Below are positions 1-64,000 of a stretch of DNA of 64,000 nt, one piece after another (the stretch's first letter is position 1; every line of letters starts with the position of its first letter). Position numbers and translations under genes: made by a program. This stretch comes from an uncultured Clostridia bacterium (GTDB lineage Bacteria > Bacillota > Clostridia > Christensenellales > Borkfalkiaceae): NCBI GenBank assembly GCA_947627765.1, contig CANQXA010000002.1, positions 1 through 64,000 on the forward strand, in the 5' to 3' direction. Under the pieces are notes generated by a model that saw only the letters and a list, made by a program, of their open reading frames with translations, had not been told where the DNA came from and did no database searches.

Positions 1-1
1 C

Positions 2-39
2 ATTACCCCCTCCATTGGAGGGGGGTAGGGGGGTGGGCA
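2..39. repeat. G-rich intergenic palindromic repeat, copy 1
   Basis: ATTACCCCCTCC followed by GGAGGGGGG and a TAGGGGGGTGGGCA tail. The same unit recurs at 114-151, 47958-47995 and 48231-48268, always outside genes. The first half is a hairpin; the G-runs of the tail could also form a quadruplex. It is a dispersed non-coding repeat; no function is visible. Confidence 0.8.
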
Positions 40-113
40 GTTCGCTTCGAAAAGAAACGTGCGAGGAAACCTTCCTCCTGCATCAACAAAGTCACTCTCT
101 CGTTCGCTTCTAT

Positions 114-178
114 ATTACCCCCTCCATTGGAGGGGGGTAGGGGGGTGGGTATGCCTATGGGGGTAGGGGGGTGGGCAT
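114..178. repeat. G-rich intergenic palindromic repeat, copy 2 with partial third unit
   Basis: A full copy (114-151) matching the unit at 2-39, followed directly by a partial repeat of the TAGGGGGGTGGGCA tail (about 156-178). The ORF-track start at 127 lies inside this repeat and is therefore not the start of the downstream gene. Confidence 0.8.
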
Positions 179-258
179 CCCCCTACGAGTGCAGAAGGCA
201 GTGGGCATATCTAAATCTAAGATCATTCCGTAAAAAAACGGGGTTTTGGGAGACAGTC

Positions 259-864
259 ATGGAAAAGAAGAAAAAATCAAAGACTCCGATCTTCGTCGGG
301 CTCAGCATCGGGCTCTTCCTCATTGCCGCGTGGCTCATCTTTCTCGCCCAATGCGTCGCGCAGACTTACCACTTTGTCATGTCGGAGGACGGCAGAATGT
401 CATATGGGGTCTGCAAATTCCGCAAGGACGTCTTCTGCATCGGTCCCGAGTGGGAGGGCGGCGACACCCTCTTTGAGATCCCCGACGAATTCATGGGCTA
501 TCCCGTTACCACCCTCGGCGGCTACACGGGGCGGGGCTATCCTTGCCCGTTTGCGGCGCGTGCGAATGCGGTGGAAGCCGATTTTACTTGCAGCGACGGC
601 TTTTTCGACTATCACCACCGCGCGGACGACGCGTACGAGACCCTCGTCTTCTCCGTCTGTTTGGGCAAGAACGTGCGGAAGCTCGGATATGTCGACGGCA
701 AAAGCTACCTCGGGAATTATCTCAACGACGAGGAATGCGACTTCACCGTAAAGATCGTCTACTCTTTCACGGTGGACGAAGAGAACAAGACTTTTTTCGC
801 CGAGAACGGCAAACTGTATTATAAGGCAAGCGGCGAGCTTGTAGACGAATTCTTTTACGAATAA
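259..864 (+). CDS. Hypothetical single-pass membrane protein
   Basis: About 201 residues. I place the start at the ATG at 259 (MEKKKKSKTP) rather than 127, because the longer reading frame runs through the G-rich repeat and has no protein-like character there. A lysine-rich N terminus precedes one hydrophobic segment (about residues 11-33, IFVGLSIGLFLIAAWLIFL), so the protein is probably anchored with the remainder outside the membrane. The rest is acidic and aromatic-rich, with no family I recognise. It ends 10 bases before rpe and could be co-transcribed with it. No recognisable strong ribosome site precedes 259, so the start is moderately certain. Confidence 0.6.
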   Translation: MEKKKKSKTPIFVGLSIGLFLIAAWLIFLAQCVAQTYHFVMSEDGRMSYGVCKFRKDVFCIGPEWEGGDTLFEIPDEFMGYPVTTLGGYTGRGYPCPFAARANAVEADFTCSDGFFDYHHRADDAYETLVFSVCLGKNVRKLGYVDGKSYLGNYLNDEECDFTVKIVYSFTVDEENKTFFAENGKLYYKASGELVDEFFYE

Positions 865-874
865 GGAGGGGACC

Positions 875-1525
875 ATGCAGATCAAAATTGCGCCGAGCAT
901 TCTCGCGAGCGACTTTGCAAATGTCGGCGAGACGGTGAGAAACTTGGAAGCGAGCGGCGCGGACCTCGTGCACTGCGACGTCATGGACGGCAATTTCGTC
1001 CCGCCCATCACCTTCGGCGCGCAGATGGTGAAAGCCATCCGTCCGCATACGAAACTGCCCCTCGACTGCCATCTCATGGTCCTTCACCCCGAGACGCACA
1101 TCGAGGACTTTGCAAGGGCGGGCGCGGACATCATCACCGTGCACGCCGAGGCGTGCGACATCCCCGCGCTGTTCCGCGAGATCGCGTCCTTCGGCGTGAA
1201 GAAGAGCGCGGTCATCAATCCCGATACGCCCGTCGGCAAGATCTTCCCCGCCGTAGACGAAGGCGCGGATATGATCCTCCTCATGAGCGTACGGCCGGGC
1301 TGGGGCGGGCAGAAGTTTATTCATGAGACGCTTCAAAAAATCGAAACACTTCGGAATTACTGCGTCGCCCGCGGGAAGCCCGATCTCGACATTGAGGTGG
1401 ACGGCGGGATCACCGAGGAGAACGTGAAGGACGTGATCGCGGCGGGGGCGAACGTCATCGTCGCGGGGAGCACCGTCTTTCGGGCGGCGGACATGGTAGC
1501 CACGATTCGGAGATTGCGCGGATGA
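875..1525 (+). CDS. rpe: Ribulose-phosphate 3-epimerase
   Basis: Interconverts ribulose 5-phosphate and xylulose 5-phosphate in the pentose phosphate pathway; cytosolic TIM barrel. The 216-residue length is typical. Family landmarks are visible: IAPSILASDF at the N terminus, HCDVMDG around residues 30-36 with the metal-binding His/Asp, LDCHLMV near residue 65, MSVRPGWGGQKF near residue 140, and DIEVDGGI near residue 172 with the catalytic Asp. AAGGAGGGGACC precedes the ATG. The stop overlaps the thiN start by four bases, and rpe-thiN-spoVM is the order known from Bacillus subtilis, where rsgA and prkC lie upstream; those are not in this window. Confidence 0.97.
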   Translation: MQIKIAPSILASDFANVGETVRNLEASGADLVHCDVMDGNFVPPITFGAQMVKAIRPHTKLPLDCHLMVLHPETHIEDFARAGADIITVHAEACDIPALFREIASFGVKKSAVINPDTPVGKIFPAVDEGADMILLMSVRPGWGGQKFIHETLQKIETLRNYCVARGKPDLDIEVDGGITEENVKDVIAAGANVIVAGSTVFRAADMVATIRRLRG

Positions 1526-2157
1526 GCGGCAGGCGGAAATTCTTCGTCATCCTCTTAAACGGCGAGCCCTACCGCGGCGAGATCGAGGCGGAAGGCGGCT
1601 ACGTCCTCTGTTGCGACGGCGCCTATTCGTGGGCAAAGGGCAGGGTGAAGATCGATGAAACGTTGGGAGATTTCGATTCATTGAAGGAAATTCCCCATCC
1701 CGCGCCCCTGCAAACATTCCCCGCCGAGAAGGATGAGACGGACGGCGAACTTGCCGTGGACAGGGCGCTCGAGCTCGGCGCGGAAGAGCTCATTGTCTTT
1801 TACGGCGGCGGGGGGAAGCGGGAGGACCACTTTCTCGGCAATCTCCACCTCATGTATAAGGCGATGCGGGCGGGCGTCAAACGGGTCGTAAGCAGGACCA
1901 ACGGCGCACGGATTTTCCTCTGCGGCGAGGGCGGGCAGGAGTTTGTCTGCCAAAAGGGGCAGACGGTCTCATTGTTGCCTTTCGGCGGCGACGCGCATAT
2001 CATGGAGATAGGGGGGCTGAAATACGCGCCCGACGATTTGTGGCTTTGTTACGGCTCCACACGCGGCATCTCCAATCTCACCGTAAACGGCGAAGGTTTT
2101 TCGTTTCGGGTGACAAAAGGGTATGCGCTCGTCATCATCAATGAGGAGGAAACATGA
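1522..2157 (+). CDS. thiN: Thiamine pyrophosphokinase
   Basis: Transfers pyrophosphate from ATP to thiamine to make thiamine diphosphate; cytosolic. 211 residues, normal for the family. The catalytic-domain signatures are present: CCDGAYSWA near residue 31, GDFDS near residue 50, then EKDETDGELA near residue 72 and the glycine-rich GGGGKREDHFLGN near residue 94. The C-terminal half carries the small beta-sandwich thiamine-binding domain (GLKYAP, GISN). It starts inside the rpe stop codon (ATGA) and its own stop overlaps the spoVM start, so translation is probably coupled along the operon. No TPP riboswitch is seen upstream. Confidence 0.95.
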   Translation: MSGRRKFFVILLNGEPYRGEIEAEGGYVLCCDGAYSWAKGRVKIDETLGDFDSLKEIPHPAPLQTFPAEKDETDGELAVDRALELGAEELIVFYGGGGKREDHFLGNLHLMYKAMRAGVKRVVSRTNGARIFLCGEGGQEFVCQKGQTVSLLPFGGDAHIMEIGGLKYAPDDLWLCYGSTRGISNLTVNGEGFSFRVTKGYALVIINEEET

Positions 2158-2219
2158 TCGTCTGCTTCAAGCTCCCGAGAGTGCTCGGTTGCATCGTACG
2201 GATGTTCTACAAGGGATGA
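2154..2219 (+). CDS. spoVM: SpoVM-like spore morphogenesis micro-protein (21 aa)
   Basis: An ORF too short for the track: MIVCFKLPRVLGCIVRMFYKG. It matches B. subtilis SpoVM across the amphipathic helix core (KLP..LG.IVR), including the proline important for recognition of the convex forespore membrane. GAGGAGGAAAC precedes the ATG. Its ATG overlaps the thiN stop and its TGA overlaps the dipeptidase ATG. In B. subtilis spoVM also lies directly after rpe-thiN, so synteny supports the call. SpoVM marks the forespore surface and recruits SpoIVA for coat assembly. The homologue is a few residues shorter than the 26-aa Bacillus protein. Confidence 0.9.
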   Translation: MIVCFKLPRVLGCIVRMFYKG

Positions 2220-3193
2220 ACTACATCGATCTGCATTCGGACGCCCTCACCAAAACGGAGGGCGTCTTTCAAGTCTCGGCAGACCTTTTGCGGCGCGGCG
2301 GCTGTATACTCCAATGTTTCGCCGTCTTTTTGTCCGATCCCCTCCGTGCGTTCATGCGAACCGCGGAGTTTGCGGAGCGCTTCGGCGGGATGTGCGCGCG
2401 GGAAGGGTATCGCGCCGTCCGCACCGCTTCCGATTTGAAAGCGCGCGGGATGAAGGCGCTCTTGACGGTCGAAGGCGGCGAAGCGATCGAGGGAGAACTC
2501 TCCAATCTCGACGCGCTCTTTTCGTACGGCGTCCGCATGATGACGTTGACATGGAACCGCCCGAACGCCCTCGGTTATCCCAACATGACCGATTTCCGAA
2601 GCCTCTCTTTCGGACATGGTATGGACGTAAACCGTCGGGAGACCGAACGCGGGCTCACGCCGCTCGGATGGGAGACGGTGGAGCGCATGGGGGAGCTCGG
2701 GATGGCGGTAGACGTCTCCCACGGCAGTGACCGCCTGTTTTCCGACGTCGCCGCATGGAGCAAGCGCACGGGCATACCCTTTCTCGCGAGCCATTCCGAC
2801 GCGGACGCCGTGTTTCACCGCGCGCGCAACCTCACGGATGACCAACTCGTCCTGCTCGCGGAGTGCGGCGGCGTAGTGGGGCTGAATTTTTACGCCGATT
2901 TTCTCTCCGGGGAGCGGACCGTCCTTGGCCAGCGAGAGGCGGTCCTTGCCCACGCGCGGCACATTGTACGGGTCGCGGGCGAGGACGTGCTCGCCCTCGG
3001 CAGCGATTTCGACGGGATCCCCGCCAACCCTTATCTTCCCGACGCGTCTTTCGTCCCGCGTCTTCTCAAAGACCTTTCGGCGGAGTTCGGGGAACGGGTC
3101 GCCGAGAAGATCGCCTTCTGGAACGCGTTGCGGTTTTTGGGCGACGTCCTGCCCCCTCGCCGCGCCAAACTTCGCGCGGAGCCCGTTTTGTAA
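2216..3193 (+). CDS. Membrane dipeptidase-like peptidase, family M19
   Basis: 325 residues from the ATG at 2216 (MNYIDLHSDAL); the track start at 2123 would run through spoVM. This is a renal-dipeptidase-type binuclear zinc amidohydrolase that cleaves dipeptides, often including D-residues. Visible motifs: HSDA near the N terminus (metal ligands), VEGGEAI near residue 85 (bridging Glu), DVSHGSD near residue 165 (His ligand), SHSDADAVFHRARN near residue 190, and LGSDFDGI near residue 260. No signal peptide, so it is probably cytosolic. Its ATG overlaps the spoVM stop, making it the last gene of the rpe operon. Peptide recycling in sporulation is possible but unproven. Confidence 0.9.
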   Translation: MNYIDLHSDALTKTEGVFQVSADLLRRGGCILQCFAVFLSDPLRAFMRTAEFAERFGGMCAREGYRAVRTASDLKARGMKALLTVEGGEAIEGELSNLDALFSYGVRMMTLTWNRPNALGYPNMTDFRSLSFGHGMDVNRRETERGLTPLGWETVERMGELGMAVDVSHGSDRLFSDVAAWSKRTGIPFLASHSDADAVFHRARNLTDDQLVLLAECGGVVGLNFYADFLSGERTVLGQREAVLAHARHIVRVAGEDVLALGSDFDGIPANPYLPDASFVPRLLKDLSAEFGERVAEKIAFWNALRFLGDVLPPRRAKLRAEPVL

Positions 3194-3256
3194 AACGAAG
3201 GACGAATGAGCTCTTTCGCTACCCCTCTTCCCATAAAACCACTTTGTCAATGCAAC

Positions 3257-3286
3257 AAAGAGAGCAGTCAAAAGACTGCTCTCTTT
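3257..3286. terminator. Bidirectional intrinsic terminator
   Basis: Perfect 13-bp stem AAAGAGAGCAGTC/GACTGCTCTCTTT with an AAAA loop, between the convergent dipeptidase and XRE genes. Confidence 0.85.
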
Positions 3287-3315
3287 ATCGGTTGAACGTT
3301 TGTATCGGGCAAAAT

Positions 3316-3618
3316 TTAATCTTCAAGCAGTGTGAGTACCGCCTCTTTCTTTTTATCGGGCAATTTTCGGTATTGTTCGATGAGATGTTTTTCCTGAACG
3401 CTGACGAGTTCGCTTTGCTCTTCTTCCGTAAAGAATTGTGCGAGCGTCATACCGAACGCATTGCAAAGGCGTGTGAGCGTATCAAGGCTCGGCAACGCGC
3501 TTGCCTTCGTGAGAAGGGTGGAGACGGTCGATTGCGTAAGTTCCGCTTCGAGGGCAAGTTGGTTCGTGCTCCACCCGCGCTCATCGCGAAGCTGTTTGAT
3601 TCTTTCGATGATGTCCAT
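3316..3618 (-). CDS. XRE-family transcriptional regulator
   Basis: 100 residues. An N-terminal helix-turn-helix spans about residues 4-62 (IERIKQLRDERGWSTNQLA, then LTQSTVSTLLTKASALPSLDTL), followed by a short charged tail containing QYRKLPDKKKEAVL. It is a cytosolic DNA-binding dimer of the Cro/C1 type. It is transcribed divergently from the zinc-ribbon membrane gene at 3750, and the shared intergenic region holds a near-perfect dyad (TATCGTTAA/TTAGCGATA) that is the natural candidate operator. The same divergent arrangement recurs at 62780/63073. No toxin partner is seen. Confidence 0.9.
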   Translation of the reverse strand: MDIIERIKQLRDERGWSTNQLALEAELTQSTVSTLLTKASALPSLDTLTRLCNAFGMTLAQFFTEEEQSELVSVQEKHLIEQYRKLPDKKKEAVLTLLED

Positions 3619-3637
3619 ATCACCATTATAAACATTT

Positions 3638-3693
3638 TATCGTTAATAATTTAGCGATATTCCGTTGACATATCATCGACATTACGTTATAAT
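3638..3693 (+). promoter_or_regulatory. Promoter and candidate XRE operator
   Basis: Dyad TATCGTTAA-TAAT-TTAGCGATA (3638-3659, one arm mismatch) lies just upstream of TTGACA (3665-3670), a 17-bp spacer and TATAAT (3688-3693). It drives the zinc-ribbon membrane gene at 3750; the divergent XRE protein is the likely regulator (inference). Confidence 0.75.
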
Positions 3694-3749
3694 ATAACCG
3701 ATTGATAAAAAACAACAAAAGACAATCATTTACGAAAGGAGAACAAAAA

Positions 3750-4409
3750 ATGAGATGTTCTAAGTGCGGTAGTGAAATTTATGGGGGATCGGTGTGCCCT
3801 ATTTGCGGTTGCAACAATAGCGGCGACGCAAGTGGTAATTCGGCAACTCATCGCGGGAAAGGGGACATATCAAATTATGAAAACAAGGAAAGCGAGAAAA
3901 GCGCTTATCCAATGAAATGGTATAAGGCGTTGCTCGTGATCCTTTGGCTGGGAATAATTGGAAATGTAATTTCGGGTATCCTAAATTTTACGGGCACAGT
4001 CTATCAAGGGTTTGCCGATGAAGTGTACCATGCATTGCCTTCTTTGCGGTCGTTAGATGTTTTTAGCGGGATTTTCAGTTTTGGCATGGCTATCTTTACG
4101 TTTATCGTGTGGCTACGTCTGAAAAATTATAAAACGCATACTCCTGGGCTTTTGACGTTCATGTATGCCTTAAATACAGTTTTTCTGATTGTATATTCCG
4201 TTGCCGTCTACTTCATCATCGACGGCGCAGAGACAACGATCATTTACGGAAATTCATATGTTCATGGCGGCTATCTATATCGGGAATATTTAGATCTCTC
4301 GAAACTTTCTTTCCCGGTATTGGATATTATTGAAGTAGTTGTTGGCATTATGATGACCATTATAAATTATATTTACTTCAAAAAAAGATCCGATTTGTTT
4401 ATATATTGA
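3750..4409 (+). CDS. Zinc-ribbon multi-pass membrane protein
   Basis: 219 residues from the ATG at 3750, chosen over 3702 because GAAAGGAG sits just upstream and the protein then opens with the zinc ribbon MRCSKCG...CPICGC (two CxxC knuckles). A polar linker follows, then about four hydrophobic segments (roughly residues 55-77, 98-120, 130-155 and 180-205). The architecture, a cytosolic zinc ribbon followed by helices, is shared with the genes at 35740 and 63073. Function is unknown. Codon use and base composition are more AT-rich than the neighbours, as for the adjacent XRE gene, suggesting the pair was acquired together. Confidence 0.75.
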   Translation: MRCSKCGSEIYGGSVCPICGCNNSGDASGNSATHRGKGDISNYENKESEKSAYPMKWYKALLVILWLGIIGNVISGILNFTGTVYQGFADEVYHALPSLRSLDVFSGIFSFGMAIFTFIVWLRLKNYKTHTPGLLTFMYALNTVFLIVYSVAVYFIIDGAETTIIYGNSYVHGGYLYREYLDLSKLSFPVLDIIEVVVGIMMTIINYIYFKKRSDLFIY

Positions 4410-4430
4410 AGAGCGGGATCTATCTATTGT

Positions 4431-4472
4431 TGGTCGAGGAGATGGGATTTGAACGCACGACCTCTTGGTCCC
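4431..4472 (-). pseudogene. Duplicate of the tRNA-Pro 3' half (tRNA fragment)
   Basis: 42 bases matching the 3' half of the intact tRNA-Pro at 4676-4717 with two mismatches, including the T-arm, acceptor strand and CCA. Similarity ends abruptly in the anticodon arm; the 5' half is missing. Between fragment and tRNA lie two hairpins (GCCCTTTTTG/CAAAAAGGGC at 4497-4520, and CTTCCCGAAAAA/TTTTTCGGGAG around 4543-4583). This resembles an att-site scar from tRNA-targeted integration, but a decayed tandem tRNA copy is also possible. Confidence 0.7.
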
Positions 4473-4640
4473 TCGTCGCGGCGAACTACGCCCAGAGCCC
4501 TTTTTGCAGGCAAAAAGGGCAAGTTCGCTCCGTTGCCGCTCCTCTTCCCGAAAAATCTCGCTCCGCGATCTTTTTCGGGAGCCCTCATCTTTTCTTGGTT
4601 CGGGGCTACAAGAGGTCGCGAGCAACCCACATCACAATAC

Positions 4641-4676
4641 AACACAGGGTATGGACCAAAGTCCATACCCTGTGTT
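4641..4676 (-). terminator. Hairpin directly after tRNA-Pro
   Basis: A 15-16-bp perfect inverted repeat (ACACAGGGTATGGAC/GTCCATACCCTGTGT, loop CAAA) starts immediately 3' of the tRNA CCA on the minus strand. The following T-run is weak, so it may act in termination or 3' processing. Confidence 0.6.
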
Positions 4677-4752
4677 GGTCGAGGAGACGGGATTTGAACC
4701 CACGACCTCTTGGTCCCGAACCAAGCGCGCTACCAAACTGCGCTACTCCTCG
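4676..4752 (-). tRNA. tRNA-Pro (anticodon CGG)
   Basis: Reading the minus strand gives CGAGGAG acceptor, D-arm AGCGCAGTTTGGTAGCGC, anticodon stem CTTGG with loop TTCGGGA (anticodon CGG), T-arm GTGGGTTCAAATCC and CTCCTCG-A-CCA. All four arms pair and CCA is genome-encoded. It decodes CCG proline codons, which are frequent in this GC-rich genome. Confidence 0.96.
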
Positions 4753-4953
4753 AAATGCTCCAAACCCGTCGGCAGGGTCCGATCACGGGTCCGATGCCGC
4801 GAGTTCTTTGTCTTCCCGCGTCCCGTCCGACGTCAAACAGTCAACGGCGCGCGTCGCAATGCAATATCTATTATAGCAAACGAACGCCGCGTTTGCAAGC
4901 GTTTTCGGTGGGATTTTGTCGGGGCGGCGAGATAAAATTCCCCCAAGCCGCAT

Positions 4954-5481
4954 TCAAAGTTCGTATTCCTCCACGGCGCCGTTTTCGTGCATGAAGGCGT
5001 AAAACTGCGGGTCCGTCATGCCGCAAAAATAGGTGCGGATCAAGCGGCAGACGATCCCGTGGGTGACGATGACGACGCCGCGATAGGGCAGACCCTTCAA
5101 CTCGTTCAAAAACCCGTAGACCCGCGCCGCCGTTTGGAGATAGGATTCCCCGTTGGGACATTTCACCGCAAAGTTTGTCCAACTCGCCCGCGCCGCTTCG
5201 CCGTCCATCGGCGTACCCTCGAGATCTCCGAAATTGCGCTCTGCGAGACGGCTGTCCACGGACATGGGTACCTCCTTTTCCGTCAAGATCCCTTCGGCGG
5301 TCTCCCGCGCCCGCAAGAGGGGAGACGTGAAAATTGCGTCGTATTCGCACCCTTGAAGCCGCTCTTGAAGACATGGGATCTCCCGCCTTCCCGCTTCGGA
5401 TAGGGGGAGGTCCATCCTTCCGCAAAAGATTTTCCGTTCGTTGAATTGGGTCGTCCCGTGCCGCACAACGTAGATTTTCAT
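4954..5481 (-). CDS. Histidine phosphatase family protein (phosphoglycerate-mutase-like)
   Basis: 175 residues. The phosphohistidine motif VRHGTT is at residues 6-11, ERNFGDLEG near residue 100 carries the conserved Glu region, and VTHGIVCRL near residue 140 supplies the second catalytic His. This is the cofactor-dependent dPGM/CobC superfamily; substrates range from sugar phosphates to alpha-ribazole phosphate. No cobalamin genes are adjacent, so a specific substrate cannot be assigned. Cytosolic, monocistronic, with the tRNA-Pro downstream in the same direction. Confidence 0.9.
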   Translation of the reverse strand: MKIYVVRHGTTQFNERKIFCGRMDLPLSEAGRREIPCLQERLQGCEYDAIFTSPLLRARETAEGILTEKEVPMSVDSRLAERNFGDLEGTPMDGEAARASWTNFAVKCPNGESYLQTAARVYGFLNELKGLPYRGVVIVTHGIVCRLIRTYFCGMTDPQFYAFMHENGAVEEYEL

Positions 5482-5603
5482 CGCTGTCCCTCCCCGTTAT
5501 TATAGCGGCGGGCAAAAGTTTCGTCAAGAGTACGGACAAAATTTCCCGCCATTTTGAGATAAATGCGCACGCAACCCGCCACGGACCGCATAAGGATAAC
5601 AGT

Positions 5604-6383
5604 ATGGAACAGCTTGCGGTCATCTATTTTTCGGGCACGGGGAACACCCGTTACATCGCCAACCTGCTCGCAAAACGTCTTTCGGCGGCTTATCGGACCG
5701 ATCTTTACGACCTCGCCGCGATCGGAAATGCCGAAAAGATCCTGCGCGGGGCAGACGTTGTACTACTCGCCTTCCCCATCTACGGTTCCGCGCCGCCTAT
5801 TCCCATGCGGGATCTCGTTTGCAGATATTCCGACCTTTTTGCGGGGAAGAGGGTCATTCTCGCGGAGACGCAGTATTTTTACTCGATGGACGGCGCCGCC
5901 AGCCTCGGCCGCGCGATCGAAAAGCGGGGCGGGAAGATCATCGCCGCACAGCATTTCAATATGCCAAACAACCTCGCCGATTGCAAAGTGTTCGCCGTTA
6001 AAAACGGCGGGGAGAACGCCAAAAAGTTGGAACGGGCGAGAAAGCGGGCAGACGAATTTGCCGATCGGATCCTCGCGGGCAAGGCGCCCAAAAAAGGATT
6101 CGGGCTTCTATCCCATGCGGCGGGATATTTCAGCCAGCGAAAGTTTTGGAGAAAACGGGAGCACGAAAAACGTTCGAAGCTCAAGGTCGATCCCGCACGG
6201 TGCGTGGGTTGCGGACTGTGCGTGAAGGAGTGTCCCGTCTCCAATCTGACCCTTTCCGAAGGGCACGCCAGCGGACATGGTATCTGCGTTTTATGTTATC
6301 GGTGCGTCAACAAGTGCCCGAGACGGGCGATCACGATCCTCGGCGCCGCTCCTCCCGAAAAGCAGTACCGCGGTCCCGACTGA
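5604..6383 (+). CDS. EFR1-type flavodoxin/4Fe-4S ferredoxin fusion protein
   Basis: 259 residues. N-terminal flavodoxin-like domain: YFSGTGNTRYIA at residues 9-20 is the FMN phosphate-binding loop, with FPIYGSAPP near residue 58. The C-terminal 60 residues are a two-cluster ferredoxin, with CVGCGLCVKECP followed by CVLCYRCVNKCP, each able to bind a [4Fe-4S] cluster. Such proteins shuttle electrons in anaerobic Bacillota, typically without a fixed partner gene. Cytosolic. A terminator-like hairpin follows at 6425. Confidence 0.92.
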   Translation: MEQLAVIYFSGTGNTRYIANLLAKRLSAAYRTDLYDLAAIGNAEKILRGADVVLLAFPIYGSAPPIPMRDLVCRYSDLFAGKRVILAETQYFYSMDGAASLGRAIEKRGGKIIAAQHFNMPNNLADCKVFAVKNGGENAKKLERARKRADEFADRILAGKAPKKGFGLLSHAAGYFSQRKFWRKREHEKRSKLKVDPARCVGCGLCVKECPVSNLTLSEGHASGHGICVLCYRCVNKCPRRAITILGAAPPEKQYRGPD

Positions 6384-6424
6384 GTTTTTGACCGCAATTT
6401 CAAAGCGTTTTTTGTGTAAGTTTT

Positions 6425-6455
6425 GCCCGTACGCCTCTCCCGTGCGGGCTTTTTC
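6425..6455 (+). terminator. Intrinsic terminator
   Basis: GCCCGTACG/CGTGCGGGC stem followed by TTTTTCG, about 40 bases after the flavodoxin gene. Confidence 0.75.
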
Positions 6456-6508
6456 GTTTCTGCAAGGCGCGTGCGGGGCTTCGGTCCGCAGCCGAGGAAG
6501 AAATTTGT

Positions 6509-6546
6509 CGGTAGCTATTGACAGAGTACTACCGCGCTGATAAAAT
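6509..6546 (+). promoter_or_regulatory. Promoter with flanking dyad
   Basis: TTGACA (6518-6523), 17-bp spacer, TAAAAT (6541-6546). CGGTAG and CTACCG arms (6509-6514 and 6529-6534) bracket the -35 box, a likely operator. AGCTATTGAC around this -35 is repeated at the 9566 promoter of the same locus. Confidence 0.65.
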
Positions 6547-6616
6547 ACAAGGGCAGAAAACCAAGGGCGGGGAAGGGGCTTGGAATTGCCGTTTCCCGCC
6601 TTCAAAAGAGTAAGAT

Positions 6617-7240
6617 ATGGGAAAGAGACGGTATTTGAAAGTAGACCCCAAGCAGAAGCGGTCCAAAGATCATGAAGTGATTTGTGACGATAGCGACAAC
6701 CGTCCGGATGCGCTTCCGGACGACGACGATCCGAATACGCATCCCAAGGAAGATTTCAGTTCCCGCACCGAATCGAACATTTATTATATCCGCACGGGCG
6801 AGCGCGCTGAGATCAAAGAGACCCCCACGATAGAAAAAATTCGAAATCTCTTCTTTTTCGAGCTCGAAGCGGACGGAGACCCGGACCTCGTCGACCCTGT
6901 ATCGTTTTGCGAAATGCGTGAAATAAGTTTATCCAATTTCCGCAGACTCCTTGCGATCATGCGGGAATACTACGGAACTTACAGCGAGGACGGCAACACC
7001 TATCACGATACTCCCTCAAACCGCAAGTACCTTGCGCTCCTCGCTCTGCACGACAGGTTGGAAGACGGCGTCGACATGAAGTCATTTTGCGCTGAATTTC
7101 ATATCGGACGAACGACCTTCTACCGCTATCTTGCGATTGTGGAAGATTTCTATTTTTATCTTAGCGGGGGAGCAAAAGCAATCGCGCTCCTCGGCGACGG
7201 AAGGTATATCGGCGTCTATCCCGAGGACATCGACAATTAA
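6617..7240 (+). CDS. Unknown protein with acidic N terminus and C-terminal wHTH-like segment
   Basis: 207 residues, no family recognised. The N-terminal 75 residues are highly polar and acidic (PDALPDDDD) and probably disordered. The middle is helical. The C-terminal stretch (about residues 134-190, KYLALLALHDRLEDGVDMKS followed by FHIGRTTFYRYL) has the spacing of a DeoR/WYL-type winged helix-turn-helix. It is therefore plausibly a DNA-binding regulator, by pattern only. Cytosolic. It is the first gene of the 6.6-10.7 kb locus and is preceded by a good promoter with a dyad. Confidence 0.55.
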   Translation: MGKRRYLKVDPKQKRSKDHEVICDDSDNRPDALPDDDDPNTHPKEDFSSRTESNIYYIRTGERAEIKETPTIEKIRNLFFFELEADGDPDLVDPVSFCEMREISLSNFRRLLAIMREYYGTYSEDGNTYHDTPSNRKYLALLALHDRLEDGVDMKSFCAEFHIGRTTFYRYLAIVEDFYFYLSGGAKAIALLGDGRYIGVYPEDIDN

Positions 7241-7557
7241 AAATTTGGGGGGGCCGCCCGCTTTGTCATTTCAGACGTATGGGATTTGACCCTCCGTTTT
7301 TTTGAGCCCATATGTTATAATGTGTTTGCGTTTCAAAACGGATGCATTTGCGTGCCCGCGAACTCCTTTCCCCCCTGCGCTTTCGAACAGAGCGCAACGC
7401 CCAAGCGATATTGCCGCGACCGAAGTCGCATTTTCCGTAGATTGACAACTGCGCCGATGAGCCCTTTCTGTTCGCACCGGCGCGACCTTTTTGCCGCAAA
7501 TGCAACCGAGCCGCATTTTAGCGTACGCGCTCAAAAAACTTAAAAAGGAGAGAAGAG
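7241..7557 (+). other. Intergenic region with extended -10 promoter
   Basis: 317 bases without a convincing ORF. An extended -10 TGTTATAAT (7313-7321) and the ribosome site AAAGGAGAG just before 7558 suggest an independent promoter for the LRR gene, leaving a leader of about 230 bases. I found no convincing terminator or riboswitch fold in it. Confidence 0.5.
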
Positions 7558-8406
7558 ATGATGAATGACGAAACCTTGAACGCCGGTGACCTTGCCGATA
7601 TCGACGACGATGACAACGAGAATTTTTTGAAGCTCGAGACAAATGTCGGCTACGCCGACCCCGCATGGGAAATGGAGGTGATGGAAGAAGTTCTCATGCA
7701 ATATCGGGGAACGGGAAAGCGCGTCTTCATCTCAAAAGCGAATGTGATCGGAAGCTATGCGTTTGCCAACAACGTAGCGCTGGAAGAGATCGTGTTCGGT
7801 CCGCAAGTAGAGAAAATTTTAGACAACGCATTTGTAAACTGCATCAATTTGCGGTCGATAAAATTTGAAAAAAAGGGGAAAGCGGGGATCATCTATATCG
7901 CCGGCGCCGCCTTCTCGGGGTGTGAGAGATTGAGAAGCTTTGACCTTCCCGACACGCTGAAATCGATCGGCAGCGCGGCATTTACGGGCTGCTCTTCGCT
8001 CGGGCACATCGAGATTCCCGATTCCGTCGTCTCCATCGGCGAGGCGGCGTTTGCGGGTTGTAGAGAGCTTGCCGTCAACAACATTCCCAAAAATCTGAAA
8101 GTACTTGAAATGGGCGTCTTTTCCCAAGTCGGATCTGTGAAAGAACTGCCCGACGGCCTCATCATGATCGAAGATGAAGCTCTGCTCTATTCTTCCCCCG
8201 AAAATTATTTTATCCCCAAGTCCGTCAAATACATGGGGTCCAATGTTTTCGAGCCCTATCTCGTCGACGAAAGACCCGGTCTTTACTATGAGGGCACGGA
8301 AGAAGAGTGGAAACAGATCGAGTTCGCTCAGCCGGACGAGTGGCTCAAAGAATTTCGGATCGAGTTCAACTGCAAACGAGAAGACGTTGAACCGTATGAC
8401 TTGTGA
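7558..8406 (+). CDS. BspA-type leucine-rich-repeat protein, cytosolic
   Basis: 282 residues. After about 55 acidic residues come repeated LRR_5-type units of roughly 23 residues (IGSYAFANNVALEEIVF, ILDNAFVNCINLRSIKF, IGSAAFTGCSSLGHIEIP, IGEAAFAGCRELAV), the hallmark of BspA/TpLRR proteins. Most BspA proteins are secreted; this one has no signal peptide or anchor, so it probably acts inside the cell as a protein-binding scaffold. AAAGGAGAGAAGAG precedes tandem ATGs at 7558 and 7561. It precedes the sigma-region-4-like gene by 15 bases, so the two are probably co-transcribed. Confidence 0.8.
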   Translation: MMNDETLNAGDLADIDDDDNENFLKLETNVGYADPAWEMEVMEEVLMQYRGTGKRVFISKANVIGSYAFANNVALEEIVFGPQVEKILDNAFVNCINLRSIKFEKKGKAGIIYIAGAAFSGCERLRSFDLPDTLKSIGSAAFTGCSSLGHIEIPDSVVSIGEAAFAGCRELAVNNIPKNLKVLEMGVFSQVGSVKELPDGLIMIEDEALLYSSPENYFIPKSVKYMGSNVFEPYLVDERPGLYYEGTEEEWKQIEFAQPDEWLKEFRIEFNCKREDVEPYDL

Positions 8407-8421
8407 AAAAAGGAGGCAGAT

Positions 8422-9201
8422 ATGAATGAAGAGACAACTTCAAAGCTGCGAGAGCGCGAGCTTGAACGCATGACGGCGCAGTACTATTGCAGACGGCGGG
8501 AGGAGGCGATGGGCGAAGAGCTCTCCCGCCTCTACACGCTCCCTTACGACGAGCTTCCCTGCGACGGAAGGGAGAAAAAAGAGCTCTACAACATTGCAAA
8601 AGAGCGTCTTTGCAAGTTTGAAGAAGAGATCCCCGCCTTCAAAAACTATTGCAGAAGGATGTGCGAAAAGGCATGGCCGCAAAATCTTTACGAAGAGATC
8701 TTGGGCGAACCTCTGCTCGTCAAAGAGGGCGCGGAGGAACGGGTTCATAGCAACCTGAATTCCTTTTCTCGCATGGAGCGCGCGTGCATTCTGAAGCTCT
8801 TCTGTGAGAGAAAAAACTGCGATGAAATCTGCGAAGAGCTTCAAATCTATCCGACCGAGCTCGAAGAGCACATCACTTGGGGACTCCGCCGTCTGCGTCA
8901 CCCGCGATACACCCGAAATATCGAACGCTACGTTGTCTTTCTCAACGGGGACACCCCCCTTGCGGAGGTCGCCGCCGTCTGTAAGAGGGAAGAAGACTTC
9001 CTATATGCGCTCGATCAGGTGCCGATGGAAACTCCCCGAAGACGCATCCCCGCCTATCTTCGGAGCAAAGCGCTTGCGCTCGTGCGCAATCATCCCAAAG
9101 AGAAGATCACGGCGGCGTTTTTGCAGAAGAACTTAAAGATCACCTACCCCGAGGCCGCGGCTCTCAAGCGGTTCTTCGGTCTCGGCGCTGAAGAGGCGTA
9201 A
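8422..9201 (+). CDS. Sigma-70 region-4-like protein of unknown function
   Basis: 259 residues, charged and without membrane segments. The central part (about residues 113-165) reads FSRMERACILKLF, then CDEICEELQI, then HITWGLRRLRHP, which closely follows the pattern of sigma-70 region 4 (ERxxxxLRF, EEIxxxLxV, ALRKLRHP). No region 2 (core-binding) is apparent, so it is unlikely to be a complete sigma factor. It may be an anti-sigma-like or accessory transcription factor, or a stand-alone DNA-binding protein. AAAGGAGGCAGAT precedes the start. Confidence 0.55.
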   Translation: MNEETTSKLRERELERMTAQYYCRRREEAMGEELSRLYTLPYDELPCDGREKKELYNIAKERLCKFEEEIPAFKNYCRRMCEKAWPQNLYEEILGEPLLVKEGAEERVHSNLNSFSRMERACILKLFCERKNCDEICEELQIYPTELEEHITWGLRRLRHPRYTRNIERYVVFLNGDTPLAEVAAVCKREEDFLYALDQVPMETPRRRIPAYLRSKALALVRNHPKEKITAAFLQKNLKITYPEAAALKRFFGLGAEEA

Positions 9202-9253
9202 ACCAAAAAATCTCATCAAAAATCAGTCGAAAAAATGAAGGAGATCAAGTATT

Positions 9254-9547
9254 ATGGTTGAAGACATGAACAAGTACATCGGAAAGGAAGTTGTCATCAA
9301 ATCTTTGAACGTCTGCGGGCACCTTACGGAGATCACCGGGGCAAAAATTGAAGTAAAAACCGAATCCATGGGGTGGCGCGTCTTCATGACGGGAACGGGG
9401 CAAGGCGATAACGCGATCGCAAACGGCTATGTTGTGTTCGCCGACCCCTCTCTTACGGAGCCCTTCATAAAGGACTATGAGGAATATCGGCACACTTTCA
9501 GGGGACAAATAGAGAGCTTTGCGGACGACTTCTTTCGGTACGATTGA
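9254..9547 (+). CDS. Small hypothetical protein
   Basis: 97 residues, predicted as alternating strands (EVVIKSLNVCGHLTEI, IEVKTESMGWRVF) with an aromatic, acidic C terminus. No family recognised. GAAGGAGATC lies 12 bases upstream. It follows the sigma-4-like gene by 52 bases, so it is likely in the same transcript. The downstream gene has its own promoter, whose -35 box begins 19 bases after this stop codon. Confidence 0.5.
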   Translation: MVEDMNKYIGKEVVIKSLNVCGHLTEITGAKIEVKTESMGWRVFMTGTGQGDNAIANGYVVFADPSLTEPFIKDYEEYRHTFRGQIESFADDFFRYD

Positions 9548-9565
9548 GCATTTTCAAGAGAGCTA

Positions 9566-9594
9566 TTGACGGAAAAATATTTGTATCGTATAAT
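9566..9594 (+). promoter_or_regulatory. Sigma-A type promoter
   Basis: TTGACG (9566-9571), 17-bp spacer, TATAAT (9589-9594), 30 bases before the ATG at 9625. Confidence 0.85.
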
Positions 9595-9624
9595 AAAAAT
9601 AAATTCTTACGGAGGTTATTTCAT

Positions 9625-10719
9625 ATGAAAATCGAAATGGGAGAATCCCTGTTTTACTCATGGCTTCGGCACGTGAAGGAGTGCCAAATCGCGCAGAACA
9701 ACTGGAAGGTTTCCCCTGCGTGGGGGCTGAAAAATGTGAACAAACTGCAACAGATTTATGACGATCTCAAGAATGACTTCGAAAATCGGTATGGCTACAA
9801 CATCTTCAAAAAAGCGGATCTCAATCAGACCATCAGGCAGGCGGAGTGTGACGCCATCGGAATTGCCTTGAATGACGGACAGGTCAAGCACTATGCGGTC
9901 GATGTTGCCTATCATCGAAAAGGATTGGACTACGGCGGGTTAGAAGTGACAACCTGCACGGTGGTCAAAAAATGTATCCGGAACGCGTTATGCCTTTATG
10001 GGTATTTCGATGCTAAGGAGGCGGAGATCGTATTTGCGTCCCCCAAAATCGGAGAAAGGGTTCTGGATTTATTGCCGCCCGCCATCGATTATCTCAATAC
10101 ATATTTCCAAAATGCGGGGATGAAATACACCTTCAAACTTCTTTACGGCGACGCATTCTTCAACGAAGTCATCGACCCCATCCGCATCGTGAGCGGACAA
10201 GTGGAAGACACCGCCGAACTCTTCATGAGATCCTATCAGTTGCTTGATATGTTCCGCCAAAGCAGTTTCCCGCCCGTAAGCGCAAAGGGGACGGGGAAGA
10301 AGGGAAAGAATGCCGCGGCCGCAATTTCCATTTTACAAACTTCGCCCGTGGCGGTTCCGGGAGTCGCCGCCTACGACGCACTCCTCGTCGGAACGATCGC
10401 CAAAACGGTTTTCAGAAGAATGCTCGAGAGCGGGCTCATCCCCGATGAGGAGATCGAAAAATTGCTGGATTTGCAAGAGAGCAAGGTGATCTTCGGTCTC
10501 ACCTTCCCGATTCTCACGGAAACGCGCGTGGAGCGTTGCTATGCCGACCCGCTTGAAATCAAGGGGAAGAAGTATTACCTCTGCAACCAGTGGAAAGTGG
10601 CGCACAAGCAGAAATTGATCGACTGGATCAAGGCCCATCCCGAGGTCGAAGAGTACATCTACTCGCTCGACGCAGCCCCCGAGGATCCCGAGGACCCCGA
10701 AGACCCCGAGGAAGATTAA
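9625..10719 (+). CDS. Unknown protein, possibly nuclease-like
   Basis: 364 residues from the ATG at 9625, preferred over 9544 because the promoter and GGAGG site lie between. No signal peptide. Residues about 70-140 hold an Asp/Glu pattern (RQAECDAIGI, then HYAVDVAYHRKGLDYG, then KKCIRNALCLYGYF, then AEIVFASPK) that resembles the order of acidic residues in PD-(D/E)XK folds; this is only a pattern match. The C terminus ends in an acidic repeat, PEDPEDPEDPEED. It has its own promoter at the end of the 6.6-10.7 kb locus. Confidence 0.5.
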   Translation: MKIEMGESLFYSWLRHVKECQIAQNNWKVSPAWGLKNVNKLQQIYDDLKNDFENRYGYNIFKKADLNQTIRQAECDAIGIALNDGQVKHYAVDVAYHRKGLDYGGLEVTTCTVVKKCIRNALCLYGYFDAKEAEIVFASPKIGERVLDLLPPAIDYLNTYFQNAGMKYTFKLLYGDAFFNEVIDPIRIVSGQVEDTAELFMRSYQLLDMFRQSSFPPVSAKGTGKKGKNAAAAISILQTSPVAVPGVAAYDALLVGTIAKTVFRRMLESGLIPDEEIEKLLDLQESKVIFGLTFPILTETRVERCYADPLEIKGKKYYLCNQWKVAHKQKLIDWIKAHPEVEEYIYSLDAAPEDPEDPEDPEED

Positions 10720-10766
10720 AACATCCGAAAAAAAGTGACAATTACAAAAAGTGCGCATATAACCAT

Positions 10767-10925
10767 ATGGATGGGGGAACGAGCGTTCCCCGCGAGAAGG
10801 CGGATAGAATCAATGCCTTTTTCGAAAAGTGCGGTTACACCAAAGTCCAACCAATCGGAGCGGGCGACAAAGCCATGTCGGACGATGCCGCCGAACGCGA
10901 TCCTTCGCCCGAGAAAGAGAAATGA
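10767..10925 (+). CDS. Possible small protein (52 aa)
   Basis: ATG at 10767 opens MDGGTSVPREKADRINAFFEKCGYTK..., soluble and charged. The composition is protein-like, but no ribosome site is obvious and no family is recognised. Its stop codon overlaps the first bases of the 70-bp repeat at 10924. Confidence 0.3.
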   Translation: MDGGTSVPREKADRINAFFEKCGYTKVQPIGAGDKAMSDDAAERDPSPEKEK

Positions 10926-10993
10926 CCCTCGTAACGCGGACATGGTATGCCCGTCATGCGTCTGACCAGTGGTCCAATCGCCGTAAATTGTAT
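10924..10993 (+). repeat. 70-bp direct repeat, copy 1 (left end of island)
   Basis: GACCCTCGTAACGCGGACATGGTATGCCCG and onward, matching 15085-15154 with five mismatches. It contains a full copy of the dispersed dyad CGGACATGGTATGCCC and an internal GACC-AGT-GGTC palindrome. The two copies flank a 4.1-kb segment of two ATPase genes and a helicase remnant. Confidence 0.9.
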
Positions 10994-11081
10994 AACGGGA
11001 ATATGGTAGAATAGTTCATAATAGTTGCGGCGGGAAGTTCAAAAACTCCCCGCCGCCGTCTTTATTTCGACAAATTTAGGG

Positions 11082-11145
11082 TTGACAATTCAGTTACAAT
11101 GGTGTATAATATGACTAATCTGGGAAATAATTCGAGATTAGTCAT
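11082..11145 (+). promoter_or_regulatory. Promoter with operator-like dyad after the -10 box
   Basis: TTGACA (11082-11087), 17-bp spacer, TATAAT (11105-11110), then a perfect 11-bp inverted repeat ATGACTAATCT/AGATTAGTCAT (11111-11121, 11135-11145). The dyad begins where transcription would start, so it could be an operator or a 5' hairpin of the ATPase mRNA. Confidence 0.85.
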
Positions 11146-11165
11146 ATTTCTTTCTTGGAGTTGGT

Positions 11166-12425
11166 ATGAAGTATATTCGGCGAAGCATTGAGGAAATCGT
11201 ACAAAAGAGCGACAGCACTTTCAAATGTATTTTGGTGACGGGAGCGCGGCAGACGGGCAAATCGACCATGCTGAAAAAGCTGTTCCCTGACAAAAAGTAT
11301 GTTTCCTTCGACGACCCCTTCATCGAGGAGCAGGCGCGGGAAAATCCCGAAACTTTTCTCATGCTCAATGAGCCGCCCGTGATCTACGATGAAGTACAGC
11401 GGGTGACAAATCTCTTCCGCTATATCAAGATCAAATGCGATGAAACGGATGAGCGCGGGCTGTTCTGCCTTTCGGGTTCTCAGCCGTTTGAACTCATGAA
11501 GAACGTCTCCGAGTCGCTTTCGGGCAGAGTCGGCATTATAGAACTTTGCGGACTCTCTCTGCGAGAAATCATGGGCGACAGCTTCAACAAGCCTTTCCTT
11601 CCTACAATGGAATATGTGAAGGAACGCGGCAAGTCGGCGAAATCCCCCAAAAATATCTGGGAAATCATCCACCGCGGAAGCTATCCCGAACTGCAGAATA
11701 AAGACGTCGATTGGGGGACGTTCTACGCAAGTTATGTAAAGACCTATTTGGAGCGGGATGTGAGAAGCCTCTCCGCCGTGCAGAATTTGGACGACTTCCT
11801 CAAGTTTATGGTCGCCGTCGCCGCTCGCACGGGACAGATGCTCAACTATTCTAATATAGCAGACGAGATCGGCAAGGATCAAGGAACGGTCAAACATTGG
11901 ATCTCCATTTTGGAAGCGTCTGGCATCATTTATTTGCTTGAACCGTACACTTCGTCGGTGCTGAAACGGGCGATCAAGACGCCAAAACTTTATTTCAGAG
12001 ATACGGGACTTGCCGCCTATCTCACCCGCTGGCTCACGCCCGAAACGCTGGCGGTTGGTGCAATGAGCGGAGCGTTCTTTGAAACGTTCGTCGTCTCCGA
12101 AATTCTGAAATCTTACTCGAACAGCGGCATTGACTACCGCTACTGCGTTTCTTACTATCGCGGCAAGGACAAGAAGAAGGTGCTGAAAGACGGCAAGGAA
12201 GTGGACGCGGAGAGCGAAATCGACCTTATCATCGAGGAGAACGGCGTACTCTATCCAATCGAAATCAAGCAAGGCGCGAAAGTGACAGCCGATGAAACGG
12301 CGGCGTTCACCGTACTCGACAAAATAGAGAACAAGAAGCGCGGCGCAGGAGCAATTATCTGTTTATGCCCGCAGCCCGCTGCCTTGCGCGAGAATGTTAT
12401 GCAGGTCCCTGTGTGGTATTTGTAG
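11166..12425 (+). CDS. AAA_14/DUF4143 family ATPase
   Basis: 419 residues. The N-terminal AAA domain has Walker A GARQTGKST at about residues 25-33, Walker B VIYDEVQ near residue 78 and sensor-like LSGSQPFELM near residue 105. The middle holds a winged-helix-like segment (NIADEIGKDQGTVKHWI). The C-terminal DUF4143 domain has ESEIDLIIE...YPIEIKQG, the D-x-ExK pattern of a PD-(D/E)XK fold. These ATPases are common, often multicopy and accessory in anaerobes; the biological role is not established. It is intact and has its own promoter with a dyad at the transcription start. It lies in the repeat-bounded island. Confidence 0.9.
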   Translation: MKYIRRSIEEIVQKSDSTFKCILVTGARQTGKSTMLKKLFPDKKYVSFDDPFIEEQARENPETFLMLNEPPVIYDEVQRVTNLFRYIKIKCDETDERGLFCLSGSQPFELMKNVSESLSGRVGIIELCGLSLREIMGDSFNKPFLPTMEYVKERGKSAKSPKNIWEIIHRGSYPELQNKDVDWGTFYASYVKTYLERDVRSLSAVQNLDDFLKFMVAVAARTGQMLNYSNIADEIGKDQGTVKHWISILEASGIIYLLEPYTSSVLKRAIKTPKLYFRDTGLAAYLTRWLTPETLAVGAMSGAFFETFVVSEILKSYSNSGIDYRYCVSYYRGKDKKKVLKDGKEVDAESEIDLIIEENGVLYPIEIKQGAKVTADETAAFTVLDKIENKKRGAGAIICLCPQPAALRENVMQVPVWYL

Positions 12426-12440
12426 AGAAACATAGAGTAA

Positions 12441-13433
12441 TCTAAAGATGGTGCAAGCTGCGATATTTTGATCATGGACGAATGCAGTACGATCAGCAAT
12501 GAAGACATGGCACAGATTTTAGAGCATATCTCATTCAAACTTTTGGTTTTGGTGGGGGATGTCTATCAGATAGAATCGATTAAATTCGGGAATTGGTTTT
12601 CAATCGCCAGAGAGTTTGTCCCGAAGTCTGCGATCTGTGAATTGTCCTATGTGCACCGTAGTAGCGACCCGCATTTGAAGCTGCTTTGGGATTCGGTAAG
12701 ATCGCTGGATGATAAAATGCAATCGTTGCTCGAAAGTCATAATTACTGTTCTCCGCTGAATGAAAGCATATTTAAAAAAGATATCAATACCGATGAAGTT
12801 GTGCTGTGTTTGAATTACGATGGGCTATATGGGATCAATAATGTGAACCGTTTTCTGCAAGGAGGGCAGGAAGAGAAATGCATAGAATACAATTTGGAAC
12901 GCTATAAGGTTGGGGACCCGATCATTGTCTTCGAAAACAGTCGTTTTCGGGACCTGTTGTATAACAACTTAAAAGGGAATATTTTGGATATTGAGGAAGG
13001 AGACGACCAAATCAAGTTTACGATCGAGGTTGAAAGAACTCTGAACGGCTTTGATGTCGATGGATATTCGCTTGAACTTGAACCCCCTATACACGATAAA
13101 AAATCCGTTGTGAGCTTTTATGTCGGGAAGGCGGTCACCAAAGACGATGAGGATAGGCGCGCGGAATTCATAGTTCCGTTTAAGGTCGCTTATGCTGTTT
13201 CAATTCACAAGGCGCAAGGGCTGGAATTTGACTCCGTAAAGGTCATAATCACAGACGAAGTGGGGGAGAGAATTTCACATAACATCTTCTATACAGCGAT
13301 CACGAGAGCGAAGGCGAAGCTGAAAATTTATTGGTCATCCGAAACCGAAAAGAAGATCCTCGAAGGGATGCATTTTATGTTCAATAAAGAGGATGCGGCG
13401 ATTTTGCGTAAAAAAATTAAGGGCGGCGAATAA
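12441..13433 (+). pseudogene. 5'-truncated RecD-like/UvrD-type helicase remnant
   Basis: An open frame without an N-terminal half: it begins directly after a stop at 12438-12440 with residues leading into Walker B (ILIMDECSTISNEDM), then GDVYQIES, and ends with the superfamily-1 motifs SIHKAQGLEFD and YTAITRAKAKL. Walker A and everything before it are missing, so it cannot hydrolyse ATP as it stands. The track start at 12468 is a TTG inside the domain. The DNA is clearly more AT-rich than its surroundings. It begins 15 bases after the ATPase stop, suggesting a deletion junction there. Confidence 0.85.
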
Positions 13434-13896
13434 GAATTTCATCTTTCGAAGTCGGCGTCCGCCCATAGAGCAGTGCAAGCGCTCTTCGATTGTACGGAGA
13501 AGCGGGGCGGAGCAAAAAATCCGCTCGTTTCGCCGGGCAATGCGCCCTTTTCGGCATAGAGCAACCCATGGCGAGAAGGAAGATAATTTGTGCGGTGGGG
13601 AATGCACGGACTTCTTGTTACTCTTAACTTAAAAGTGAGATTGGCCGCTTATTTTATGTTTCAAAACCCTGTGAAAAAGTTGTGTGGCTACGGCTAATTC
13701 TCCATTAAATTTCTTGAAACGTCGAACGTTGCTCCGTGTGCGGAGCAACGTTCGATTATTAAGAGTGGAAAAAGAACCGAAAAGTCAAGATTGTGTTTCC
13801 AACTTCCCCGAAAAAACTTTTATCTTTCGACAAAAGTCGTTTGAAAAAGTTTTTATATTTTCCCAAAACTCCCTTAAAAAAGTTTTCTCGCTGTGG
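13434..13896. other. Degenerate intergenic DNA with a strong hairpin
   Basis: No convincing gene. It contains a perfect 15-bp stem TCGAACGTTGCTCCG/CGGAGCAACGTTCGA with a TGTG loop at 13722-13755, then an AT-rich run of repeated AAAAGT/CTTTT blocks leading to the next promoter. The hairpin may be a terminator remnant or an end of a lost element. The ORF at 13684-13941 overlaps this and does not look like a protein. Confidence 0.6.
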
Positions 13897-13936
13897 TATA
13901 ATGATACCGAAATGAAGCCAAGAGGTGCGGTATCAT
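13874..13936 (+). promoter_or_regulatory. Promoter with operator-like dyad after the -10 box (second ATPase)
   Basis: TTAAAA (13874-13879), 17-bp spacer, TATAAT (13897-13902), with inverted arms ATGATACCG (13901-13909) and CGGTATCAT (13928-13936) overlapping the -10 box and the start codon. Same design as at 11082-11145 but a different dyad sequence. Confidence 0.75.
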
Positions 13937-14888
13937 GTTAAAGAGAAAGATCGAAAACGTGCTGATGGGGTGGAAAAATACGCCCAATAAAAGTCAGCTC
14001 ATCGAGATGAAGCCGCTCGACTTCGAGGAGTTCCTGTGGGCAAACGGGATCGGGGAGCAAGTCATCAAAACATTGAAAAAATGTTTGGAAAACGCCACGC
14101 CTGTGCCCGAGGCTCTGCACAACAAAATGCAGGAGCTGATGCTTCAATACACCGTCGTCGGCGGGATGCCAGAAGTCGTGCAGAAGTTCGTGGACACCAA
14201 GCAAATGAACGCCGTCTTGACGCTTCAACGTGACATCATCCGCTCCTACGAGTACGACATGGTGAAGTACGCCGACAACAAAGACAAGCCGCTGATCCGC
14301 GAGTGCTTTCAGTCCATTCCCAAGCAATTAAGTAAGAAGAACAAAAAGTTTCAATATTCTGTGGTGAAGAAGGGGGCGACGGCGGCGAAGTTTGCGGGAA
14401 GTTTGCAGTGGATCGAGGACGCGGGGATCGTCTCGCGCTGTTATAATCTTGAGTTGCCCGAATTACCATTGGACGGGAATGCGATACAGGATATTTTCAA
14501 AGTCTACATGAACGACACAGGGCTGTTCGTGAGTATGCTCGAGGACGGCACGCAGTACGACATTTTGCAGGGCAATCTCTACGGTTATAAGGGGGCGATT
14601 TTTGAGAACTTGATCGCCGATATTTTCGCAAAAATGGGCAGGAAACTGTATTATTATCATAAAGATTCGGGGCTTGAAATTGACTTTGTCACGCGCTACA
14701 AGGGCGGGTGCTGCCTCGTGGAAGTCAAGGCGATGACGGGCAACACCAAGAGCGCGAAAACCATTCTCTCTCACCCCGAAAAGTACCACGTCGCCGGCGT
14801 CATCAAGCTTGGACAGTACAATGTCGGCAAAACCGATAATATCCTCACCATTCCGCTTTATCTTGGGTTCCTTTTGACGGAGTATTGA
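13935..14888 (+). pseudogene. DUF4143 ATPase with in-frame deletion of the nucleotide-binding domain
   Basis: 317 residues, an uninterrupted frame. The first ~18 residues (MLKRKIENVLMGWKNTPN) match the usual start of AAA_14 proteins, but the next residues (LIEMKPLDFEEFLWANGIGE) normally occur about 130 residues later. Walker A and Walker B are gone. The rest is complete, ending in a DUF4143 domain with LEIDFVTRYKGGCCLVEVKA, the D-x-ExK pattern. The promoter and dyad are preserved. It is either a decaying pseudogene or a retained nuclease-like/regulatory half. It is a different subfamily from the gene at 11166. Confidence 0.8.
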
Positions 14889-15084
14889 GGCAGATTAGAC
14901 CGAATCCATAATTTTTCCGAGGACGCAAATGTTTCGTGTCAACCGATTGAAGTACGGAGAAAAGATAAACATTCCGGCATAGAGCGGCAGATGCCGATCG
15001 GTGCGTTAAAACTCGTCTCTACCAACAACGTTTTCGTTGTATACAATCTCGCCGGCCTTCTGTTTTCGAAAGAATTTTGAATTG

Positions 15085-15154
15085 GACCCTCGCAACGCGG
15101 ACATGGTATGCCCGCAATTCGTCTGACCAGTGGTCCAATCGCCGTAAACTGTAT
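15085..15154 (+). repeat. 70-bp direct repeat, copy 2 (right end of island)
   Basis: Matches 10924-10993 with five mismatches. Here the repeat is bracketed by inverted arms ATTGGACC (15081-15088) and GGTCCAAT (15132-15139), which suggests the original element was palindromic and the left copy has eroded. The 14889-15306 gap holds no gene apart from this repeat. Confidence 0.9.
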
Positions 15155-15306
15155 GATTTTTGAGGGCGGGGAAGACCTCTTTCTGCCATAATATCCGCGT
15201 CTTAACGGTGCAAACGATGCGCAAACGCGATCATGCGGGTGAAGATGTACTAAATCCCCTTTTTTCGACATAGAGTAGAATATCTTGTCGGAAACGGGGG
15301 ATTTTT

Positions 15307-15567
15307 ATGTGGGAAGATATCGAGACGCGCGCCAAAAAGAGCGGGGAATACATCGTCAAGACGGGCTGTACGGTACGCGCCTGCGCCGAAGCGCTCGGCT
15401 CGAGCAAGTCTACCGTACATAAGGACGTGACGGAGCGGCTGGCTCTTTGCGATCCCGCTTTGGCGGAACAGGTCAGAAAGATCCTGGGGCGGAATCTGAG
15501 CGAACGCCATATCCGCGGCGGGGAGTCTACGCGGAAGAAATACGCCTCGATGAAGCGCCCGAAATAG
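15307..15567 (+). CDS. spoIIID: Sporulation transcriptional regulator SpoIIID
   Basis: 86 residues. Mother-cell DNA-binding protein that modulates the sigma-E regulon. The family signature is clear: ETRAKKSGEYIVKTGCTVR, the helix-turn-helix SSKSTVHKDVTERL at about residues 36-49, and the C-terminal RHIRGGEST basic tail region, which in the Bacillus protein contacts DNA. Length and motif order match B. subtilis SpoIIID. GGGGGATTTTT precedes the ATG. It is transcribed alone, just beyond the right repeat of the island. A short CGGGA/TCCCG hairpin follows at about 15571-15583. Confidence 0.95.
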   Translation: MWEDIETRAKKSGEYIVKTGCTVRACAEALGSSKSTVHKDVTERLALCDPALAEQVRKILGRNLSERHIRGGESTRKKYASMKRPK

Positions 15568-15681
15568 CGGGATCTCCCGCCTTACGCGTACGCGCGCGCC
15601 CGCACATTATATAATCATCGCCGTCTGGGATTTTTGTGCAAACAATACAAACGTCGGCGCGAACTTTGTGCGTTTTTTCTA

Positions 15682-15710
15682 TTGCTATTTTCCTCCCGAT
15701 CTTGTAAAAT
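15682..15710 (+). promoter_or_regulatory. Sigma-A type promoter
   Basis: TTGCTA (15682-15687), 17-bp spacer, TAAAAT (15705-15710), upstream of the ABC ATPase. Confidence 0.7.
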
Positions 15711-15746
15711 AATATCAAACCGAAAATCAAGATTTGGGAGGAAATT

Positions 15747-17096
15747 ATGTCCGGTCTTTTACTGAAAGGCATCAACAAGGTCTATCCCGGCGGCAACCAG
15801 GCAGTGTTCAACTTCTGCCTCGAGATCCGGGATAAGGAATTCATGGTCTTCGTCGGTCCCTCCGGCTGCGGCAAGTCCACGACGCTCCGTATGATCGCAG
15901 GTCTCGAGGAGATCTCCTCGGGCGAACTCTATATCGACGGCAAGCTCGTCAACGACGTCGTCCCGAAGGACAGAGATATCGCGATGGTCTTCCAGAACTA
16001 CGCGCTCTATCCTCATATGTCCGTGTACGACAACATGGCGTTCGGTCTCAAGCTCCGCAAGGTGCCGAAGGAAGTCATCGACCGCGACGTCAAGGCGGCT
16101 GCCGAGATCCTCGGCATCACCGATTATCTGTCCCGTAAGCCGAAGGCTCTTTCCGGTGGTCAGCGCCAGCGTGTTGCGCTCGGCCGTACCATCGTCCGTA
16201 AGCCCAAGGTCTTCCTTCTCGACGAGCCTCTGTCCAACCTCGACGCGAAGCTCCGCGCCCAGATGCGTACCGAGATCAGCAAGCTCCACGTCCGCCTCGG
16301 GACGACGTTCATCTACGTCACCCACGACCAGATCGAGGCTATGACGATGGGCACCCGTATCGTTGTCATGAAGGACGGCTTCATGCAGCAGGTCGATACC
16401 CCTCAGAACCTCTACGATTATCCCATCAACCTGTTCGTTGCGGGATTCATCGGAACGCCTCAGATGAACTTCTTCAAGCACGCCAACATCACCGAAGAGG
16501 GCGGCAAGATCTTTGTCAACTTCATCGGCGGCAACCGCATTCTCCTTCCCGAGACGGTCGTCAAGAAGATCAAGAACCTCGAGGAGTACAAGAACACCGG
16601 TAAGGAAGTCACGCTGGGCGTCCGTCCCGAGGACATCCACGAGGACGAGCGCTTCATCTCCACCTCTCCCGACACCGTCGTGAAGGCGAAGATCGAAGTC
16701 ATCGAAAAGCTCGGCGCCGAAATGCAGATCTACTGCGATCTCGACTACGAGAGCGAGAAGAGCTCCATCGTCGATTCCGCGGCGCAGATGGTTGCGAAGA
16801 TCTCCTCGCGTGCAAGCGTGGAACTCGGCACCGTCGTCGAGCTTGCCTTTGACGCACGTCACATCCACCTCTTCGACGGGTACACCGAAGCTACGATGCT
16901 CGAGCGCGATGAGCACTACGACGTCATTCCCGAGAACGCAGAGGGCGCCGCATTCGTGCCTCCTACACCTCAGGAGATGCAGGCCCAGATCGACGCCGCC
17001 CGTGTTGTCACCAAGGAAATGAAGAAGCAGATGAAGCACGACGCGAAGATGGAAGCAAAGCGCAAGAGTCAGGAAGCGGCCAAGAAGGACGAATGA
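15747..17096 (+). CDS. ABC transporter ATP-binding protein, MalK/UgpC/MsmX type
   Basis: 449 residues, longer than the usual ~370. The ATPase domain has Walker A GPSGCGKST near residue 38, Q-loop VFQNYALYPHMSVYDN near residue 80, signature ALSGGQRQRVALGR near residue 133, Walker B FLLDEPLSNLDAKLR near residue 155 and the His switch VTHDQIEAM near residue 190. A TOBE-type regulatory domain follows (GVRPEDIHEDE), then an unusual charged tail of about 60 residues rich in Lys/Met (MKKQMKHDAKMEAKRKSQE). No permease or binding protein is nearby, so it is probably a shared ATPase serving several sugar importers, as MsmX does in Bacillus. GGGAGGAAATT precedes the ATG. Confidence 0.92.
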   Translation: MSGLLLKGINKVYPGGNQAVFNFCLEIRDKEFMVFVGPSGCGKSTTLRMIAGLEEISSGELYIDGKLVNDVVPKDRDIAMVFQNYALYPHMSVYDNMAFGLKLRKVPKEVIDRDVKAAAEILGITDYLSRKPKALSGGQRQRVALGRTIVRKPKVFLLDEPLSNLDAKLRAQMRTEISKLHVRLGTTFIYVTHDQIEAMTMGTRIVVMKDGFMQQVDTPQNLYDYPINLFVAGFIGTPQMNFFKHANITEEGGKIFVNFIGGNRILLPETVVKKIKNLEEYKNTGKEVTLGVRPEDIHEDERFISTSPDTVVKAKIEVIEKLGAEMQIYCDLDYESEKSSIVDSAAQMVAKISSRASVELGTVVELAFDARHIHLFDGYTEATMLERDEHYDVIPENAEGAAFVPPTPQEMQAQIDAARVVTKEMKKQMKHDAKMEAKRKSQEAAKKDE

Positions 17097-17108
17097 TCCA
17101 AATCGAAC

Positions 17109-17140
17109 AAAAGGGCGTTTGCGGCGCAAACGCCCTTTTT
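17109..17140 (+). terminator. Intrinsic terminator
   Basis: AAAAGGGCGTTTG/CAAACGCCCTTTTT hairpin with loop CGGCG, directly after the ABC ATPase gene. Confidence 0.9.
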
Positions 17141-17166
17141 CTTCATTATATTCTAAGGAGAAGAAC

Positions 17167-18075
17167 ATGAAAAAGAAGATTTTTTTGTTGGCTTTGGCGG
17201 GACTGCTCGCCGTCGCACCCCTTTCCGCGTGCACGGTCGATCGGGGCGGCGGGGCCGATGGTCATAAGCACACCTATTCGGAAGAATGGTCGAACGATGA
17301 GAACTATCACTGGCACGACTCCGAATGCGGGCACAATGTGGTCTCCGGGAGGGGAAAGCATAAGATGCAGGGCGGGGCCTGCACGGTCTGCGGCTACAAA
17401 GAGGGCGGCGGCTTGAAGATCGACGCAAATACCGACGTCACGAAGATCCCGACAGAGGTCGTCACCGAAGCCGAGTGGGAAGCGGCGCTCTCCGCGGAAA
17501 GTTTCCGAAACTTTACCCTCTACTCTCCGGGCGCCGCCGAGGGAGACCACGGCGACGTGATCGACTTCGCGCAGACAACATATTATACGGAAGACGGTTG
17601 TATGTTCGTCGCAACTTCCGAAGGCGAACCGTTCGAAAACGGTTATTTGGATGTCGTTTATTGGCGCGAAAAGAGCGGCGAGACAATGAAGTATTACCAA
17701 TACGAGCACAACGGAAACAATGGCGGCTGGACGCGGCAAGAGATCGAAGAAGGAGCGTTCCAAGAGGGAATGCAGCTTGTGTATCACGCATATTGTAGCG
17801 GTCTCATCTATGCGCAACTGCTCGAAAAATTCAACGAGGCGACCTACAACGCCACGGACGGCTATTATAAGGTCACCATGGAGCTCTTGGGCGAGGAAGA
17901 GACCTATGAATACGAAGTCCGCCTGAGATTTATGGACGGAAAATTGTTCGCGTTCGGCGGGCAGACGCCGACGCCGTACGGTCCCATCGGAGAAATCAGT
18001 TATGCGAAAATATTCGATTACGGCACGACGGTCGTACCTCTGCCCCAAATTGTAAACAGCGCGGAAGCCGAGTGA
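17167..18075 (+). CDS. Putative lipoprotein
   Basis: 302 residues from the ATG at 17167 (AAGGAGAAGAAC upstream); the track start at 17119 is inside the preceding terminator. The N terminus is a lipoprotein signal (MKKKIFLLALAGLLAVAPLSAC) with lipobox LSAC, so the mature protein is anchored by Cys-22 on the outer face. Residues 30-80 are rich in His and Cys (HKHTYSEEWSNDENYHWHD, then HKMQGGACTVCGY), a pattern typical of cell-surface proteins in gut Clostridia and possibly metal-binding. The remainder has no recognised domain. Confidence 0.8.
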   Translation: MKKKIFLLALAGLLAVAPLSACTVDRGGGADGHKHTYSEEWSNDENYHWHDSECGHNVVSGRGKHKMQGGACTVCGYKEGGGLKIDANTDVTKIPTEVVTEAEWEAALSAESFRNFTLYSPGAAEGDHGDVIDFAQTTYYTEDGCMFVATSEGEPFENGYLDVVYWREKSGETMKYYQYEHNGNNGGWTRQEIEEGAFQEGMQLVYHAYCSGLIYAQLLEKFNEATYNATDGYYKVTMELLGEEETYEYEVRLRFMDGKLFAFGGQTPTPYGPIGEISYAKIFDYGTTVVPLPQIVNSAEAE

Positions 18076-18121
18076 GCGGATCGGGGCATACCATGTCCGC
18101 AGACGAGCGATAAAAATAAAG

Positions 18122-18155
18122 AAAAGAGCGCCGCGGGAGACCGCGTCGCTCTTTT
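18122..18155 (+). terminator. Intrinsic terminator
   Basis: AAAAGAGCG-CCGCGG-gaga-CCGCG-T-CGCTCTTTT hairpin with T-run after the lipoprotein gene. Confidence 0.85.
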
Positions 18156-18186
18156 GCACATCGGGGAAGAAAACGACCCGAATCGG

Positions 18187-18215
18187 TTGACAAAACCCGA
18201 AAAATGCGATAAAGT
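18187..18215 (+). promoter_or_regulatory. Sigma-A type promoter
   Basis: TTGACA (18187-18192), 17-bp spacer, TAAAGT (18210-18215), before the metal exporter gene. Confidence 0.75.
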
Positions 18216-18246
18216 ATAGAGGAAAAAGGCAAAGGAGGCTACGGCA

Positions 18247-19236
18247 ATGTGGGACGTCGTTTTAGACGCGCTATTGGATACGCTCAAACTCTTCCCGTTT
18301 TTGCTGCTCCTCTATATTTTGATCGAACTCATGGAGCACAACACGGGAGTCGGCAGACCCCGCCGCGCGCTCGCAGGGAAGGGGGCTCCCGCCCTCGGCG
18401 CCGCCCTCGGCGTGGTGCCCATGTGCGGATTTTCCGTGATGGCGGCAAAGCTCTACGAGCATAGGCATCTCACCGTCGGAACGTTGCTCGCGGTCTTTAT
18501 CACGACGAGCGACGAGGGCGTTCTCGTTCTCCTTCTCTCCGACTTCGATTGGCAACGCAAGCTCATTTCCGTCGCCGCGCTCATCGGGACGAAACTCGTC
18601 CTCGCGCTGGTCACGGGGTATCTCGCCGAGCTCCTCTTCCGCACCGAGCCCGCGCCCCTTCCCGCCGATCATCATTTCCATCATGATCATCATGACCACA
18701 AAGAGGGGGACCATGTCCGCGGTCATGCGCACGAAAACGTCCATGAAGCGGCGGACGGCGAGCCGCACGGCGATCATGAACACGGCGACTGCGAATGCGC
18801 GGAGCTCTCTCCCTGCGAGCACAAGCACGAGAACAAGTGGATGGTCTACCTCGTCTCGCCGCTTCTCCATGCGCTGGAAGTCGCGGCGTTCGTGCTTCTC
18901 GTCAATTTGGCGTTCGGCTTGCTCTTCTATTTGGTCGGGGACGAGAAGGTACTCGGCTTTTTGCAGGGGAGCGGCTATTGGGCGCAACCGGCGGTGTGCG
19001 CGCTGATCGGGCTCATTCCGAACTGTGCCTCGTCCGTCGTCATTGCGGAAGCGTATGCGCTCGGCGGGATCGGATTCGGCGGCTTGCTCGCAGGGCTGAC
19101 CACGGGCGCGGGGCTTGGGTACCTCGTCCTATTCAAAAAGGGCACGAGAAAGCGCGGGGCGGCGGTCGTCGGATTCATGCTCCTTTTGGGGATCGCCGCA
19201 GGATATGCCGCGGGCGCCGTTATGCAGGCGCTCTGA
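18247..19236 (+). CDS. Putative 10TM heavy-metal exporter (ArsP_2/manganese-exporter type)
   Basis: 329 residues. Two sets of about five hydrophobic helices (roughly residues 8-135 and 195-329) are separated by a very His/Asp/Glu-rich cytosolic loop (HHFHHDHHDHKEGDH, HGDHEHGDCE). Each half begins with a GVVPMCG- or GLIPNCASS-type motif with a conserved Cys, typical of the PF11449-type putative exporters. The His-rich loop suggests binding of a transition metal such as Zn, Mn or Ni. Substrate is not established. AAAGGAGGCT precedes the ATG; the next gene begins 9 bases downstream. Confidence 0.8.
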   Translation: MWDVVLDALLDTLKLFPFLLLLYILIELMEHNTGVGRPRRALAGKGAPALGAALGVVPMCGFSVMAAKLYEHRHLTVGTLLAVFITTSDEGVLVLLLSDFDWQRKLISVAALIGTKLVLALVTGYLAELLFRTEPAPLPADHHFHHDHHDHKEGDHVRGHAHENVHEAADGEPHGDHEHGDCECAELSPCEHKHENKWMVYLVSPLLHALEVAAFVLLVNLAFGLLFYLVGDEKVLGFLQGSGYWAQPAVCALIGLIPNCASSVVIAEAYALGGIGFGGLLAGLTTGAGLGYLVLFKKGTRKRGAAVVGFMLLLGIAAGYAAGAVMQAL

Positions 19237-19245
19237 GGGGGAGAA

Positions 19246-20031
19246 ATGACCGCAACACAACTTTTGGAACGCACTTCGCTCTTTTTGCTCGATTTGGACG
19301 GGACAGTCTATCTCGGAGAGCGGCCCATCGGCGATATGAGGCGGACCCTTGCCCGTCTTCGCGGGATGGGGAAGCGGCTCGTCTACCTCACAAACAATTC
19401 CTCCAAAACAGAGGCGCAGTACCGCGAAAAGCTGAAGCGCGTGGGGCTCTGGGAAGAGGGCGACGGGGTGTATACCTCGGGCATGGCTATGGCGGAATAC
19501 CTCAACACCCACGCGGCGGGGAAGCCGATCTACCTTTGCGCGACGGAGGCGGTGCGCGATGAATTCCGCGCGGCGGGGATCGTACTCGACGACCATTCGC
19601 CCGAGATTGCCGTGCTTGCGTACGACGTCGAGCTCACGTTCGGTAAGATCAGAGAGTTCGACCGTCTTCTGCGGCGCGGATTGCCCTTTTATGCGACCCA
19701 CCCCGACGACGTCTGCCCGACTGCGGACGGCTCCATGCCCGACGTGGGCTCCTTCCTCGCGATGTTCGGGCGTTCCTCCCGCCGCACGCCCGACGTGATC
19801 GTCGGCAAGCCCTATCCCTTTATGGCAGAGGGGTTGGAGCGGCGTTACGGCATCCCGCGGAGCGCCATGTGTATGGCGGGGGACAGGATGCACACCGACA
19901 TCCGTTTTGCCAACAACAGCGGGATCATGAGCGTGCTCGTGTTATCCGGGGAGACCACGGCGGAGACGGTGAAGTCCTTCCCCGATACGCCCGATTTGGT
20001 GCTCTCCGATTTGAATCAAATTTTCAACTGA
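19246..20031 (+). CDS. HAD-IIA family phosphatase (NagD-like)
   Basis: 261 residues. Cytosolic HAD phosphatase with a C2-type cap. Motif I FLLDLDGTVYLGE at residues 13-25 has the nucleophile Asp; motif II YLTNNSS near residue 48; the lysine motif is IVGKPYP near residue 185; motif IV MAGDRMHTDI near residue 207. The NagD/PNPase subfamily dephosphorylates small phosphometabolites; AraL- or NagD-like specificity cannot be separated here. It starts 9 bases after the exporter gene and is probably co-transcribed. Confidence 0.93.
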   Translation: MTATQLLERTSLFLLDLDGTVYLGERPIGDMRRTLARLRGMGKRLVYLTNNSSKTEAQYREKLKRVGLWEEGDGVYTSGMAMAEYLNTHAAGKPIYLCATEAVRDEFRAAGIVLDDHSPEIAVLAYDVELTFGKIREFDRLLRRGLPFYATHPDDVCPTADGSMPDVGSFLAMFGRSSRRTPDVIVGKPYPFMAEGLERRYGIPRSAMCMAGDRMHTDIRFANNSGIMSVLVLSGETTAETVKSFPDTPDLVLSDLNQIFN

Positions 20032-20044
20032 CCGCAAAATGCGC

Positions 20045-20073
20045 GTTTGAAAGTTGTCCGCGCGTGGTATAAA
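20045..20073 (+). promoter_or_regulatory. Candidate sigma-B-type promoter upstream of the sigma operon
   Basis: GTTTGA (20045-20050), 15 bases, GGTATA (20066-20071). This fits the Bacillus sigma-B pattern GTTTAA-N12-15-GGGTAT better than a sigma-A promoter (TTGAAA/TATAAA here would have only a 15-bp spacer). It would imply autoregulation of the downstream sigma operon (inference). Confidence 0.5.
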
Positions 20074-20108
20074 ACAGTGATAAGCCGCAGACCGCGGCGG
20101 AGGTAGCT

Positions 20109-20411
20109 ATGCAGGAACTGACCATTCTTTCCAAGGAACCCCTCACGGTAGGGCTTTCGGGCGAGATCGATTCCCGGAACGCCGATGAATTCTACCGCGA
20201 GGTCTCGGAACTGTATCCCGCGCAGGGCGATCTGATCTTCGACTGCGCCAAGCTGGAATTTATCGATTCCACCACGCTCGGGACGTTCGTCAAGCTGCTG
20301 AAACGGGTGAAGGAGCACGGAGGCAAGATGATCCTGCGCCGCCTTTCGCCCCGTTTGAAGAAGCTGTTCGTCATCTGCGCGCTCGACACCATTCTGGAGA
20401 TAGAGGAATGA
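20109..20411 (+). CDS. STAS-domain anti-sigma factor antagonist (RsbV/SpoIIAA-like)
   Basis: 100 residues. A single STAS domain. The phosphorylation-site region reads LEFIDSTTLGTFVKL at about residues 50-64, with Ser-Thr following the conserved Asp as in SpoIIAA and RsbV. In partner switching the unphosphorylated antagonist sequesters an anti-sigma kinase and frees the sigma factor. It is the first gene of a four-gene operon and overlaps the next gene by four bases. Confidence 0.9.
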   Translation: MQELTILSKEPLTVGLSGEIDSRNADEFYREVSELYPAQGDLIFDCAKLEFIDSTTLGTFVKLLKRVKEHGGKMILRRLSPRLKKLFVICALDTILEIEE

Positions 20412-20767
20412 ACGACGTAACGTTGAACGTGCCGCTCGACGGCGCGATCATGACGACTGTCCGCCTGACCGCGGGCGGCGTCTGCTCCCTCCTCGGCTTG
20501 GACCTCGACCGCAGTGAGGACTGCAAGGTCTGCGTGACGGAGAGCCTTCTTTTGCTCCAACACGCGGGGTTCGGGCGCGCCGAGATCTGCTTTTCGGAGG
20601 AGCGCGGGCTCGGCGTACGCATCGAGGGCAGAGAGCAGGCAGGTTGTACGGGGGAGGCGCCCGAGGACGCCATCTCCGCCGCTCTTCTCTCCGCGCTGGC
20701 GGAGGACGTCGTCACGGAGCGGGAAGAGGGAAGATTGACCCGCATCGGATTCCGCTTCACGCTTTAA
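20408..20767 (+). CDS. Degenerate RsbW-like (HATPase-fold) protein
   Basis: 119 residues. The N-terminal half follows the RsbW/SpoIIAB pattern (MTTVRLTAGGVCSLLGLDLDRSEDCKVCVTES), but the N-box Asn is absent (TESLLLLQHAG) and no glycine-rich ATP lid (GxGLxxV) follows. It therefore probably does not bind ATP in the normal way. Position between the STAS gene and the sigma gene is where an anti-sigma factor is expected. It may have a structural role, or it may act together with the second HATPase protein encoded after the sigma gene. Confidence 0.65.
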   Translation: MNDVTLNVPLDGAIMTTVRLTAGGVCSLLGLDLDRSEDCKVCVTESLLLLQHAGFGRAEICFSEERGLGVRIEGREQAGCTGEAPEDAISAALLSALAEDVVTEREEGRLTRIGFRFTL

Positions 20768-20785
20768 TTTCTTTTTACGCTATCC

Positions 20786-21511
20786 ATGGAAGAAGAGGAG
20801 CTCTTTCGACAATACAGGGAAACGGGCAAGCTCGAACTTCGGAACGAGATCGCCGAGAAGTACCTCTATATCGCCGCCGTCCTCGCGAAGAAGTTTTCGG
20901 GGCGGGGCGTGGAGTACGACGACCTCTATCAGGTCGCCTCGCTTGCGCTACTCAAGGGGATCGACCGCTTCGACGAAGGGAAGGGGGTCAAGTTCTCCAC
21001 GTTCATCACGCCGACCATCACGGGAGAGATCAAAAATTACTTCCGCGACCGCTCCCGTTTGATCCATTTGCCCCGCCGCGTCGCCGAACTCAGGACGGAA
21101 GCGCGGCTCGTAGCAGGTCAGATCCTCACCGAAACGGGGAAAAAGCCCTCCGCGCGCGAACTTGCGGAGCGGCTCGGCGTCTCGGAGGAAGAGATCGTCA
21201 GCGCGCTCGAAGCGGGCGGCGTCGTCTCGTTGGACCGTCCCGTCGAGGACGAAGAGGGGACTTCCTATTACGACGTCATTCCCGACCGCGAGGACGTCTT
21301 CGAACAGCTCGAGAACCGCGAGGAGATCAAATCGCTGCTCTCCGACCTCGCCCCGTCCGAGCAGGAACTGATCGGCTACCGCTTCGGCGAAGAGCTCTCC
21401 CAAACGGAGACGGCGCGCCGCATGGGCGTTTCGCAGATGTTCGTATCCCGCATGGAGCGGAGAGTGCTCGCGCGGCTCAGAGAAAAGCTCGCAAAGGGGA
21501 TGGCAGAATGA
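20786..21511 (+). CDS. RNA polymerase sigma factor, SigB/SigF/SigG subfamily
   Basis: 241 residues. Region 2 is clear (YDDLYQVASLALLKGIDRFD near residue 45, then KFSTFITPTITGEIKNYFRD), region 3 follows (KKPSARELAERLGVSEEE), and region 4 is LSQTETARRMGVSQMFVSR near residue 207. The subfamily includes stress and forespore sigma factors. Its STAS and HATPase neighbours imply control by partner switching. The order STAS, RsbW-like, sigma, HATPase differs from spoIIAA-spoIIAB-sigF, so it is more likely a general-stress or alternative factor than SigF itself. Stop overlaps the next start (ATGA). Confidence 0.92.
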   Translation: MEEEELFRQYRETGKLELRNEIAEKYLYIAAVLAKKFSGRGVEYDDLYQVASLALLKGIDRFDEGKGVKFSTFITPTITGEIKNYFRDRSRLIHLPRRVAELRTEARLVAGQILTETGKKPSARELAERLGVSEEEIVSALEAGGVVSLDRPVEDEEGTSYYDVIPDREDVFEQLENREEIKSLLSDLAPSEQELIGYRFGEELSQTETARRMGVSQMFVSRMERRVLARLREKLAKGMAE

Positions 21512-21861
21512 AAGCGATCGTTGCCGATTACAAAGGGCTCGGCGCCGCGCTCGAAGATCTTTGCGCCTTTTTGGAGGGACTGCCCGAGGCGGTCGTCTTC
21601 GACAGCAAGCTCGTCGCCATGGAACTGCTCTCCAACGTCTTACAGCACGGCGGCGGCAGGGCGACGTTCTCATACGTCCGCGAGGGGAACGAGATCAAGA
21701 TGTCTGTGCGCGGCGAACGGGACTTCCGCCCGCCCGAACATCCCATCCTCGTCCCGCAGAGCGCCGAACGCGGCAGAGGGCTTTATATCGTAGACCGCCT
21801 CGTCTCGCGGCGTTTCTATTCCCCCGAGGAGGGGACGGTCGTCATCTTGAAGGTAGAATAA
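21508..21861 (+). CDS. HATPase-domain serine kinase/anti-sigma factor (RsbW-like)
   Basis: 117 residues from the ATG at 21508, inside the sigma stop codon. The track frame at 20644 is longer only because the frame is open. The GHKL fold is recognisable: N-box AMELLSNVLQHGG at about residues 37-49 (with the Asn) and G-box ERGRGLYIVDRLV near residue 90. It is the probable active anti-sigma kinase that holds the sigma factor and phosphorylates the STAS protein. Placing it downstream of the sigma gene is unusual. A terminator follows directly. Confidence 0.85.
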   Translation: MKAIVADYKGLGAALEDLCAFLEGLPEAVVFDSKLVAMELLSNVLQHGGGRATFSYVREGNEIKMSVRGERDFRPPEHPILVPQSAERGRGLYIVDRLVSRRFYSPEEGTVVILKVE

Positions 21862-21885
21862 AAAGGCTCGCGGGAGCCTTTTTTG
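21862..21885 (+). terminator. Intrinsic terminator of the sigma operon
   Basis: AAAAGGCTC-gcgg-GAGCCTTTTTT, immediately after the anti-sigma gene. Confidence 0.9.
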
Positions 21886-21922
21886 ATTGCCGTTTAGATT
21901 TTCTTGCTTATAAGGATAAAAG

Positions 21923-21954
21923 AAAGGTCCGCCCGAATTTCGGGCGGACCTTTC
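21923..21954. terminator. Bidirectional intrinsic terminator
   Basis: AAAGGTCCGCCCGAA/TTTCGGGCGGACCTTT hairpin between the convergent sigma operon and the Pro/Gln-rich membrane gene. Confidence 0.85.
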
Positions 21955-21966
21955 GGTCAAAGCCGA

Positions 21967-24033
21967 TCAGTGATTTGCATAGCTGTAGATCTTGTCGAGC
22001 AAGCCGTCGGTGATGTAGGGACGGAACTTGCCGAGCGAGACGAACACCTTGCGGAAGAACGCCGTATTGTCGCCGCCGATGACGTAAGCGGGGATCCCGA
22101 AGTCACCCTTCGTCTTGGCGATGAACAGGTCGCAGAACTCCGTTCTCTCGGGCCCGGTCAGGCTCGTCATGAATGCGTCGTAGGCGTATTCCTGCTGAGG
22201 CTGGGTTGCGGGCTGCTGATAAGCGGGCTGAGGAGCGGGTTGATAAGCGGGCTGAGGCTGAGGCGCGGGCAGAGCCTGGGGAGCAGGCTGTGCGGAAGCC
22301 GTATTGCCGGCCGCGATCTCGATCATTCTGCGCTCGAAATCAGTCAGAGGTTGGGGCTCGGGCTGAGGTTCGGGTTTAGCGGCAGGTTGGGGTTCGGGTT
22401 GGGGAGCCGGTTGCACAGCAGGCTGGTATGCGGGCATATAAGGATAGGGCGCATAGGGAGCAGGCTGAGGAAAAAAGGGCTGCGGCTGATATGCGGGCAT
22501 ATAAGGATAGGGCGCATAGGGAGCAGGCTGAGGATAAACCGGCTGAGGTACGGGTTGATAGACGGGCTGAGGCGCCGGCTGCTGATATGCAGGTTGAGGC
22601 GCAGGTTGCGGCTGAGGCGCGGGCTGCTGATATGCAGGCTGAGGAGCAGGTTGCGGCTGAGGAGCCGGCTGCTGATAGATGGGCTGAGGTACAGGGGTCG
22701 GCATCTGAAGGATCATGACGGGCGGCGTTGCAGGAGCCTGTACGATCACAGGACCGGACTGAGGCGGGTAAGCGGGCTGCTGAGGCGGCTGAGGCTGATA
22801 GATGGGCTGTACCACAGGGATGATCGCGGGCTGAGAGGTGGGCTGAGGAGCGGGCGTATAAGCGGGCTGAGGAGCCGGCGTGTAGGCAGGCTGGGGAGCG
22901 GGCTGATATGCGGGCTGCTGGGTATTGCCGATGAATTCTTCGGTCGCATAGTCGTGCTCTCTGTCGAGATCGTCGGCCTCAAGTTCGGCTTCCGCTCTCT
23001 TGGCTTTGAGCTTCGCACGGCGGCGCGCCACGAGCACGGCGTTGAGAACGCTGAGCAAGAAGATGACGAGCGTGCCGATGAGAAGGGTCAGCGTGCTGAC
23101 ATAGGAGTGGGTGATGAACGCCCAACGGTTGCCGCCTGTGACTGTCGCGGGAGCCACGATGTAGGCGATACAGATAAACAGAACGGAGGCGAAGAGTACG
23201 CCGTAACGGACTGCGTCAAACACATAGTAGCGCTTCCCGTTCATGCGGGCGACCGAGAAGATGATATTGACGCCGAGCGCGATCAGGAAGATGTAGAACG
23301 CGATCCCAAGCAATTTGTTCGCGGCATAGAGCGTGTGGGTTGCGGTCAGCACCGAGAAGGAATATGCGAAGGAGTTGGGATATACGCAAGCGATCGCGCA
23401 GACGAGCAGAAGCAGGGTGACTACGACGTTGATGATGCCCGTGCTCTTTCTGCGGCAGATCGACGTTACGAACAGGATGATAAGCGTGATGAGCGAAATG
23501 GCGGCGAGAGGAATATCGAAGGAGAAGTTGAGCCAAGCGACTCCGAAGAGCCCGCTGAAAGCGAGCTTCGCTTCACCTGCGCCGGCGAACATCACATAGA
23601 GAAGGGGCCAAGTATACGCGAGCGCAACGATGATCCCGCTTGCAAGGGCGCAGTTTCTCGCCGTCTTGCCGTTCGTGATGCACGCCGCGATCCCGAGTGC
23701 GAGAGACGCGAGAACGGAGATCGCGAGAAGGAGAGGCATCGCAAAGCCGGCAAGGGACGAAAGCGCCGCCTGGAAGCCTTGGTTGAAGACAAACCCGCCG
23801 CCCGTGAAGTAGACCTTGAGCGTCTGGTAGATCCAACCGAACAGCGATTCGGGGATCAGCTTGCTGCCCGCGGTACCCGCAAGGATGACTTCGTTGTGGG
23901 AGAGCCAACCCTTAGTGACTTGCCCGAGCAGCCCAAGGAACAGCCCGGCTACGGCGAGGAGGAAGAAGACGACCCCAAGCACGCGGTAGCGGACGGTGGG
24001 CACTTTGCCCGTGTTCGAATTGTAGTAACTCAT
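21967..24033 (-). CDS. Multi-pass membrane protein with Pro/Gln/Ala-rich repeat domain
   Basis: 688 residues. The first ~360 residues hold about eight to ten hydrophobic helices with no family I recognise. From about residue 370 to 620 the protein is low-complexity, built from PAPQPAYQ- and QPAPQPQ-type units plus a duplicated APYAPYPYMPAYQP block. The last ~70 residues are a compact, charged segment (TSLTGPERTEFCDLFIAKTKGDFG) ending in YSYANH, which may be a separate small domain. GGAGGTTTGTT precedes the start on the minus strand. The open frame on the opposite strand (21904-24213) is a shadow. Confidence 0.75.
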   Translation of the reverse strand: MSYYNSNTGKVPTVRYRVLGVVFFLLAVAGLFLGLLGQVTKGWLSHNEVILAGTAGSKLIPESLFGWIYQTLKVYFTGGGFVFNQGFQAALSSLAGFAMPLLLAISVLASLALGIAACITNGKTARNCALASGIIVALAYTWPLLYVMFAGAGEAKLAFSGLFGVAWLNFSFDIPLAAISLITLIILFVTSICRRKSTGIINVVVTLLLLVCAIACVYPNSFAYSFSVLTATHTLYAANKLLGIAFYIFLIALGVNIIFSVARMNGKRYYVFDAVRYGVLFASVLFICIAYIVAPATVTGGNRWAFITHSYVSTLTLLIGTLVIFLLSVLNAVLVARRRAKLKAKRAEAELEADDLDREHDYATEEFIGNTQQPAYQPAPQPAYTPAPQPAYTPAPQPTSQPAIIPVVQPIYQPQPPQQPAYPPQSGPVIVQAPATPPVMILQMPTPVPQPIYQQPAPQPQPAPQPAYQQPAPQPQPAPQPAYQQPAPQPVYQPVPQPVYPQPAPYAPYPYMPAYQPQPFFPQPAPYAPYPYMPAYQPAVQPAPQPEPQPAAKPEPQPEPQPLTDFERRMIEIAAGNTASAQPAPQALPAPQPQPAYQPAPQPAYQQPATQPQQEYAYDAFMTSLTGPERTEFCDLFIAKTKGDFGIPAYVIGGDNTAFFRKVFVSLGKFRPYITDGLLDKIYSYANH
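22427..22534. repeat. 45-bp direct repeat within the Pro-rich coding region
   Basis: TATGCGGGCATATAAGGATA... occurs identically at 22427-22471 and 22490-22534 and encodes the repeated APYAPYPYMPAY block. It lies in a wider array of degenerate proline-glutamine units, roughly 22200-22920. Confidence 0.85.
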
Positions 24034-24077
24034 AACAAACCTCCGTTTTCTGTGTTGAAAACCGTAATACGCTGTAT

Positions 24078-24106
24078 ATTATATCACGATTGTTTTTGCG
24101 TGTCAA
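24078..24106 (-). promoter_or_regulatory. Sigma-A type promoter (minus strand)
   Basis: On the minus strand TTGACA, 17-bp spacer, TATAAT, upstream of the Pro/Gln-rich membrane gene. Confidence 0.85.
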
Positions 24107-24240
24107 TAACTCGTTTCAAAAAAATGGCGAAAAGTTTCTCTTTTTTTCTTCGAAATGGTCATGTATGCGCGCGCATATGGAAAGAATTGGAGAAAGAGGA
24201 GAAAATGGGATGAAATCTCGCCCGATTTTCACGGCGGGTC

Positions 24241-24269
24241 TTGCAATTTGGCGGGGACCGTGCTATAAT
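24241..24269 (+). promoter_or_regulatory. Sigma-A type promoter
   Basis: TTGCAA (24241-24246), 17-bp spacer, TATAAT (24264-24269), 35 bases before the ATG at 24304. Confidence 0.85.
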
Positions 24270-24303
24270 AGTGGAACGGCTTCGAATGCCTTTCGGGGGA
24301 GAT

Positions 24304-25251
24304 ATGGATTTTACTGCCGAACTCAATGCGATTTTGGACGACATCAGGGAAAAGACGGGCGTAGACGTTTCGCTCTCGCCCTATGAGGAGGAGACCGTCT
24401 TTCCCGTGCGCTTCGGGGGGACGGAGCGGGAGATCCGTCTCAAAGGGAAGGGAGAAGAGGCGGAGCGGCTTGCCCGTCTCGTCGCCTATCTCATCGGCGC
24501 CGCCGAACACGAACCCATTGCCGACCGCAAAGCGGAACTCCGCGCCGTCCTGCTCGGCGAAGGGGGAGGTTGGCGCGCCTTCCGCTTCATGACGAAATAT
24601 AATCTGACCGACGCCCGCTGTTTTGCCGTCGCCGTCGTGCCCGACCGCCATCTCGACGAAGCGCAGTCGCACATCGACCGTTGCGTCTTGGAGAACGATT
24701 TCGTGGTCCGCATGGACGACGGGGGGATCGCCGTCGTTAAGTTCCTCGAAGAGGAGCAGACGCCCTACGAATTCGGCGTATTTTTGGCGCAGTCCCTCTA
24801 CGAAGAGTTGGGCGTCAAGGCGAGCGTGGGCGTGGGCTGTGAGATGAACTCCTTCCACGAGATCGCGGTCTCCTACGGGCAGGCGGTCACCGCACTGCGC
24901 ATGAGCGGCATCTTCCACGGGGAGGGGGAAGTCCATTCCTACCGCGAGTATCTTTTGGTACGGATGCTCGAAGACGTACCCAAGGGCCGTCTCAAAGATT
25001 ATTTGGAACAGTTCCGCATCGAGGGCGCCGAGGAAGTCTTCGGCGACGCGGACATGATCGCCACGGCGGAGACCTTTCTCGAGAGCAGTCTCAACATCTC
25101 GGAGACCAGCCGCACCCTCTTCATGCACAGGAACACCCTCGCCTACCGTCTCGATAAGATCGAGAAGGCGACGGGGCTCAACATCCGAAAGTTTTCGGAC
25201 GCGGTCACCTTCCGCGTCATCACCATACTTTACAAATTGCTACAACCGTAA
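24304..25251 (+). CDS. PucR/CdaR-type helix-turn-helix regulator
   Basis: 315 residues, starting at 24304 because the promoter overlaps the earlier track start. The C-terminal ~60 residues are the PucR-type HTH (ETFLESSLNISETSRTLF, then HRNTLAYRLDKIEKATGL), which binds DNA. The N-terminal ~240 residues form a ligand-sensing region of the kind found in carbohydrate-diacid regulators, but no specific ligand can be inferred. Cytosolic. It is followed 10 bases later by the S41 protease, so the two may form an operon. Confidence 0.87.
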   Translation: MDFTAELNAILDDIREKTGVDVSLSPYEEETVFPVRFGGTEREIRLKGKGEEAERLARLVAYLIGAAEHEPIADRKAELRAVLLGEGGGWRAFRFMTKYNLTDARCFAVAVVPDRHLDEAQSHIDRCVLENDFVVRMDDGGIAVVKFLEEEQTPYEFGVFLAQSLYEELGVKASVGVGCEMNSFHEIAVSYGQAVTALRMSGIFHGEGEVHSYREYLLVRMLEDVPKGRLKDYLEQFRIEGAEEVFGDADMIATAETFLESSLNISETSRTLFMHRNTLAYRLDKIEKATGLNIRKFSDAVTFRVITILYKLLQP

Positions 25252-25261
25252 AGGAGGGACC

Positions 25262-26581
25262 ATGAAACAAAAACAGGAGAATACCGAGGAAAAGACCCGC
25301 GGGACTTTGCCGGAGGGGAGGAAACGGGCGGCGGCTGTGCTCGGTTGCGCCGCGCTCGCCCTCCTCTTTTTCTTCGCGGGATGGTACGGGCGTTGGTTCG
25401 CGCTCGGGGAACGGGCGCGCAGTCTGCTCTGGGCGGTCGATACCGCGGAAAAGAATTACTATTGGGGCGTGACGGAGGACGAGCTTTACAGCCGCCTCTA
25501 CGACGTCTTCGCGCTCGATCCCTATTCCCGTTATTATACGGAAGAGGAATACGCCGAAGTGCTCGCGGCGGGCGAGGGCGAAGAGAACGACTTCGGTATT
25601 TCGGTCAGCAAGATCGAGACGAACGGCAAGATCAGGATCTACAGCGTAACGGGCAATTCCTCCGCCGAGCGGGCGGGCGTCCTCCCCGGGATGTACATCT
25701 ACCGATACGGCGCCGAGGAGGACGAACTTTCGGAGGGAACGGCAGAGGAGCTTGTCTCTTTCGCGTCGTCCGCGCACGAAGGAATGTATCTCGAATGCGG
25801 ATTTTCCCAAGAGGGGACGGACGCCACGCTGTATTTCGTCCAAAGCGCTCCCTATCTCGTTTCGGAATGCCTCTACCGCGACAGCGGCGAAGGGGTGCGC
25901 TACGACGTACAGACGAAGACCTTCCGCAGTTCCCCCGCGGGAGCCCTCCCCTCGCTGCCGGGGGAGTACGGGTATCTTCGGCTCGGGCGGTTCTACGGCC
26001 ATGCGGCGGAGGAGACGGCGGCTTGTCTTGCCCGCATGAAGGAGCGGGGCAGGACAAACCTCATCCTCGATCTCCGCGGAAACGGCGGCGGATACATGAG
26101 CGTCTTGCGCGCGGTCGCCGCCTATTTTCTCAGGGACGCCGAGGAGAAGCGCCCCGTCGTGGCGGAAGTGCGGTATAAGAGCGGGAAGAGGGAGGTCTAC
26201 CGCGCCCCTTCAAACCGCTTTTCGGAGTACTTTTCGCCCGACGCGCGCATCGTGATCCTCGCGGACGAGAACACCGCCTCCGCCTCCGAGTGTCTCATCG
26301 GCGCGCTCGTCTCGTACGGGACCGTCGGCTACGAAGACATCTTCCTCCGCGCGCAGAACGGCGCCGCCAAGACGTACGGGAAGGGCATCATGCAGTCCCA
26401 CTATTCCGACGCAAACGGCAACGTTCTGAAACTGACCTCGGCGGGCGTCTATTGGCCCAACGGGACGACCATCCACGGCAAGGGCGTGACGGCGGAGGAC
26501 GGCGCGGTAGCGATCGAGGCGCCTGTCCTTCCTTCGGAGCAGGACGAAATGCTCGAGCGCGCGATCGCCATGCTCGCTTAG
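25262..26581 (+). CDS. S41 family C-terminal processing protease (CtpA-like)
   Basis: 439 residues. A short cytosolic N terminus is followed by one membrane helix (about residues 22-43, AAVLGCAALALLFFFAGWYG), leaving the body outside the cell. A PDZ-like domain follows (ISVSKIETNGKIRIYSV, AERAGVLPGMYIY). The catalytic domain has LILDLRGNGGG near residue 265, the nucleophile Ser in ENTASASE near residue 341, and the general-base Lys in AKTYGKGIMQS near residue 372, so both catalytic residues are present. Likely role: cleavage of extracytoplasmic protein tails, possibly in envelope or sporulation signalling. AAAGGAGGGACC precedes the ATG. Confidence 0.93.
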   Translation: MKQKQENTEEKTRGTLPEGRKRAAAVLGCAALALLFFFAGWYGRWFALGERARSLLWAVDTAEKNYYWGVTEDELYSRLYDVFALDPYSRYYTEEEYAEVLAAGEGEENDFGISVSKIETNGKIRIYSVTGNSSAERAGVLPGMYIYRYGAEEDELSEGTAEELVSFASSAHEGMYLECGFSQEGTDATLYFVQSAPYLVSECLYRDSGEGVRYDVQTKTFRSSPAGALPSLPGEYGYLRLGRFYGHAAEETAACLARMKERGRTNLILDLRGNGGGYMSVLRAVAAYFLRDAEEKRPVVAEVRYKSGKREVYRAPSNRFSEYFSPDARIVILADENTASASECLIGALVSYGTVGYEDIFLRAQNGAAKTYGKGIMQSHYSDANGNVLKLTSAGVYWPNGTTIHGKGVTAEDGAVAIEAPVLPSEQDEMLERAIAMLA

Positions 26582-26823
26582 CCGAGACGGGCGAGATATT
26601 CTTCCAATATGGTTCGCGGGCCGACCTCTTTTTGGGGTCGGCTCTCTTCTTTTTCCGCCTGTTCCGACGGCTTACTTTCGGGCATGGTACCGCCGTTTTG
26701 CGTGAAAGCCGCGATGAGGTCGCGGTTTTCCCTGTAAAATGCGAGGAAGGAGGAGAGGCGCTCTTTGAGCGTCGGATCCTCGGAGATAAAGAAGAGAACG
26801 AAGAGCAAGAGATAAGATTCCAT
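26578..26823 (-). CDS. Small hypothetical protein with one hydrophobic segment
   Basis: 81 residues from the ATG at 26823 (MESYLLLFVLFFISEDPTLKERL). The hydrophobic N terminus is followed by an amphipathic helix and a charged tail (EQAEKEESRPQKE). The start is uncertain: GGAGGTG lies about 18 bases upstream, rather far, and a GTG at 26844 is also in frame. Its stop overlaps the end of the convergent S41 gene by four bases. No family recognised. Confidence 0.55.
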   Translation of the reverse strand: MESYLLLFVLFFISEDPTLKERLSSFLAFYRENRDLIAAFTQNGGTMPESKPSEQAEKEESRPQKEVGPRTILEEYLARLG

Positions 26824-26885
26824 GCCGCATTGTATGAAGATCACCTCCGTTTTGTGCGCGGCATACAATGGGAACGGAGGTGACT

Positions 26886-27161
26886 ATGGACGATTTTGCG
26901 AGCTTTGTTCCTTCGGGCAAGAAGGACGGCGCAGAGGACGAAGAATGGATGCGGGAAGCGGAGAAACTGCTCGCTTCCTGCAAGGGAAAGAGCGAGCGGG
27001 AGCTCCTCGGGGAGATCTATGCGCGCGCCGTCGAAGGAAGACGGGCGGGCACCCTCACCGACGAGCAGATCGACCTCTTTTGCAGCCGTATCGCGCCCCT
27101 TCTCGACGGCGGCAAGCGGAAGCGGCTGAAAAAGATCGCGGAGGAGCTCAAAAAGCTGTAA
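26886..27161 (+). CDS. Small hypothetical helical protein
   Basis: 91 residues; ATG at 26886 chosen because GGAGGTGACT precedes it. Predicted all-helical and charged (EEWMREAEKLLASCKGKSEREL, TLTDEQIDLFCSRIAPLLDGGKRKRLKKIAEEL), with no membrane segment. It is transcribed divergently from the 81-aa gene, and both ribosome sites lie in an interlocked pair of inverted repeats. No family recognised. Confidence 0.6.
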   Translation: MDDFASFVPSGKKDGAEDEEWMREAEKLLASCKGKSERELLGEIYARAVEGRRAGTLTDEQIDLFCSRIAPLLDGGKRKRLKKIAEELKKL

Positions 27162-27173
27162 CCCGAAGACGGC

Positions 27174-28289
27174 TCAGAGGGACGCGACCGCGCGGTAGAG
27201 CGCTTGCAGTTCCCGCCGTCCTTGATAGGCGGCGAAGGAGGCGCGCACGAGCCCGCCCGGGAAGGTCCCCAGCGCGCGGTGGACGAGCGGCGCACAGTGC
27301 AGTCCCCCGCGGACGGCGATGTCGAACCGCTCCGAGAGGATGGCGGCGAGCTCCTCCGAGGGATATTTGTCGTGCGAGAAGGAGACGATCCCGCAGGGAT
27401 TGGGACGGAAGCGGCAGGTCACCCCGCCGATGGAGCCGAGCAGTTCCAAGGCGGACGCGGTGAGGGAGACCAAACGCTTGCCGTCTTCCTTCCCCTGCGC
27501 CTTCACGAGGAGGGCGCCCTCGAAGAGCGAGCAGATCGCGGGATAGGAGAGGGTGCCCGCCTCCAAACGGTCGGGATAGAACGCGGGCATATCGGGATCG
27601 AAACTTTCACTGCCCGTTCCGCCGAAGAGGATGGGATCGGGCGAAAACCGTTCGGAAAAGAGGAGGGCGCCCGCGCCTTGGATGGCGTGCAACCCCTTAT
27701 GCCCGGCGAGGGCGAGCGCGTCGAGCCCCTGCCCTTTGAGGGAGAGCGGAACGTGCCCCGCGCCCTGTGCGCCGTCCGCGACGAGGAAGACGTTTTGGGG
27801 GATCGCACGGCGGATCGCGGCGAGATCGGGCGTCTGTCCCGTTACGTTGGAGGCGGCGGTCACGGCGACCAATTTGGTCTCTGGGAGCACATACGAGGCT
27901 ACCATGTCCGCGGTCAGCCTTCCGTTTTCATCGAGCGGAACGACGTCGTAACGCACGTTTTTCGTCTTTTTGAGGTACTCCATGGGGCGGAGGACGGAGT
28001 TATGTTCGAGGCAGGTGATCACCGCGTGGTCGCCCTCTTTGAGGACGCCGAGCAGTGCGTAGTTGAGGGCTTCGGTACAGCTACGCGTAAAGACGACGCG
28101 CTCGTAGCCGTAGCCGCCGAAGAGTTCGGAGAGAAGGTTGCGGCAGGCGAAGACCCGTTCGCTTTGGGCGACGGAGAGGCGGTGTCCGCTCCTCCCGGGA
28201 TTGGCGCACGCCTTCATGGAAGCGAGCACCGCGCTCTGTACGGTCGCAGGTTTGAAGCCTTCCGTCGCGGCGTTATCGAGATAGATCAT
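27174..28289 (-). CDS. Cysteine desulfurase family protein (class V aminotransferase)
   Basis: 371 residues from the ATG at 28289 (MIYLDNAAT), which has GGAGGTGCAACT upstream on the minus strand. A PLP enzyme that releases sulfur (or selenium) from cysteine. Landmarks: YLDNAATEGFKP at the N terminus, FTRSCTEALNYAL near residue 67, LEHNSVLRP near residue 95, VADGAQGAGHVP near residue 172, and the Schiff-base Lys in LAGHKGLHAIQGAG near residue 200. It belongs to the SufS/CsdA-like branch rather than NifS with a long Cys loop. The divergent DUF3343 gene fits a sulfur/selenium relay. Confidence 0.92.
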   Translation of the reverse strand: MIYLDNAATEGFKPATVQSAVLASMKACANPGRSGHRLSVAQSERVFACRNLLSELFGGYGYERVVFTRSCTEALNYALLGVLKEGDHAVITCLEHNSVLRPMEYLKKTKNVRYDVVPLDENGRLTADMVASYVLPETKLVAVTAASNVTGQTPDLAAIRRAIPQNVFLVADGAQGAGHVPLSLKGQGLDALALAGHKGLHAIQGAGALLFSERFSPDPILFGGTGSESFDPDMPAFYPDRLEAGTLSYPAICSLFEGALLVKAQGKEDGKRLVSLTASALELLGSIGGVTCRFRPNPCGIVSFSHDKYPSEELAAILSERFDIAVRGGLHCAPLVHRALGTFPGGLVRASFAAYQGRRELQALYRAVASL

Positions 28290-28336
28290 AGTTGCACCTC
28301 CCACGATGTGACAAAGTATTATACGAAGGCAGGGTA

Positions 28337-28585
28337 ATGTTCATGACCATTCTTGCGGTATTTCGTTCCCGCGCGCAGACGCTCGGCTATCTCACCGAGC
28401 TGAGGGCGGCGGGGATCCCGGCGCAGGCGGTCTCCACCCCGAAGGAGGCGGGAGTCGGTTGCGGGATCTCGGCAAAATTCGAAGAGACCTTTTTCGAACG
28501 GGCGAAGCGCGTTTTGGCGAAGCGCGCCTATTCGGCATTCGCGGGATTTCTCCGCGTGCGCGGCGGAAGATACGAGCGGGCATAA
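28337..28585 (+). CDS. DUF3343 family protein (putative Se/S carrier-like)
   Basis: 82 residues from the ATG at 28337; a second ATG at 28343 is also possible. The fold is the small ferredoxin-like type (ILAVFRSRAQTLGYLTELRAAGIPAQAVSTP), with the conserved VGCGISAKF motif carrying the single Cys, followed by a basic C terminus. Family members are found near cysteine desulfurases and selenium genes, and here a desulfurase is divergently transcribed 47 bases away. Function as a carrier is inference. Confidence 0.82.
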   Translation: MFMTILAVFRSRAQTLGYLTELRAAGIPAQAVSTPKEAGVGCGISAKFEETFFERAKRVLAKRAYSAFAGFLRVRGGRYERA

Positions 28586-28589
28586 ACGG

Positions 28590-28618
28590 TTGCAATTTTG
28601 CGGAAAGTGTGCTATCAT
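28590..28618 (+). promoter_or_regulatory. Sigma-A type promoter
   Basis: TTGCAA (28590-28595), 17-bp spacer, TATCAT (28613-28618), close before nth. Confidence 0.7.
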
Positions 28619-28624
28619 AGGGGC

Positions 28625-29254
28625 ATGACCGATCATGACCCCATTCTTAAAGAGCTGAGCGCGCTCTATCCCGACGCCAAGCCCGCCCTGCATTTTCATA
28701 GCCCCTACGAACTGCTCGTCGCCGTCATCCTCTCTGCGCAGTGTACGGACGAGCGGGTCAACCGTGTGACCGAAGTCCTCTTCGCGAAGTACAATACGCC
28801 CGCGGCGATGGTCACGCTCTCCCAAGAGGAATTGGAGGCGTATATCTATTCGTGCGGGTTTTATCATACCAAGGCGGCGCATATCCTCTCCGCTTCGAGG
28901 GATATTCTCGAAAAGTTCGGCGGCGAAGTCCCTTCCGACCCCGAAAGTCTCCGCGCGCTCGCAGGCGTCGGGAGAAAGACGGCGAACGTCGTCTACTCGG
29001 TCGCGTTCGGCGGGGACGCCATTGCGGTGGATACCCACGTCTTCCGCGTGAGCAACCGCCTCGGTCTCGCCGAGGGGAAGACGCCCGAAGCCGTCGAAGA
29101 GGGGCTGATGCAAGCAATCCCCAAGGAGATGTGGTCGAAGGCGCACCATCTCCTCATTTGGCACGGCAGGAAAGTCTGCCATTCCCAAAGACCGGAGTGC
29201 AATCGCTGTACGCTCTCCCCCTATTGTAAATTTTACGGGGGCGGCGGGGTATAA
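28625..29254 (+). CDS. nth: Endonuclease III
   Basis: 209 residues from the ATG at 28625. A base-excision-repair glycosylase/AP lyase for oxidised pyrimidines. The helix-hairpin-helix is LRALAGVGRKTANVVYSVAFG near residue 110, with catalytic Lys in GRKT; the catalytic Asp is in AVDTHVFRV near residue 136. The C-terminal [4Fe-4S] loop is CHSQRPECNRCTLSPYC (C-x6-C-x2-C-x5-C). The ATG lies only 7 bases after the predicted -10 box, so the mRNA may be nearly leaderless. Confidence 0.96.
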   Translation: MTDHDPILKELSALYPDAKPALHFHSPYELLVAVILSAQCTDERVNRVTEVLFAKYNTPAAMVTLSQEELEAYIYSCGFYHTKAAHILSASRDILEKFGGEVPSDPESLRALAGVGRKTANVVYSVAFGGDAIAVDTHVFRVSNRLGLAEGKTPEAVEEGLMQAIPKEMWSKAHHLLIWHGRKVCHSQRPECNRCTLSPYCKFYGGGGV

Positions 29255-29294
29255 GATCTTCCTCCTTCGGCAAAAACCGTAGAAGGAGGTAAGT

Positions 29295-29489
29295 ATGACC
29301 AATCTTACGGCGAAGGACTTAGACGTCCTCACTCACATTCTCACGGGAGAAGAGATGGCTTGCAAGAAGGCGCGCGTGTATGCGAACACGCTCACCGATC
29401 CGGCGCTTGCGGCTACCATGTCCGAGATTGCAAGCCAGCACGAACAGCGGTTCCGCGCGCTCTTCGCGGTTTTGGGAGGGAAGGAATGA
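29295..29489 (+). CDS. Small protein upstream of CotF-like coat protein
   Basis: 64 residues, predicted as two helices (AKDLDVLTHILTGEEMACKKARVYA, LAATMSEIASQHEQRFRALFAVL), a ferritin-like half fold similar in style to small coat proteins. AGAAGGAGGTAAGT precedes the ATG. Its stop overlaps the next start by four bases, so it is co-translated with the coat protein and likely functions with it. One copy of the dispersed CGGACATGGTA motif lies within it. Confidence 0.7.
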   Translation: MTNLTAKDLDVLTHILTGEEMACKKARVYANTLTDPALAATMSEIASQHEQRFRALFAVLGGKE

Positions 29490-29779
29490 AGCAGTCGAAG
29501 CGAGACATCACCCTTTCCGAAAAGGACGCGCTCCAAGATCTTTTGGATCAGGAGAAGCTGCTCATGAACTACTACTGCGCCGCGCTCACGGAGGGCAGTA
29601 CCCGTCCCTTCCGCAAGACGGTCCTCAAAAATTACGGCGCGCACGCGGAGACGCAGTTCCTCGTCTTCGAAGAGATGCTCGCCCGCGGCTACTACACCGT
29701 CCAGCCCGCGGCGAAGATGATGATCGACCAGCAGACGGAGAATTTCTCCAAGATCGAAAAACAGATCGCGGCGGTCTGA
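29486..29779 (+). CDS. CotF-like spore coat protein
   Basis: 97 residues from the ATG at 29486, which overlaps the preceding stop. The helical pattern (LQDLLDQEKLLMNYYCAAL, then HAETQFLVFEEMLARGYYTV) is that of the Coat_F family, ferritin-like proteins in spore coats of Bacillota. In several clostridia paired small coat genes of this kind are expressed late in the mother cell. It lies with a short upstream partner, and a new promoter begins just after the stop. Confidence 0.82.
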   Translation: MKQSKRDITLSEKDALQDLLDQEKLLMNYYCAALTEGSTRPFRKTVLKNYGAHAETQFLVFEEMLARGYYTVQPAAKMMIDQQTENFSKIEKQIAAV

Positions 29780-29783
29780 TCGC

Positions 29784-29812
29784 TTGACAAGTTGCGAAAA
29801 ATGCGGTATACT
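29784..29812 (+). promoter_or_regulatory. Sigma-A type promoter
   Basis: TTGACA (29784-29789), 17-bp spacer, TATACT (29807-29812), upstream of a 48-codon ORF with AAAAAGGAG. Confidence 0.85.
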
Positions 29813-29832
29813 TTGAGAAAAAGGAGATCGTC

Positions 29833-29979
29833 ATGACCGATTCGGAAAACAAGAAAATTCGGGCGGAGCGCGTAGACCAAAACGCCGAAAAGCGCGAGAG
29901 CGAAGATAAGCGCCGCGAGCGGGAGATCATCGCGGAGATGTCGGGCAACGCTCCCGAGCCCGAAAAACACGAGGAATAA
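29833..29979 (+). CDS. Small highly charged protein (48 aa)
   Basis: Too short for the track. MTDSENKKIRAERVDQNAEK..., almost entirely Lys, Arg, Glu and Asp, predicted as one long helix. A consensus promoter and AAAAAGGAG precede the ATG at the right distance, which makes it a convincing gene. Function unknown; small basic/acidic proteins of this type can be spore-associated, but there is no direct evidence. Confidence 0.7.
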   Translation: MTDSENKKIRAERVDQNAEKRESEDKRREREIIAEMSGNAPEPEKHEE

Positions 29980-30020
29980 AAAGGTCTGATCCCGCGCATC
30001 CTGTTTTCGGGAGGCGTGCC

Positions 30021-30125
30021 ATGTCGAAGAAAAAGAAGTATGCGCATAATCCGCACTATTGTATGATCCGTCCCGACGCCCAAGACGCGGACGGGGAGGA
30101 CATCGTATCGACGGGTCAGTCGTAA
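30021..30125 (+). CDS. Possible micro-protein (34 aa)
   Basis: MSKKKKYAHNPHYCMIRPDA..., ATG at 30021 with GGGAGGCGTGCC just before it. A basic start and an acidic end, one Cys and two His. No family recognised. A terminator starts right after the stop, which supports a real transcript end. Confidence 0.5.
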   Translation: MSKKKKYAHNPHYCMIRPDAQDADGEDIVSTGQS

Positions 30126-30132
30126 TCCTGAC

Positions 30133-30168
30133 AAAAAAAAGCGCTCCGGGGCTTGCCTCGGGGCGTTT
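30133..30168 (+). terminator. Intrinsic terminator
   Basis: GCGCTCCGGGG-cttg-CCTCGGGGCG stem (two G-U pairs) followed by TTTTG; the A-run on the left also allows termination in reverse. Confidence 0.65.
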
Positions 30169-30213
30169 TGCGCGCTTGCGGTCAAAAAATGCGGCGGATT
30201 CATAGGATGAGGC

Positions 30214-30882
30214 ATGGAATACAGCGTCACCGTCCGCGATCTCTACGACCTCTCCTACACGCGCGCCGTCTTTTTGGGCGGACTGCGCTATCCGTGGGAG
30301 GCGCTCGGGTGCATCGTTCCCTTTTTGGAGACGATCATGCCGGGGCTCGGCGAGGAATTTCTATGCCTTGCGAACGGGGTATACGTCCACCGCACGGCGT
30401 GCGTGTCCCCGTCGGCGGGGCTCTGTCCGCCCTGCGTGATCGGCGCGGGAACGGCGGTACGGCAGGGCGCACTGTTGCGCGGCGGCGTCTTGGCGGGGGA
30501 GGGATGCGTGATCGGCAACTCCTCCGAGCTCAAAAACTGTATCCTGTTCGACGGCGTGCAGGTTCCCCACTTCAATTACGTCGGCGACTCCATTTTGGGC
30601 AGAAAAGCGCACATGGGGGCGGGAAGCGTGATCTCCAATCTCAAATCGGACGGCTCGCCCGTAACGGTCTGCCGCCGCGGGGAACGGATCCCGACGGGGC
30701 GCAGAAAGTGCGGCGCCTTTTTGGGGGACTTTGCGGAGGTGGGATGTAACGCCGTCCTCTGCCCGGGTACGGTCGTGGGAAAGCGGTCGGTCGTCTATCC
30801 TCTCCTCATGCTGCGGGGCGTATACCCCGCGGACTGCGTGATCAAGCCCTCGGGCATTGTGCCGCGGAGACGTACCCCGTAA
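30214..30882 (+). CDS. Left-handed beta-helix protein, GlmU C-terminal-like
   Basis: 222 residues. After an N-terminal segment of about 60 residues the protein shows hexapeptide repeats (CVIGAGTAVRQGALLRGGVLAGEGCVIG) and a second block (VGDSILGRKAHMGAGSVISNL, GCNAVLCPGTVVGKRSVVYP), the trimeric left-handed beta-helix fold of the N-acetyltransferase domain of GlmU and its relatives. No uridylyltransferase domain is present, so it is a stand-alone helix protein, perhaps a sugar-nucleotide acyltransferase-like enzyme. Substrate unknown. Confidence 0.8.
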   Translation: MEYSVTVRDLYDLSYTRAVFLGGLRYPWEALGCIVPFLETIMPGLGEEFLCLANGVYVHRTACVSPSAGLCPPCVIGAGTAVRQGALLRGGVLAGEGCVIGNSSELKNCILFDGVQVPHFNYVGDSILGRKAHMGAGSVISNLKSDGSPVTVCRRGERIPTGRRKCGAFLGDFAEVGCNAVLCPGTVVGKRSVVYPLLMLRGVYPADCVIKPSGIVPRRRTP

Positions 30883-30900
30883 AGGGAAAGCGGTAGGGAA

Positions 30901-30940
30901 AAAAGCGCCGCCGAAGGCAAGCCTTCGGCGGCGAATTCAC
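30901..30940. terminator. Bidirectional intrinsic terminator
   Basis: Perfect 13-bp stem CGCCGCCGAAGGC/GCCTTCGGCGGCG with AA loop, between convergent genes. Confidence 0.8.
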
Positions 30941-30955
30941 GGCAGGATCATTTTC

Positions 30956-31192
30956 TCACTCGTCGTCCAAACGCGAAAAGCTCTCCGCGCCGAAAAATTC
31001 GCACAGGGAGATATGCAGACCGTCGCAGAGCGCCTTCAAGGTAACGACGCCCGGATTCCTGCTCTTTCCGTACAGGATATTTTTGATGGTAGACGGCGGG
31101 ACCGCGCATTCGATGGCGAGCGCGTGGACCGACATCTTCCTCTCTCCGAGGAGTTGCATCAGCCGATCTCTCACGGCTTCATAGACGTCCAT
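30956..31192 (-). CDS. XRE-family transcriptional regulator
   Basis: 78 residues: a single Cro/C1 helix-turn-helix (RLMQLLGERKMSVHALAIECAVPPSTIKNILYGKS) and almost nothing else, ending in FFGAESFSRLDDE. It starts 9 bases after the ychF stop in the same direction and may be co-transcribed with it. Target genes are not evident. Confidence 0.88.
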   Translation of the reverse strand: MDVYEAVRDRLMQLLGERKMSVHALAIECAVPPSTIKNILYGKSRNPGVVTLKALCDGLHISLCEFFGAESFSRLDDE

Positions 31193-31200
31193 ATGATACG

Positions 31201-32301
31201 TTATACGTTAAAGCGGAAGAGGACGACGTCGCCGTCCCGCATCACATAGTCCTTCCCCTCCGAGCGGACCTTACCCTTTTCGCGCGCGCCCGTCAGCCCG
31301 CCGCATTCGAGCAGCGTTTCGTAGTCCACGACTTCCGCGCGGATAAATCCCTTTTCGAAGTCGGAATGGATCTTTCCCGCGGCTTGGGGCGCCTTCGTCC
31401 CCTTGACGATGGTCCACGCGCGGGTCTCCTTCTCGCCCGCGGTGAGGAAGGAAATGAGCCCCAAAAGGGCGTAGGACGCCTTGATGAGCTGGTCGAGCCC
31501 GCTCTCTTTCAGCCCGAATTCTTCGAGGAAGACGGCGCGGTCCTCCTCGGAGAGTTCGGAGAGTTCCGCCTCCGTCTTCGCGCAGACGACAATGGTCTCC
31601 GCGTGATGGGAATTTGCGTAATTTTTGACGGCAACGACCAAGGGAAGCGCGTCTTCCGAGGTACCCATGTCCGCCTCCGAGATGTTGGCGCAGTAAATAA
31701 CGGGTTTTCTCGAGAGCAAAAACAGGTTGTCGAGGAAGGGCAGTTCCTCCTCCGTAGCTTCGAAGGTAGAGGCGGGATTTTCCTCGCTGAGATGGCGGGA
31801 AAGGCGCTCGAGAAGGGCGTATTCGGCGGCGGCAACTTTGTCGGTGCCGCCCCGCGCGGCGTTGCGGATGCGGTCCTGCCGCTTTTCGATCGCTTCGAGA
31901 TCGGCGAGGATCAGCTCAAGGTTGATGGTCTGGATGTCCCGCACGGGATCGACGGTGCTTTCGACATGGGTGACGTTTTCATCCTCGAAACAGCGGACAA
32001 CGTGCACGATCGCGTCCACCTCGCGGATGTGCGAGAGGAATTTATTGCCGAGCCCCTCGCCGCGGCTCGCACCCTTCACGAGCCCTGCGATGTCCACGAA
32101 TTCGACGACGGCGGGCGTCACCTTTTTGCTCGAATAGAGGGCGGCGAGACGGTCGAGCCGTTCGTCGGGCACGGCGACCACGCCGACGTTGGGCTCAATG
32201 GTGCAGAAGGGATAATTTGCCGCCTCGGCACCGGCGCGGGTAATGGCGTTGAACAGGGTGGATTTGCCGACATTGGGCAGACCCACAACTCCTAATTTCA
32301 T
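31201..32301 (-). CDS. ychF: Ribosome-binding ATPase YchF (Obg-like)
   Basis: 366 residues from the ATG at 32301, the usual YchF length; the track start at 32442 is upstream of AGGAGGATCCGTC. Cytosolic P-loop NTPase that prefers ATP and binds ribosomes. G1 [15 protein letters not shown] at residues 6-20, G2 [11 protein letters not shown] near residue 31, G3 [16 protein letters not shown] near residue 68, then a coiled-coil insertion, the NISE motif in [10 protein letters not shown] near residue 205, and a C-terminal TGS domain ending [18 protein letters not shown]. Confidence 0.96.
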
Positions 32302-32384
32302 GACGGATCCTCCTCGGACGTACGCGGCGTCGCCGCGTCTTTCTCTATTATATAACTTTTTTTGCCAAACATCAAGCCTTTCGG

Positions 32385-32413
32385 TTGCCTGTTTTCGGGA
32401 ATTGTGGTAGAAT
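32385..32413 (+). promoter_or_regulatory. Sigma-A type promoter
   Basis: TTGCCT (32385-32390), 17-bp spacer, TAGAAT (32408-32413), 28 bases before argS. No T-box leader is present. Confidence 0.75.
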
Positions 32414-32440
32414 ACTTTCGAAATCCCAAAGGAGCACGCC

Positions 32441-34132
32441 ATGGATTACAAGGCATACATTGCAAAGCACATCAACGCGGAGGGCATTTCCGCGGAGGAG
32501 ATCGCGGGCGCGATCGCCGTTCCGCCCGATCCCGCGCTCGGGGACTACGCCCTTCCCTGCTTCAAGTTCGCGAAGACGATGAGAAAGTCCCCCGTCAAGA
32601 TCGCGGAGGAACTCGCGGCGGCATATCCGACGGACGGCGTCGTCGAATCGGTCGGCGCGCTGAACGGTTATCTCAACTTCAAGATCGCAAAGAGCGGGCT
32701 CGCCGAGGAGACGATCCGCAGGATCGAAGAGGAGGGTTCAAAGTACGGCTCTTCGGACATGGGTATGGGGAAAACGGTCTGCATCGACTATTCCTCCGTC
32801 AACATCGCCAAGCCTTTCCACATCGGGCACCTCTCCACGACGGTGCTCGGCGGCGCGCTCTACCGCATTTTCAAGGCGCTCGGATACAAGGTCGTCGGCA
32901 TCAATCACCTCGGCGACTACGGCACGCAGTTCGGCAAGCTGATCTCCGCCTACAAGCGCTGGGGCGACCGCGAGACGGTGCAAAAGGGCGGGATCCACGC
33001 CGTCAACGACCTCTATGTCCGCTTCAACAACGAGGCGGACGAGGCGATGGAGCGGGAGGCGCGCGAGTACTTCCGTCTCATCGAGAGCGGCGACCCTGAG
33101 GCAAACGCCCTCTTCGAGTGGTTCAAAGAGCTTACGCTCGAATACGTGAAGACGATCTACGACCGTCTGCACATCACCTTCGACAGCTATGCGGGCGAGC
33201 GTTTTTATACGGATAAGATGGCGCCCGTCATCGAGGAATTGCGGCAAAAAGGGATGCTCGTCGAGAGCCAAGGCGCGCAGATCGTCGATCTCGAGCCCTA
33301 CGGGATGCCTCCGTGCCTCATCTTGCGTTCGGACGGCGCTTCCCTCTACGCCACGCGCGATCTCGCCGCCGCGATCTACCGCAAAGAGACGTACGACTTC
33401 GACAAATGTCTCTACGTCGTCGCCTATCAGCAGAATTTGCACTTCAAGCAAGTCTTCAAGGTGCTTGAACTCATGGGAAAGGAGTGGGCGAAAGACCTCG
33501 TTCACGTCGCCTACGGCATGGTGAGCCTCGAAGACGGCGCCATGTCCACGCGCAAGGGACAAGTCGTCTGGCTGGAAGACGTCATCCGCCGCTGTGTGGA
33601 GAAGGCGTACGCCGTGATCTCGGAAAAGAATCCCGCGCTCGAAAACAAGGAAGAGGTGGCGGAAAAGGTGGGCGTCGGGGCGGTCATCTTCGGCGCGCTC
33701 TACAATAATAAGATCAAGGACATCGTCTTTTCCTACGACAAGGCGCTCAACTTCGACGGGGAGACCAGCGTGTATGTGCAGTACACCTGTGCCCGCGCGC
33801 GGTCCGTCCTCAACCGTGCGGAAGAGAGCGGGATCGGCTACCGCGGCGCGAAGATCGCCGAGCCGAACGCCTCCGAATCAGAACTCATCAAGGCGCTTGC
33901 GGAGTATCCCGACGTCGTGAAGGGCGCCGCCGAAAATTACGAGCCGAGCATGATCGCCCGCTATGCCGTGGGCACGGCGCAGAAGTTCAACAAATTCTAC
34001 ATCGAGAGCAAGATCATGCAGGCGGAGACCGACGATCTCCGCGCTTACCGCCTCGCCCTCACCGACGCGGCGCTCATTACGCTCAAAAACGCGCTCGGAT
34101 TGCTCGGGATCGGCGTCCCCGAGAAGATGTGA
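32441..34132 (+). CDS. argS: Arginyl-tRNA synthetase
   Basis: 563 residues. Class I synthetase that charges tRNA-Arg. The HIGH motif appears as FHIGHLSTT near residue 127, the N-terminal Add-1 domain spans residues 1-100, and the KMSKS loop is represented by AMSTRKGQ near residue 367, which is normal for ArgRS. The C-terminal anticodon-binding DALR domain runs from about residue 445 (YVQYTCARARSVLNRAEE). AAAGGAGCACGCC precedes the ATG. The stop overlaps the next start by one base (TGATG). Confidence 0.97.
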   Translation: MDYKAYIAKHINAEGISAEEIAGAIAVPPDPALGDYALPCFKFAKTMRKSPVKIAEELAAAYPTDGVVESVGALNGYLNFKIAKSGLAEETIRRIEEEGSKYGSSDMGMGKTVCIDYSSVNIAKPFHIGHLSTTVLGGALYRIFKALGYKVVGINHLGDYGTQFGKLISAYKRWGDRETVQKGGIHAVNDLYVRFNNEADEAMEREAREYFRLIESGDPEANALFEWFKELTLEYVKTIYDRLHITFDSYAGERFYTDKMAPVIEELRQKGMLVESQGAQIVDLEPYGMPPCLILRSDGASLYATRDLAAAIYRKETYDFDKCLYVVAYQQNLHFKQVFKVLELMGKEWAKDLVHVAYGMVSLEDGAMSTRKGQVVWLEDVIRRCVEKAYAVISEKNPALENKEEVAEKVGVGAVIFGALYNNKIKDIVFSYDKALNFDGETSVYVQYTCARARSVLNRAEESGIGYRGAKIAEPNASESELIKALAEYPDVVKGAAENYEPSMIARYAVGTAQKFNKFYIESKIMQAETDDLRAYRLALTDAALITLKNALGLLGIGVPEKM

Positions 34133-34764
34133 TGAAAGCCCTGTTTTTCGATCTCGACGGCACCCTGCTCGATACCTTGCCCGCCATTCACGCGGCGGTC
34201 AACGGAATGCTCCGCCATTTCGGGCTCGGCGAGATCGGCGAGGAGGAGACCAAGCGGTACATCGGGCGGGGGGCAAACTACCTCGTGCGGTGCGTCACCC
34301 ATTCGGACAGCGAGGAGTATCTCCGCTATTTCCGCGAGCATTACGACGACAGCGAGCGTCTGATCCGTCCCTTTGCGGGCATGGAGGAGACCATTTTCCG
34401 CCTCAAAGAAAAATTTCTGCTCGGCGTCCTCTCCAACAAACCCCAGATCGGGGTGGAGCGGGCGATCTCGCGGTTTTTCCCCGCGGGGACGTTCGCCTAT
34501 CTCGGGGGCGACAGCGGGCTCTTTCCGCTGAAACCCGACCCTTCGCCTGCGCGGTTCGCCGCGCTGACCCTTCGCGTGCCGCTAAGAGACTGCCTCATGG
34601 TCGGAGACGGCGAAGCCGACGTTATGACGGCTCAAAACGCGGGCATGGTAGGGGTCTCGGTGCTCTGGGGGTACCGAACGCGGGAGCAACTCGAAGCGGT
34701 CGGCGCGACGAATTTCGTGCACACTCCCGCCGAGCTGGAAAAATTTTCGGAAAAATTCGCATAA
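34132..34764 (+). CDS. HAD family phosphatase, phosphoglycolate-phosphatase-like
   Basis: 210 residues from the ATG at 34132; a GTG at 34129 is also in frame. Motif I FFDLDGTLLDT near the N terminus, a four-helix C1 cap, motif II VLSNKP near residue 102, Lys in PLKPDPSP near residue 136, and motif IV MVGDGEADVMTA near residue 160. Gph/PGMB-like branch; substrate uncertain. It overlaps argS by one base and is translated from the same operon. Confidence 0.9.
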   Translation: MKALFFDLDGTLLDTLPAIHAAVNGMLRHFGLGEIGEEETKRYIGRGANYLVRCVTHSDSEEYLRYFREHYDDSERLIRPFAGMEETIFRLKEKFLLGVLSNKPQIGVERAISRFFPAGTFAYLGGDSGLFPLKPDPSPARFAALTLRVPLRDCLMVGDGEADVMTAQNAGMVGVSVLWGYRTREQLEAVGATNFVHTPAELEKFSEKFA

Positions 34765-34765
34765 A

Positions 34766-34790
34766 AAATCCGCCGTGGAAACCGGCGGGC
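34766..34790. terminator. Bidirectional terminator-like hairpin
   Basis: CGCCG-tggaaac-CGGCG stem flanked by A/T runs; on the minus strand it is followed by GATTTTTT, terminating the RHH gene. Confidence 0.65.
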
Positions 34791-34940
34791 TTAGTCCTCT
34801 TTTTCCTTCTCGATGTGCTTGCGCAAGACGAGATTGATGTACTGCGAGAGAGAACGGTCGTCCTTCTCGGCTTGTTTTTTCAGTTCCTGCAAAAGGTCGG
34901 CGTCGATGGTGACGCTGATTTTTTCTTTTAACGGTTTCAT
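34791..34940 (-). CDS. Ribbon-helix-helix (CopG/Arc-type) small protein
   Basis: 49 residues, missed by the track. MKPLKEKISVTIDADLLQEL..., then DDRSLSQYINLVLRKHIEKEKED: a short basic beta-strand followed by two helices, the classic RHH fold that dimerises on DNA. Such proteins are often antitoxins or plasmid-type repressors, but no toxin gene is adjacent. AGAAAAACG upstream is a weak ribosome site. Confidence 0.8.
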   Translation of the reverse strand: MKPLKEKISVTIDADLLQELKKQAEKDDRSLSQYINLVLRKHIEKEKED

Positions 34941-34982
34941 CGTTTTTCTCCGTCTCTATTATAGGTCATATCTCACTTTTGC

Positions 34983-35119
34983 TTGACAAATCGCATAAAG
35001 TAGGATAAAATGCTACCAAAATGGGACCGTCCGAAGCGGCGCGTCCGAAAAAACAAAGAGAAAAAGGGGCGGAATTTTTCGTAAAACCGTTGACGGCGAA
35101 ATTTCCGTTGTGATATAAT
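34983..35119 (+). promoter_or_regulatory. Two tandem promoters before rubrerythrin
   Basis: P1: TTGACA (34983-34988), 17 bp, TAAAAT (35006-35011). P2: TTGACG (35090-35095), 18 bp, TATAAT (35114-35119). P2 lies 31 bases before the rubrerythrin ATG with GAAAGGAGA between. P1 would give a leader of about 130 bases without an obvious gene in it. Confidence 0.7.
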
Positions 35120-35150
35120 ACGGTTAAGTTTTCGAAAGGAGATAAAGGTT

Positions 35151-35669
35151 ATGAAAAGATGTGCTATTTGCGGCGAGATCGTCGAAGACGATGTCGAAGT
35201 CTGCCCTGTCTGCAAGGCGAGAAAGTTTGAGCCAATCGAGGAAAAGACGTTTGCCTGCGAACATCATGTCGGGGACGGGATCGTCGAAGACGAAGAAGTG
35301 ATGAACGGTCTGCGCGCCAATTTCAACGGCGAGTGCTGTGAAGTCGGAATGTACCTTGCGATGGCGCGGGTCGCCGAGCGCGAGGGGTATCCCGAGATCG
35401 CCGAGGCCTATAAGCGCTATGCGTTCGAGGAAGCCGAACACGCTTCCAAGTTTGCGGAACTTCTCGGCGAGGTCGTCACCGATTCGACGAAGAAGAACCT
35501 CGAGCTCAGAGCGGCGGCGGAGGCGGGCGCCTGCGAGGGCAAGCTCGAGCTTGCGAAGCGCGCGAAGATGCTCGGCTACGACGCCATCCACGATACCGTT
35601 CATGAAATGGCGAAGGACGAAGCGCGTCACGGCGCAGGCTTCAAGGGGCTGTTGAAGCGCTACTTCTGA
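35151..35669 (+). CDS. Rubrerythrin-like peroxide-reducing protein, rubredoxin domain first
   Basis: 172 residues. An N-terminal rubredoxin-like knuckle (CAICG...CPVCKA) replaces the usual C-terminal rubredoxin, and a four-helix diiron domain follows with ligands in [25 protein letters not shown] and DEARHGAGF. This 'reverse' arrangement is known in clostridia, where such proteins reduce hydrogen peroxide with NAD(P)H through a partner. Cytosolic, part of oxygen tolerance in anaerobes. Preceded by a strong promoter and GAAAGGAGATAAAGG. Confidence 0.93.
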
Positions 35670-35698
35670 TCGGTTTTTTACAAAAGAAGCACAAAAGA

Positions 35699-35732
35699 AA
35701 GGGGACGGGCGAATTTGCCCGTCCCCTGTTTT
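35699..35732. terminator. Bidirectional intrinsic terminator
   Basis: GGGGACGGGC-gaattt-GCCCGTCCCC followed by TGTTTT, between convergent genes. Confidence 0.9.
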
Positions 35733-35739
35733 CATTGGC

Positions 35740-37836
35740 TCAAACCACGAAGGGCACGACCGCAAGCCCGAGCGCGAGGACGCTAAGGAGCACGATGGTA
35801 AGCGCCTTGTGATTGGTCACCCAAACGGTCAAACCGCCCGCTTGGGTATAATCCCGACCTTGCTCATAGCAGATACAGCGGTAACGGTAATTTTTGAAGG
35901 CGGCCGTCGCCATTTGCCAATCGGAGAGCAAGCGAAGGGCGGCGCTCCACTCCTCCGAGCCGAACGATACGAGCTTCGAGAGGTACTTTTTATATTTGAC
36001 CGATACCACGATCTGATAGATAAAGACAAAGAGCTGTAAGGCGAAACCGACCCAAAAGGCGACATAAAGCGCGACCATGTCAGGCGCTTTATTGTCTGCC
36101 ATTGTGTTCGAGATGAAGATCACGATAAAGGCGAAGAGGAGGGCAAGTGCGCCGAGACAGCTGAATACGATCCTGAGAATGAGGAATCTACGCTTCCAAG
36201 TGAGGTTCGTCTTGCCGAATTTGGTACAACGGCTTATCTGCCAGCCGAGCAGGGCAAAGACCATAAAAAGCAAGGCGGGAATGAGGAAGCCGAGGAGCAT
36301 CGAAACATCGCCGTAATCTTCATGCAATTTTCTGAAAACCAATGCGTATGCCGTCATACAGAAGAAAAATAGCGAAATCGAGAGGAAGTAGACGGGAACG
36401 GCGGAGATCACGAGCTTGCGCGTTGTACCAATTTGTTGGACGAGCCCGCCGAACTCGGTAGGCGGCGTCTCGGGTTTTTGAGGACGCTCGGGCGCGGCAT
36501 GGGTCGCCTTCCACGCTTCCGCCGTCTGCTTCCTCCGCCCGATTTCCTCTTGCACCGTCGTCTTCTTCGTAAGCAGGAAGCGCAGGAGCATGGAGAAAGG
36601 CACGAAAAAGAGGTACACCACACTTAGGATCAGCGGGACGATGAGGGACGCGTCTCCCTTGCCGAGCCCATTGTTTTTGAGGATCGTACACAGCGCCGCG
36701 GCGGAGATTAAGAGGAGGGTGGGCAGAATGCAGGAGAGAGCGGTCAGAAGCGTACCCTTCTTTTTGATCGCACAGCGGAGGAAGAGCCATATCACGGTAT
36801 AGAAGACCATCAGCACGGCAATGGCGACCATCGCCGCGGCGAGGATGGAGAACGTGGGGATCTTATAGAGGGGTTGCAAAAGGACACTTTTCTGCGAGAG
36901 GAGCGCGTAGAGCGATGTCTCCTTCACGGAAGCTCCGATGAAACCTCCGTTCCAAGCGCGCACGGGGGTGAGGTAGATCAAAAAGAGCGCAAAGCCGAAG
37001 ACCGCAAAGAACATCATGGGCGCGTCGGCGAGAAAGTCGTAGAGCAGAACGGAGATCTTGGTCCGATATTGCGGAACGGGCTCGATGTTGGCAAAGCGTT
37101 TGGGGAGTTTGCGGATCAAGATCACCGCGATAAGCTCGATGACAAGATAGATGTTGGAGAACGCCGCCGCAAGCTGTAAGGCAACGCAGGGCCCACCCAT
37201 GCCCAAGACCGACGTGAGGGAAGCCCTGAGCGAGAGGACGGAAGCGACGTCTGAGAAGACCATCCAAAGGACTGCGCCGACCAGGTTGTACGCGAGGGGA
37301 GAATAGCCACCCTTGCGCACTTTGACCAGCCAGACGATGGAGTATATCGTCAGAAATACGGCGCAGATGACCAGCGAGACGGCTTGCGTGCGGTGCGTGG
37401 GATCGGCGATCCCTTGATAGACGTTCCCGACGCTCATTCCGATCGCCGAATAGGGCGCAAGATAAAAGAGGAAGAGCAATACGGAGATGACAAGGGAGAG
37501 CGCCGCGGGGACGTTGGGCAGAAACGCGTGCAGCCCCCGTGTAAACTTGCCCGCCTGTTTGGGCGCGCGGACGGCTTCCCCGCCGTTTTGCGCGGGCAAA
37601 GCCGCAGACATGGGTAGGGCGGAGCCCGTCATACCCGCTTGCGGAGCGGCTTGCGCTTGGCTCTCCTGCGGCGCCGCGCCAAAGAAGGCGTAGCCGCATT
37701 TCGGGCAGAATTTCGCCCCTTCCGTCTTGGGCGCGCCGCACTGCGGGCACAGGGCGGGATCTTGCCATTTGGCGCCGCATTCGGGGCAGAAATTGCCTTC
37801 GAATACTGTGCCGCAGGAAACGCATTGATGCTTCAT
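35740..37836 (-). CDS. Large zinc-ribbon multi-pass membrane protein
   Basis: 698 residues. Two zinc ribbons fill the first 50 residues (CVSCG...CPECGAKW, CPQCGAPK...CPKCGYAF). A linker follows, then roughly 14 hydrophobic segments in two similar halves separated by a charged stretch (about residues 428-475, EIGRRKQTAEAW). No transport family is recognised. The architecture is shared with the smaller proteins at 3750 and 63073. ACCCGGAGGTTTCAT precedes the start. The mRNA has a ~185-base leader with a large nested hairpin and an intrinsic terminator, suggesting control by attenuation. Confidence 0.75.
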   Translation of the reverse strand: MKHQCVSCGTVFEGNFCPECGAKWQDPALCPQCGAPKTEGAKFCPKCGYAFFGAAPQESQAQAAPQAGMTGSALPMSAALPAQNGGEAVRAPKQAGKFTRGLHAFLPNVPAALSLVISVLLFLFYLAPYSAIGMSVGNVYQGIADPTHRTQAVSLVICAVFLTIYSIVWLVKVRKGGYSPLAYNLVGAVLWMVFSDVASVLSLRASLTSVLGMGGPCVALQLAAAFSNIYLVIELIAVILIRKLPKRFANIEPVPQYRTKISVLLYDFLADAPMMFFAVFGFALFLIYLTPVRAWNGGFIGASVKETSLYALLSQKSVLLQPLYKIPTFSILAAAMVAIAVLMVFYTVIWLFLRCAIKKKGTLLTALSCILPTLLLISAAALCTILKNNGLGKGDASLIVPLILSVVYLFFVPFSMLLRFLLTKKTTVQEEIGRRKQTAEAWKATHAAPERPQKPETPPTEFGGLVQQIGTTRKLVISAVPVYFLSISLFFFCMTAYALVFRKLHEDYGDVSMLLGFLIPALLFMVFALLGWQISRCTKFGKTNLTWKRRFLILRIVFSCLGALALLFAFIVIFISNTMADNKAPDMVALYVAFWVGFALQLFVFIYQIVVSVKYKKYLSKLVSFGSEEWSAALRLLSDWQMATAAFKNYRYRCICYEQGRDYTQAGGLTVWVTNHKALTIVLLSVLALGLAVVPFVV

Positions 37837-37886
37837 ATGAAACCTCCGGGTTCAAGAGTTTCCTTCGTAAGAGCGTTTGAGGGATA

Positions 37887-38020
37887 AAAAAGAGCGCTCC
37901 CGTGAGAGCGCCCGCATGAGTACCCTCATTGCTGCGACACAATTTCCGATAAAAGCATTGAAAAAAAAGGATACACCGATGCCGTTGTATCTTGCTTTTA
38001 TCAGGATTTAATTGTGCCGC
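37887..38020 (-). ncRNA. Structured 5' leader with terminator (riboswitch-like candidate)
   Basis: Read on the minus strand. P1 GCGGCACAATT/AATTGTGTCGC (11 bp, one G-U; 38010-38020 with 37934-37944) encloses P2 GATAAAAGCA/TGCTTTTATC (10 bp, extended by TCC/GGA across a bulged U) and P3 GATACA/TGTATC. Next come a small hairpin ATGAG-GGTA-CTCAT (37916-37929) and an intrinsic terminator GCGCTC-tcacgg-GAGCGC followed by TCTTTTTT (37887-37912). The predicted transcription start is at the first base of P1. The start codon of the membrane gene is about 50 bases downstream. It matches no riboswitch class I recognise. Confidence 0.65.
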
Positions 38021-38026
38021 AAATTT

Positions 38027-38055
38027 ATTCTACTACAACAAACGCGGGAAGTCAA
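38027..38055 (-). promoter_or_regulatory. Sigma-A type promoter of the leader (minus strand)
   Basis: On the minus strand TTGACT (38050-38055), 17-bp spacer, TAGAAT (38027-38032), placing the start at about 38020. Confidence 0.75.
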
Positions 38056-38149
38056 GGGAAAAATTCGTTTCTAAGGGGAGAAAGCGGGGAAAAAGAGCAG
38101 GATTTCGGCGCTTTCGCCGAAGAGCAACGGGAAGATGACGGTAGAATCA

Positions 38150-38178
38150 TTGACAAGTTTCCCAAAAAGAGGTATAAT
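38150..38178 (+). promoter_or_regulatory. Consensus promoter of a probably leaderless mRNA
   Basis: TTGACA (38150-38155), 17-bp spacer, TATAAT (38173-38178). The ATG is at 38186, seven bases after the -10 box, so the transcript likely begins at or next to the start codon. Confidence 0.8.
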
Positions 38179-38185
38179 AAAAGAT

Positions 38186-38809
38186 ATGGAAGAAAAGGAT
38201 CTTGCGGCGATCATCGGGAAAAATATTACAAGACTTAGAAAACTTTCCGGGATGACCCAGCTCGAGCTCGCCGAAAAACTCAATTATTCCGACAAATCGG
38301 TCTCAAAATGGGAACAGGGGAACGGACTGCCCGACGTACGCATCCTCGTCCAGATCGCGGAGATCTTCAAAGTTTCGGTAGACGATCTCGTCCGCGAGCA
38401 CCGCGTCCATCCCGTCATGCCCAAAAAGACGAAGTCGATCCGCCGCTTCATCATTTTGGGGCTCTCTGTGGGGCTCTGCTGGCTGGTCGCCGTGCTCTGC
38501 TTTGTGCTCGGCGGGCTCATTTCGCCCGATCTCGGCTACCTTTGGCTCGCATTCGTCTACGCCGTTCCCGCGTCTGCCGTCGTCGTCCTCGTATTCAGCT
38601 GTATTTGGGGATACCGTTGGACAAGGCTCATCTCCCTGTCCGTCTTGATTTGGACGGCGCTCGCCTGCGCCTATCTCACCGCCTATGCGATTATCGGCTC
38701 GGCGCATCCCACGCTGTGGCTCATCTTTATCATCGGCGTACCGTTACAGCTCCTTGCTCTTTTCTACTTTCTGTGGTGGAAGCGGGCGAACAATTCCAAA
38801 GGTCTCTGA
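38186..38809 (+). CDS. XRE-family regulator with C-terminal membrane helices
   Basis: 207 residues. N-terminal Cro/C1 HTH at about residues 8-65 (ITRLRKLSGMTQLELAEKLNYSDKSVSKWEQGNGLPD), then a linker and four or five hydrophobic segments (about residues 92-200). Membrane-anchored XRE regulators of this type are common in clostridia and often control an adjacent membrane gene. The next gene, a PH-like membrane protein, starts 17 bases later, fitting an operon. The mRNA is probably leaderless: the -10 box ends 7 bases before ATG. Confidence 0.85.
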   Translation: MEEKDLAAIIGKNITRLRKLSGMTQLELAEKLNYSDKSVSKWEQGNGLPDVRILVQIAEIFKVSVDDLVREHRVHPVMPKKTKSIRRFIILGLSVGLCWLVAVLCFVLGGLISPDLGYLWLAFVYAVPASAVVVLVFSCIWGYRWTRLISLSVLIWTALACAYLTAYAIIGSAHPTLWLIFIIGVPLQLLALFYFLWWKRANNSKGL

Positions 38810-38826
38810 CAAGAAAGGAGGGTACC

Positions 38827-39918
38827 ATGTCTGAGGCAGTGATTCCGAAAACCCCCGAAGAGCGCGCCAAGCGGTGCAAAGCGTACCGCCGCGCCTGTCT
38901 TGCGGTCGGCTATCTTTCCTTTGTATTGGCGATCCTTGCCGTCGCGATGCTCGTCGGCGTGGTGATCGCAGTCTTCATTCTCGAATTTTCCCACGTCTCC
39001 CCCCGTCTTTGCTACATTCTGATGGGCAGTTTCGGCGGGGCGGCGGTCCTTTCCGCGATCTTTGCGCTCGTCGCTTACCGCGTCTCCGTCCGCACCGAAA
39101 AGCGCAAGAACGACTTTTTGGAGCGGTGCGACAGCGAAGAGAGCTTCTTTGTCGGCGAGGGGACGTTTGCGACCTTTGCCGGGGAGGAACTCGTCATCCA
39201 CGCCGACGGCAAGGAGCGCGTGATCCGCGTACCTTATTCCGATCTCCGCGCCTTCTCGCTCTGCACCCGCCGCGCTCCCCGCGAACTCGGCGAATGGTCG
39301 GTCGTCCTCGAGATCCCCGCCCGCTATCTCTCCAAACAGGCGAAAAGGGGGGAGCCGCCCGCACTCATCCAGACGGACGCCAAACCCCGCCTCTATGCCG
39401 TTTTGGAGCAGCGGGGGATCCCGCTCTTCGGCGAAACGCCCCCCTCGGGCAAGCCGACCAAACAGGATAAGACCTATTTCGTACCCGAAAAGAAGATGTT
39501 TTTGCCCAACCGCAAGCGCAGAAAGCGTGCGATCATCATCGGCGCGGTGGGGCTCGTCTTCGTGCTCGGCGCCATACCCCTTGCGATCTATGAGGCGAGC
39601 GTCGGCGCCCTCTTGGGCGTCTTCGGGGTCTTTCTCGTGGGCCGTTCCGCCTACGCCTATTTTCGCGCCAAAGCCGTGTTCGCCGTCTACTCCCAAGGGA
39701 TCCTGTGGCGGGAGAGCGAGCGCGCGGAGAGTTTCTTCCTCAAATGGGAGGAGATCGGCGGCGTGAAGGCGGGCGAGCACGACGGAATGCCCATCCTTTC
39801 CATCGATACCCTCTGCGGGCGGTACCACATTCCCCGCGGCGAAGGCTTCTTCGAGGAGATCGAAAAACTTCACCCCGAGAAGACAAACGGGCATACCATG
39901 TCCGAGGAGAAGCGGTGA
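38827..39918 (+). CDS. Membrane protein with PH-like (YcxB-type) segments
   Basis: 363 residues from the ATG at 38827 (AAGGAGGGTACC upstream), not the longer track start. Two pairs of hydrophobic helices (about residues 25-50 and 60-85, and again 235-285) are each followed by a beta-rich region (EELVIHADGKERVIRVPYSDLRAF; AVYSQGILWRESERAESFFLKWEEIGG), like YcxB/bacterial-PH proteins. The protein ends GHTMSEEKR. It probably forms a unit with the upstream XRE-TM regulator. Stop overlaps the next GTG start. Confidence 0.65.
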   Translation: MSEAVIPKTPEERAKRCKAYRRACLAVGYLSFVLAILAVAMLVGVVIAVFILEFSHVSPRLCYILMGSFGGAAVLSAIFALVAYRVSVRTEKRKNDFLERCDSEESFFVGEGTFATFAGEELVIHADGKERVIRVPYSDLRAFSLCTRRAPRELGEWSVVLEIPARYLSKQAKRGEPPALIQTDAKPRLYAVLEQRGIPLFGETPPSGKPTKQDKTYFVPEKKMFLPNRKRRKRAIIIGAVGLVFVLGAIPLAIYEASVGALLGVFGVFLVGRSAYAYFRAKAVFAVYSQGILWRESERAESFFLKWEEIGGVKAGEHDGMPILSIDTLCGRYHIPRGEGFFEEIEKLHPEKTNGHTMSEEKR

Positions 39919-40142
39919 GAGAGCTCGTGATCGGCGGCAAATACCGCCATTTCAAGGGGGGAGAATATCTCGTCGTCGGCACGGCGCGGCACAGCGAGAC
40001 GGGGGAGACCCTCGTCTTATACCGTCCCATCAATGCGAGCGGGTTCTGGGCGAGGCCGATCTCGATGTTCCTCTCGGATGCGGACGGCGAAAAGTACCCC
40101 GAGGCGAAGGGTCAGCCCCGTTTCCGCCTCATCGAAGACTAA
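39915..40142 (+). CDS. DUF1653 family protein
   Basis: 75 residues starting at GTG 39915, inside the preceding stop codon. GGKYRHFKGGEYLVVGTARHSETGE is the typical DUF1653 pattern, a small beta-barrel-like domain of unknown function. It sits 9 bases before mcsA. Confidence 0.88.
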   Translation: MRELVIGGKYRHFKGGEYLVVGTARHSETGETLVLYRPINASGFWARPISMFLSDADGEKYPEAKGQPRFRLIED

Positions 40143-40151
40143 GGAGGCGCC

Positions 40152-40643
40152 ATGCTCTGTATCAACTGCGGGCGGGATTGCGCGAAACAATTTACCAGGA
40201 AGATCGACGGGCGGGAGGTCAAGCTGACCCTCTGCCCCGATTGTTATGCCCGCCTCTATCCCGAGCAGGATGAGGGATTCTTCACCTCGTTCGTAGGGCG
40301 GACGGAGAGCCGTAAGAAGACCTGCCCCGTCTGCGGGACGGCGCTCGACGACTACCGCCGCACGGGGCTCTTGGGATGCGCCCACTGCTACGCCGCGTTC
40401 CGCGAGGAGCTTCTGCCCACCATCCGCTACATTCAGGGCAAGACTTCCCACGGCGGCAAGGCGCCGAGCGGCGCCGCGGATGAGACGTACGACCTCGTGC
40501 GCGACCTCGTACGCGAACGGGAAGTGCTCAAAGGTCAGATCGACGAAGCGGAGAAGCGGAAAGACGAGTCTGCCCTGCGCGGACTGCGCGCCCGCCTCGC
40601 CGAGATCAACCGCAAACTCTACCAAAGGGAGGGGGATCTATGA
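40152..40643 (+). CDS. mcsA: McsA, activator of protein arginine kinase
   Basis: 163 residues. Zinc-binding CxxC pairs (CINCG, CPDC, CPVCG, CAHC) fill the first 90 residues, and a UVR-type coiled coil follows near the C terminus (VLKGQIDEAEKRKDESALRGLRARLAEIN). McsA activates McsB and links it to ClpC. In most Bacillota ctsR precedes it; here the preceding genes are unrelated and no ctsR is seen. The stop overlaps the mcsB start by four bases. GGAGGCGCC precedes the ATG. Confidence 0.94.
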   Translation: MLCINCGRDCAKQFTRKIDGREVKLTLCPDCYARLYPEQDEGFFTSFVGRTESRKKTCPVCGTALDDYRRTGLLGCAHCYAAFREELLPTIRYIQGKTSHGGKAPSGAADETYDLVRDLVREREVLKGQIDEAEKRKDESALRGLRARLAEINRKLYQREGDL

Positions 40644-41695
40644 TCGCCGCATTCAAGGCGGAATACGAGTCGGTCGCCGTATCCACGAGGATCCGTCTCG
40701 CGCGCAATTTCAAGGACTATCCCTTCCCCGGTCGGCTCCTTTCCGACCCCCATGCCTCCGAGCAGGCGGGCGAAATGATCCAGCTCCTCGCCGCGGAGCT
40801 CTCGGGAATGGAGAAATTCGATCTCTATGAGATGTGCGACGTCTCCGACGAAAAAGCGGCGTTTTTGCGGGAGCGCTACCTCATTTCCCGCGACCTCATC
40901 CGTCACAAAAAAATTTCCGCCGCCCTCATCACGCGCGACGAAAGCATCTCCGTCATGATTAACGAGGAGGACCATGTCCGCGAACAGTACTTCATGAAAG
41001 GATACGACCTCAAACGCGCCTACGAGCGGGTCTCGGGGATCGACGACGTCATTTCCGAATCCATTCCGTTCGCATATGATGAAACGCTCGGATATCTCAC
41101 CGCCTGCCCCACCAATTTGGGGACGGGGCTGAGGGCGTCCGTCATGCTCTTTCTGCCCGCGTTGGCGCGGCGGGGGATCATGAAGGGGCTCATTCCCGAT
41201 TTCGCCCGCCTCGGGCTCACCGCGCGCGGCGTGTACGGGGAGGGGAGCGGCACGGAGGGCGACCTCTTCCAGATCAGCAACGAGATCACGCTCGGACCTT
41301 CCGAGGAAGAGCTCCTCTCCGCCGTGGAACAGGCGACCAGCCTGCTCGTCGAAATGGAGCTCCGCGAGCGTTCCCGCATGAAGGCGGAGGAGGGCGTCCC
41401 GCTCAAAGACCGCGTCCGCCGCGCCTACGGGATCCTCTGCAACTGCTGCCGTCTCGACGAGCGGGAGTTCGTACGTCTCCTCGCCGACCTCAAACTCGGC
41501 ATCGCGCTCGGATATTTCGGCTTGGACGCGGAGCGGGAGGACGACAGGATGCAACTGCTCGACAGCCTCGCCGTCGATATGCGTCCCGCGGGGATCAACC
41601 GTCTCAACGGCGCCCCCCTCGACGGGGAAGGGCAGTGCGCCTACCGCGCCGAGTACGTCTCCAAGGCGATCGGCGGAATGGAACTCTTCTTCTGA
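40640..41695 (+). CDS. mcsB: Protein arginine kinase McsB
   Basis: 351 residues. A phosphagen-kinase-fold enzyme that phosphorylates arginine in proteins to mark them for ClpC-ClpP. The signatures STRIRLARNFKDYPFPG near residue 15, MINEEDHVREQ near residue 112 and CPTNLGTGLRASVMLFLPAL near residue 155 are the conserved nucleotide and catalytic loops. The C-terminal AYGILCNCCRLDEREF region contains the docking domain. Translationally coupled to mcsA. Confidence 0.95.
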   Translation: MIAAFKAEYESVAVSTRIRLARNFKDYPFPGRLLSDPHASEQAGEMIQLLAAELSGMEKFDLYEMCDVSDEKAAFLRERYLISRDLIRHKKISAALITRDESISVMINEEDHVREQYFMKGYDLKRAYERVSGIDDVISESIPFAYDETLGYLTACPTNLGTGLRASVMLFLPALARRGIMKGLIPDFARLGLTARGVYGEGSGTEGDLFQISNEITLGPSEEELLSAVEQATSLLVEMELRERSRMKAEEGVPLKDRVRRAYGILCNCCRLDEREFVRLLADLKLGIALGYFGLDAEREDDRMQLLDSLAVDMRPAGINRLNGAPLDGEGQCAYRAEYVSKAIGGMELFF

Positions 41696-41720
41696 ACTTG
41701 CGGCTCTCAAAGGGAAGGAT

Positions 41721-44171
41721 ATGAACAACGATCGATTCAGCGAACATCTCAACCAAACGGTGCTCGTCGCAAACGAGCTCGCCGAACGGTACCATACCAC
41801 CTACATCGGGAGCGAACACATCGTTCTCGCGATGCTCTGCGTCAACGACAGTACCGCGGGCAAACTTCTTCCCGAAGCGGGCGCAACTTTCGAACGGTAT
41901 GCCGAGCAATTCCGCAGGCGGGTCTCCCCCGACTTCCCGACGGTGGGGCTCACGCCCAACACCAAGGCGTTTTTCGATACGGCGCGGGAGCGGGCCCTCT
42001 CCGCGGATCCCTCGGGGATCATCGGGACGGAGCACGTTCTCCTCGCCATCTTGGGCGCCGAGGACTGTTGCGCCATGCGCATCCTGCGCACGATCGGGAC
42101 GGATTTCAAACTGCTCAAAAGCCGTCTGCTCGAATTTGTGACGCCCGCACAGCGCCCCCAAGAACTTCCCTCCTCCAAGGGCCGTTCTCAGGGACAGCGC
42201 GCCCGCGCCTACGAAGCGCCCGCCGAAGACCTGCCCTATATGCGGTACGGCGACGACCTCACCGCGAAGGCGAGAGCGGGCAAGTTAGACCCCGTCATCG
42301 GGCGGCGTAAGGAGATCGAAAAGGTCATCCAGATCCTCTCCCGCCGTACCAAGAACAATCCCGTCCTCGTGGGCGAACCGGGCGTCGGGAAGAGCGCCGT
42401 CATCGAAGGGCTGGCGCAGGAGATCGTGATGGGTAACGTCCCCGAGATCCTGCGGGATAAGAAAGTCTTTTCGCTCAACCTCACCTCCCTTCTCGCGGGC
42501 GCGCGCTACCGCGGCGACTTCGAGGAACGTCTCAAAGAAGTGACCGACGCCATCACGAACGATAGAAACATCATCCTATTCATCGACGAGATCCACATGA
42601 TCGTGGGCGCGGGCAGTTCGTCGGAAAGCAATATGGATGCCTCCAACATCTTAAAGCCCATGCTCGCCCGCGGCGAATTGCAGACGGTGGGGGCGACGAC
42701 GACGGAGGAGTACCGCAAATACATCGAAAAGGACGCCGCCCTCGAGCGGAGATTTACCCCCGTGACCGTAGACCAGCCGAGCGTTGAAGACGCGATCGTC
42801 ATTTTACGCGGGCTCAAAGATAAGTACGAGGCGCATCACAACGTCGTGATCACAGAAGAGGCCATCGAAGCGGCGGTCAAACTCTCCGACCGCTACGTCA
42901 CCGACCGTTTTCTGCCCGATAAGGCGATCGACCTCATCGACGAAGCGGCTTCCCGCAAGCGGCTCAATTCCTACAACGGGCCCGCCGAACTCCGCGAGCT
43001 CGACGAAAAAATTCTGCGCCTCTCTTCGGAGATCGACAAAGCTACCAAATGGCGGGACTATGCGCGGGCGGACGCGCTCGGCAAGCAGATCGCACAGCTC
43101 GAAGACCGCCGCGCCGAACTCCGCGAGGAGTGGAACAACGCCCGCAACATGACCCATCTCTCCATCGGGACGGACGAGATCGCCGCGATCGTCAGCGATT
43201 GGACGGGCGTCCCCGTCTCCAAACTGACCGAGCAGGAGAGCTCCCGTCTTTTGGGGCTCGAAGAGGAACTGCACCGCAGGATCGTCGGGCAGGACGAGGC
43301 GGTCGCCGCCGTTGCGCGGGCGATCCGCAGGGCGCGCGCGGGCTTGGGGGACCCCAACCGTCCCATCGGCTCCTTTATCTTCGTGGGTCCGACGGGCGTG
43401 GGGAAGACCGATCTCTGCAAGGCGCTCGCGGAAGCGCTTTTCGGCGACGAGCGTATGATGATCCGTCTCGATATGTCCGAATTCATGGATAAGGAATCGG
43501 TCAACAAGCTGATCGGCGCCCCCCCGGGCTATATCGGGTTCGACGACCCCTCGGGCACGCTCACCGAGCGCGTGCGGAGCAAGCCCTATTCCGTTCTCCT
43601 CTTCGACGAGATCGAAAAGGCGCACCCCGACGTCTTCAACGTCTTTTTGCAGATCCTCGACGACGGCAGGCTCACCGACAGCCGCGGACGGCTCGTCTCC
43701 TTCAAGAATACCGTCATCATTATGACGTCCAACGTGGGCGCCCATGAAGTGAGGGAGGTCTCCGCGCTCGGCTTCGGCGGGACGGAGGAGGGCGAATACG
43801 GCGAGATGAAGTCCCGCATCGAGGCGGCGCTCAAGAGCCGCTTCAAGCCCGAATTCCTCAACCGCATCGACGAGACCGTCATCTTCCATAAGCTCACCCG
43901 CGAAGACGCCCTGTGCATCACGGGGAAGATCCTCGACGGGCTCGCCAAGCGGCTTGCGGAACGGGGGATCACCCTCCGCGTGACGGCGCGTGCGCGTGCG
44001 GAGATCGCGGCGGAAGGGTACAGCGAGGAATTCGGCGCGCGTCCGCTCAAACGGACCGTCCGCCGTTGCGTCGAAGACGGGCTCTCCGAGCAGATCCTCA
44101 GCGGCAACATCCCCGCGACGGGCACCGTGACGGTGGATTACGACGGAAAGTTCGTCTTTCTTTCCGCGTGA
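41721..44171 (+). CDS. clpC: ATP-dependent Clp protease ATP-binding subunit ClpC
   Basis: 816 residues. AAA+ unfoldase that feeds ClpP. Two N-terminal Clp-N repeats (residues 1-140), first AAA domain with Walker [11 protein letters not shown] near residue 217 and Walker [15 protein letters not shown] near residue 286, a UVR-type middle segment ([21 protein letters not shown]) near residue 440, then a second AAA domain with GPTGVGKTD near residue 556 and [14 protein letters not shown] near residue 628. The C-terminal D2-small domain has the usual GARPLKR. No CtsR box or CIRCE element is obvious upstream. Confidence 0.97.
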
Positions 44172-44194
44172 GCGCGCAAATCGGGCGCGTGCGC

Positions 44195-44223
44195 TTGACT
44201 TTTTCCGCGGAAGCGGCTACAAT
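44195..44223 (+). promoter_or_regulatory. Sigma-A type promoter
   Basis: TTGACT (44195-44200), 17-bp spacer, TACAAT (44218-44223), upstream of aspS. Confidence 0.75.
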
Positions 44224-44286
44224 ACCTTTTGGACCGCGGCGCAGTCTGCCGCGGCAGGTCACAGGATAAATTTTGAGGAGAGATCC

Positions 44287-46038
44287 ATGGAGTTCAGAAC
44301 GCACAACTGTAACGAGCTTCGGGAGGGAGACGTAGGCAAACGCGTCAAACTTGCGGGCTGGCTGGATAGCAAACGGGATAAGGGAGGGCTGCTGTTCGCC
44401 GTCCTCCGCGACTTCTACGGTACGACGCAGGTGGTCTGTTCGGAGGAACCCTGCCTCTCCGCCTTCCGCGAGATCCCCACAGAGTCCACCGTTTCGGTGG
44501 AGGGAACGGTCGTTCTGCGCTCCGCTCCCAACGAAAAGCTCCCCACGGGGAAGATCGAGATCGTCCCCGAGAAAGTGGAAGTTTTGGGAAGAAGAATGAC
44601 GCAGGCGCTTCCCTTCGAGATCTCCCATTCGACGGAAGCGGGGGAGGACGCCCGTCTGCGCTACCGTTTCCTCGATCTCCGCAACCCCGCCGTCAAGGAA
44701 AAGATCGTGCTTCGCTCCAAGATCGTCGCCGAGCTCAGAAGGCTGATGACGGAGGAGGGTTTCTACGAGATCTCCACGCCCATTCTGACCTCTTCCTCTC
44801 CCGAAGGCGCGCGGGATTACATCGTGCCGAGCCGCCTCTACCCGGGCGAATTCTATGCCCTTCCGCAGGCGCCCCAGCAGTACAAACAGCTGTTGATGTG
44901 CGCCGGTTTCGATAAGTATTTCCAGATCGCGCCCTGCTTCCGCGACGAGGACGCCCGTGCCGACCGTTCCCCGGGCGAATTCTACCAGCTCGACATCGAG
45001 ATGGCGTTCGCCACGCAGGAGGACGTATTCGCCGTCTTGGAGCGGGTTCTGCCTCCCGTGTTTGCGAAGTTTTCGGGTTGGGAAGCGGACAAGCCTCCCT
45101 TCCGCCGCATTCCCTATCTCACCGCCCTCGAGGACTACGGCACCGACAAGCCCGACCTTCGCAACCCGCTGATCATCAAGGACGTGACCGATCTCACCGT
45201 GAATTGCGGCTTCGATCCCCTCATGCTCAAACACGTCAAGGCGATCTGCGTGACAGGCGTGAACGTCCCCCGCAAGTGGATCGATAAGACGGCGGAGGAG
45301 TTCAAAGTCAAGACGGAGGGCGGTACCATGTACTGGTTCAAGCTCGACGAAAACGGCGCGCCCGCGGGCGGGATCGCCAAGTTCGCCGCCCCCGCCGCCG
45401 ATGCGTGGAAGAAGGCGCTCGGCGCAGAGAAAGACGCGTTTATCGCCCTCGTCGCCGAAGATAAACTGCAAGACGTCCGGAAGCGCGCGGGGATCCTCCG
45501 CACCATGCTCGGCACGGGGCTCGGGCTGATTGAGAAGAACGTCTACCGCTTCTGCTGGATCGTGGACTTCCCCATGTACGAGATCGGGGAGGAGAGCGGA
45601 CAGCTCGAATTCTGTCACAATCCGTTCTCCATGCCGCAGGGCGGGCTCGAAGCGCTCGAAACCAAGGATCCGCTCTCCATCCTCGCATGGCAGTACGACA
45701 TCGTCTGCAACGGCGTGGAGCTATCTTCGGGCGCGGTCAGAAACCACGACCCCGCGATCATGCTCAAAGCGTTCTCGCTCGTCGGGATCGGGGAGGAGGA
45801 AGTCCGCAGGAAATTCCCCGCCCTCTACAACGCCTTCGAGTACGGCGCGCCCCCTCACGCGGGCGTAGCCCCCGGCGTAGACCGCATGGTCATGCTCATC
45901 TCGGATACCGTCAACATCCGGGAAGTCATCGCCTTCCCCATGAACGCCAAGGCGCGCGATCTCATGATGAACGCGCCCTCGCCCGTCGAGAAAAAACAGC
46001 TCGACGAGGTGCATATCGCCATCCAAAAGACCAAATAA
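44287..46038 (+). CDS. aspS: Aspartyl-tRNA synthetase
   Basis: 583 residues, the bacterial length. OB-fold anticodon domain at residues 1-110 (GKRVKLAGWLDSKRDKGG), class II motif 1 near residue 140-175 (FYEISTPILTSSSPEGARD), motif 2 FRDEDARADRSPGEFYQLDIEM near residue 218, a GAD insertion at about 290-420, and motif 3 GVAPGVDRMVML near residue 528. GAGGAGAGATCC precedes the ATG. Whether it is discriminating or non-discriminating cannot be decided here. Confidence 0.97.
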   Translation: MEFRTHNCNELREGDVGKRVKLAGWLDSKRDKGGLLFAVLRDFYGTTQVVCSEEPCLSAFREIPTESTVSVEGTVVLRSAPNEKLPTGKIEIVPEKVEVLGRRMTQALPFEISHSTEAGEDARLRYRFLDLRNPAVKEKIVLRSKIVAELRRLMTEEGFYEISTPILTSSSPEGARDYIVPSRLYPGEFYALPQAPQQYKQLLMCAGFDKYFQIAPCFRDEDARADRSPGEFYQLDIEMAFATQEDVFAVLERVLPPVFAKFSGWEADKPPFRRIPYLTALEDYGTDKPDLRNPLIIKDVTDLTVNCGFDPLMLKHVKAICVTGVNVPRKWIDKTAEEFKVKTEGGTMYWFKLDENGAPAGGIAKFAAPAADAWKKALGAEKDAFIALVAEDKLQDVRKRAGILRTMLGTGLGLIEKNVYRFCWIVDFPMYEIGEESGQLEFCHNPFSMPQGGLEALETKDPLSILAWQYDIVCNGVELSSGAVRNHDPAIMLKAFSLVGIGEEEVRRKFPALYNAFEYGAPPHAGVAPGVDRMVMLISDTVNIREVIAFPMNAKARDLMMNAPSPVEKKQLDEVHIAIQKTK

Positions 46039-46045
46039 TAGGTTC

Positions 46046-46070
46046 GGCGTCCCGTCAGGGGCGCCGTCTC
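46046..46070 (+). terminator. Terminator-like hairpin
   Basis: GGCGTCCC-gtca-GGGGCGCC after aspS, followed by GTCTCTTTG; the T-run is weak. Confidence 0.55.
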
Positions 46071-46116
46071 TTTGCGCGGCGGGCGGCGGATTTTTTTACC
46101 GCCCCGCACAAATCGC

Positions 46117-46146
46117 GTGACAAAGCGCCCGTCTCCCTGTTATAAT
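46117..46146 (+). promoter_or_regulatory. Probable sigma-A promoter
   Basis: GTGACA (46117-46122), 18-bp spacer, TATAAT (46141-46146), 38 bases before the Na/Pi gene. Confidence 0.65.
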
Positions 46147-46184
46147 AGAGGCGGGCAGAATCAGGGAAGAATAGAAGGATATTT

Positions 46185-47873
46185 ATGGGAGCTTGGGACA
46201 TCATCAAAATCGTCATGCAGATCTTCGGCGGCATGGGGACCTTCCTCGTCGGAATGAAGATCCTCTCCGAAAACATGACCCGCCTCGCCCACGGAAAGCT
46301 CAAAAAGATGCTCAATAAGACCGCGAAGAGCAGATTCGCGGGGGTCGGGATCGGTACGGTCGTGACCATTATGGGGCAGAGTTCGGCGTTTACGACGGTC
46401 ATGGTGGTCGGTCTCGTCAACGCGGGGATCATGACCCTCTTTCAAGCGACGGCGATCATCATGGGCGCCAACATCGGGACGACGCTCAACGCATGGGTCA
46501 TCGCCATCGGCGGCTCGGAGATCACAGTCTTCTTCCTCAGTTTGGCGGCGGTCGGCGTGTTCATCACGATGTTCTCCAAAAACGAGAAGATGAAATCGGT
46601 CGGCAACGTCATCGCGGCGTTCGGTCTCATCTTCGTCGGGCTCAAATTCATGTCGGGCGCGCTCACCTTCGAAGAGGGCTCTGCGGCGTTCGAAGCCGTT
46701 TCGGGTCTGCTCGCAAAGATCAGAAATCCCGTCCTGCTCCTTCTCATCGGCATCGCGGTGACGGCGCTCGTGCAGTCGTCTACGGCAGTCAACGCCATTA
46801 TCCTGACGATGGCGAGCCTGCCCGTCCCCATCATCATCGGCGGAGGGGGGAACGCCGCCCTCTACATCATCATCGGCTCCAACATCGGTACCTGCGTCAC
46901 CGCGCTCATCTCGTCGCTCGGGGCGAACCCCAACGCCAAGCGCGCCGCCGTCATCCACTTCCTGTTCAACCTCTTCGGCGCGGTCATCTTTATGATCGTC
47001 CTCGTCTGCTGGGGGAACTTTGCGGATACCGTGCTCGCGGGCATCTTCCCTTCGGACATGGCTGTCTTCGGCAAGACGGGGCTGGGCTTGGCGCTTCAGA
47101 TCGCCACCTTCCATACCCTCTTCAACGTGATCAATACGTTGCTCTTTTTGCCCTTTATCAAGTACTTCGTCTGGCTCGCCGAGCACATCGTGCCCGCGCG
47201 CAAACAGGAGAAGAAGGGCGACATCATCTTCGAGGACCTCGACGAACGCCTTCTGCGCAGCCCTTCCGTCGCGCTCGGGTTTATCTATCAGCAGTCGGGC
47301 AAGATGTTCTCCTACGCGATGGATACCCTCGATCTCGCCTTCCATGCCTTTTTGAAGAAGGACATGGATACCGCGCCCAAGGTCACGGAGAAGAACCGTG
47401 AGCTCGCCGAAGCCAACAGGCTCGCCGTCTCTTACCTCGTGAAGATCTCCACGGCGTCGCTCGTCACCGAGGATGAAAACACCGTATCGAAGATGCACTA
47501 TGTGCTCAACGACATCATGCGTATCGGCGAACTTGCCGACAACGTCACCAAGTACACCCATCACTATGTGGAGGACGAGCTCGTTTTTTCGGACGAATTC
47601 CTCGAAATGATCTCGGGGATGTACGGGAAGATCCAAACGCTCTATTCCCGCGCGCTCGGCGTCTTTCTTTCCAAGGACGCCGCGGGGCTCGGCGAAGTGG
47701 ACCGTTTGGAGGACGAGATCGACGCCGCCCGCCGCGCCTTGGTGGACCGTCATATCAAGCGGCTCAACGAGGGCAAGTGCCAGCCGCAGAACTCGGGCGT
47801 ATTCATCAATCTTGTCGGGAATCTCGAGCGTGCCGCCGACCACATCACCTACATCGCGCACTCCATCGACTGA
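46185..47873 (+). CDS. Na/Pi cotransporter family protein with PhoU-like C terminus
   Basis: 562 residues. Two Na/Pi-symporter repeats, each with a QSS motif: TIMGQSSAFTT near residue 64 and LVQSSTAVNAI near residue 192, and several GANIGTT/GSNIGTC loops. About nine membrane helices occupy residues 1-330. The last ~220 residues are a cytosolic PhoU-like helical domain (LVKISTASLVTEDENTVSKM, NLERAADHITYIAHSI). It probably imports phosphate with sodium; some relatives have other anion roles. Monocistronic. Confidence 0.92.
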   Translation: MGAWDIIKIVMQIFGGMGTFLVGMKILSENMTRLAHGKLKKMLNKTAKSRFAGVGIGTVVTIMGQSSAFTTVMVVGLVNAGIMTLFQATAIIMGANIGTTLNAWVIAIGGSEITVFFLSLAAVGVFITMFSKNEKMKSVGNVIAAFGLIFVGLKFMSGALTFEEGSAAFEAVSGLLAKIRNPVLLLLIGIAVTALVQSSTAVNAIILTMASLPVPIIIGGGGNAALYIIIGSNIGTCVTALISSLGANPNAKRAAVIHFLFNLFGAVIFMIVLVCWGNFADTVLAGIFPSDMAVFGKTGLGLALQIATFHTLFNVINTLLFLPFIKYFVWLAEHIVPARKQEKKGDIIFEDLDERLLRSPSVALGFIYQQSGKMFSYAMDTLDLAFHAFLKKDMDTAPKVTEKNRELAEANRLAVSYLVKISTASLVTEDENTVSKMHYVLNDIMRIGELADNVTKYTHHYVEDELVFSDEFLEMISGMYGKIQTLYSRALGVFLSKDAAGLGEVDRLEDEIDAARRALVDRHIKRLNEGKCQPQNSGVFINLVGNLERAADHITYIAHSID

Positions 47874-47885
47874 TCCCGCCCCACC

Positions 47886-48268
47886 CCCTTAGTCCCCCTC
47901 CCACGGAGGGGGTACAACGGAGGGGAAAATGAACCCCCCCATTGGAAGACACAACACATTACCCCCTCCGCGGGAGGGGGGTAGGGGGGTGGGCACTCTC
48001 ATTCCGTCATGTCGAGCTTGTCGAGACATCTCTACCTTATTTTGGATGAGATTTCTCCACGCGCTCGCTATCGCTCGCTTGGTCGAAATGACGGAATGGG
48101 AAGAACGCGCTTCGCGCTCTGCTACTTCGCCTGCGGCTCGTGCCGTGCTTCGATACACAATAGAAGTTTCGCACGGGACGAAATGACGGCGGGAGGACGC
48201 GCTTCGGTCGCTTCGCTCCCTCAGAATGACGTACCCCCTCCGCGGGAGGGGGGTAGGGGGGTGGGCGG
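47886..48268. repeat. Cluster of intergenic repeats
   Basis: Contains a degenerate G-rich unit (about 47888-47927), two full copies of the ACCCCCTCC/GGAGGGGGGTAGGGGGGTGGGC unit (47958-47995, 48231-48268), and between them a second repeat type: ATTCCGTCAT (48001-48010) paired with ATGACGGAAT (48087-48096), then a TTCGGTCGCTTCGCTCCCTC tract near 48205. No gene is present in 47874-48334. Such composite intergenic repeats are dispersed in many gut bacteria. Confidence 0.8.
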
Positions 48269-48334
48269 TCCCATAGTGTAGGCACTCCCCGAGTATGCCG
48301 TAACCCAAAAACAACGCAAAGAAGGTGAAATTCC

Positions 48335-50296
48335 ATGAAGATCACGATCACAGAAAAGACCAAGATCCCCGTAAAAGAGGGGGGCGTGGGGCTCTTCTTC
48401 GAAGACCTCAACTACGACCTCGACGGCGGGCTCTACGCCGAGCTGTTGGAAAACCGCAATTTCGAGGCGAAGGACGTCTCGGGCGAATGGGACCGCTACG
48501 TCGTCCGTCCCGACGGCGGCTACGCGTGGGAAGTCTTCCCCGAAGGCGCGGACGTCGCCCTCAAAATCAAGACCGACCGCCCGCTCTACGCCGAAAATCC
48601 GCACTATATGCGGATGGTCTGCCGTACGGACGGCGTAGGCATGAAGAATAAGGCGTACGACGGCGTTTACGTCGAAAAGGGGAAGGAGTACCGTATCTCC
48701 TTTTGGATCCGTTCCTACGATTATCGCGGCAGAGCCGCCGTCACCGTGCAAAAGGATGGCGTGAAGGCGATCGAGAAGACGGTGAAAGTGAAGCCCGACG
48801 GCAAATGGCGCCGCTGTGCCTTTTCCGTCAAGGCGAAGACCTCTCTCGACCGCGCCGATTTCACGTTTACGCTCTCCAAGGCGGGCATGGTACACCTCGA
48901 TTGCTTCTCGATGATCCCCGAAGACGCCGTAATAGGCGTATTCCGCCGCGATCTCTTCCGCCTCATGAAGGACCTCAAACCGGGCTTTCTTCGCTTCCCG
49001 GGCGGGTGCGTCGTAGAGGGGAACAGCCTCCAAAACCGCTATCTTTGGAAGGAATCGGTGGGCGCCGTGGAGCGCCGCCGCCATAATTGGAACCGTTGGG
49101 CGGTCCATGCGACCTGCCCGGAAAACAACTTCCGCACAGACTATTCCCACTACGGGCAGACGCTCGGCGTGGGCTACTACGAGTATTTCCGCCTCTGCGA
49201 ACTGCTCGGCGCAAAGCCGCTGCCCGTCCTTTCGGTGGGGATCGCTTGCCAATATATGTCTACGGAATTCGTCCCGCTTGACGACCCCGAGCTCGAGAGC
49301 TATATTCAGGACGCGCTCGACCTCATCGAGTTCGCAAACGGCGGAACGGACACGATGTGGGGCAAACTGCGCGCCGAACTCGGGCATCCCGAGCCCTTCC
49401 GTCTCGAATATCTCGGCGTCGGCAACGAGCAGTGGGAGGCTTCCCCGCGGCAGAAGGACGGGGTCGAACGTCCCAATGAGTTCTACAAGCGGTTCGAGCT
49501 CTTCGAACGCCGCATCCACGCCCGCTATCCCGAGATCAAGATCGTGGGGACGGTCGGTCCCACCGTCGATTCCGAGACCCATAAGAGCGCGTGGGAGTGG
49601 ACGAGGAAGAACCTCGAAAGCAATCCCTCCTTCGTCTACTGTTCGGACGAGCATTTCTACGTCTCGCCCGCGTGGTTGTATTCGCACACCGACGTCTACG
49701 ATTCCTATCCGCGGGGCGCGCTGGTCTACGCGGGAGAGTATGCGGCGCACGTTCCGGGCTCGGGTTGCGCGCTCTTCAACGCGCCGCAGGCGAACTGCTG
49801 GGAGGGCGCCCTTGCGGAAGCCGCCTTCATGACGGGCATGGAGCGCAATTCCGACGTCGTGGTGATGAAGTCCTACGCGCCCCTCTTCGGCAGGCTCGGC
49901 TATACCGAATGGAGCCCCGACCTCATTTGGTTCGACGGCAAGCGCGCCTACGCCACCGCCAATTACTATGTCCAAATGCTTTACAGCCTTTATACGGGCG
50001 ACTTCGCGCTCGGGGCGGAGACGGACGCCGAAAATACGTACGTCTCGGCGACCGCGCGGGACGTCTTCCTCTACGTCAAGGCGGTCAACGCGTCCGACGA
50101 GGAGCTCGAAGCGGAGATCGAGGGCGATTTCGACTTCGGAACGCTCACCCGCATCATCAGCCTGAAAGGGGAGCCCGGGGATTACAACCGCATCGACGCG
50201 CCCGACAGGATCGTTCCCGTCGAGGTCGCGCCCACGGCACCCCGCTCGCTGAAACTCCCTCCTCACAGCTTCGAGGTCTTGGTGTTCAGAAAGTAA
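48335..50296 (+). CDS. Alpha-L-arabinofuranosidase, GH51-type
   Basis: 653 residues, no signal peptide, so it acts on imported oligosaccharides. The N-terminal part opens with GLFFEDLNYDLDGGLYAELLENRNF, typical of GH51 enzymes, followed by a carbohydrate-binding-like beta-sandwich (about 90-190). The catalytic barrel has FLRFPGGCVVEGNSL near residue 222, acid/base Glu in GVGNEQWEA near residue 367 and the nucleophile Glu in YCSDEHFYVSP near residue 436. The C terminus is a beta-sandwich (LPPHSFEVLVFRK). It removes arabinose from arabinan or arabinoxylan; no other hemicellulose genes are adjacent. GAAGGTGAAATTCC precedes the ATG. Confidence 0.92.
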   Translation: MKITITEKTKIPVKEGGVGLFFEDLNYDLDGGLYAELLENRNFEAKDVSGEWDRYVVRPDGGYAWEVFPEGADVALKIKTDRPLYAENPHYMRMVCRTDGVGMKNKAYDGVYVEKGKEYRISFWIRSYDYRGRAAVTVQKDGVKAIEKTVKVKPDGKWRRCAFSVKAKTSLDRADFTFTLSKAGMVHLDCFSMIPEDAVIGVFRRDLFRLMKDLKPGFLRFPGGCVVEGNSLQNRYLWKESVGAVERRRHNWNRWAVHATCPENNFRTDYSHYGQTLGVGYYEYFRLCELLGAKPLPVLSVGIACQYMSTEFVPLDDPELESYIQDALDLIEFANGGTDTMWGKLRAELGHPEPFRLEYLGVGNEQWEASPRQKDGVERPNEFYKRFELFERRIHARYPEIKIVGTVGPTVDSETHKSAWEWTRKNLESNPSFVYCSDEHFYVSPAWLYSHTDVYDSYPRGALVYAGEYAAHVPGSGCALFNAPQANCWEGALAEAAFMTGMERNSDVVVMKSYAPLFGRLGYTEWSPDLIWFDGKRAYATANYYVQMLYSLYTGDFALGAETDAENTYVSATARDVFLYVKAVNASDEELEAEIEGDFDFGTLTRIISLKGEPGDYNRIDAPDRIVPVEVAPTAPRSLKLPPHSFEVLVFRK

Positions 50297-50325
50297 AGGG
50301 CGGCGGGTCCGCCGCAAACAGAACA

Positions 50326-50367
50326 TAAAAACGGGGAGCGGCGCATCGCGCCGCCCCCCGTTTTTAT
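50326..50367. terminator. Bidirectional intrinsic terminator
   Basis: AACGGGG-a-GCGGCGC-at-CGCGCCGC-CCCCCGTTTTTA hairpin between convergent genes. Confidence 0.85.
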
Positions 50368-50380
50368 TTAGGAGAGTGTC

Positions 50381-53050
50381 TTATTTGCGATTCTTTTTCT
50401 TGCCCTTCAAGCTGTCGAGGTCCACTTCTTCCACCTTCTTATCGGAGGGCTTCACGACCCAAACGACGACGAGCAGGATGAGCAGTACGAGCGAGATGGA
50501 GAACATGACGACCGCGGTGACGTTGTTGGTCAGCCAATTAGAATGCCCGGGAATGGTATCCGTCTGGTTACGGATCCAAATGACCTTGTAGGCGGAGGTC
50601 GTCGTACCGATGAGCTCGACGTCGGTGACGTCCACTTTCACGAAGTAATAGCCGCGTTCCTGTGGCAGGAAAGTGAGGGAGTCGGGTTCCCAGTGGTAGG
50701 CGTTGTCGGTATCGTCCCATTTCTCGTCGTTTTCGCCGATCTCGTCGTTGAAAGGATCGATCTCTTCGAGATAGTCGAGGAGCCAGCCGCCTTCGAACGT
50801 GGAGAGGTCGCCCTTCGCGGCGTTGGCGCTGTCTACGAGATATTGGTAGACGTTTTCGGGAAGATTCTTCTCTTCCACGGCGGTCTCGTCGAAGCGGTAG
50901 AGCTTGTAGTCGGTCTTATACCCGTCGAGCGCGACGATATCGAAGCCCGCGATGGTATAAGAGGTGTTGCGGTAGCCCTGCGTCTGGGTGTCGGAATCCT
51001 CGATCACGGGGCCCGAATAGTCGATGAAGCAGGTGAATTCGGGGATCCCGTCGATGTCCCACACGTTGCTCGTGGTGACGGCGACCAGCTGTCCGTCGTC
51101 GTTGTAGTACTTCATGGCGTTGCCCGCGGCGTCCTGTGCGAAGATACGGAAGGTGTAATCCCCGCGGCGGTCCACTTCCACGCGAAGGTTGTTGTAGCGG
51201 AGAGAGGTAGAGGTGGAAGCCGAAGATCCGATCGCGCTGTCGGGCTTGCGGTAGCAGATGCTGAAACGGAGGTTGCGGTAATCGGCGAAGTTACTGCCGA
51301 TGAGGTCGCGCAAAGAGGGGAGGTAGAGATAGGCGCCCCTGCCCGCGCTCACCTTTTCCGCTTCCGCCGTGAGAAGTTCGGCGTACCGCTCTTCCGCCTG
51401 TTTTGCTTCGTCGGACGTATGGTTGGTCTTTTGGTCTTCATTTAAGGTGACGCCGAGATAGCTCGGGCCCTGCGCTTCGAGATCTACCTTGATGTAATCG
51501 AACTTGGAATTATCGACGAGGAAGAGATCGCTCTTCGTCTTGCCGCAGAGGACTTCCTCTTTGTCGTCGGTCGCGGGCGTGATGACTTCGGGGCAGGTCC
51601 AGTTTTCGTCGAATTCGGCGTATTCCGCGACCGTATAGTGCTTGTTACAGCCGGGGCAGACGTAATACCCGTCGAACCCTTCGTCTTCGGTGGTGGAGCC
51701 GACGGTCTCGACCGCGCTCTCATCGGCATACCATGTCAGATAGACATAGGTATTGACCGTCGTGAAGCGGCTCTTTGCGGCATGGCATTCGGAGCCGTCA
51801 TCCTTGGTGCCGGGGCAGACCCACGCCGTCTCGGTCTCCGTATCCGAGGAGGGAAGGGAGGCGAAAGGGACTTCCTCTTTGTCGTCGCTGTAAAGATAGC
51901 CGCAGTCGGGGCACTTGTGGAGATGGGATTCCCCGTCGTCGAGACGGAAACGGATGGAGACGTACGCGAGATCCTCGGGCGTCTCTTCGGTGGGCATGAA
52001 GTAGGTCGAGGTCGTGAGGCTCAGGTATTCGCCGCTGTATTCCTCGTTGGGTTTGACGTAGTGGTTGTCCTCCTTCTTCGCCATGTAATAGCTACGGGAG
52101 GTGCTCACCGTCTCGTCGATGACGTCGAGAGAGACGTAGGACGAATTGACGTCGAGATTGAAGCGCTGTCCGAGGCGGAAGGAGTAGATCTTTTCGTTGA
52201 AGACGAGGACGGGGGAGGCGTTATCGACCACTCTGCCGTCGCCGTTGAGGCGGAAGCTCTGGCAGTTGAGCGACTTCATGAGCACGGTCTGGCTGAGCTC
52301 GTCCTCCGCTTCTTCATCGAAGGAAGCGCGGAAGGTGATCGGGGTCTGCCCGTCGCTCGAGGAGGAGCGCCATTGGAGATAGTAGCCGCCGATATTGGTG
52401 AGCGTGCCCACTTTCGAGGACGCGCCGTCCTGTTCAAGATAGAGGGAGAAGTCGCCGCTCGCGCAGTCCGTATCGTCGATCGTGACGGTCACATCCTTGG
52501 CGGGATCGACGGTCACTTTGGTGAGACCTTCGGGCTCTTCCGCGTCCGCGTCGTAATAGGAATCGTGGAGCACAGCCTCGAGCTGTTCTCCCGATTTGCG
52601 GAAGACGACGGTGTTGGTGGACTTCCCGTCCTTCGTGATGTTTTCTTCGGTGCCTTCGAAGGCGATCTCGAACTCCTCGAACGCGATCTCGCCGAAGGAG
52701 AACGTCATCGAGAAGAACTGCGCTTTGCCGGGGTTGGCGAGCGTGCCCGCAGCTTCGTCGTCGGCGACGAACCACTTGAGGGCGAGACTGCGGCGGTAGT
52801 AGACTTCCGCGCTGTGGGGATGGCTGACCGCACCCGTCTCAAAGGTGAACTGCACATACGTTTCGTCCCCTTCGGACGCGCCGACGGAGGAACCCGCGCC
52901 GTCGCTATCGAAGATCTGCGCGGGGGTGACGGGGGCGGCGGAGGCTACGCTTGCGGCGTGGGGAAGCGCTCCGACCGCGAGGCTCAGCGAGAGCACAAAG
53001 AGGACGGCGATAGAAAGAATCGTGATCAAACGGACCCTGAACTTGCTCAT
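50381..53050 (-). CDS. Large secreted, membrane-anchored surface protein with rubredoxin-like knuckles
   Basis: 889 residues. Signal peptide at residues 1-38 (ILSIAVLFVLSLSLAVGALP, then ASVASAAP). The body is beta-rich, with [15 protein letters not shown] segments. Two inserts resemble rubredoxin: KCPDCGYLYSDDKEEVPF...AWVCPGTKDDGSEC near residues 375-430 and YVCPGCNKHYTVAEYAEFDENWTCPE...CGK near residues 470-510. The C terminus has one membrane helix (about 845-868, AVVMFSISLVLLILLVVVWV) and a basic tail, with no LPXTG. AGGAGCAAGAT precedes the start. Role unknown; adhesion or metal/redox surface function is possible. Confidence 0.75.
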   Translation of the reverse strand: MSKFRVRLITILSIAVLFVLSLSLAVGALPHAASVASAAPVTPAQIFDSDGAGSSVGASEGDETYVQFTFETGAVSHPHSAEVYYRRSLALKWFVADDEAAGTLANPGKAQFFSMTFSFGEIAFEEFEIAFEGTEENITKDGKSTNTVVFRKSGEQLEAVLHDSYYDADAEEPEGLTKVTVDPAKDVTVTIDDTDCASGDFSLYLEQDGASSKVGTLTNIGGYYLQWRSSSSDGQTPITFRASFDEEAEDELSQTVLMKSLNCQSFRLNGDGRVVDNASPVLVFNEKIYSFRLGQRFNLDVNSSYVSLDVIDETVSTSRSYYMAKKEDNHYVKPNEEYSGEYLSLTTSTYFMPTEETPEDLAYVSIRFRLDDGESHLHKCPDCGYLYSDDKEEVPFASLPSSDTETETAWVCPGTKDDGSECHAAKSRFTTVNTYVYLTWYADESAVETVGSTTEDEGFDGYYVCPGCNKHYTVAEYAEFDENWTCPEVITPATDDKEEVLCGKTKSDLFLVDNSKFDYIKVDLEAQGPSYLGVTLNEDQKTNHTSDEAKQAEERYAELLTAEAEKVSAGRGAYLYLPSLRDLIGSNFADYRNLRFSICYRKPDSAIGSSASTSTSLRYNNLRVEVDRRGDYTFRIFAQDAAGNAMKYYNDDGQLVAVTTSNVWDIDGIPEFTCFIDYSGPVIEDSDTQTQGYRNTSYTIAGFDIVALDGYKTDYKLYRFDETAVEEKNLPENVYQYLVDSANAAKGDLSTFEGGWLLDYLEEIDPFNDEIGENDEKWDDTDNAYHWEPDSLTFLPQERGYYFVKVDVTDVELIGTTTSAYKVIWIRNQTDTIPGHSNWLTNNVTAVVMFSISLVLLILLVVVWVVKPSDKKVEEVDLDSLKGKKKNRK

Positions 53051-53241
53051 ATCTTGCTCCTAAAAAGATTCACGCATTTTGCCGAAGCAAAACCGGTGAG
53101 AACGAATGGAAGGGAACTTTACCCCATTCCTGTTTATTTTACACAATAATTCCGCATTCGTCAAGCGCAAACGCCTTATTTTACAAGAAAATCTGAATTT
53201 CACGAGATTTTCAAACGCGGGCGCGCGCGGAAACGGGAAAT

Positions 53242-53955
53242 CTACTCGCATAAGATCCCGCCCTCGGGCAGAATGCGGATGCGGAACGCCTTCCACGGGA
53301 GTTCTTCGGGGGGTTCCGCCACAAAGCGCATCCGTTCCTTCTGTACGGGATGGGTAAACGAGAGGGAATACGCCCAAAGCGCGAGCTTTCCCTTTTGGTT
53401 CTGCGTCCGCTCGCCGCCGTAACGCTGGTCCCCGTACACGGGGTGCGCGATCCCCGCCGTTTGCACGCGGATCTGATGGCTCCTGCCCGTGTGGAGGGTG
53501 ATGTCCGCGAGGGAGAGCCCGCCCTTTTCGCCGAGGATACGGTAGTCGAGCACGGCGAGCTTGGAGCCGTCCGTACCCTGCGTGCTGAGGTAGACGGTAT
53601 TGTTCACGGGATTTTTCTTCAACCAATTCGTGAGACGTCCTTCCCGCTCGTGGGGGACGCCGTTGAGTACGGCGAGGTACTGCTTGGAGAAGTCGCCCGA
53701 CCGCATCTGTTCGGAGAGCCTTCCCGCCGCCTTGCTCGTCTTGGCGAAGACCATCACGCCCCCCGTGGGTCGGTCGAGGCGGTGGACGATCCCGACGAAG
53801 GCGTTCCCGGGCTTGGCGTAAGCCGTCTTCAAATAGTCCCCGAGAAGGCTGTATAGGCTCTCGTCGCCGCTCTCGTCGGGGCAGACGGGAACGTTCTGCG
53901 GCTTCAAGACGACGAGCAGGTGGTTGTCCTCATAGAGGATGACGGGTTCATTCAT
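53242..53955 (-). CDS. RluA-family pseudouridine synthase without S4 domain
   Basis: 237 residues. Catalytic signature GIVHRLDRPTGGVMVFAKT at about residues 55-73 with the Asp in HRLDR; ADITLHTGRSHQIRVQ near residue 157 and PVYGDQRYGG near residue 175 complete the fold. The N-terminal S4 domain is absent, as in TruC/RluC-like short forms. Substrate RNA unknown. Its start overlaps the methyltransferase stop by eight bases. Confidence 0.93.
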   Translation of the reverse strand: MNEPVILYEDNHLLVVLKPQNVPVCPDESGDESLYSLLGDYLKTAYAKPGNAFVGIVHRLDRPTGGVMVFAKTSKAAGRLSEQMRSGDFSKQYLAVLNGVPHEREGRLTNWLKKNPVNNTVYLSTQGTDGSKLAVLDYRILGEKGGLSLADITLHTGRSHQIRVQTAGIAHPVYGDQRYGGERTQNQKGKLALWAYSLSFTHPVQKERMRFVAEPPEELPWKAFRIRILPEGGILCE

Positions 53956-54808
53956 GGATAAAAATACCTCCTGCGCCGCAGGGCAGCGTGACGTCCTCTA
54001 AAGTCGGAAGCCCGACTTCGTACGACGATACCGTGCCGCGGCGCCCTTTCAAAACGAGCGTCAGAATGTTGGAGAGCACGGCGGGCTGGAGCCCCGTCGT
54101 GTAGCTGTTGATCAAAAAGAAGAGGGGATCGTCGGAGAGCAGTTTTGCGCACAGCTCGGCAAAGGGGAAGAGTTCGGTCTCGAGTTTCCACATCTCGCCG
54201 CCCGGGCCCCTGCCGTACGAGGGCGGATCCATCACGATGCCGTCGTAGCGGTTGCCGCGGCGGAGTTCGCGGAGGACAAATTTCTTGCAGTCGTCCACGA
54301 TGTAGCGGATCCCGCGGGCGATCCCCGAAAGGCGCGCGTTCTCCCCCGCCCGTTCCACCATGCCCTTGGCGGCGTCCACATGGGTGACTTCTGCGCCCGC
54401 CTTGGCGAGTGCGACCGTCGCCCCGCCGGTGTATGCGAAGAGGTTCAGGATCTTGACGGGACGGTGCGCGCGGCGTACGATCTCGGACATGGTATCCCAA
54501 TTCACCGCCTGCTCGGGGAAGAGCCCCGTATGTTTGAAGCCCATCGGCTTGACTTTGAAGACGAGATCGCGGTATCCGATCTCCCAGCTCTCGGGGAGGG
54601 GACGGAAGAACTCCCAGCTTCCGCCGCCGTTTGCACTGCGGTGATAGACGGCGTCCAGCCCGGGGTAGGAAAAGAGATCCTGCTGTGCCTTCCAGATCAC
54701 CTGCGGATCTGGACGCAGGAGCGTATATTCCCCCCAGCGTTCGAGTTTGTAGCCGTCTCCCGTGGCAAGGACGGTATAATCTTTCCAGCCTTCCGCCAAA
54801 CGAATCAT
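53948..54808 (-). CDS. Class I SAM-dependent RNA methyltransferase (RlmI-like)
   Basis: 286 residues from the ATG at 54808 (MIRLAEGWKDY); the track frame to 55573 is open only by chance. Motif I is LNLFAYTGGATVALAKAGAEVTHVD near residue 140, and motif IV is GIVMDPPSYGRGPGGEMWKLE near residue 210, with DPPSYG in the style of rRNA large-subunit methyltransferases. No PUA domain is visible, so the exact target is not assignable. Operon with the RluA gene below. Confidence 0.9.
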   Translation of the reverse strand: MIRLAEGWKDYTVLATGDGYKLERWGEYTLLRPDPQVIWKAQQDLFSYPGLDAVYHRSANGGGSWEFFRPLPESWEIGYRDLVFKVKPMGFKHTGLFPEQAVNWDTMSEIVRRAHRPVKILNLFAYTGGATVALAKAGAEVTHVDAAKGMVERAGENARLSGIARGIRYIVDDCKKFVLRELRRGNRYDGIVMDPPSYGRGPGGEMWKLETELFPFAELCAKLLSDDPLFFLINSYTTGLQPAVLSNILTLVLKGRRGTVSSYEVGLPTLEDVTLPCGAGGIFIHE

Positions 54809-54869
54809 AGAACTATTATAATAGAACGCGCGGCGTTTGTAAAGCAAAACGCCGCGCGAATGTGAATTT

Positions 54870-55225
54870 TCATGAATTTGATGACTCGTCCTGCTGTGCC
54901 GTCTCCCCTGCGGCGGGCTCCGTTTTCGTCCGTTTTTGCGGTTTGACGATCTTGCGGTAGTAGCCGAAGAGGAAGAGCGCCAAAAAGACGGCGTCGCACA
55001 CGATCCACGTGAGGGACCATGCGGCGAACAGCACGCCGAGCGAGCGGTGGGAGGCGAAGTAGGCGGAGAGGAGATGCCTTCCGAGGAGCGTAAACGTCCC
55101 CCCGTGCGCGACGCCGACGGCGGTGACCGAGAGGATACAGAGCAGGGCGATCCGTTTGATGCGTTTTTGCTTGCCCGCGCAAAAGTCAACCTTCCGATTG
55201 TCCCTTCCGCCGCATTATTTTTCAT
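54870..55225 (-). pseudogene. Small membrane protein gene with an apparent frameshift
   Basis: The minus-strand frame reads MKNNAAEGTIGRLTFARASK from the ATG at 55225, then a five-A run (55164-55168), after which the +1 frame gives RIKRIALLCILSVTAVGVAHGG and two membrane helices (SLGVLFAAWSLTWIVCDAVF) with a charged tail ending SSNS. One extra A would give a single 118-residue protein. It is either a true frameshift, a sequence error in a homopolymer, or a slippery-site signal. The overlapping track ORFs are not protein-like. Confidence 0.6.
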
Positions 55226-55282
55226 GGAATTTTCCCGCATAACCTTGCCCAAAGCGCGCAGAATGGGATTAGGAGGTAACAA

Positions 55283-55528
55283 ATGGTCATTGCCAATCTC
55301 ATTTCTTATATTCTTGTGCTCGTGGGGGCGCTGAATTGGGGGCTCTTCGGGATCTTCGATTTCAATCTCGTCTCGGCGATCTTCATGGGCCCGCGCGCCG
55401 TGGGCTCCATCATCGTGTACTCGCTCATCACGCTTGCGGCGGTGTGGCTCATCATCTCGCCCATCATCACGAACGGTGCGCTCAAACTCAGGGGCAACCG
55501 CGTCGTGCGCGAAGATCACGGAGCATAA
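55283..55528 (+). CDS. DUF378 family membrane protein
   Basis: 81 residues with two membrane helices (about residues 5-25 and 42-63). LVLVGALNWGLFGIFDFNLV is the DUF378 signature, a family of small membrane proteins of unknown function. TTAGGAGGTAACAA precedes the ATG. FeoA follows 56 bases later. Confidence 0.88.
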   Translation: MVIANLISYILVLVGALNWGLFGIFDFNLVSAIFMGPRAVGSIIVYSLITLAAVWLIISPIITNGALKLRGNRVVREDHGA

Positions 55529-55584
55529 CGTTCGTCTCCTGCGGAACGGGCATAATCGTCGCCCGCTCCGCATTTTTTATAGTG

Positions 55585-55809
55585 ATGACAATCTGCGACA
55601 TGAAACGGGGAGAGAGCGCCGTCGTGCTCAAAGTGGAGCTCTCGCGGGAGCTGAGGGAGCGGATGCTCTCCTTCCGCATCCATGCGGGGGCGAAGATCAC
55701 CATGCTCAAAGTCTCTCCCTTCAAAAAGACCTATCTTCTTCAAGCGGGAAGTTCCCGCGTTGCGCTCGCCCGCGACGCCGCCCTCGGAGTACGCGTATGG
55801 CGGACGTGA
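55585..55809 (+). CDS. feoA: Ferrous iron transport protein A
   Basis: 74 residues. SH3-like small protein that assists FeoB: LKVELSRELRERMLSFRIHAGAKITMLKVSPFK has the usual FeoA pattern. The start is somewhat uncertain because no ribosome site precedes the ATG at 55585; an in-frame ATG at 55600 is the alternative. It overlaps feoB by 13 bases. Confidence 0.85.
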   Translation: MTICDMKRGESAVVLKVELSRELRERMLSFRIHAGAKITMLKVSPFKKTYLLQAGSSRVALARDAALGVRVWRT

Positions 55810-57674
55810 TCCTCCTCGCCGGCAATCCCAATGCAGGGAAGAGCACGCTCTTCAACCGTCTGACCCACGGGCACGCCCGCGTCGGGAATTGGCACGGCGT
55901 CACCGTAGACGCCCTCGCGGGGAAGACGGAGATCGGCGGGCGGGAAACCGTGCTCGTCGATCTTCCGGGGATCTACGACGTCGGCGGGCAGAGCATGGAG
56001 GAAAAGTTCGCCTGCCGTTACATCCGGGAACGCCCTTCCGCCGCACTGCTCTTCGTCGCGGAGTATGCGACGCTTCCCCGCGCGCTCGGGCTCGTCTATG
56101 CCCTTGCAAAGGAGAGACGGTGCCTGCTCGTTCTCACCAAGCGGCGCAGGTTTTTCCGCGAGGGCGGAAGGATCGACCTTGCCGCCCTCTCCCTTGCGCT
56201 CGGCATTCCCGCAATCGACGCACAGGACAAAAATTTGAAGGAAATTCTCGCCGAGACAGTAAACGGGGCATCCATGTCCGCAAGAGAGTGCGACATTTCC
56301 GCTTTTTATACCCCGCCGCGGGCGGGACTTTCCCGTGCGGACGCGCTGATCCTCAACCCCTTTTTCGGCTTGCCCCTCTTCCTCTTTCTCATCGGGCTCG
56401 CCTTTTTCCTCACGTTTGCGCGGGGCGTCTTCGGCGACGTCATGAAGCGGGGGATCGAGCGTCTGTTTTCGGAAGTGCTTGCGGGATATGCGCGGCGGAT
56501 CCCGTCCCCCGTCGCGCGGAGCCTTGTCGCAGACGGGATCTTGAAAAGTCTCGGCTCCGTGCTCTCCTTTTTGCCGCAGATCATGTTGCTTCACCTTTTC
56601 CTCGTCCTGCTCGAAGAGAGCGGGCTCATCTCCCGCCTCGCCTATCTCTCGGACGGCTTTTTCTCCCGCCTCGGGCTCTCGGGAAGGGCGGTCTTTTCGT
56701 TGCTCATGGGATTCGGTTGTACGGCCGCGGCGATCATCTCGACGCGCGGCTTAGACGATAAGCGGATGCAACGGCGGGTGATCCGCCTGCTTCCCTACCT
56801 CTCATGCAGTGCAAAACTGCCCGTCTACCTCGTCCTTTCGGCATCCTTCTTTCCCGACCCCTTCGCGGCGGCGGCGCTTCTCTATCTCTTGGGTGCGGGG
56901 ATCGCCGTCCTTCTCGCCTTTCTGACGCGCGGAGAGCGCCGCCCGCTCGTGATGGAACTCGCCCCGCTTCAGATCCCGCAACCCTTTTTTGTCTTGAAAT
57001 CCTTGCTCTTTCAAGCCAAACAGTTTATAATAAAGGTAGCGACGGTCATCCTCGCCTTTCTGCTCTTTTCGTGGCTGCTCTCCTCGTTCGACCTCTCTTT
57101 CCGTCTCGCCGAGCCCGAAAACAGCATCCTCGCCCACGTCTGCGGGAAGTTGGGCTTCCTCTTTGCGCCCGCGGGCATGAACGATTGGCGGGTGACCTAC
57201 GCCGCACTTTCGGGCTTGGTGGCAAAGGAGAACGTCGCCGCGGCGCTCGCCATGTTCTACGGGGGATTTCCCTACGGCGCCGCAAGCGCGTTTGCCTTTT
57301 CCGTCTTCATCCTCACCTGTTCGCCCTGCGTCTCGGCGATCGCGGCGTCCGGGCGGGAGATCGGAAGGCTTGCCGCCCTCGGGGACGCCCTGCTCCAAAC
57401 CGCGTCCGCGCTCATCTTTTGTTATCTCACCTATGCGCTCTGCCGCGGGGGATGGGTGTACGTCCTGCCCGCGCTCGCCCCGGTAGCGGCGCTTGCGATT
57501 TTGGGGAAATCTCTTGAAAAAATTCACCGTCACAACCGAAACCGACCTCAAAGAGTTCACAGGCGCCGTCTGCGCGCAGGCGTCGCTCTGTCTTCGCGCC
57601 CTTCTGAAAAAGCGGGAGGTACGCGTCAACGGCGTCAAGACGGGGGAGAACGTCCGCTTGAAAGCGGGCGATGA
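55797..57674 (+). CDS. feoB: Ferrous iron transport protein B
   Basis: 625 residues. N-terminal G-protein with G1 GNPNAGKSTLFNRLT at residues 8-22, G2/switch region VGNWHGVTVDAL, G3 LVDLPGIYDV near residue 56 and G4 LTKR near residue 113. The membrane part holds the two Gate segments with Cys (MGFGCTAAAI near residue 305, TCSPCVSAIA near residue 510) and about ten helices. After LEKIH at about residue 577 the frame continues 48 residues through the start of the next gene with an Arg-rich, non-helical tail, which is probably not part of normal FeoB. It takes up Fe2+ under anaerobic conditions. Confidence 0.9.
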   Translation: MADVILLAGNPNAGKSTLFNRLTHGHARVGNWHGVTVDALAGKTEIGGRETVLVDLPGIYDVGGQSMEEKFACRYIRERPSAALLFVAEYATLPRALGLVYALAKERRCLLVLTKRRRFFREGGRIDLAALSLALGIPAIDAQDKNLKEILAETVNGASMSARECDISAFYTPPRAGLSRADALILNPFFGLPLFLFLIGLAFFLTFARGVFGDVMKRGIERLFSEVLAGYARRIPSPVARSLVADGILKSLGSVLSFLPQIMLLHLFLVLLEESGLISRLAYLSDGFFSRLGLSGRAVFSLLMGFGCTAAAIISTRGLDDKRMQRRVIRLLPYLSCSAKLPVYLVLSASFFPDPFAAAALLYLLGAGIAVLLAFLTRGERRPLVMELAPLQIPQPFFVLKSLLFQAKQFIIKVATVILAFLLFSWLLSSFDLSFRLAEPENSILAHVCGKLGFLFAPAGMNDWRVTYAALSGLVAKENVAAALAMFYGGFPYGAASAFAFSVFILTCSPCVSAIAASGREIGRLAALGDALLQTASALIFCYLTYALCRGGWVYVLPALAPVAALAILGKSLEKIHRHNRNRPQRVHRRRLRAGVALSSRPSEKAGGTRQRRQDGGERPLESGR

Positions 57675-58317
57675 AGTCTCTTACTACCTCACTCCCGCCG
57701 AGGAAGCGATCAAGGTCTACGGCGTCTTGTACGAGGATGACAACGTGCTCGTCATCGACAAGGAGAGCGGCGTCAATTCGGAGGCGATCTTCTTCTCGCT
57801 CGCCCCGCAGGGATACCGCCCCGTCCACCGTTTAGACCGCAACACCGAGGGCGTGATGATCCTCGCAAAAAACGAAGCGGCGGAAGAAGAGCTCCTGTCC
57901 TGTTTCCAAAAGCGGCGGGTCAAAAAGGAATATCTCGCCCTCGTCTTCGGACATGGTATGCCCAAACACGCTGTGGAACGCGCGTATCTCGAAAAGGACG
58001 CGCACGCGAAGCGCGTGACCGTACGCGCGCAGGGGAGGGGAGACGCCATCGAGACGGAGTTTCAAACGCTCGAAGAGAGAGGGGAGACAACGCTCCTTCT
58101 CGTCACCCTCCACACGGGGAAGACGCACCAGATCCGCGCCCACCTCGCCTTTTTGGGCTATCCCGTCGTGGGGGACGAAAAGTATGGCGACCATGCGGCG
58201 AACCGCAAATTCCACGCCGCAAGGCAGCGCCTTCTCTCCAAGCGGCTCGTCCTATGGTCCGAGGGAAGCCTCACCTATCTTTCGGGCAGGGAATTCGTCT
58301 CCCCGAAAAATTTGTAA
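57514..58317 (+). CDS. RluA-family pseudouridine synthase with S4 domain
   Basis: 267 residues if it starts at the TTG at 57514 (LKKFTVTTETDL); TTG at 57493 is also in frame, and no ATG exists near. N-terminal S4 domain (LRALLKKREVRVNGVKTGENVRLKAGDEV), then catalytic signature YRPVHRLDRNTEGVMILAKN near residue 110 and TLHTGKTHQIRAHLAFLGYPVVGDEKYG near residue 205. RluC/RluD-type. It overlaps the FeoB frame by about 160 bases. One full copy of the CGGACATGGTATGCCC dyad lies inside. Confidence 0.9.
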   Translation: MKKFTVTTETDLKEFTGAVCAQASLCLRALLKKREVRVNGVKTGENVRLKAGDEVSYYLTPAEEAIKVYGVLYEDDNVLVIDKESGVNSEAIFFSLAPQGYRPVHRLDRNTEGVMILAKNEAAEEELLSCFQKRRVKKEYLALVFGHGMPKHAVERAYLEKDAHAKRVTVRAQGRGDAIETEFQTLEERGETTLLLVTLHTGKTHQIRAHLAFLGYPVVGDEKYGDHAANRKFHAARQRLLSKRLVLWSEGSLTYLSGREFVSPKNL

Positions 58318-58336
58318 AAAAATTTACCGAAAACGC

Positions 58337-58384
58337 TTGACGGCGTTTTTTGTTTGTGTTATTATATGAACAAGTATTCATATA
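58337..58384 (+). promoter_or_regulatory. Promoter with ArsR/SmtB-type operator
   Basis: TTGACG (58337-58342), 17-bp spacer, TATTAT (58360-58365). A dyad TATATGAA-CAAGTA-TTCATATA (58363-58384) overlaps the -10 box and matches the ATATGAACA/TATTCATAT operators of CadC/CzrA-type repressors, so it should block transcription until metal binds. Confidence 0.9.
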
Positions 58385-58403
58385 TTGATATTGGAGGTCA
58401 AAG

Positions 58404-58751
58404 GTGCACTGCGGACACGAACGGGAACATGAGCTCGCGGCGAAGCGGGCGGCGGAGAATATGCCCTCGGGGGAACAGGTAGAGCGGGTCGCGGCGCTCT
58501 TCAAGGCGATCAGCGAACCTTCGCGGCTCAAGATCCTCTTCGCCCTGCGGCACGGGGAGATGTGCGTCTTCCACATCGTCGAGGCGGTGGGGGGAGCGCA
58601 GAGCGCCGTCAGCCACCAACTGCGCCTTTTGAAGGCGGCGGGCATGGTGAAGGCGCGCCGGGACGGGCAGAACATCGCCTATTCCCTTGCGGACGAGCAC
58701 GTTGTCGCCGTGTTGGAGCTCGCCTGCACCCATCTCGACTGTAAACTATGA
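58404..58751 (+). CDS. ArsR/SmtB-family metal-responsive repressor
   Basis: 115 residues from the GTG at 58404, with TTGGAGGTCAAAG correctly placed. Winged helix: LFKAISEPSRLKILFALRHGEMCVFHIV, then GAQSAVSHQLRLLKAAGMV (recognition helix) near residue 70. The Cys in EMCVFH corresponds to the alpha-3 ELCVCD site of CadC-type sensors but has only one Cys followed by His; the N terminus is rich in Cys/His (HCGHEREHE) and the C terminus ends CTHLDC. This suggests a Zn/Cd/Pb sensor. It controls itself and the following P-type ATPase, 7 bases downstream. Confidence 0.93.
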   Translation: MHCGHEREHELAAKRAAENMPSGEQVERVAALFKAISEPSRLKILFALRHGEMCVFHIVEAVGGAQSAVSHQLRLLKAAGMVKARRDGQNIAYSLADEHVVAVLELACTHLDCKL

Positions 58752-58758
58752 GGTCAGT

Positions 58759-60816
58759 ATGCAAAAAGTAATCAAGATCAGGAATCTCGACTGCGCCGCC
58801 TGTGCCGCCGAGCTCTCGGAGGAGCTCGCCGCGATCGAAGGGGTCAGTTTTGCTTCCGCCGACTTTATCAACCAGAGGGTGACGCTCGCTTACGAAAACG
58901 CCGAAGCGCTCTCCCGCGCGATCGATACGATCTCCCGCTTCGAGGAGGTGGAGATCGTAGACCAAAACGCCCCGCCGAAGAGGGAGCGGCACCTCAAAGA
59001 GATCCTCTCCATCGCCGTCTCCGCCCTCTTCTTCCTCCCCGCGCTCGTTTTGGAGCTTATCGGCGGCTACCGCTGGTATGCGTTCGGGCTCTTTCTCGCC
59101 TCCTTCGCGGCGGCGGGTTGGTCTGTCGCGGTCGCCGCGGCAAAGAACGTCGTCCGCGCCTTCCGCGGCGGGTTCCATCCCCTCGTCCTGCTCGACGAAA
59201 ATCTTCTCATGCTCATCGCGGCGGCGGGGGCGTTGGCGCTCCAAGAGAGCATGGAGGGCGCGGCGGTCATGTTGCTCTATCAGATCGGCGAACTGCTCCA
59301 ATCCATCGCCGTCGGCTCCTCCCGCTCTGCGATCACGCGGCTGATGGCGCTCAAGAGCGACGCGGCAATCCGTATCACCGGCACGGAGCAGGAGGAGGTG
59401 GACCCCGAAGAGCTCTCTGCGGGAGACGTCGTTCTCCTCCGCCGCGGCGACCGTGCGCCCGCCGACCTCTCCCTGCTCGAAGGGGAGACCTCGCTCGACA
59501 CCAAATCTCTCACGGGGGAATCCTACTTAAAGGAGGTGCGCGCGGGTGATGAGATCCTCGCGGGTTGCGTCAACGAAGGGAATGCGGTGAAGGCGCGGGT
59601 CGTACGTCCCGCCTCGGAGAGCGCGGTCGCCAAGATTTTGGAGCTCGTCGAGAACGCGTCTTCCAAAAAGGCGAAGCCCGAAAAGTTCATCACCCGCTTC
59701 GCCCGCATCTATACGCCCGTCGTCGTCCTGCTCGCCGTTCTGCTCGCGGTCGTACCGCCCCTTTGCGGCAGTTACGATTTCCCGCTGTGGATCGGGCGCG
59801 CGCTGAACTTCCTCATCATCTCCTGCCCGTGCGCCCTCGTCATCTCGGTCCCGCTCACCTATTTCTCGGGCGTCGGCGCCCTCGCCCGTTGCGGGGTCCT
59901 CTCAAAAGGCGCCGTCGGGCTCGACCTTCTCGCCCGTGTACGGGTCGCCGCGTTCGATAAGACGGGCACGCTCACCGAGGGGAAATTCTCCATTGTAGAC
60001 GTAAACGGAGGGGACCATGTCCTGACCATAGCCGCAAGCGCGGAAAAAATCTCTTCCCATCCGCTCTCCCGCACTTTCGACAAAATTGAGGCGCCCATGC
60101 CCGAGAGCAGCAGTGAGATCGCGGGCATGGGTATCTCCGCCGTCGTCTGCGGTCGCTCCGTCCTCGTGGGGAGCAAACGGCTGATGGAGACGCACGGGAT
60201 TGCCGCTCCCGATCCCGGGGAGAAACTCGTCGTATTCGTCGCCGAGGAGGGCGCGTTGATCGGTTGGGTGGAGATCGCCGACCGTGTCAGGAGCGAGGCG
60301 GCGGAAGCGCTTGCAGAGCTCAAACGGGAGGGCGTCGGCACGATCGCGGTACTGACGGGCGACGGCGAGGTCCGCGCCCGCGAAGCGCTGAAAGGGTTGC
60401 CCTTAGACGTCTTAGAGGCGGGTCTGATGCCCGAAGAGAAGCCCGTGCGCGCAGAGAAGCTCAAAAAGGACGGCGCGCTCCTCTATGTGGGCGACGGCAT
60501 CAACGATACGCCCGTGATGGCGGCGGCGGACGTCGCGGTGGCGATGGGCGGACTCTCTTCGGACGCCGCGATCGAGGCGAGCGACTTTGTGCTGGCGGAC
60601 GAATCGCTGACCGCATTGCCCAAGGCGATCCGCGGGTCGAAGAAGACGAGGCGGATCGTCTTCGAAAACATCATCGGATCCATTCTGATCAAGGTGGCGC
60701 TGATGGTACTCTCCGTGTTCGGCTTGATCCTGCCGTGGGTGGCGGTGGCGGGCGACGTCGGCGTCATGCTCCTCGCCGTTCTCAACTCCATGCGGATGCG
60801 AAGGAAACTCAAATAA
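58759..60816 (+). CDS. Heavy-metal-translocating P-type ATPase (Cd/Zn/Pb type)
   Basis: 685 residues from the ATG at 58759. One N-terminal HMA domain with a metal site in NLDCAACAAEL at residues 9-19. Metal-channel motif SCPCALVISVPLTYFSG near residue 355 (CPC), phosphorylation site FDKTGTLTEG near residue 399, HP motif SSHPLSRTF near residue 433, and GDGINDTPVMAAADVAVAMG near residue 577. This is a P1B ATPase that exports Zn, Cd or Pb; CPC suits the Zn/Cd group as well as Cu, but the ArsR partner and the operator favour Zn/Cd/Pb. It follows the repressor gene directly. Confidence 0.95.
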   Translation: MQKVIKIRNLDCAACAAELSEELAAIEGVSFASADFINQRVTLAYENAEALSRAIDTISRFEEVEIVDQNAPPKRERHLKEILSIAVSALFFLPALVLELIGGYRWYAFGLFLASFAAAGWSVAVAAAKNVVRAFRGGFHPLVLLDENLLMLIAAAGALALQESMEGAAVMLLYQIGELLQSIAVGSSRSAITRLMALKSDAAIRITGTEQEEVDPEELSAGDVVLLRRGDRAPADLSLLEGETSLDTKSLTGESYLKEVRAGDEILAGCVNEGNAVKARVVRPASESAVAKILELVENASSKKAKPEKFITRFARIYTPVVVLLAVLLAVVPPLCGSYDFPLWIGRALNFLIISCPCALVISVPLTYFSGVGALARCGVLSKGAVGLDLLARVRVAAFDKTGTLTEGKFSIVDVNGGDHVLTIAASAEKISSHPLSRTFDKIEAPMPESSSEIAGMGISAVVCGRSVLVGSKRLMETHGIAAPDPGEKLVVFVAEEGALIGWVEIADRVRSEAAEALAELKREGVGTIAVLTGDGEVRAREALKGLPLDVLEAGLMPEEKPVRAEKLKKDGALLYVGDGINDTPVMAAADVAVAMGGLSSDAAIEASDFVLADESLTALPKAIRGSKKTRRIVFENIIGSILIKVALMVLSVFGLILPWVAVAGDVGVMLLAVLNSMRMRRKLK

Positions 60817-60825
60817 ATATTGCAT

Positions 60826-60848
60826 ACGGGACGCCCTCCGCGTCCCGT
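60826..60848 (+). terminator. Terminator-like hairpin
   Basis: ACGGGACG/CGTCCCGT stem followed by AAATTTTAC, after the metal ATPase gene. Confidence 0.6.
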
Positions 60849-60921
60849 AAATTTTACAAAAAAAGGAGCGGACGACACGCCCGCTCCCCCAACGCTTCGG
60901 CACGACCCGGGAAATGATGAT

Positions 60922-61266
60922 TTAGAGTGAGACGACCGTAACCCCCGGATTTATGTTTCTCGTGAGCGGTTTCAGCTCGCGGTATTTATCTGTGAGTTGG
61001 GTCAGTTCGCTGTTACAAGGATTGAAATTCTCTCCGAAGATGACGTTTTTTATCGTTTGCTTGTGCAGTTGTGCACTCAACCAACTTCTGGTGGCTTGGA
61101 TGATCGCGCCATACGCTTTTCCATGCTTGCCGTAACCGTGGATGATATACAAACATTTTGCACGCCCGTCCCGCCTTCGTGTGGATACGCTCCACTTCAA
61201 GTGTTCCATGGCTTCCGCGACGGACGGAAGTCCTTCTTCGAGATCGACGGTCATAACTTGATTCAT
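60922..61266 (-). CDS. Smr-domain-like protein
   Basis: 114 residues. VDLEEGLPSVAEAMEHL at the start and LYIIHGYGKHGKAYGAIIQATRSWL near residues 39-63 follow the Smr pattern (LDLHG...TxxIIHGxGxGxL), a small nuclease-related domain also found at the C terminus of MutS2. The usual LDLHG is VDLEEG here, so nuclease activity is doubtful. AAGGAGGCTGTT precedes the ATG on the minus strand. The surroundings become AT-rich from here. Confidence 0.7.
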   Translation of the reverse strand: MNQVMTVDLEEGLPSVAEAMEHLKWSVSTRRRDGRAKCLYIIHGYGKHGKAYGAIIQATRSWLSAQLHKQTIKNVIFGENFNPCNSELTQLTDKYRELKPLTRNINPGVTVVSL

Positions 61267-61431
61267 AACAGCCTCCTTATGTGCAGATCGGAAAAATGTT
61301 CTTTGAAAAACAACTACCGTTTCTCTACCACAGGTAGATATCAGTCTGAGGTCGTGATGCGCATTTCCGAAGCAAAGTTGGCTGATTTCATTGTTTTTTG
61401 CAAGCAGACCATTCGGCTTTCATGCAAACGG

Positions 61432-62004
61432 TCAGGATTTTTGAATTTTATCTATATTTTTATTCGTTATGAGAACGACTTCCTCCGCTTGTGATATGAG
61501 TTGAAAATGGCTACATTTGGGCAAATAAGTAGGATTGCCCGCCACCGAGGCGACATAATTACTAAATGTACCGACATCCCACGAATTCGCTAAAACAGAA
61601 CAGGCGTTTAGTAGTTTGGCGCCGTCTTCGGCTTGTGCCCAAGGAATAGACGGAACAAAGGGATTGGGATGCGGTCCGCATTTTATTGATAATGCATAAT
61701 ATGCCCCGGCAAGAAGTTGGTAAGCGAGGACAAGCTCTCCGTCGCAGATGAGAACTTTGCAAAGGTAGCGTACGATTTCGGTGTTAAAGCGTTTTTCGCG
61801 CTTGAAAATATCGATGTAGCATTTGATTGCGTCATCATAATTTCCTTCACGCTTATATTGGACTGCTTGCTTGATCATGGGCTCGTAGTACGGAGAATAA
61901 GGGTCCACATCATACGGCACTTCAAAAAACATATTGTCTGTCATGGAGCCGGCAATAAGATTACCCATGCAGTCAAATAATTCTTTTTTTACTTTCTCGG
62001 TCAT
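61432..62004 (-). CDS. Hypothetical protein with a TPR-like helical repeat
   Basis: 190 residues, cytosolic. PMIKQAVQYKREGNYDDAIKCYIDIFKREK has the consensus of a tetratricopeptide unit, and the following region (VRYLCKVLICDGELVLAYQLLAGAYYAL) may be a second. No enzymatic motif is visible. AAGGAGAAGCAA precedes the ATG. It follows the gene at 62019 by 14 bases, so the two share one transcript. AT-rich relative to the genome. Confidence 0.65.
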   Translation of the reverse strand: MTEKVKKELFDCMGNLIAGSMTDNMFFEVPYDVDPYSPYYEPMIKQAVQYKREGNYDDAIKCYIDIFKREKRFNTEIVRYLCKVLICDGELVLAYQLLAGAYYALSIKCGPHPNPFVPSIPWAQAEDGAKLLNACSVLANSWDVGTFSNYVASVAGNPTYLPKCSHFQLISQAEEVVLITNKNIDKIQKS

Positions 62005-62018
62005 TTGCTTCTCCTTAT

Positions 62019-62312
62019 TTATATTAAATTATTTTTTTTCGCTATTGCTAAAAGCCAATCGGCTATTACTTTTGCTTGAAATTGCGTTTGTATTTTCGAT
62101 TCTTCAACGTTGTATTTATTTATCAGCGCAAAGACAAGTGCTTCAGAAGTAGGGCAGAGTCTGTTATTGGAAAAGTTTAAGATAAACTGTCGTTCTCTTG
62201 TCCAGAACTGATCGAATGTCATGTTATCAATCCCGAGCTCCGGAAATATCTCTTCCAAACTTTGCACGATGTATGCTTCATCATTACAAAATTCTCGCAA
62301 CCAAAGATACAT
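62019..62312 (-). CDS. Small hypothetical protein
   Basis: 97 residues, mostly helical and acidic at the N terminus (WLREFCNDEAYIVQSLEEIFPELGI), basic at the C terminus. No family recognised. GAGGAGAAAAACGCTT precedes the ATG. It is the first gene of a two-gene AT-rich operon with the TPR-like gene. Confidence 0.6.
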   Translation of the reverse strand: MYLWLREFCNDEAYIVQSLEEIFPELGIDNMTFDQFWTRERQFILNFSNNRLCPTSEALVFALINKYNVEESKIQTQFQAKVIADWLLAIAKKNNLI

Positions 62313-62341
62313 AAGCGTTTTTCTCCTCTGTTTTTTCTTTC

Positions 62342-62370
62342 ATTATATCATCGAAAAAGCGGAAAGTCAA
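62342..62370 (-). promoter_or_regulatory. Consensus promoter (minus strand)
   Basis: On the minus strand TTGACT, 17-bp spacer, TATAAT, upstream of the 62019 gene. Confidence 0.85.
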
Positions 62371-62371
62371 C

Positions 62372-62411
62372 AAAATCACCACTATAACACGGATATTCCA
62401 ATGGTGATTTT
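62372..62411. promoter_or_regulatory. Candidate operator dyad
   Basis: Perfect 10-bp inverted arms AAAATCACCA (62372-62381) and TGGTGATTTT (62402-62411), centres 30 bp apart, between the divergent 62019 operon and the XRE gene at 62427. The XRE protein is the obvious candidate binder (inference). Confidence 0.65.
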
Positions 62412-62426
62412 TGCTACACTAACGAT

Positions 62427-62675
62427 ATGGTATTGAATGAATTTCTCGCCGAGAAACTTGAAACGCTTCGGAAAGAGAAGAAGATGGGGGTCTATACGCT
62501 TTGCAACCGAGCGGCCATTTCCTATGAGACGTACCGCAGTATCCGCAAGAACAGGAACAAAGACATCTATTTGCGCACCCTGCTCATTTTACTTCGGACG
62601 CTGGAGGTCTCGCCGCAGGAGTTCTTTTCCGATCCCGCCTTCACGGGGGACGAACTCGATATCGATTTCAAATAA
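62427..62675 (+). CDS. XRE-family transcriptional regulator
   Basis: 82 residues. Helix-turn-helix with a YdaS/Cro-like pattern (LETLRKEKKMGVYTLCNRAAISYETYRSIRKNRNKDIYLRTLLIL). No ribosome site precedes the ATG; a TACACT box ends 7 bases upstream, so the mRNA may be leaderless. It is divergent from the AT-rich two-gene operon and separated from it by a perfect dyad. Probably an autoregulator. Confidence 0.85.
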   Translation: MVLNEFLAEKLETLRKEKKMGVYTLCNRAAISYETYRSIRKNRNKDIYLRTLLILLRTLEVSPQEFFSDPAFTGDELDIDFK

Positions 62676-62756
62676 AAAAGCCCCGCGAGAATGGGGGCCT
62701 CGGACACGCTCCGATCATCGGATCACAACTTGATCGACGGTCTTTCTTACAAAAAA

Positions 62757-62777
62757 AGCGGGGTTTTGACCCCGCTT
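62757..62777. terminator. Bidirectional terminator
   Basis: AAGCGGGG-ttttga-CCCCGCTT stem with an A-run on the left, between convergent XRE genes. Confidence 0.75.
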
Positions 62778-62779
62778 AT

Positions 62780-62989
62780 TCAATATTCTTTTCTCCCGAG
62801 CAAGGAATCCACCGATACGTCGAAGAGGTCGGCGAGCTTGCCCAAATTCTCCAACGTGGGTTCAGCGGTCCCGATCTCGTACCGAATGTACGAAGGTTGG
62901 GAGATCCCCAACTTTTCGGCGACTTCCCGTTGGGTCAGCCCGCTCGCAATACGGAGCTCCCTCAAATTTTCCCGAAAAACCTTCATCAT
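62780..62989 (-). CDS. XRE-family transcriptional regulator
   Basis: 69 residues, essentially a bare Cro/C1 helix-turn-helix (LRELRIASGLTQREVAEKLGISQPSYIRYEIGTAEPTLENL) ending SLLGRKEY. It is transcribed divergently from the zinc-ribbon membrane gene at 63073; two palindromes in the shared region are its likely operators. Same arrangement as the 3316/3750 pair. Confidence 0.92.
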   Translation of the reverse strand: MMKVFRENLRELRIASGLTQREVAEKLGISQPSYIRYEIGTAEPTLENLGKLADLFDVSVDSLLGRKEY

Positions 62990-62993
62990 CAGC

Positions 62994-63048
62994 TTGACAA
63001 TTATAGCATTTTGCTATATACTTAATTCAAATTATAGCAATTCGCTAT
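62994..63048 (+). promoter_or_regulatory. Promoter with two palindromic operators
   Basis: TTGACA (62994-62999), 17-bp spacer, TATACT (63017-63022). Palindrome TATAGCA-TTT-TGCTATA (63002-63018) fills the spacer and a second, ATAGCAATTCGCTAT (63034-63048), lies about 31 bp downstream, three helical turns. Occupancy by the divergent XRE repressor would block transcription of 63073. Confidence 0.85.
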
Positions 63049-63072
63049 CAAACAAAGGCGAAGGAGAGAGAA

Positions 63073-63978
63073 ATGGAGCAAAGCAGGTGTCCCTGTTGCG
63101 GGAATTTGCTTCCGTTCGGGGCGAACGTCTGTTCCTACTGCGGCAGGAAACTGACGTACTGCGGCCGTTGCGGCTGTGCGTCGGAGGAAAGTTCGGCATT
63201 TTGTATGCGTTGCGGGGCGAGACTTCGGGGAGGTACGTGTGAGGAAGTGAAACCGCCGCGGCAGGAAGCAGGGAAACCGCAGGCGGAAGCGCCGAAGTGC
63301 GCCTATCGGGACGGGGTGGAGCTGTATCGCGCTTGGGAGCAGGATGCGCCTTGGAAAATGACGTTGAAAGTTCTGAGTCTCATTCTTTTCTGCGTCATTA
63401 TAGGGTTGGCAATTTATTTTATTGTCACACAGAAGCGGATCGCCGAAAGCGTACTGCAAATGGAGGAAGAGCTTCGTAAAACGAAATGGCTTCTGATCGC
63501 GATGGGCGGGATTGGTTTCGTGGCAGTTGTCATGGAGACGAACTATTATGAATGGGCGTCGATCGGAAAGTGGATCGCGGCGCGCCGCATTTCGGCAAGT
63601 GCCTTTTATCATCAGAAAAAGAGCGCCGCGGCGGGCGAAAAACTTGGCGGTGCGGCCGCGGCAAGGCGCGAAGCGAAGGAGGATTCGGTCAAGATCGGAT
63701 TCTATTGGGCGGCGCATCCCGAAAAGAGAAGGCAGGCATTTTGGCGCTATGTCTTCACGACGCTCCTTTGGACTGCCGTGATCGTCCTCGTGTGTCTCAA
63801 CTTTTATTGGTTGCAGGAGAAAAACCTACTGGATACGCTCTTCCTTTCTTACAGAGGTCCGGATCCCGACATCTATCTCTTTTGCGCCGTGGGGGTGGCG
63901 GTGTTTGCCATCGTACTGACGATCGCCTGCAACGTCTCCCGAAAGAAGAAGGTCGAAGCGTGGGCAGATTCCCTTTGA
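63073..63978 (+). CDS. Zinc-ribbon multi-pass membrane protein
   Basis: 301 residues. The first 55 residues hold two zinc ribbons (CPCCG...CSYCGR and CGRCG...CMRCGAR), followed by a polar linker and four hydrophobic segments: two around residues 99-165 (MTLKVLSLILFCVIIGLAIY, LLIAMGGIGFVAVVM) and two around 232-292 (TTLLWTAVIVLVCLNFYWL, LFCAVGVAVFAIVLTIAC). No enzymatic motif. AAGGAGAGAGAA precedes the ATG. Paired with a divergent XRE repressor as at 3316/3750; a sensor or stress-response membrane protein is conceivable but not shown. Confidence 0.78.
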   Translation: MEQSRCPCCGNLLPFGANVCSYCGRKLTYCGRCGCASEESSAFCMRCGARLRGGTCEEVKPPRQEAGKPQAEAPKCAYRDGVELYRAWEQDAPWKMTLKVLSLILFCVIIGLAIYFIVTQKRIAESVLQMEEELRKTKWLLIAMGGIGFVAVVMETNYYEWASIGKWIAARRISASAFYHQKKSAAAGEKLGGAAAARREAKEDSVKIGFYWAAHPEKRRQAFWRYVFTTLLWTAVIVLVCLNFYWLQEKNLLDTLFLSYRGPDPDIYLFCAVGVAVFAIVLTIACNVSRKKKVEAWADSL

Positions 63979-64000
63979 ATGTTTGAAAAATTGCCGAATT

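Follow-up and report, generated by a model that had tools for sequence, protein, structure and literature searches.

Comparative Evidence for a Probable New Class of Promoter-Coupled Transcription Attenuators in Clostridia

Known Systems and Novelty

Terminating riboswitches with pseudoknotted aptamers are close in design to the leader described here. Both are 5′ leaders with a conserved fold, mutually exclusive antiterminator and terminator, and several copies per genome. The present leader, however, has no Rfam 15 match and no identified ligand, and its sensor is one long hairpin in which a strand of the P3 helix is mimicked by the linker. With signalling riboswitches of the c-di-GMP-I/II type it shares a heterogeneous regulon, rich in surface or secreted proteins, and again several copies per genome, but its sequence and fold differ, no Rfam match was obtained and nothing points to a nucleotide second messenger. 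LoaP-dependent and put/EAR antitermination leaders, known from Firmicutes or phages, are likewise structured RNAs at the transcript 5′ end that favour read-through; in contrast, each leader of the present kind has its own terminator and a covarying antiterminator, and its carriers have no LoaP above the cut-off. The T-box has a similar terminator/antiterminator switch in Clostridia, whereas the leader has no Rfam T-box match and a regulon unrelated to amino acids.

The leader was analysed in a 64,000-nt stretch of DNA from an uncultured Clostridia bacterium (the window). Searching the window with Rfam 15 (riboswitches, leaders, T-box, c-di-GMP, sRNA) gave only a tRNA at gathering level. At permissive thresholds the best score near the element was 19.2 bits, against a 50-bit cut-off, and it covered linker and terminator. 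Rfam 15 was also negative for 14 relatives covering all subtypes, in line with the preliminary description, which had recognised no known class. A text search of part of the literature with the P1 sequence and similar motifs, supplementary motif lists being outside its scope, found no description. Fremin and Bhatt (2021, PMC8040213) provided a computed list of 3161 candidate structured RNAs from human microbiome metagenomes, which could contain fragments of the motif; their main text, when searched, yielded no such leader, the supplementary lists being outside the scope. The motif could still figure, without a name, in some large computed list. We judge the leader to represent a new RNA class within a known kind of device. 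It is probably one copy of a hitherto uncatalogued class of promoter-coupled attenuators of transcription in Clostridia, controlled by a strand-exchange cascade; this proposition has comparative support only, without transcript or termination data.

The Leader in the Window

One copy lies in the window, at 38020–37886 on the minus strand; its three helices are nested and are followed by a linker and then a terminator. The features are as follows.

38027–38055, minus strand: sigma70-type promoter TTGACT-17-TAGAAT, with the −10 box ending 6 nt ahead of the element
38010–38020, minus strand: P1 5′ arm GCGGCACAAUU of an 11-bp helix, first base 38020 being the predicted +1
38005–38009, minus strand: J12 asymmetric bulge, AAAUC in this copy, NNAUA in the class consensus
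37994–38004, minus strand: P2 5′ arm, variable in sequence, helix of about one turn (10–11 bp)
37986–37991, minus strand: P3 5′ strand GAUACA, 6-bp helix
37976–37985, minus strand: L3 loop ACGGCAUCGG, conserved
37970–37975, minus strand: P3 3′ strand UGUAUC, which with the adjoining CUU is the alternative partner of J1T (PK1)
37957–37969, minus strand: J32 linker, U-rich
37946–37956, minus strand: P2 3′ arm
37934–37944, minus strand: P1 3′ arm AAUUGUGUCGC
37914–37933, minus strand: J1T switch linker AGCAAUGAGGGUACUCAUGC, partners being the P3 3′ strand (PK1), the terminator 5′ arm (AT) or itself
37892–37913, minus strand: intrinsic terminator hairpin GGGCGCUCU-CACG-GGAGCGCUC, 9 bp
37886–37891, minus strand: U-run of the terminator
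35740–37836, minus strand: downstream gene, 698 aa, N-terminal double zinc ribbon and membrane segments, RBS GGAGG

The architecture given in the preliminary description was recovered in full. The minus-strand promoter places the expected start at the base of the 11-bp helix, with the −10 box six bases before 38020; two further helices lie inside (P2, 10–11 bp, and P3, 6 bp), the three nesting over exactly 87 nt; and a small hairpin (AUGAG-GGUA-CUCAU, self-pairing of J1T) is followed by an intrinsic terminator with U-run and by the RBS, ahead of the start codon of the zinc-ribbon gene at 37836. The 181-nt leader has a minimum free energy of −62 kcal/mol compared with −41.8 ± 3.5 kcal/mol for shuffles (z = −5.7), none of 200 shuffles being as good. 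The claim that the pairing exceeds chance is further borne out by a diverged second copy and by hundreds of copies in relatives with massive compensatory change. The same intergenic region also serves a divergent gene for a helix-turn-helix protein (38186–38809, plus strand), which is accompanied by a perfect TTGACA-17-TATAAT at 38150–38178.

Structure and Covariation

Covariation had been proposed in the preliminary description as the means of checking the element. An alignment of 87 copies was fitted to the structure by a covariance model, which was used in place of a plain MAFFT alignment that misaligned P2. In this alignment 97.1% of cells are paired and two-sided changes occur at 36 of the 37 pairs. 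The covariation score of 0.608 compares with 0.187 for shuffled alignments and 0.07–0.12 when the structure is slid; no control came near, and none of 500 shuffles scored as high. As a check on this fitted alignment, RNAalifold on the plain MAFFT alignment recovered P1 and the terminator without guidance, and 12 of the 20 pairs showed compensation. Covariation thus shows the predicted P1–P2–P3 fold to be a long hairpin.

P2 accommodates nearly all pair types at every position, and P1 shows compensatory variation at its outer pairs, while its ACAA/UUGU is almost invariant. Sensor-like conservation is confined to P1, the AUA bulge and the P3 loop; in the bulge, the conserved bases are found in 129 (A), 118 (U) and 123 (A) of 131 copies. 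This pattern bears on whether a protein controls the leader, an RNA-binding antiterminator or repressor reading P1 and the AUA bulge so that the exchange of P3, PK1 and AT is only the output. The near-invariance of ACAA/UUGU despite its helical position and the conserved bulge fit such a site, strongly conserved helices being common in protein sites, but the P3 loop is likewise conserved and no candidate protein was found, so that we regard protein control as unlikely though still a serious competitor. LoaP was rejected as a trans factor: with NF033641, no match over the cut-off was found in 21 genomes, including the carriers G000, G117, G123 and G140, each genome giving one NusG-like match.

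The second pair of P3 is open in 25 copies despite a near-constant 3′ strand, which would be expected if another partner holds that strand. A divergent subtype (L048, L089, L090, L054, L058, L055) has the loop GCCAAU, and some of its members have the linker UUGG before the terminator, which suggests a second pseudoknot between L3 and the 3′ end of J1T; the overall z for this pairing is −7.0 over all copies.

Proposed Strand Exchange between P3, PK1, AT and the Terminator

J1T mimics the P3 5′ strand and is complementary both to the P3 3′ strand (PK1) and, within the terminator, to the 5′ arm and loop (AT), from which it is inferred that P3, PK1, AT and the terminator form a strand-exchange cascade. 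In subtype a, GGGAUAC of J1T faces GUAUCC of P3, and in an example of subtype c, GAG-UU-AUGCGUUUUU of J1T faces AAAAACGCAU-CUC. These pairings were examined by scoring each linker against its own hairpin and against those of other copies, with relatedness not fully corrected. For PK1, J1T against the 3′ half of the hairpin gave −12.96 kcal/mol for own and −8.73 kcal/mol for cross pairs (z = −16.8, subject to that reservation), whereas the control with the 5′ half gave z = +1.6. Two-sided changes in PK1 number 14 versus 3.5 in shuffles. Within subtypes, PK1 is supported in c (p = 2 × 10⁻⁹) and in a (p = 0.003), where the support comes mostly from conserved rather than covarying pairs; within subtype b there is no support (p = 0.99).

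The evidence for AT is more uniform. Own versus cross scoring, with the same incomplete correction for relatedness, gave z values of −17.1 and −17.4, and the pairing is supported within each of the three subtypes a, b and c (p ≤ 0.0015). In the examples L010, L136 and L018, AT is at least as stable as the terminator. The overlap of PK1 and AT in J1T is partial, from about three bases in some subtype-a copies (by eye) to the greater part of the helix in subtype c. A cis-acting attenuator should possess a mutually exclusive antiterminator pairing that is kept by compensatory change, as AT is here.

In the window copy, AT (−9.5 kcal/mol) is weaker than the terminator (−14.0 kcal/mol) and competes with the local J1T hairpin, which may shift this copy towards termination. 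L005 and L006, the zinc-ribbon relatives nearest to it, have the same extra hairpin and weak AT. In subtype a (L010, L018, L067), UUGCGGGC ahead of the terminator often has a counterpart, GCCCGCAA, directly behind the U-run; the two make up an inverted repeat around the terminator, which is formable only in read-through RNA and is not found in the window copy.

Proposed Mechanism

Judging from promoter spacing, the RNA would start at the base of P1. The P3 3′ strand could pair either inside the hairpin, as P3, or with J1T, as PK1 (covariation in subtypes a and c), while J1T has a further possible partner in the terminator, whose 5′ arm and loop it can bind as AT (covariation). As J1T cannot fully make both pairings, two states are inferred: P3 would leave J1T free for AT and hence read-through, while PK1 would occupy J1T, allowing the terminator to form and transcription to terminate. 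A signal acting on the conserved region of P1, AUA bulge and P3 loop is inferred to tip this balance, its identity and the sign of control being undetermined; a small molecule or ion is inferred as most likely, otherwise a protein. Control would be exerted in cis on one downstream gene or operon. This switching model is founded on covariation and not on experiment; with the alignments and models, it can be put to a direct test in vitro.

Distribution

With the leader DNA as query, a second copy was found in the same genome (C4:15711–15838), 70% identical and ahead of a lipoprotein gene, bringing the source genome to two copies, and copies were found in 27 of 151 genomes of the same family. Covariance model R1, built from five aligned copies, was run on 347 genomes of the order and was positive in 30 of them, spread over eight families; R2, built from 87 copies and applied to 391 genomes across the class, was positive in 45. 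The E-values of these home-made models are rough. Carriers thus belong to at least eight families within the order and to 13 others elsewhere in the class. Among genomes of the same genus 54 of 61 were positive with R2, with up to 12 copies each, while of 300 genomes drawn from the phylum only the window's own was positive (0 of 299 others).

The exact P1-arm pattern occurs in at least 120 stretches of the GTDB genome collection. The matches listed are mostly metagenome-assembled genomes named Clostridia, Oscillospiraceae, Ruminococcaceae or Lachnospiraceae and include one cultured carrier, Cuneatibacter caecimuris DSM 29486 (L198). The pattern was also found in 25 stretches or contigs of IMG/VR. 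The two contigs checked, L257 and L264, encode a phage-type polymerase family (phrog_4291) and an exonuclease (phrog_3953) 3′ of the leader, which suggests that phages, too, make use of it. One phage-contig copy used as query found no near relative in the named phage and plasmid collections. In L257, L264 and L198 a small gene lies downstream of the leader, followed in L257 and L264 by the phrog_3953 and phrog_4291 genes; the reading frames of L198 match their gene sizes, the identity resting on size only. The class appears uncatalogued; its members, well over a hundred, come from common, mostly uncultured gut bacteria and from phage-like contigs.

Such a distribution raises the reading that had been named as a possible refutation, an unrelated dispersed repeat, here a repeat without regulatory function, or a miniature mobile element bearing long inverted arms. 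The element is indeed dispersed, several copies per genome varying in number among congeners (0–12), and its near-palindromic hairpin gives model matches on the antisense strand too. A mobile repeat should, however, have near-identical copies placed regardless of genes. Neither holds: P2 differs between copies yet stays paired, divergence is strong even between the two copies of the source genome, and the promoter spacing is fixed with a start codon downstream. We therefore consider a mere repeat hardly credible and rejected it; its own promoter and terminator, the variable but paired P2 and the genes directly behind make the element a regulon leader.

Gene Context and Promoter Coupling

The −10 box lies 6–7 nt ahead of P1 in 114 of 131 unique exact-pattern copies, and an extended TGn accompanies the −10 box in 107 of the 131. 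Tandem leaders precede one gene at L067:2927–3327, L030:1451–1795 and L118:1259–1665; in these three pairs both copies have their own promoter at the usual spacing. Downstream, of 117 copies, 78 are followed by a start codon with RBS within 60 nt of the U-run (median 29 nt), compared with 7 in the divergent control; 24 have no ORF within 150 nt. A leader of a cis-acting attenuator should lie 5′ of a gene with its terminator directly ahead, as is the case here.

An independent sRNA gene of about 135–165 nt, acting in trans and merely located 5′ of genes, would also be a complete promoter-to-terminator unit in many copies, some without a nearby ORF and some in tandem with individual promoters. 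Yet the same-strand genes begin so close behind the U-run that little room is left for another promoter, and a conserved antiterminator pairing would be purposeless in a plain sRNA; we hold this explanation to be improbable. The reading as a transcription-attenuating riboswitch or protein-binding leader, advanced in the preliminary description, is supported by the comparative evidence. That description had recognised the leader and overlooked its second copy, its class-wide distribution, the exchange of pseudoknot and antiterminator, and the variety of downstream genes.

Among 146 downstream proteins, 31 are of BspA-type LRR and about eight belong to zinc-ribbon families, with fewer AMP-binding enzymes, M23 peptidases, DUF4230, EcsC and T5orf172 proteins and a methyltransferase. 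In the exact-pattern set, 35 of 104 downstream proteins have a lipobox-like start and 60 of 104 a hydrophobic N-terminus. Zinc sensing, considered on account of the gene in the window, is not favoured, since the zinc ribbon is one of many downstream kinds, many of them lipoprotein-like, and metal sensing is not specially indicated. By inference, the mixed regulon suggests that the signal is general and not the metabolite of one pathway. Whether the attenuator is a new riboswitch class for a global signal (metabolite, ion or second messenger), serving genes for surface lipoproteins and LRR proteins, among others, and adopted by phages for their own operons, can be put forward only tentatively, at somewhat less than even chances, ligand binding not having been shown. 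As the regulon is rich in host-facing surface proteins, identifying the trigger could reveal a signal sensed by many gut Clostridia. In one genome (G042), three leaders (L067, L076, L077) precede near-identical 88-aa genes (MKYYKEQNGEET...), a small family travelling with the leader.
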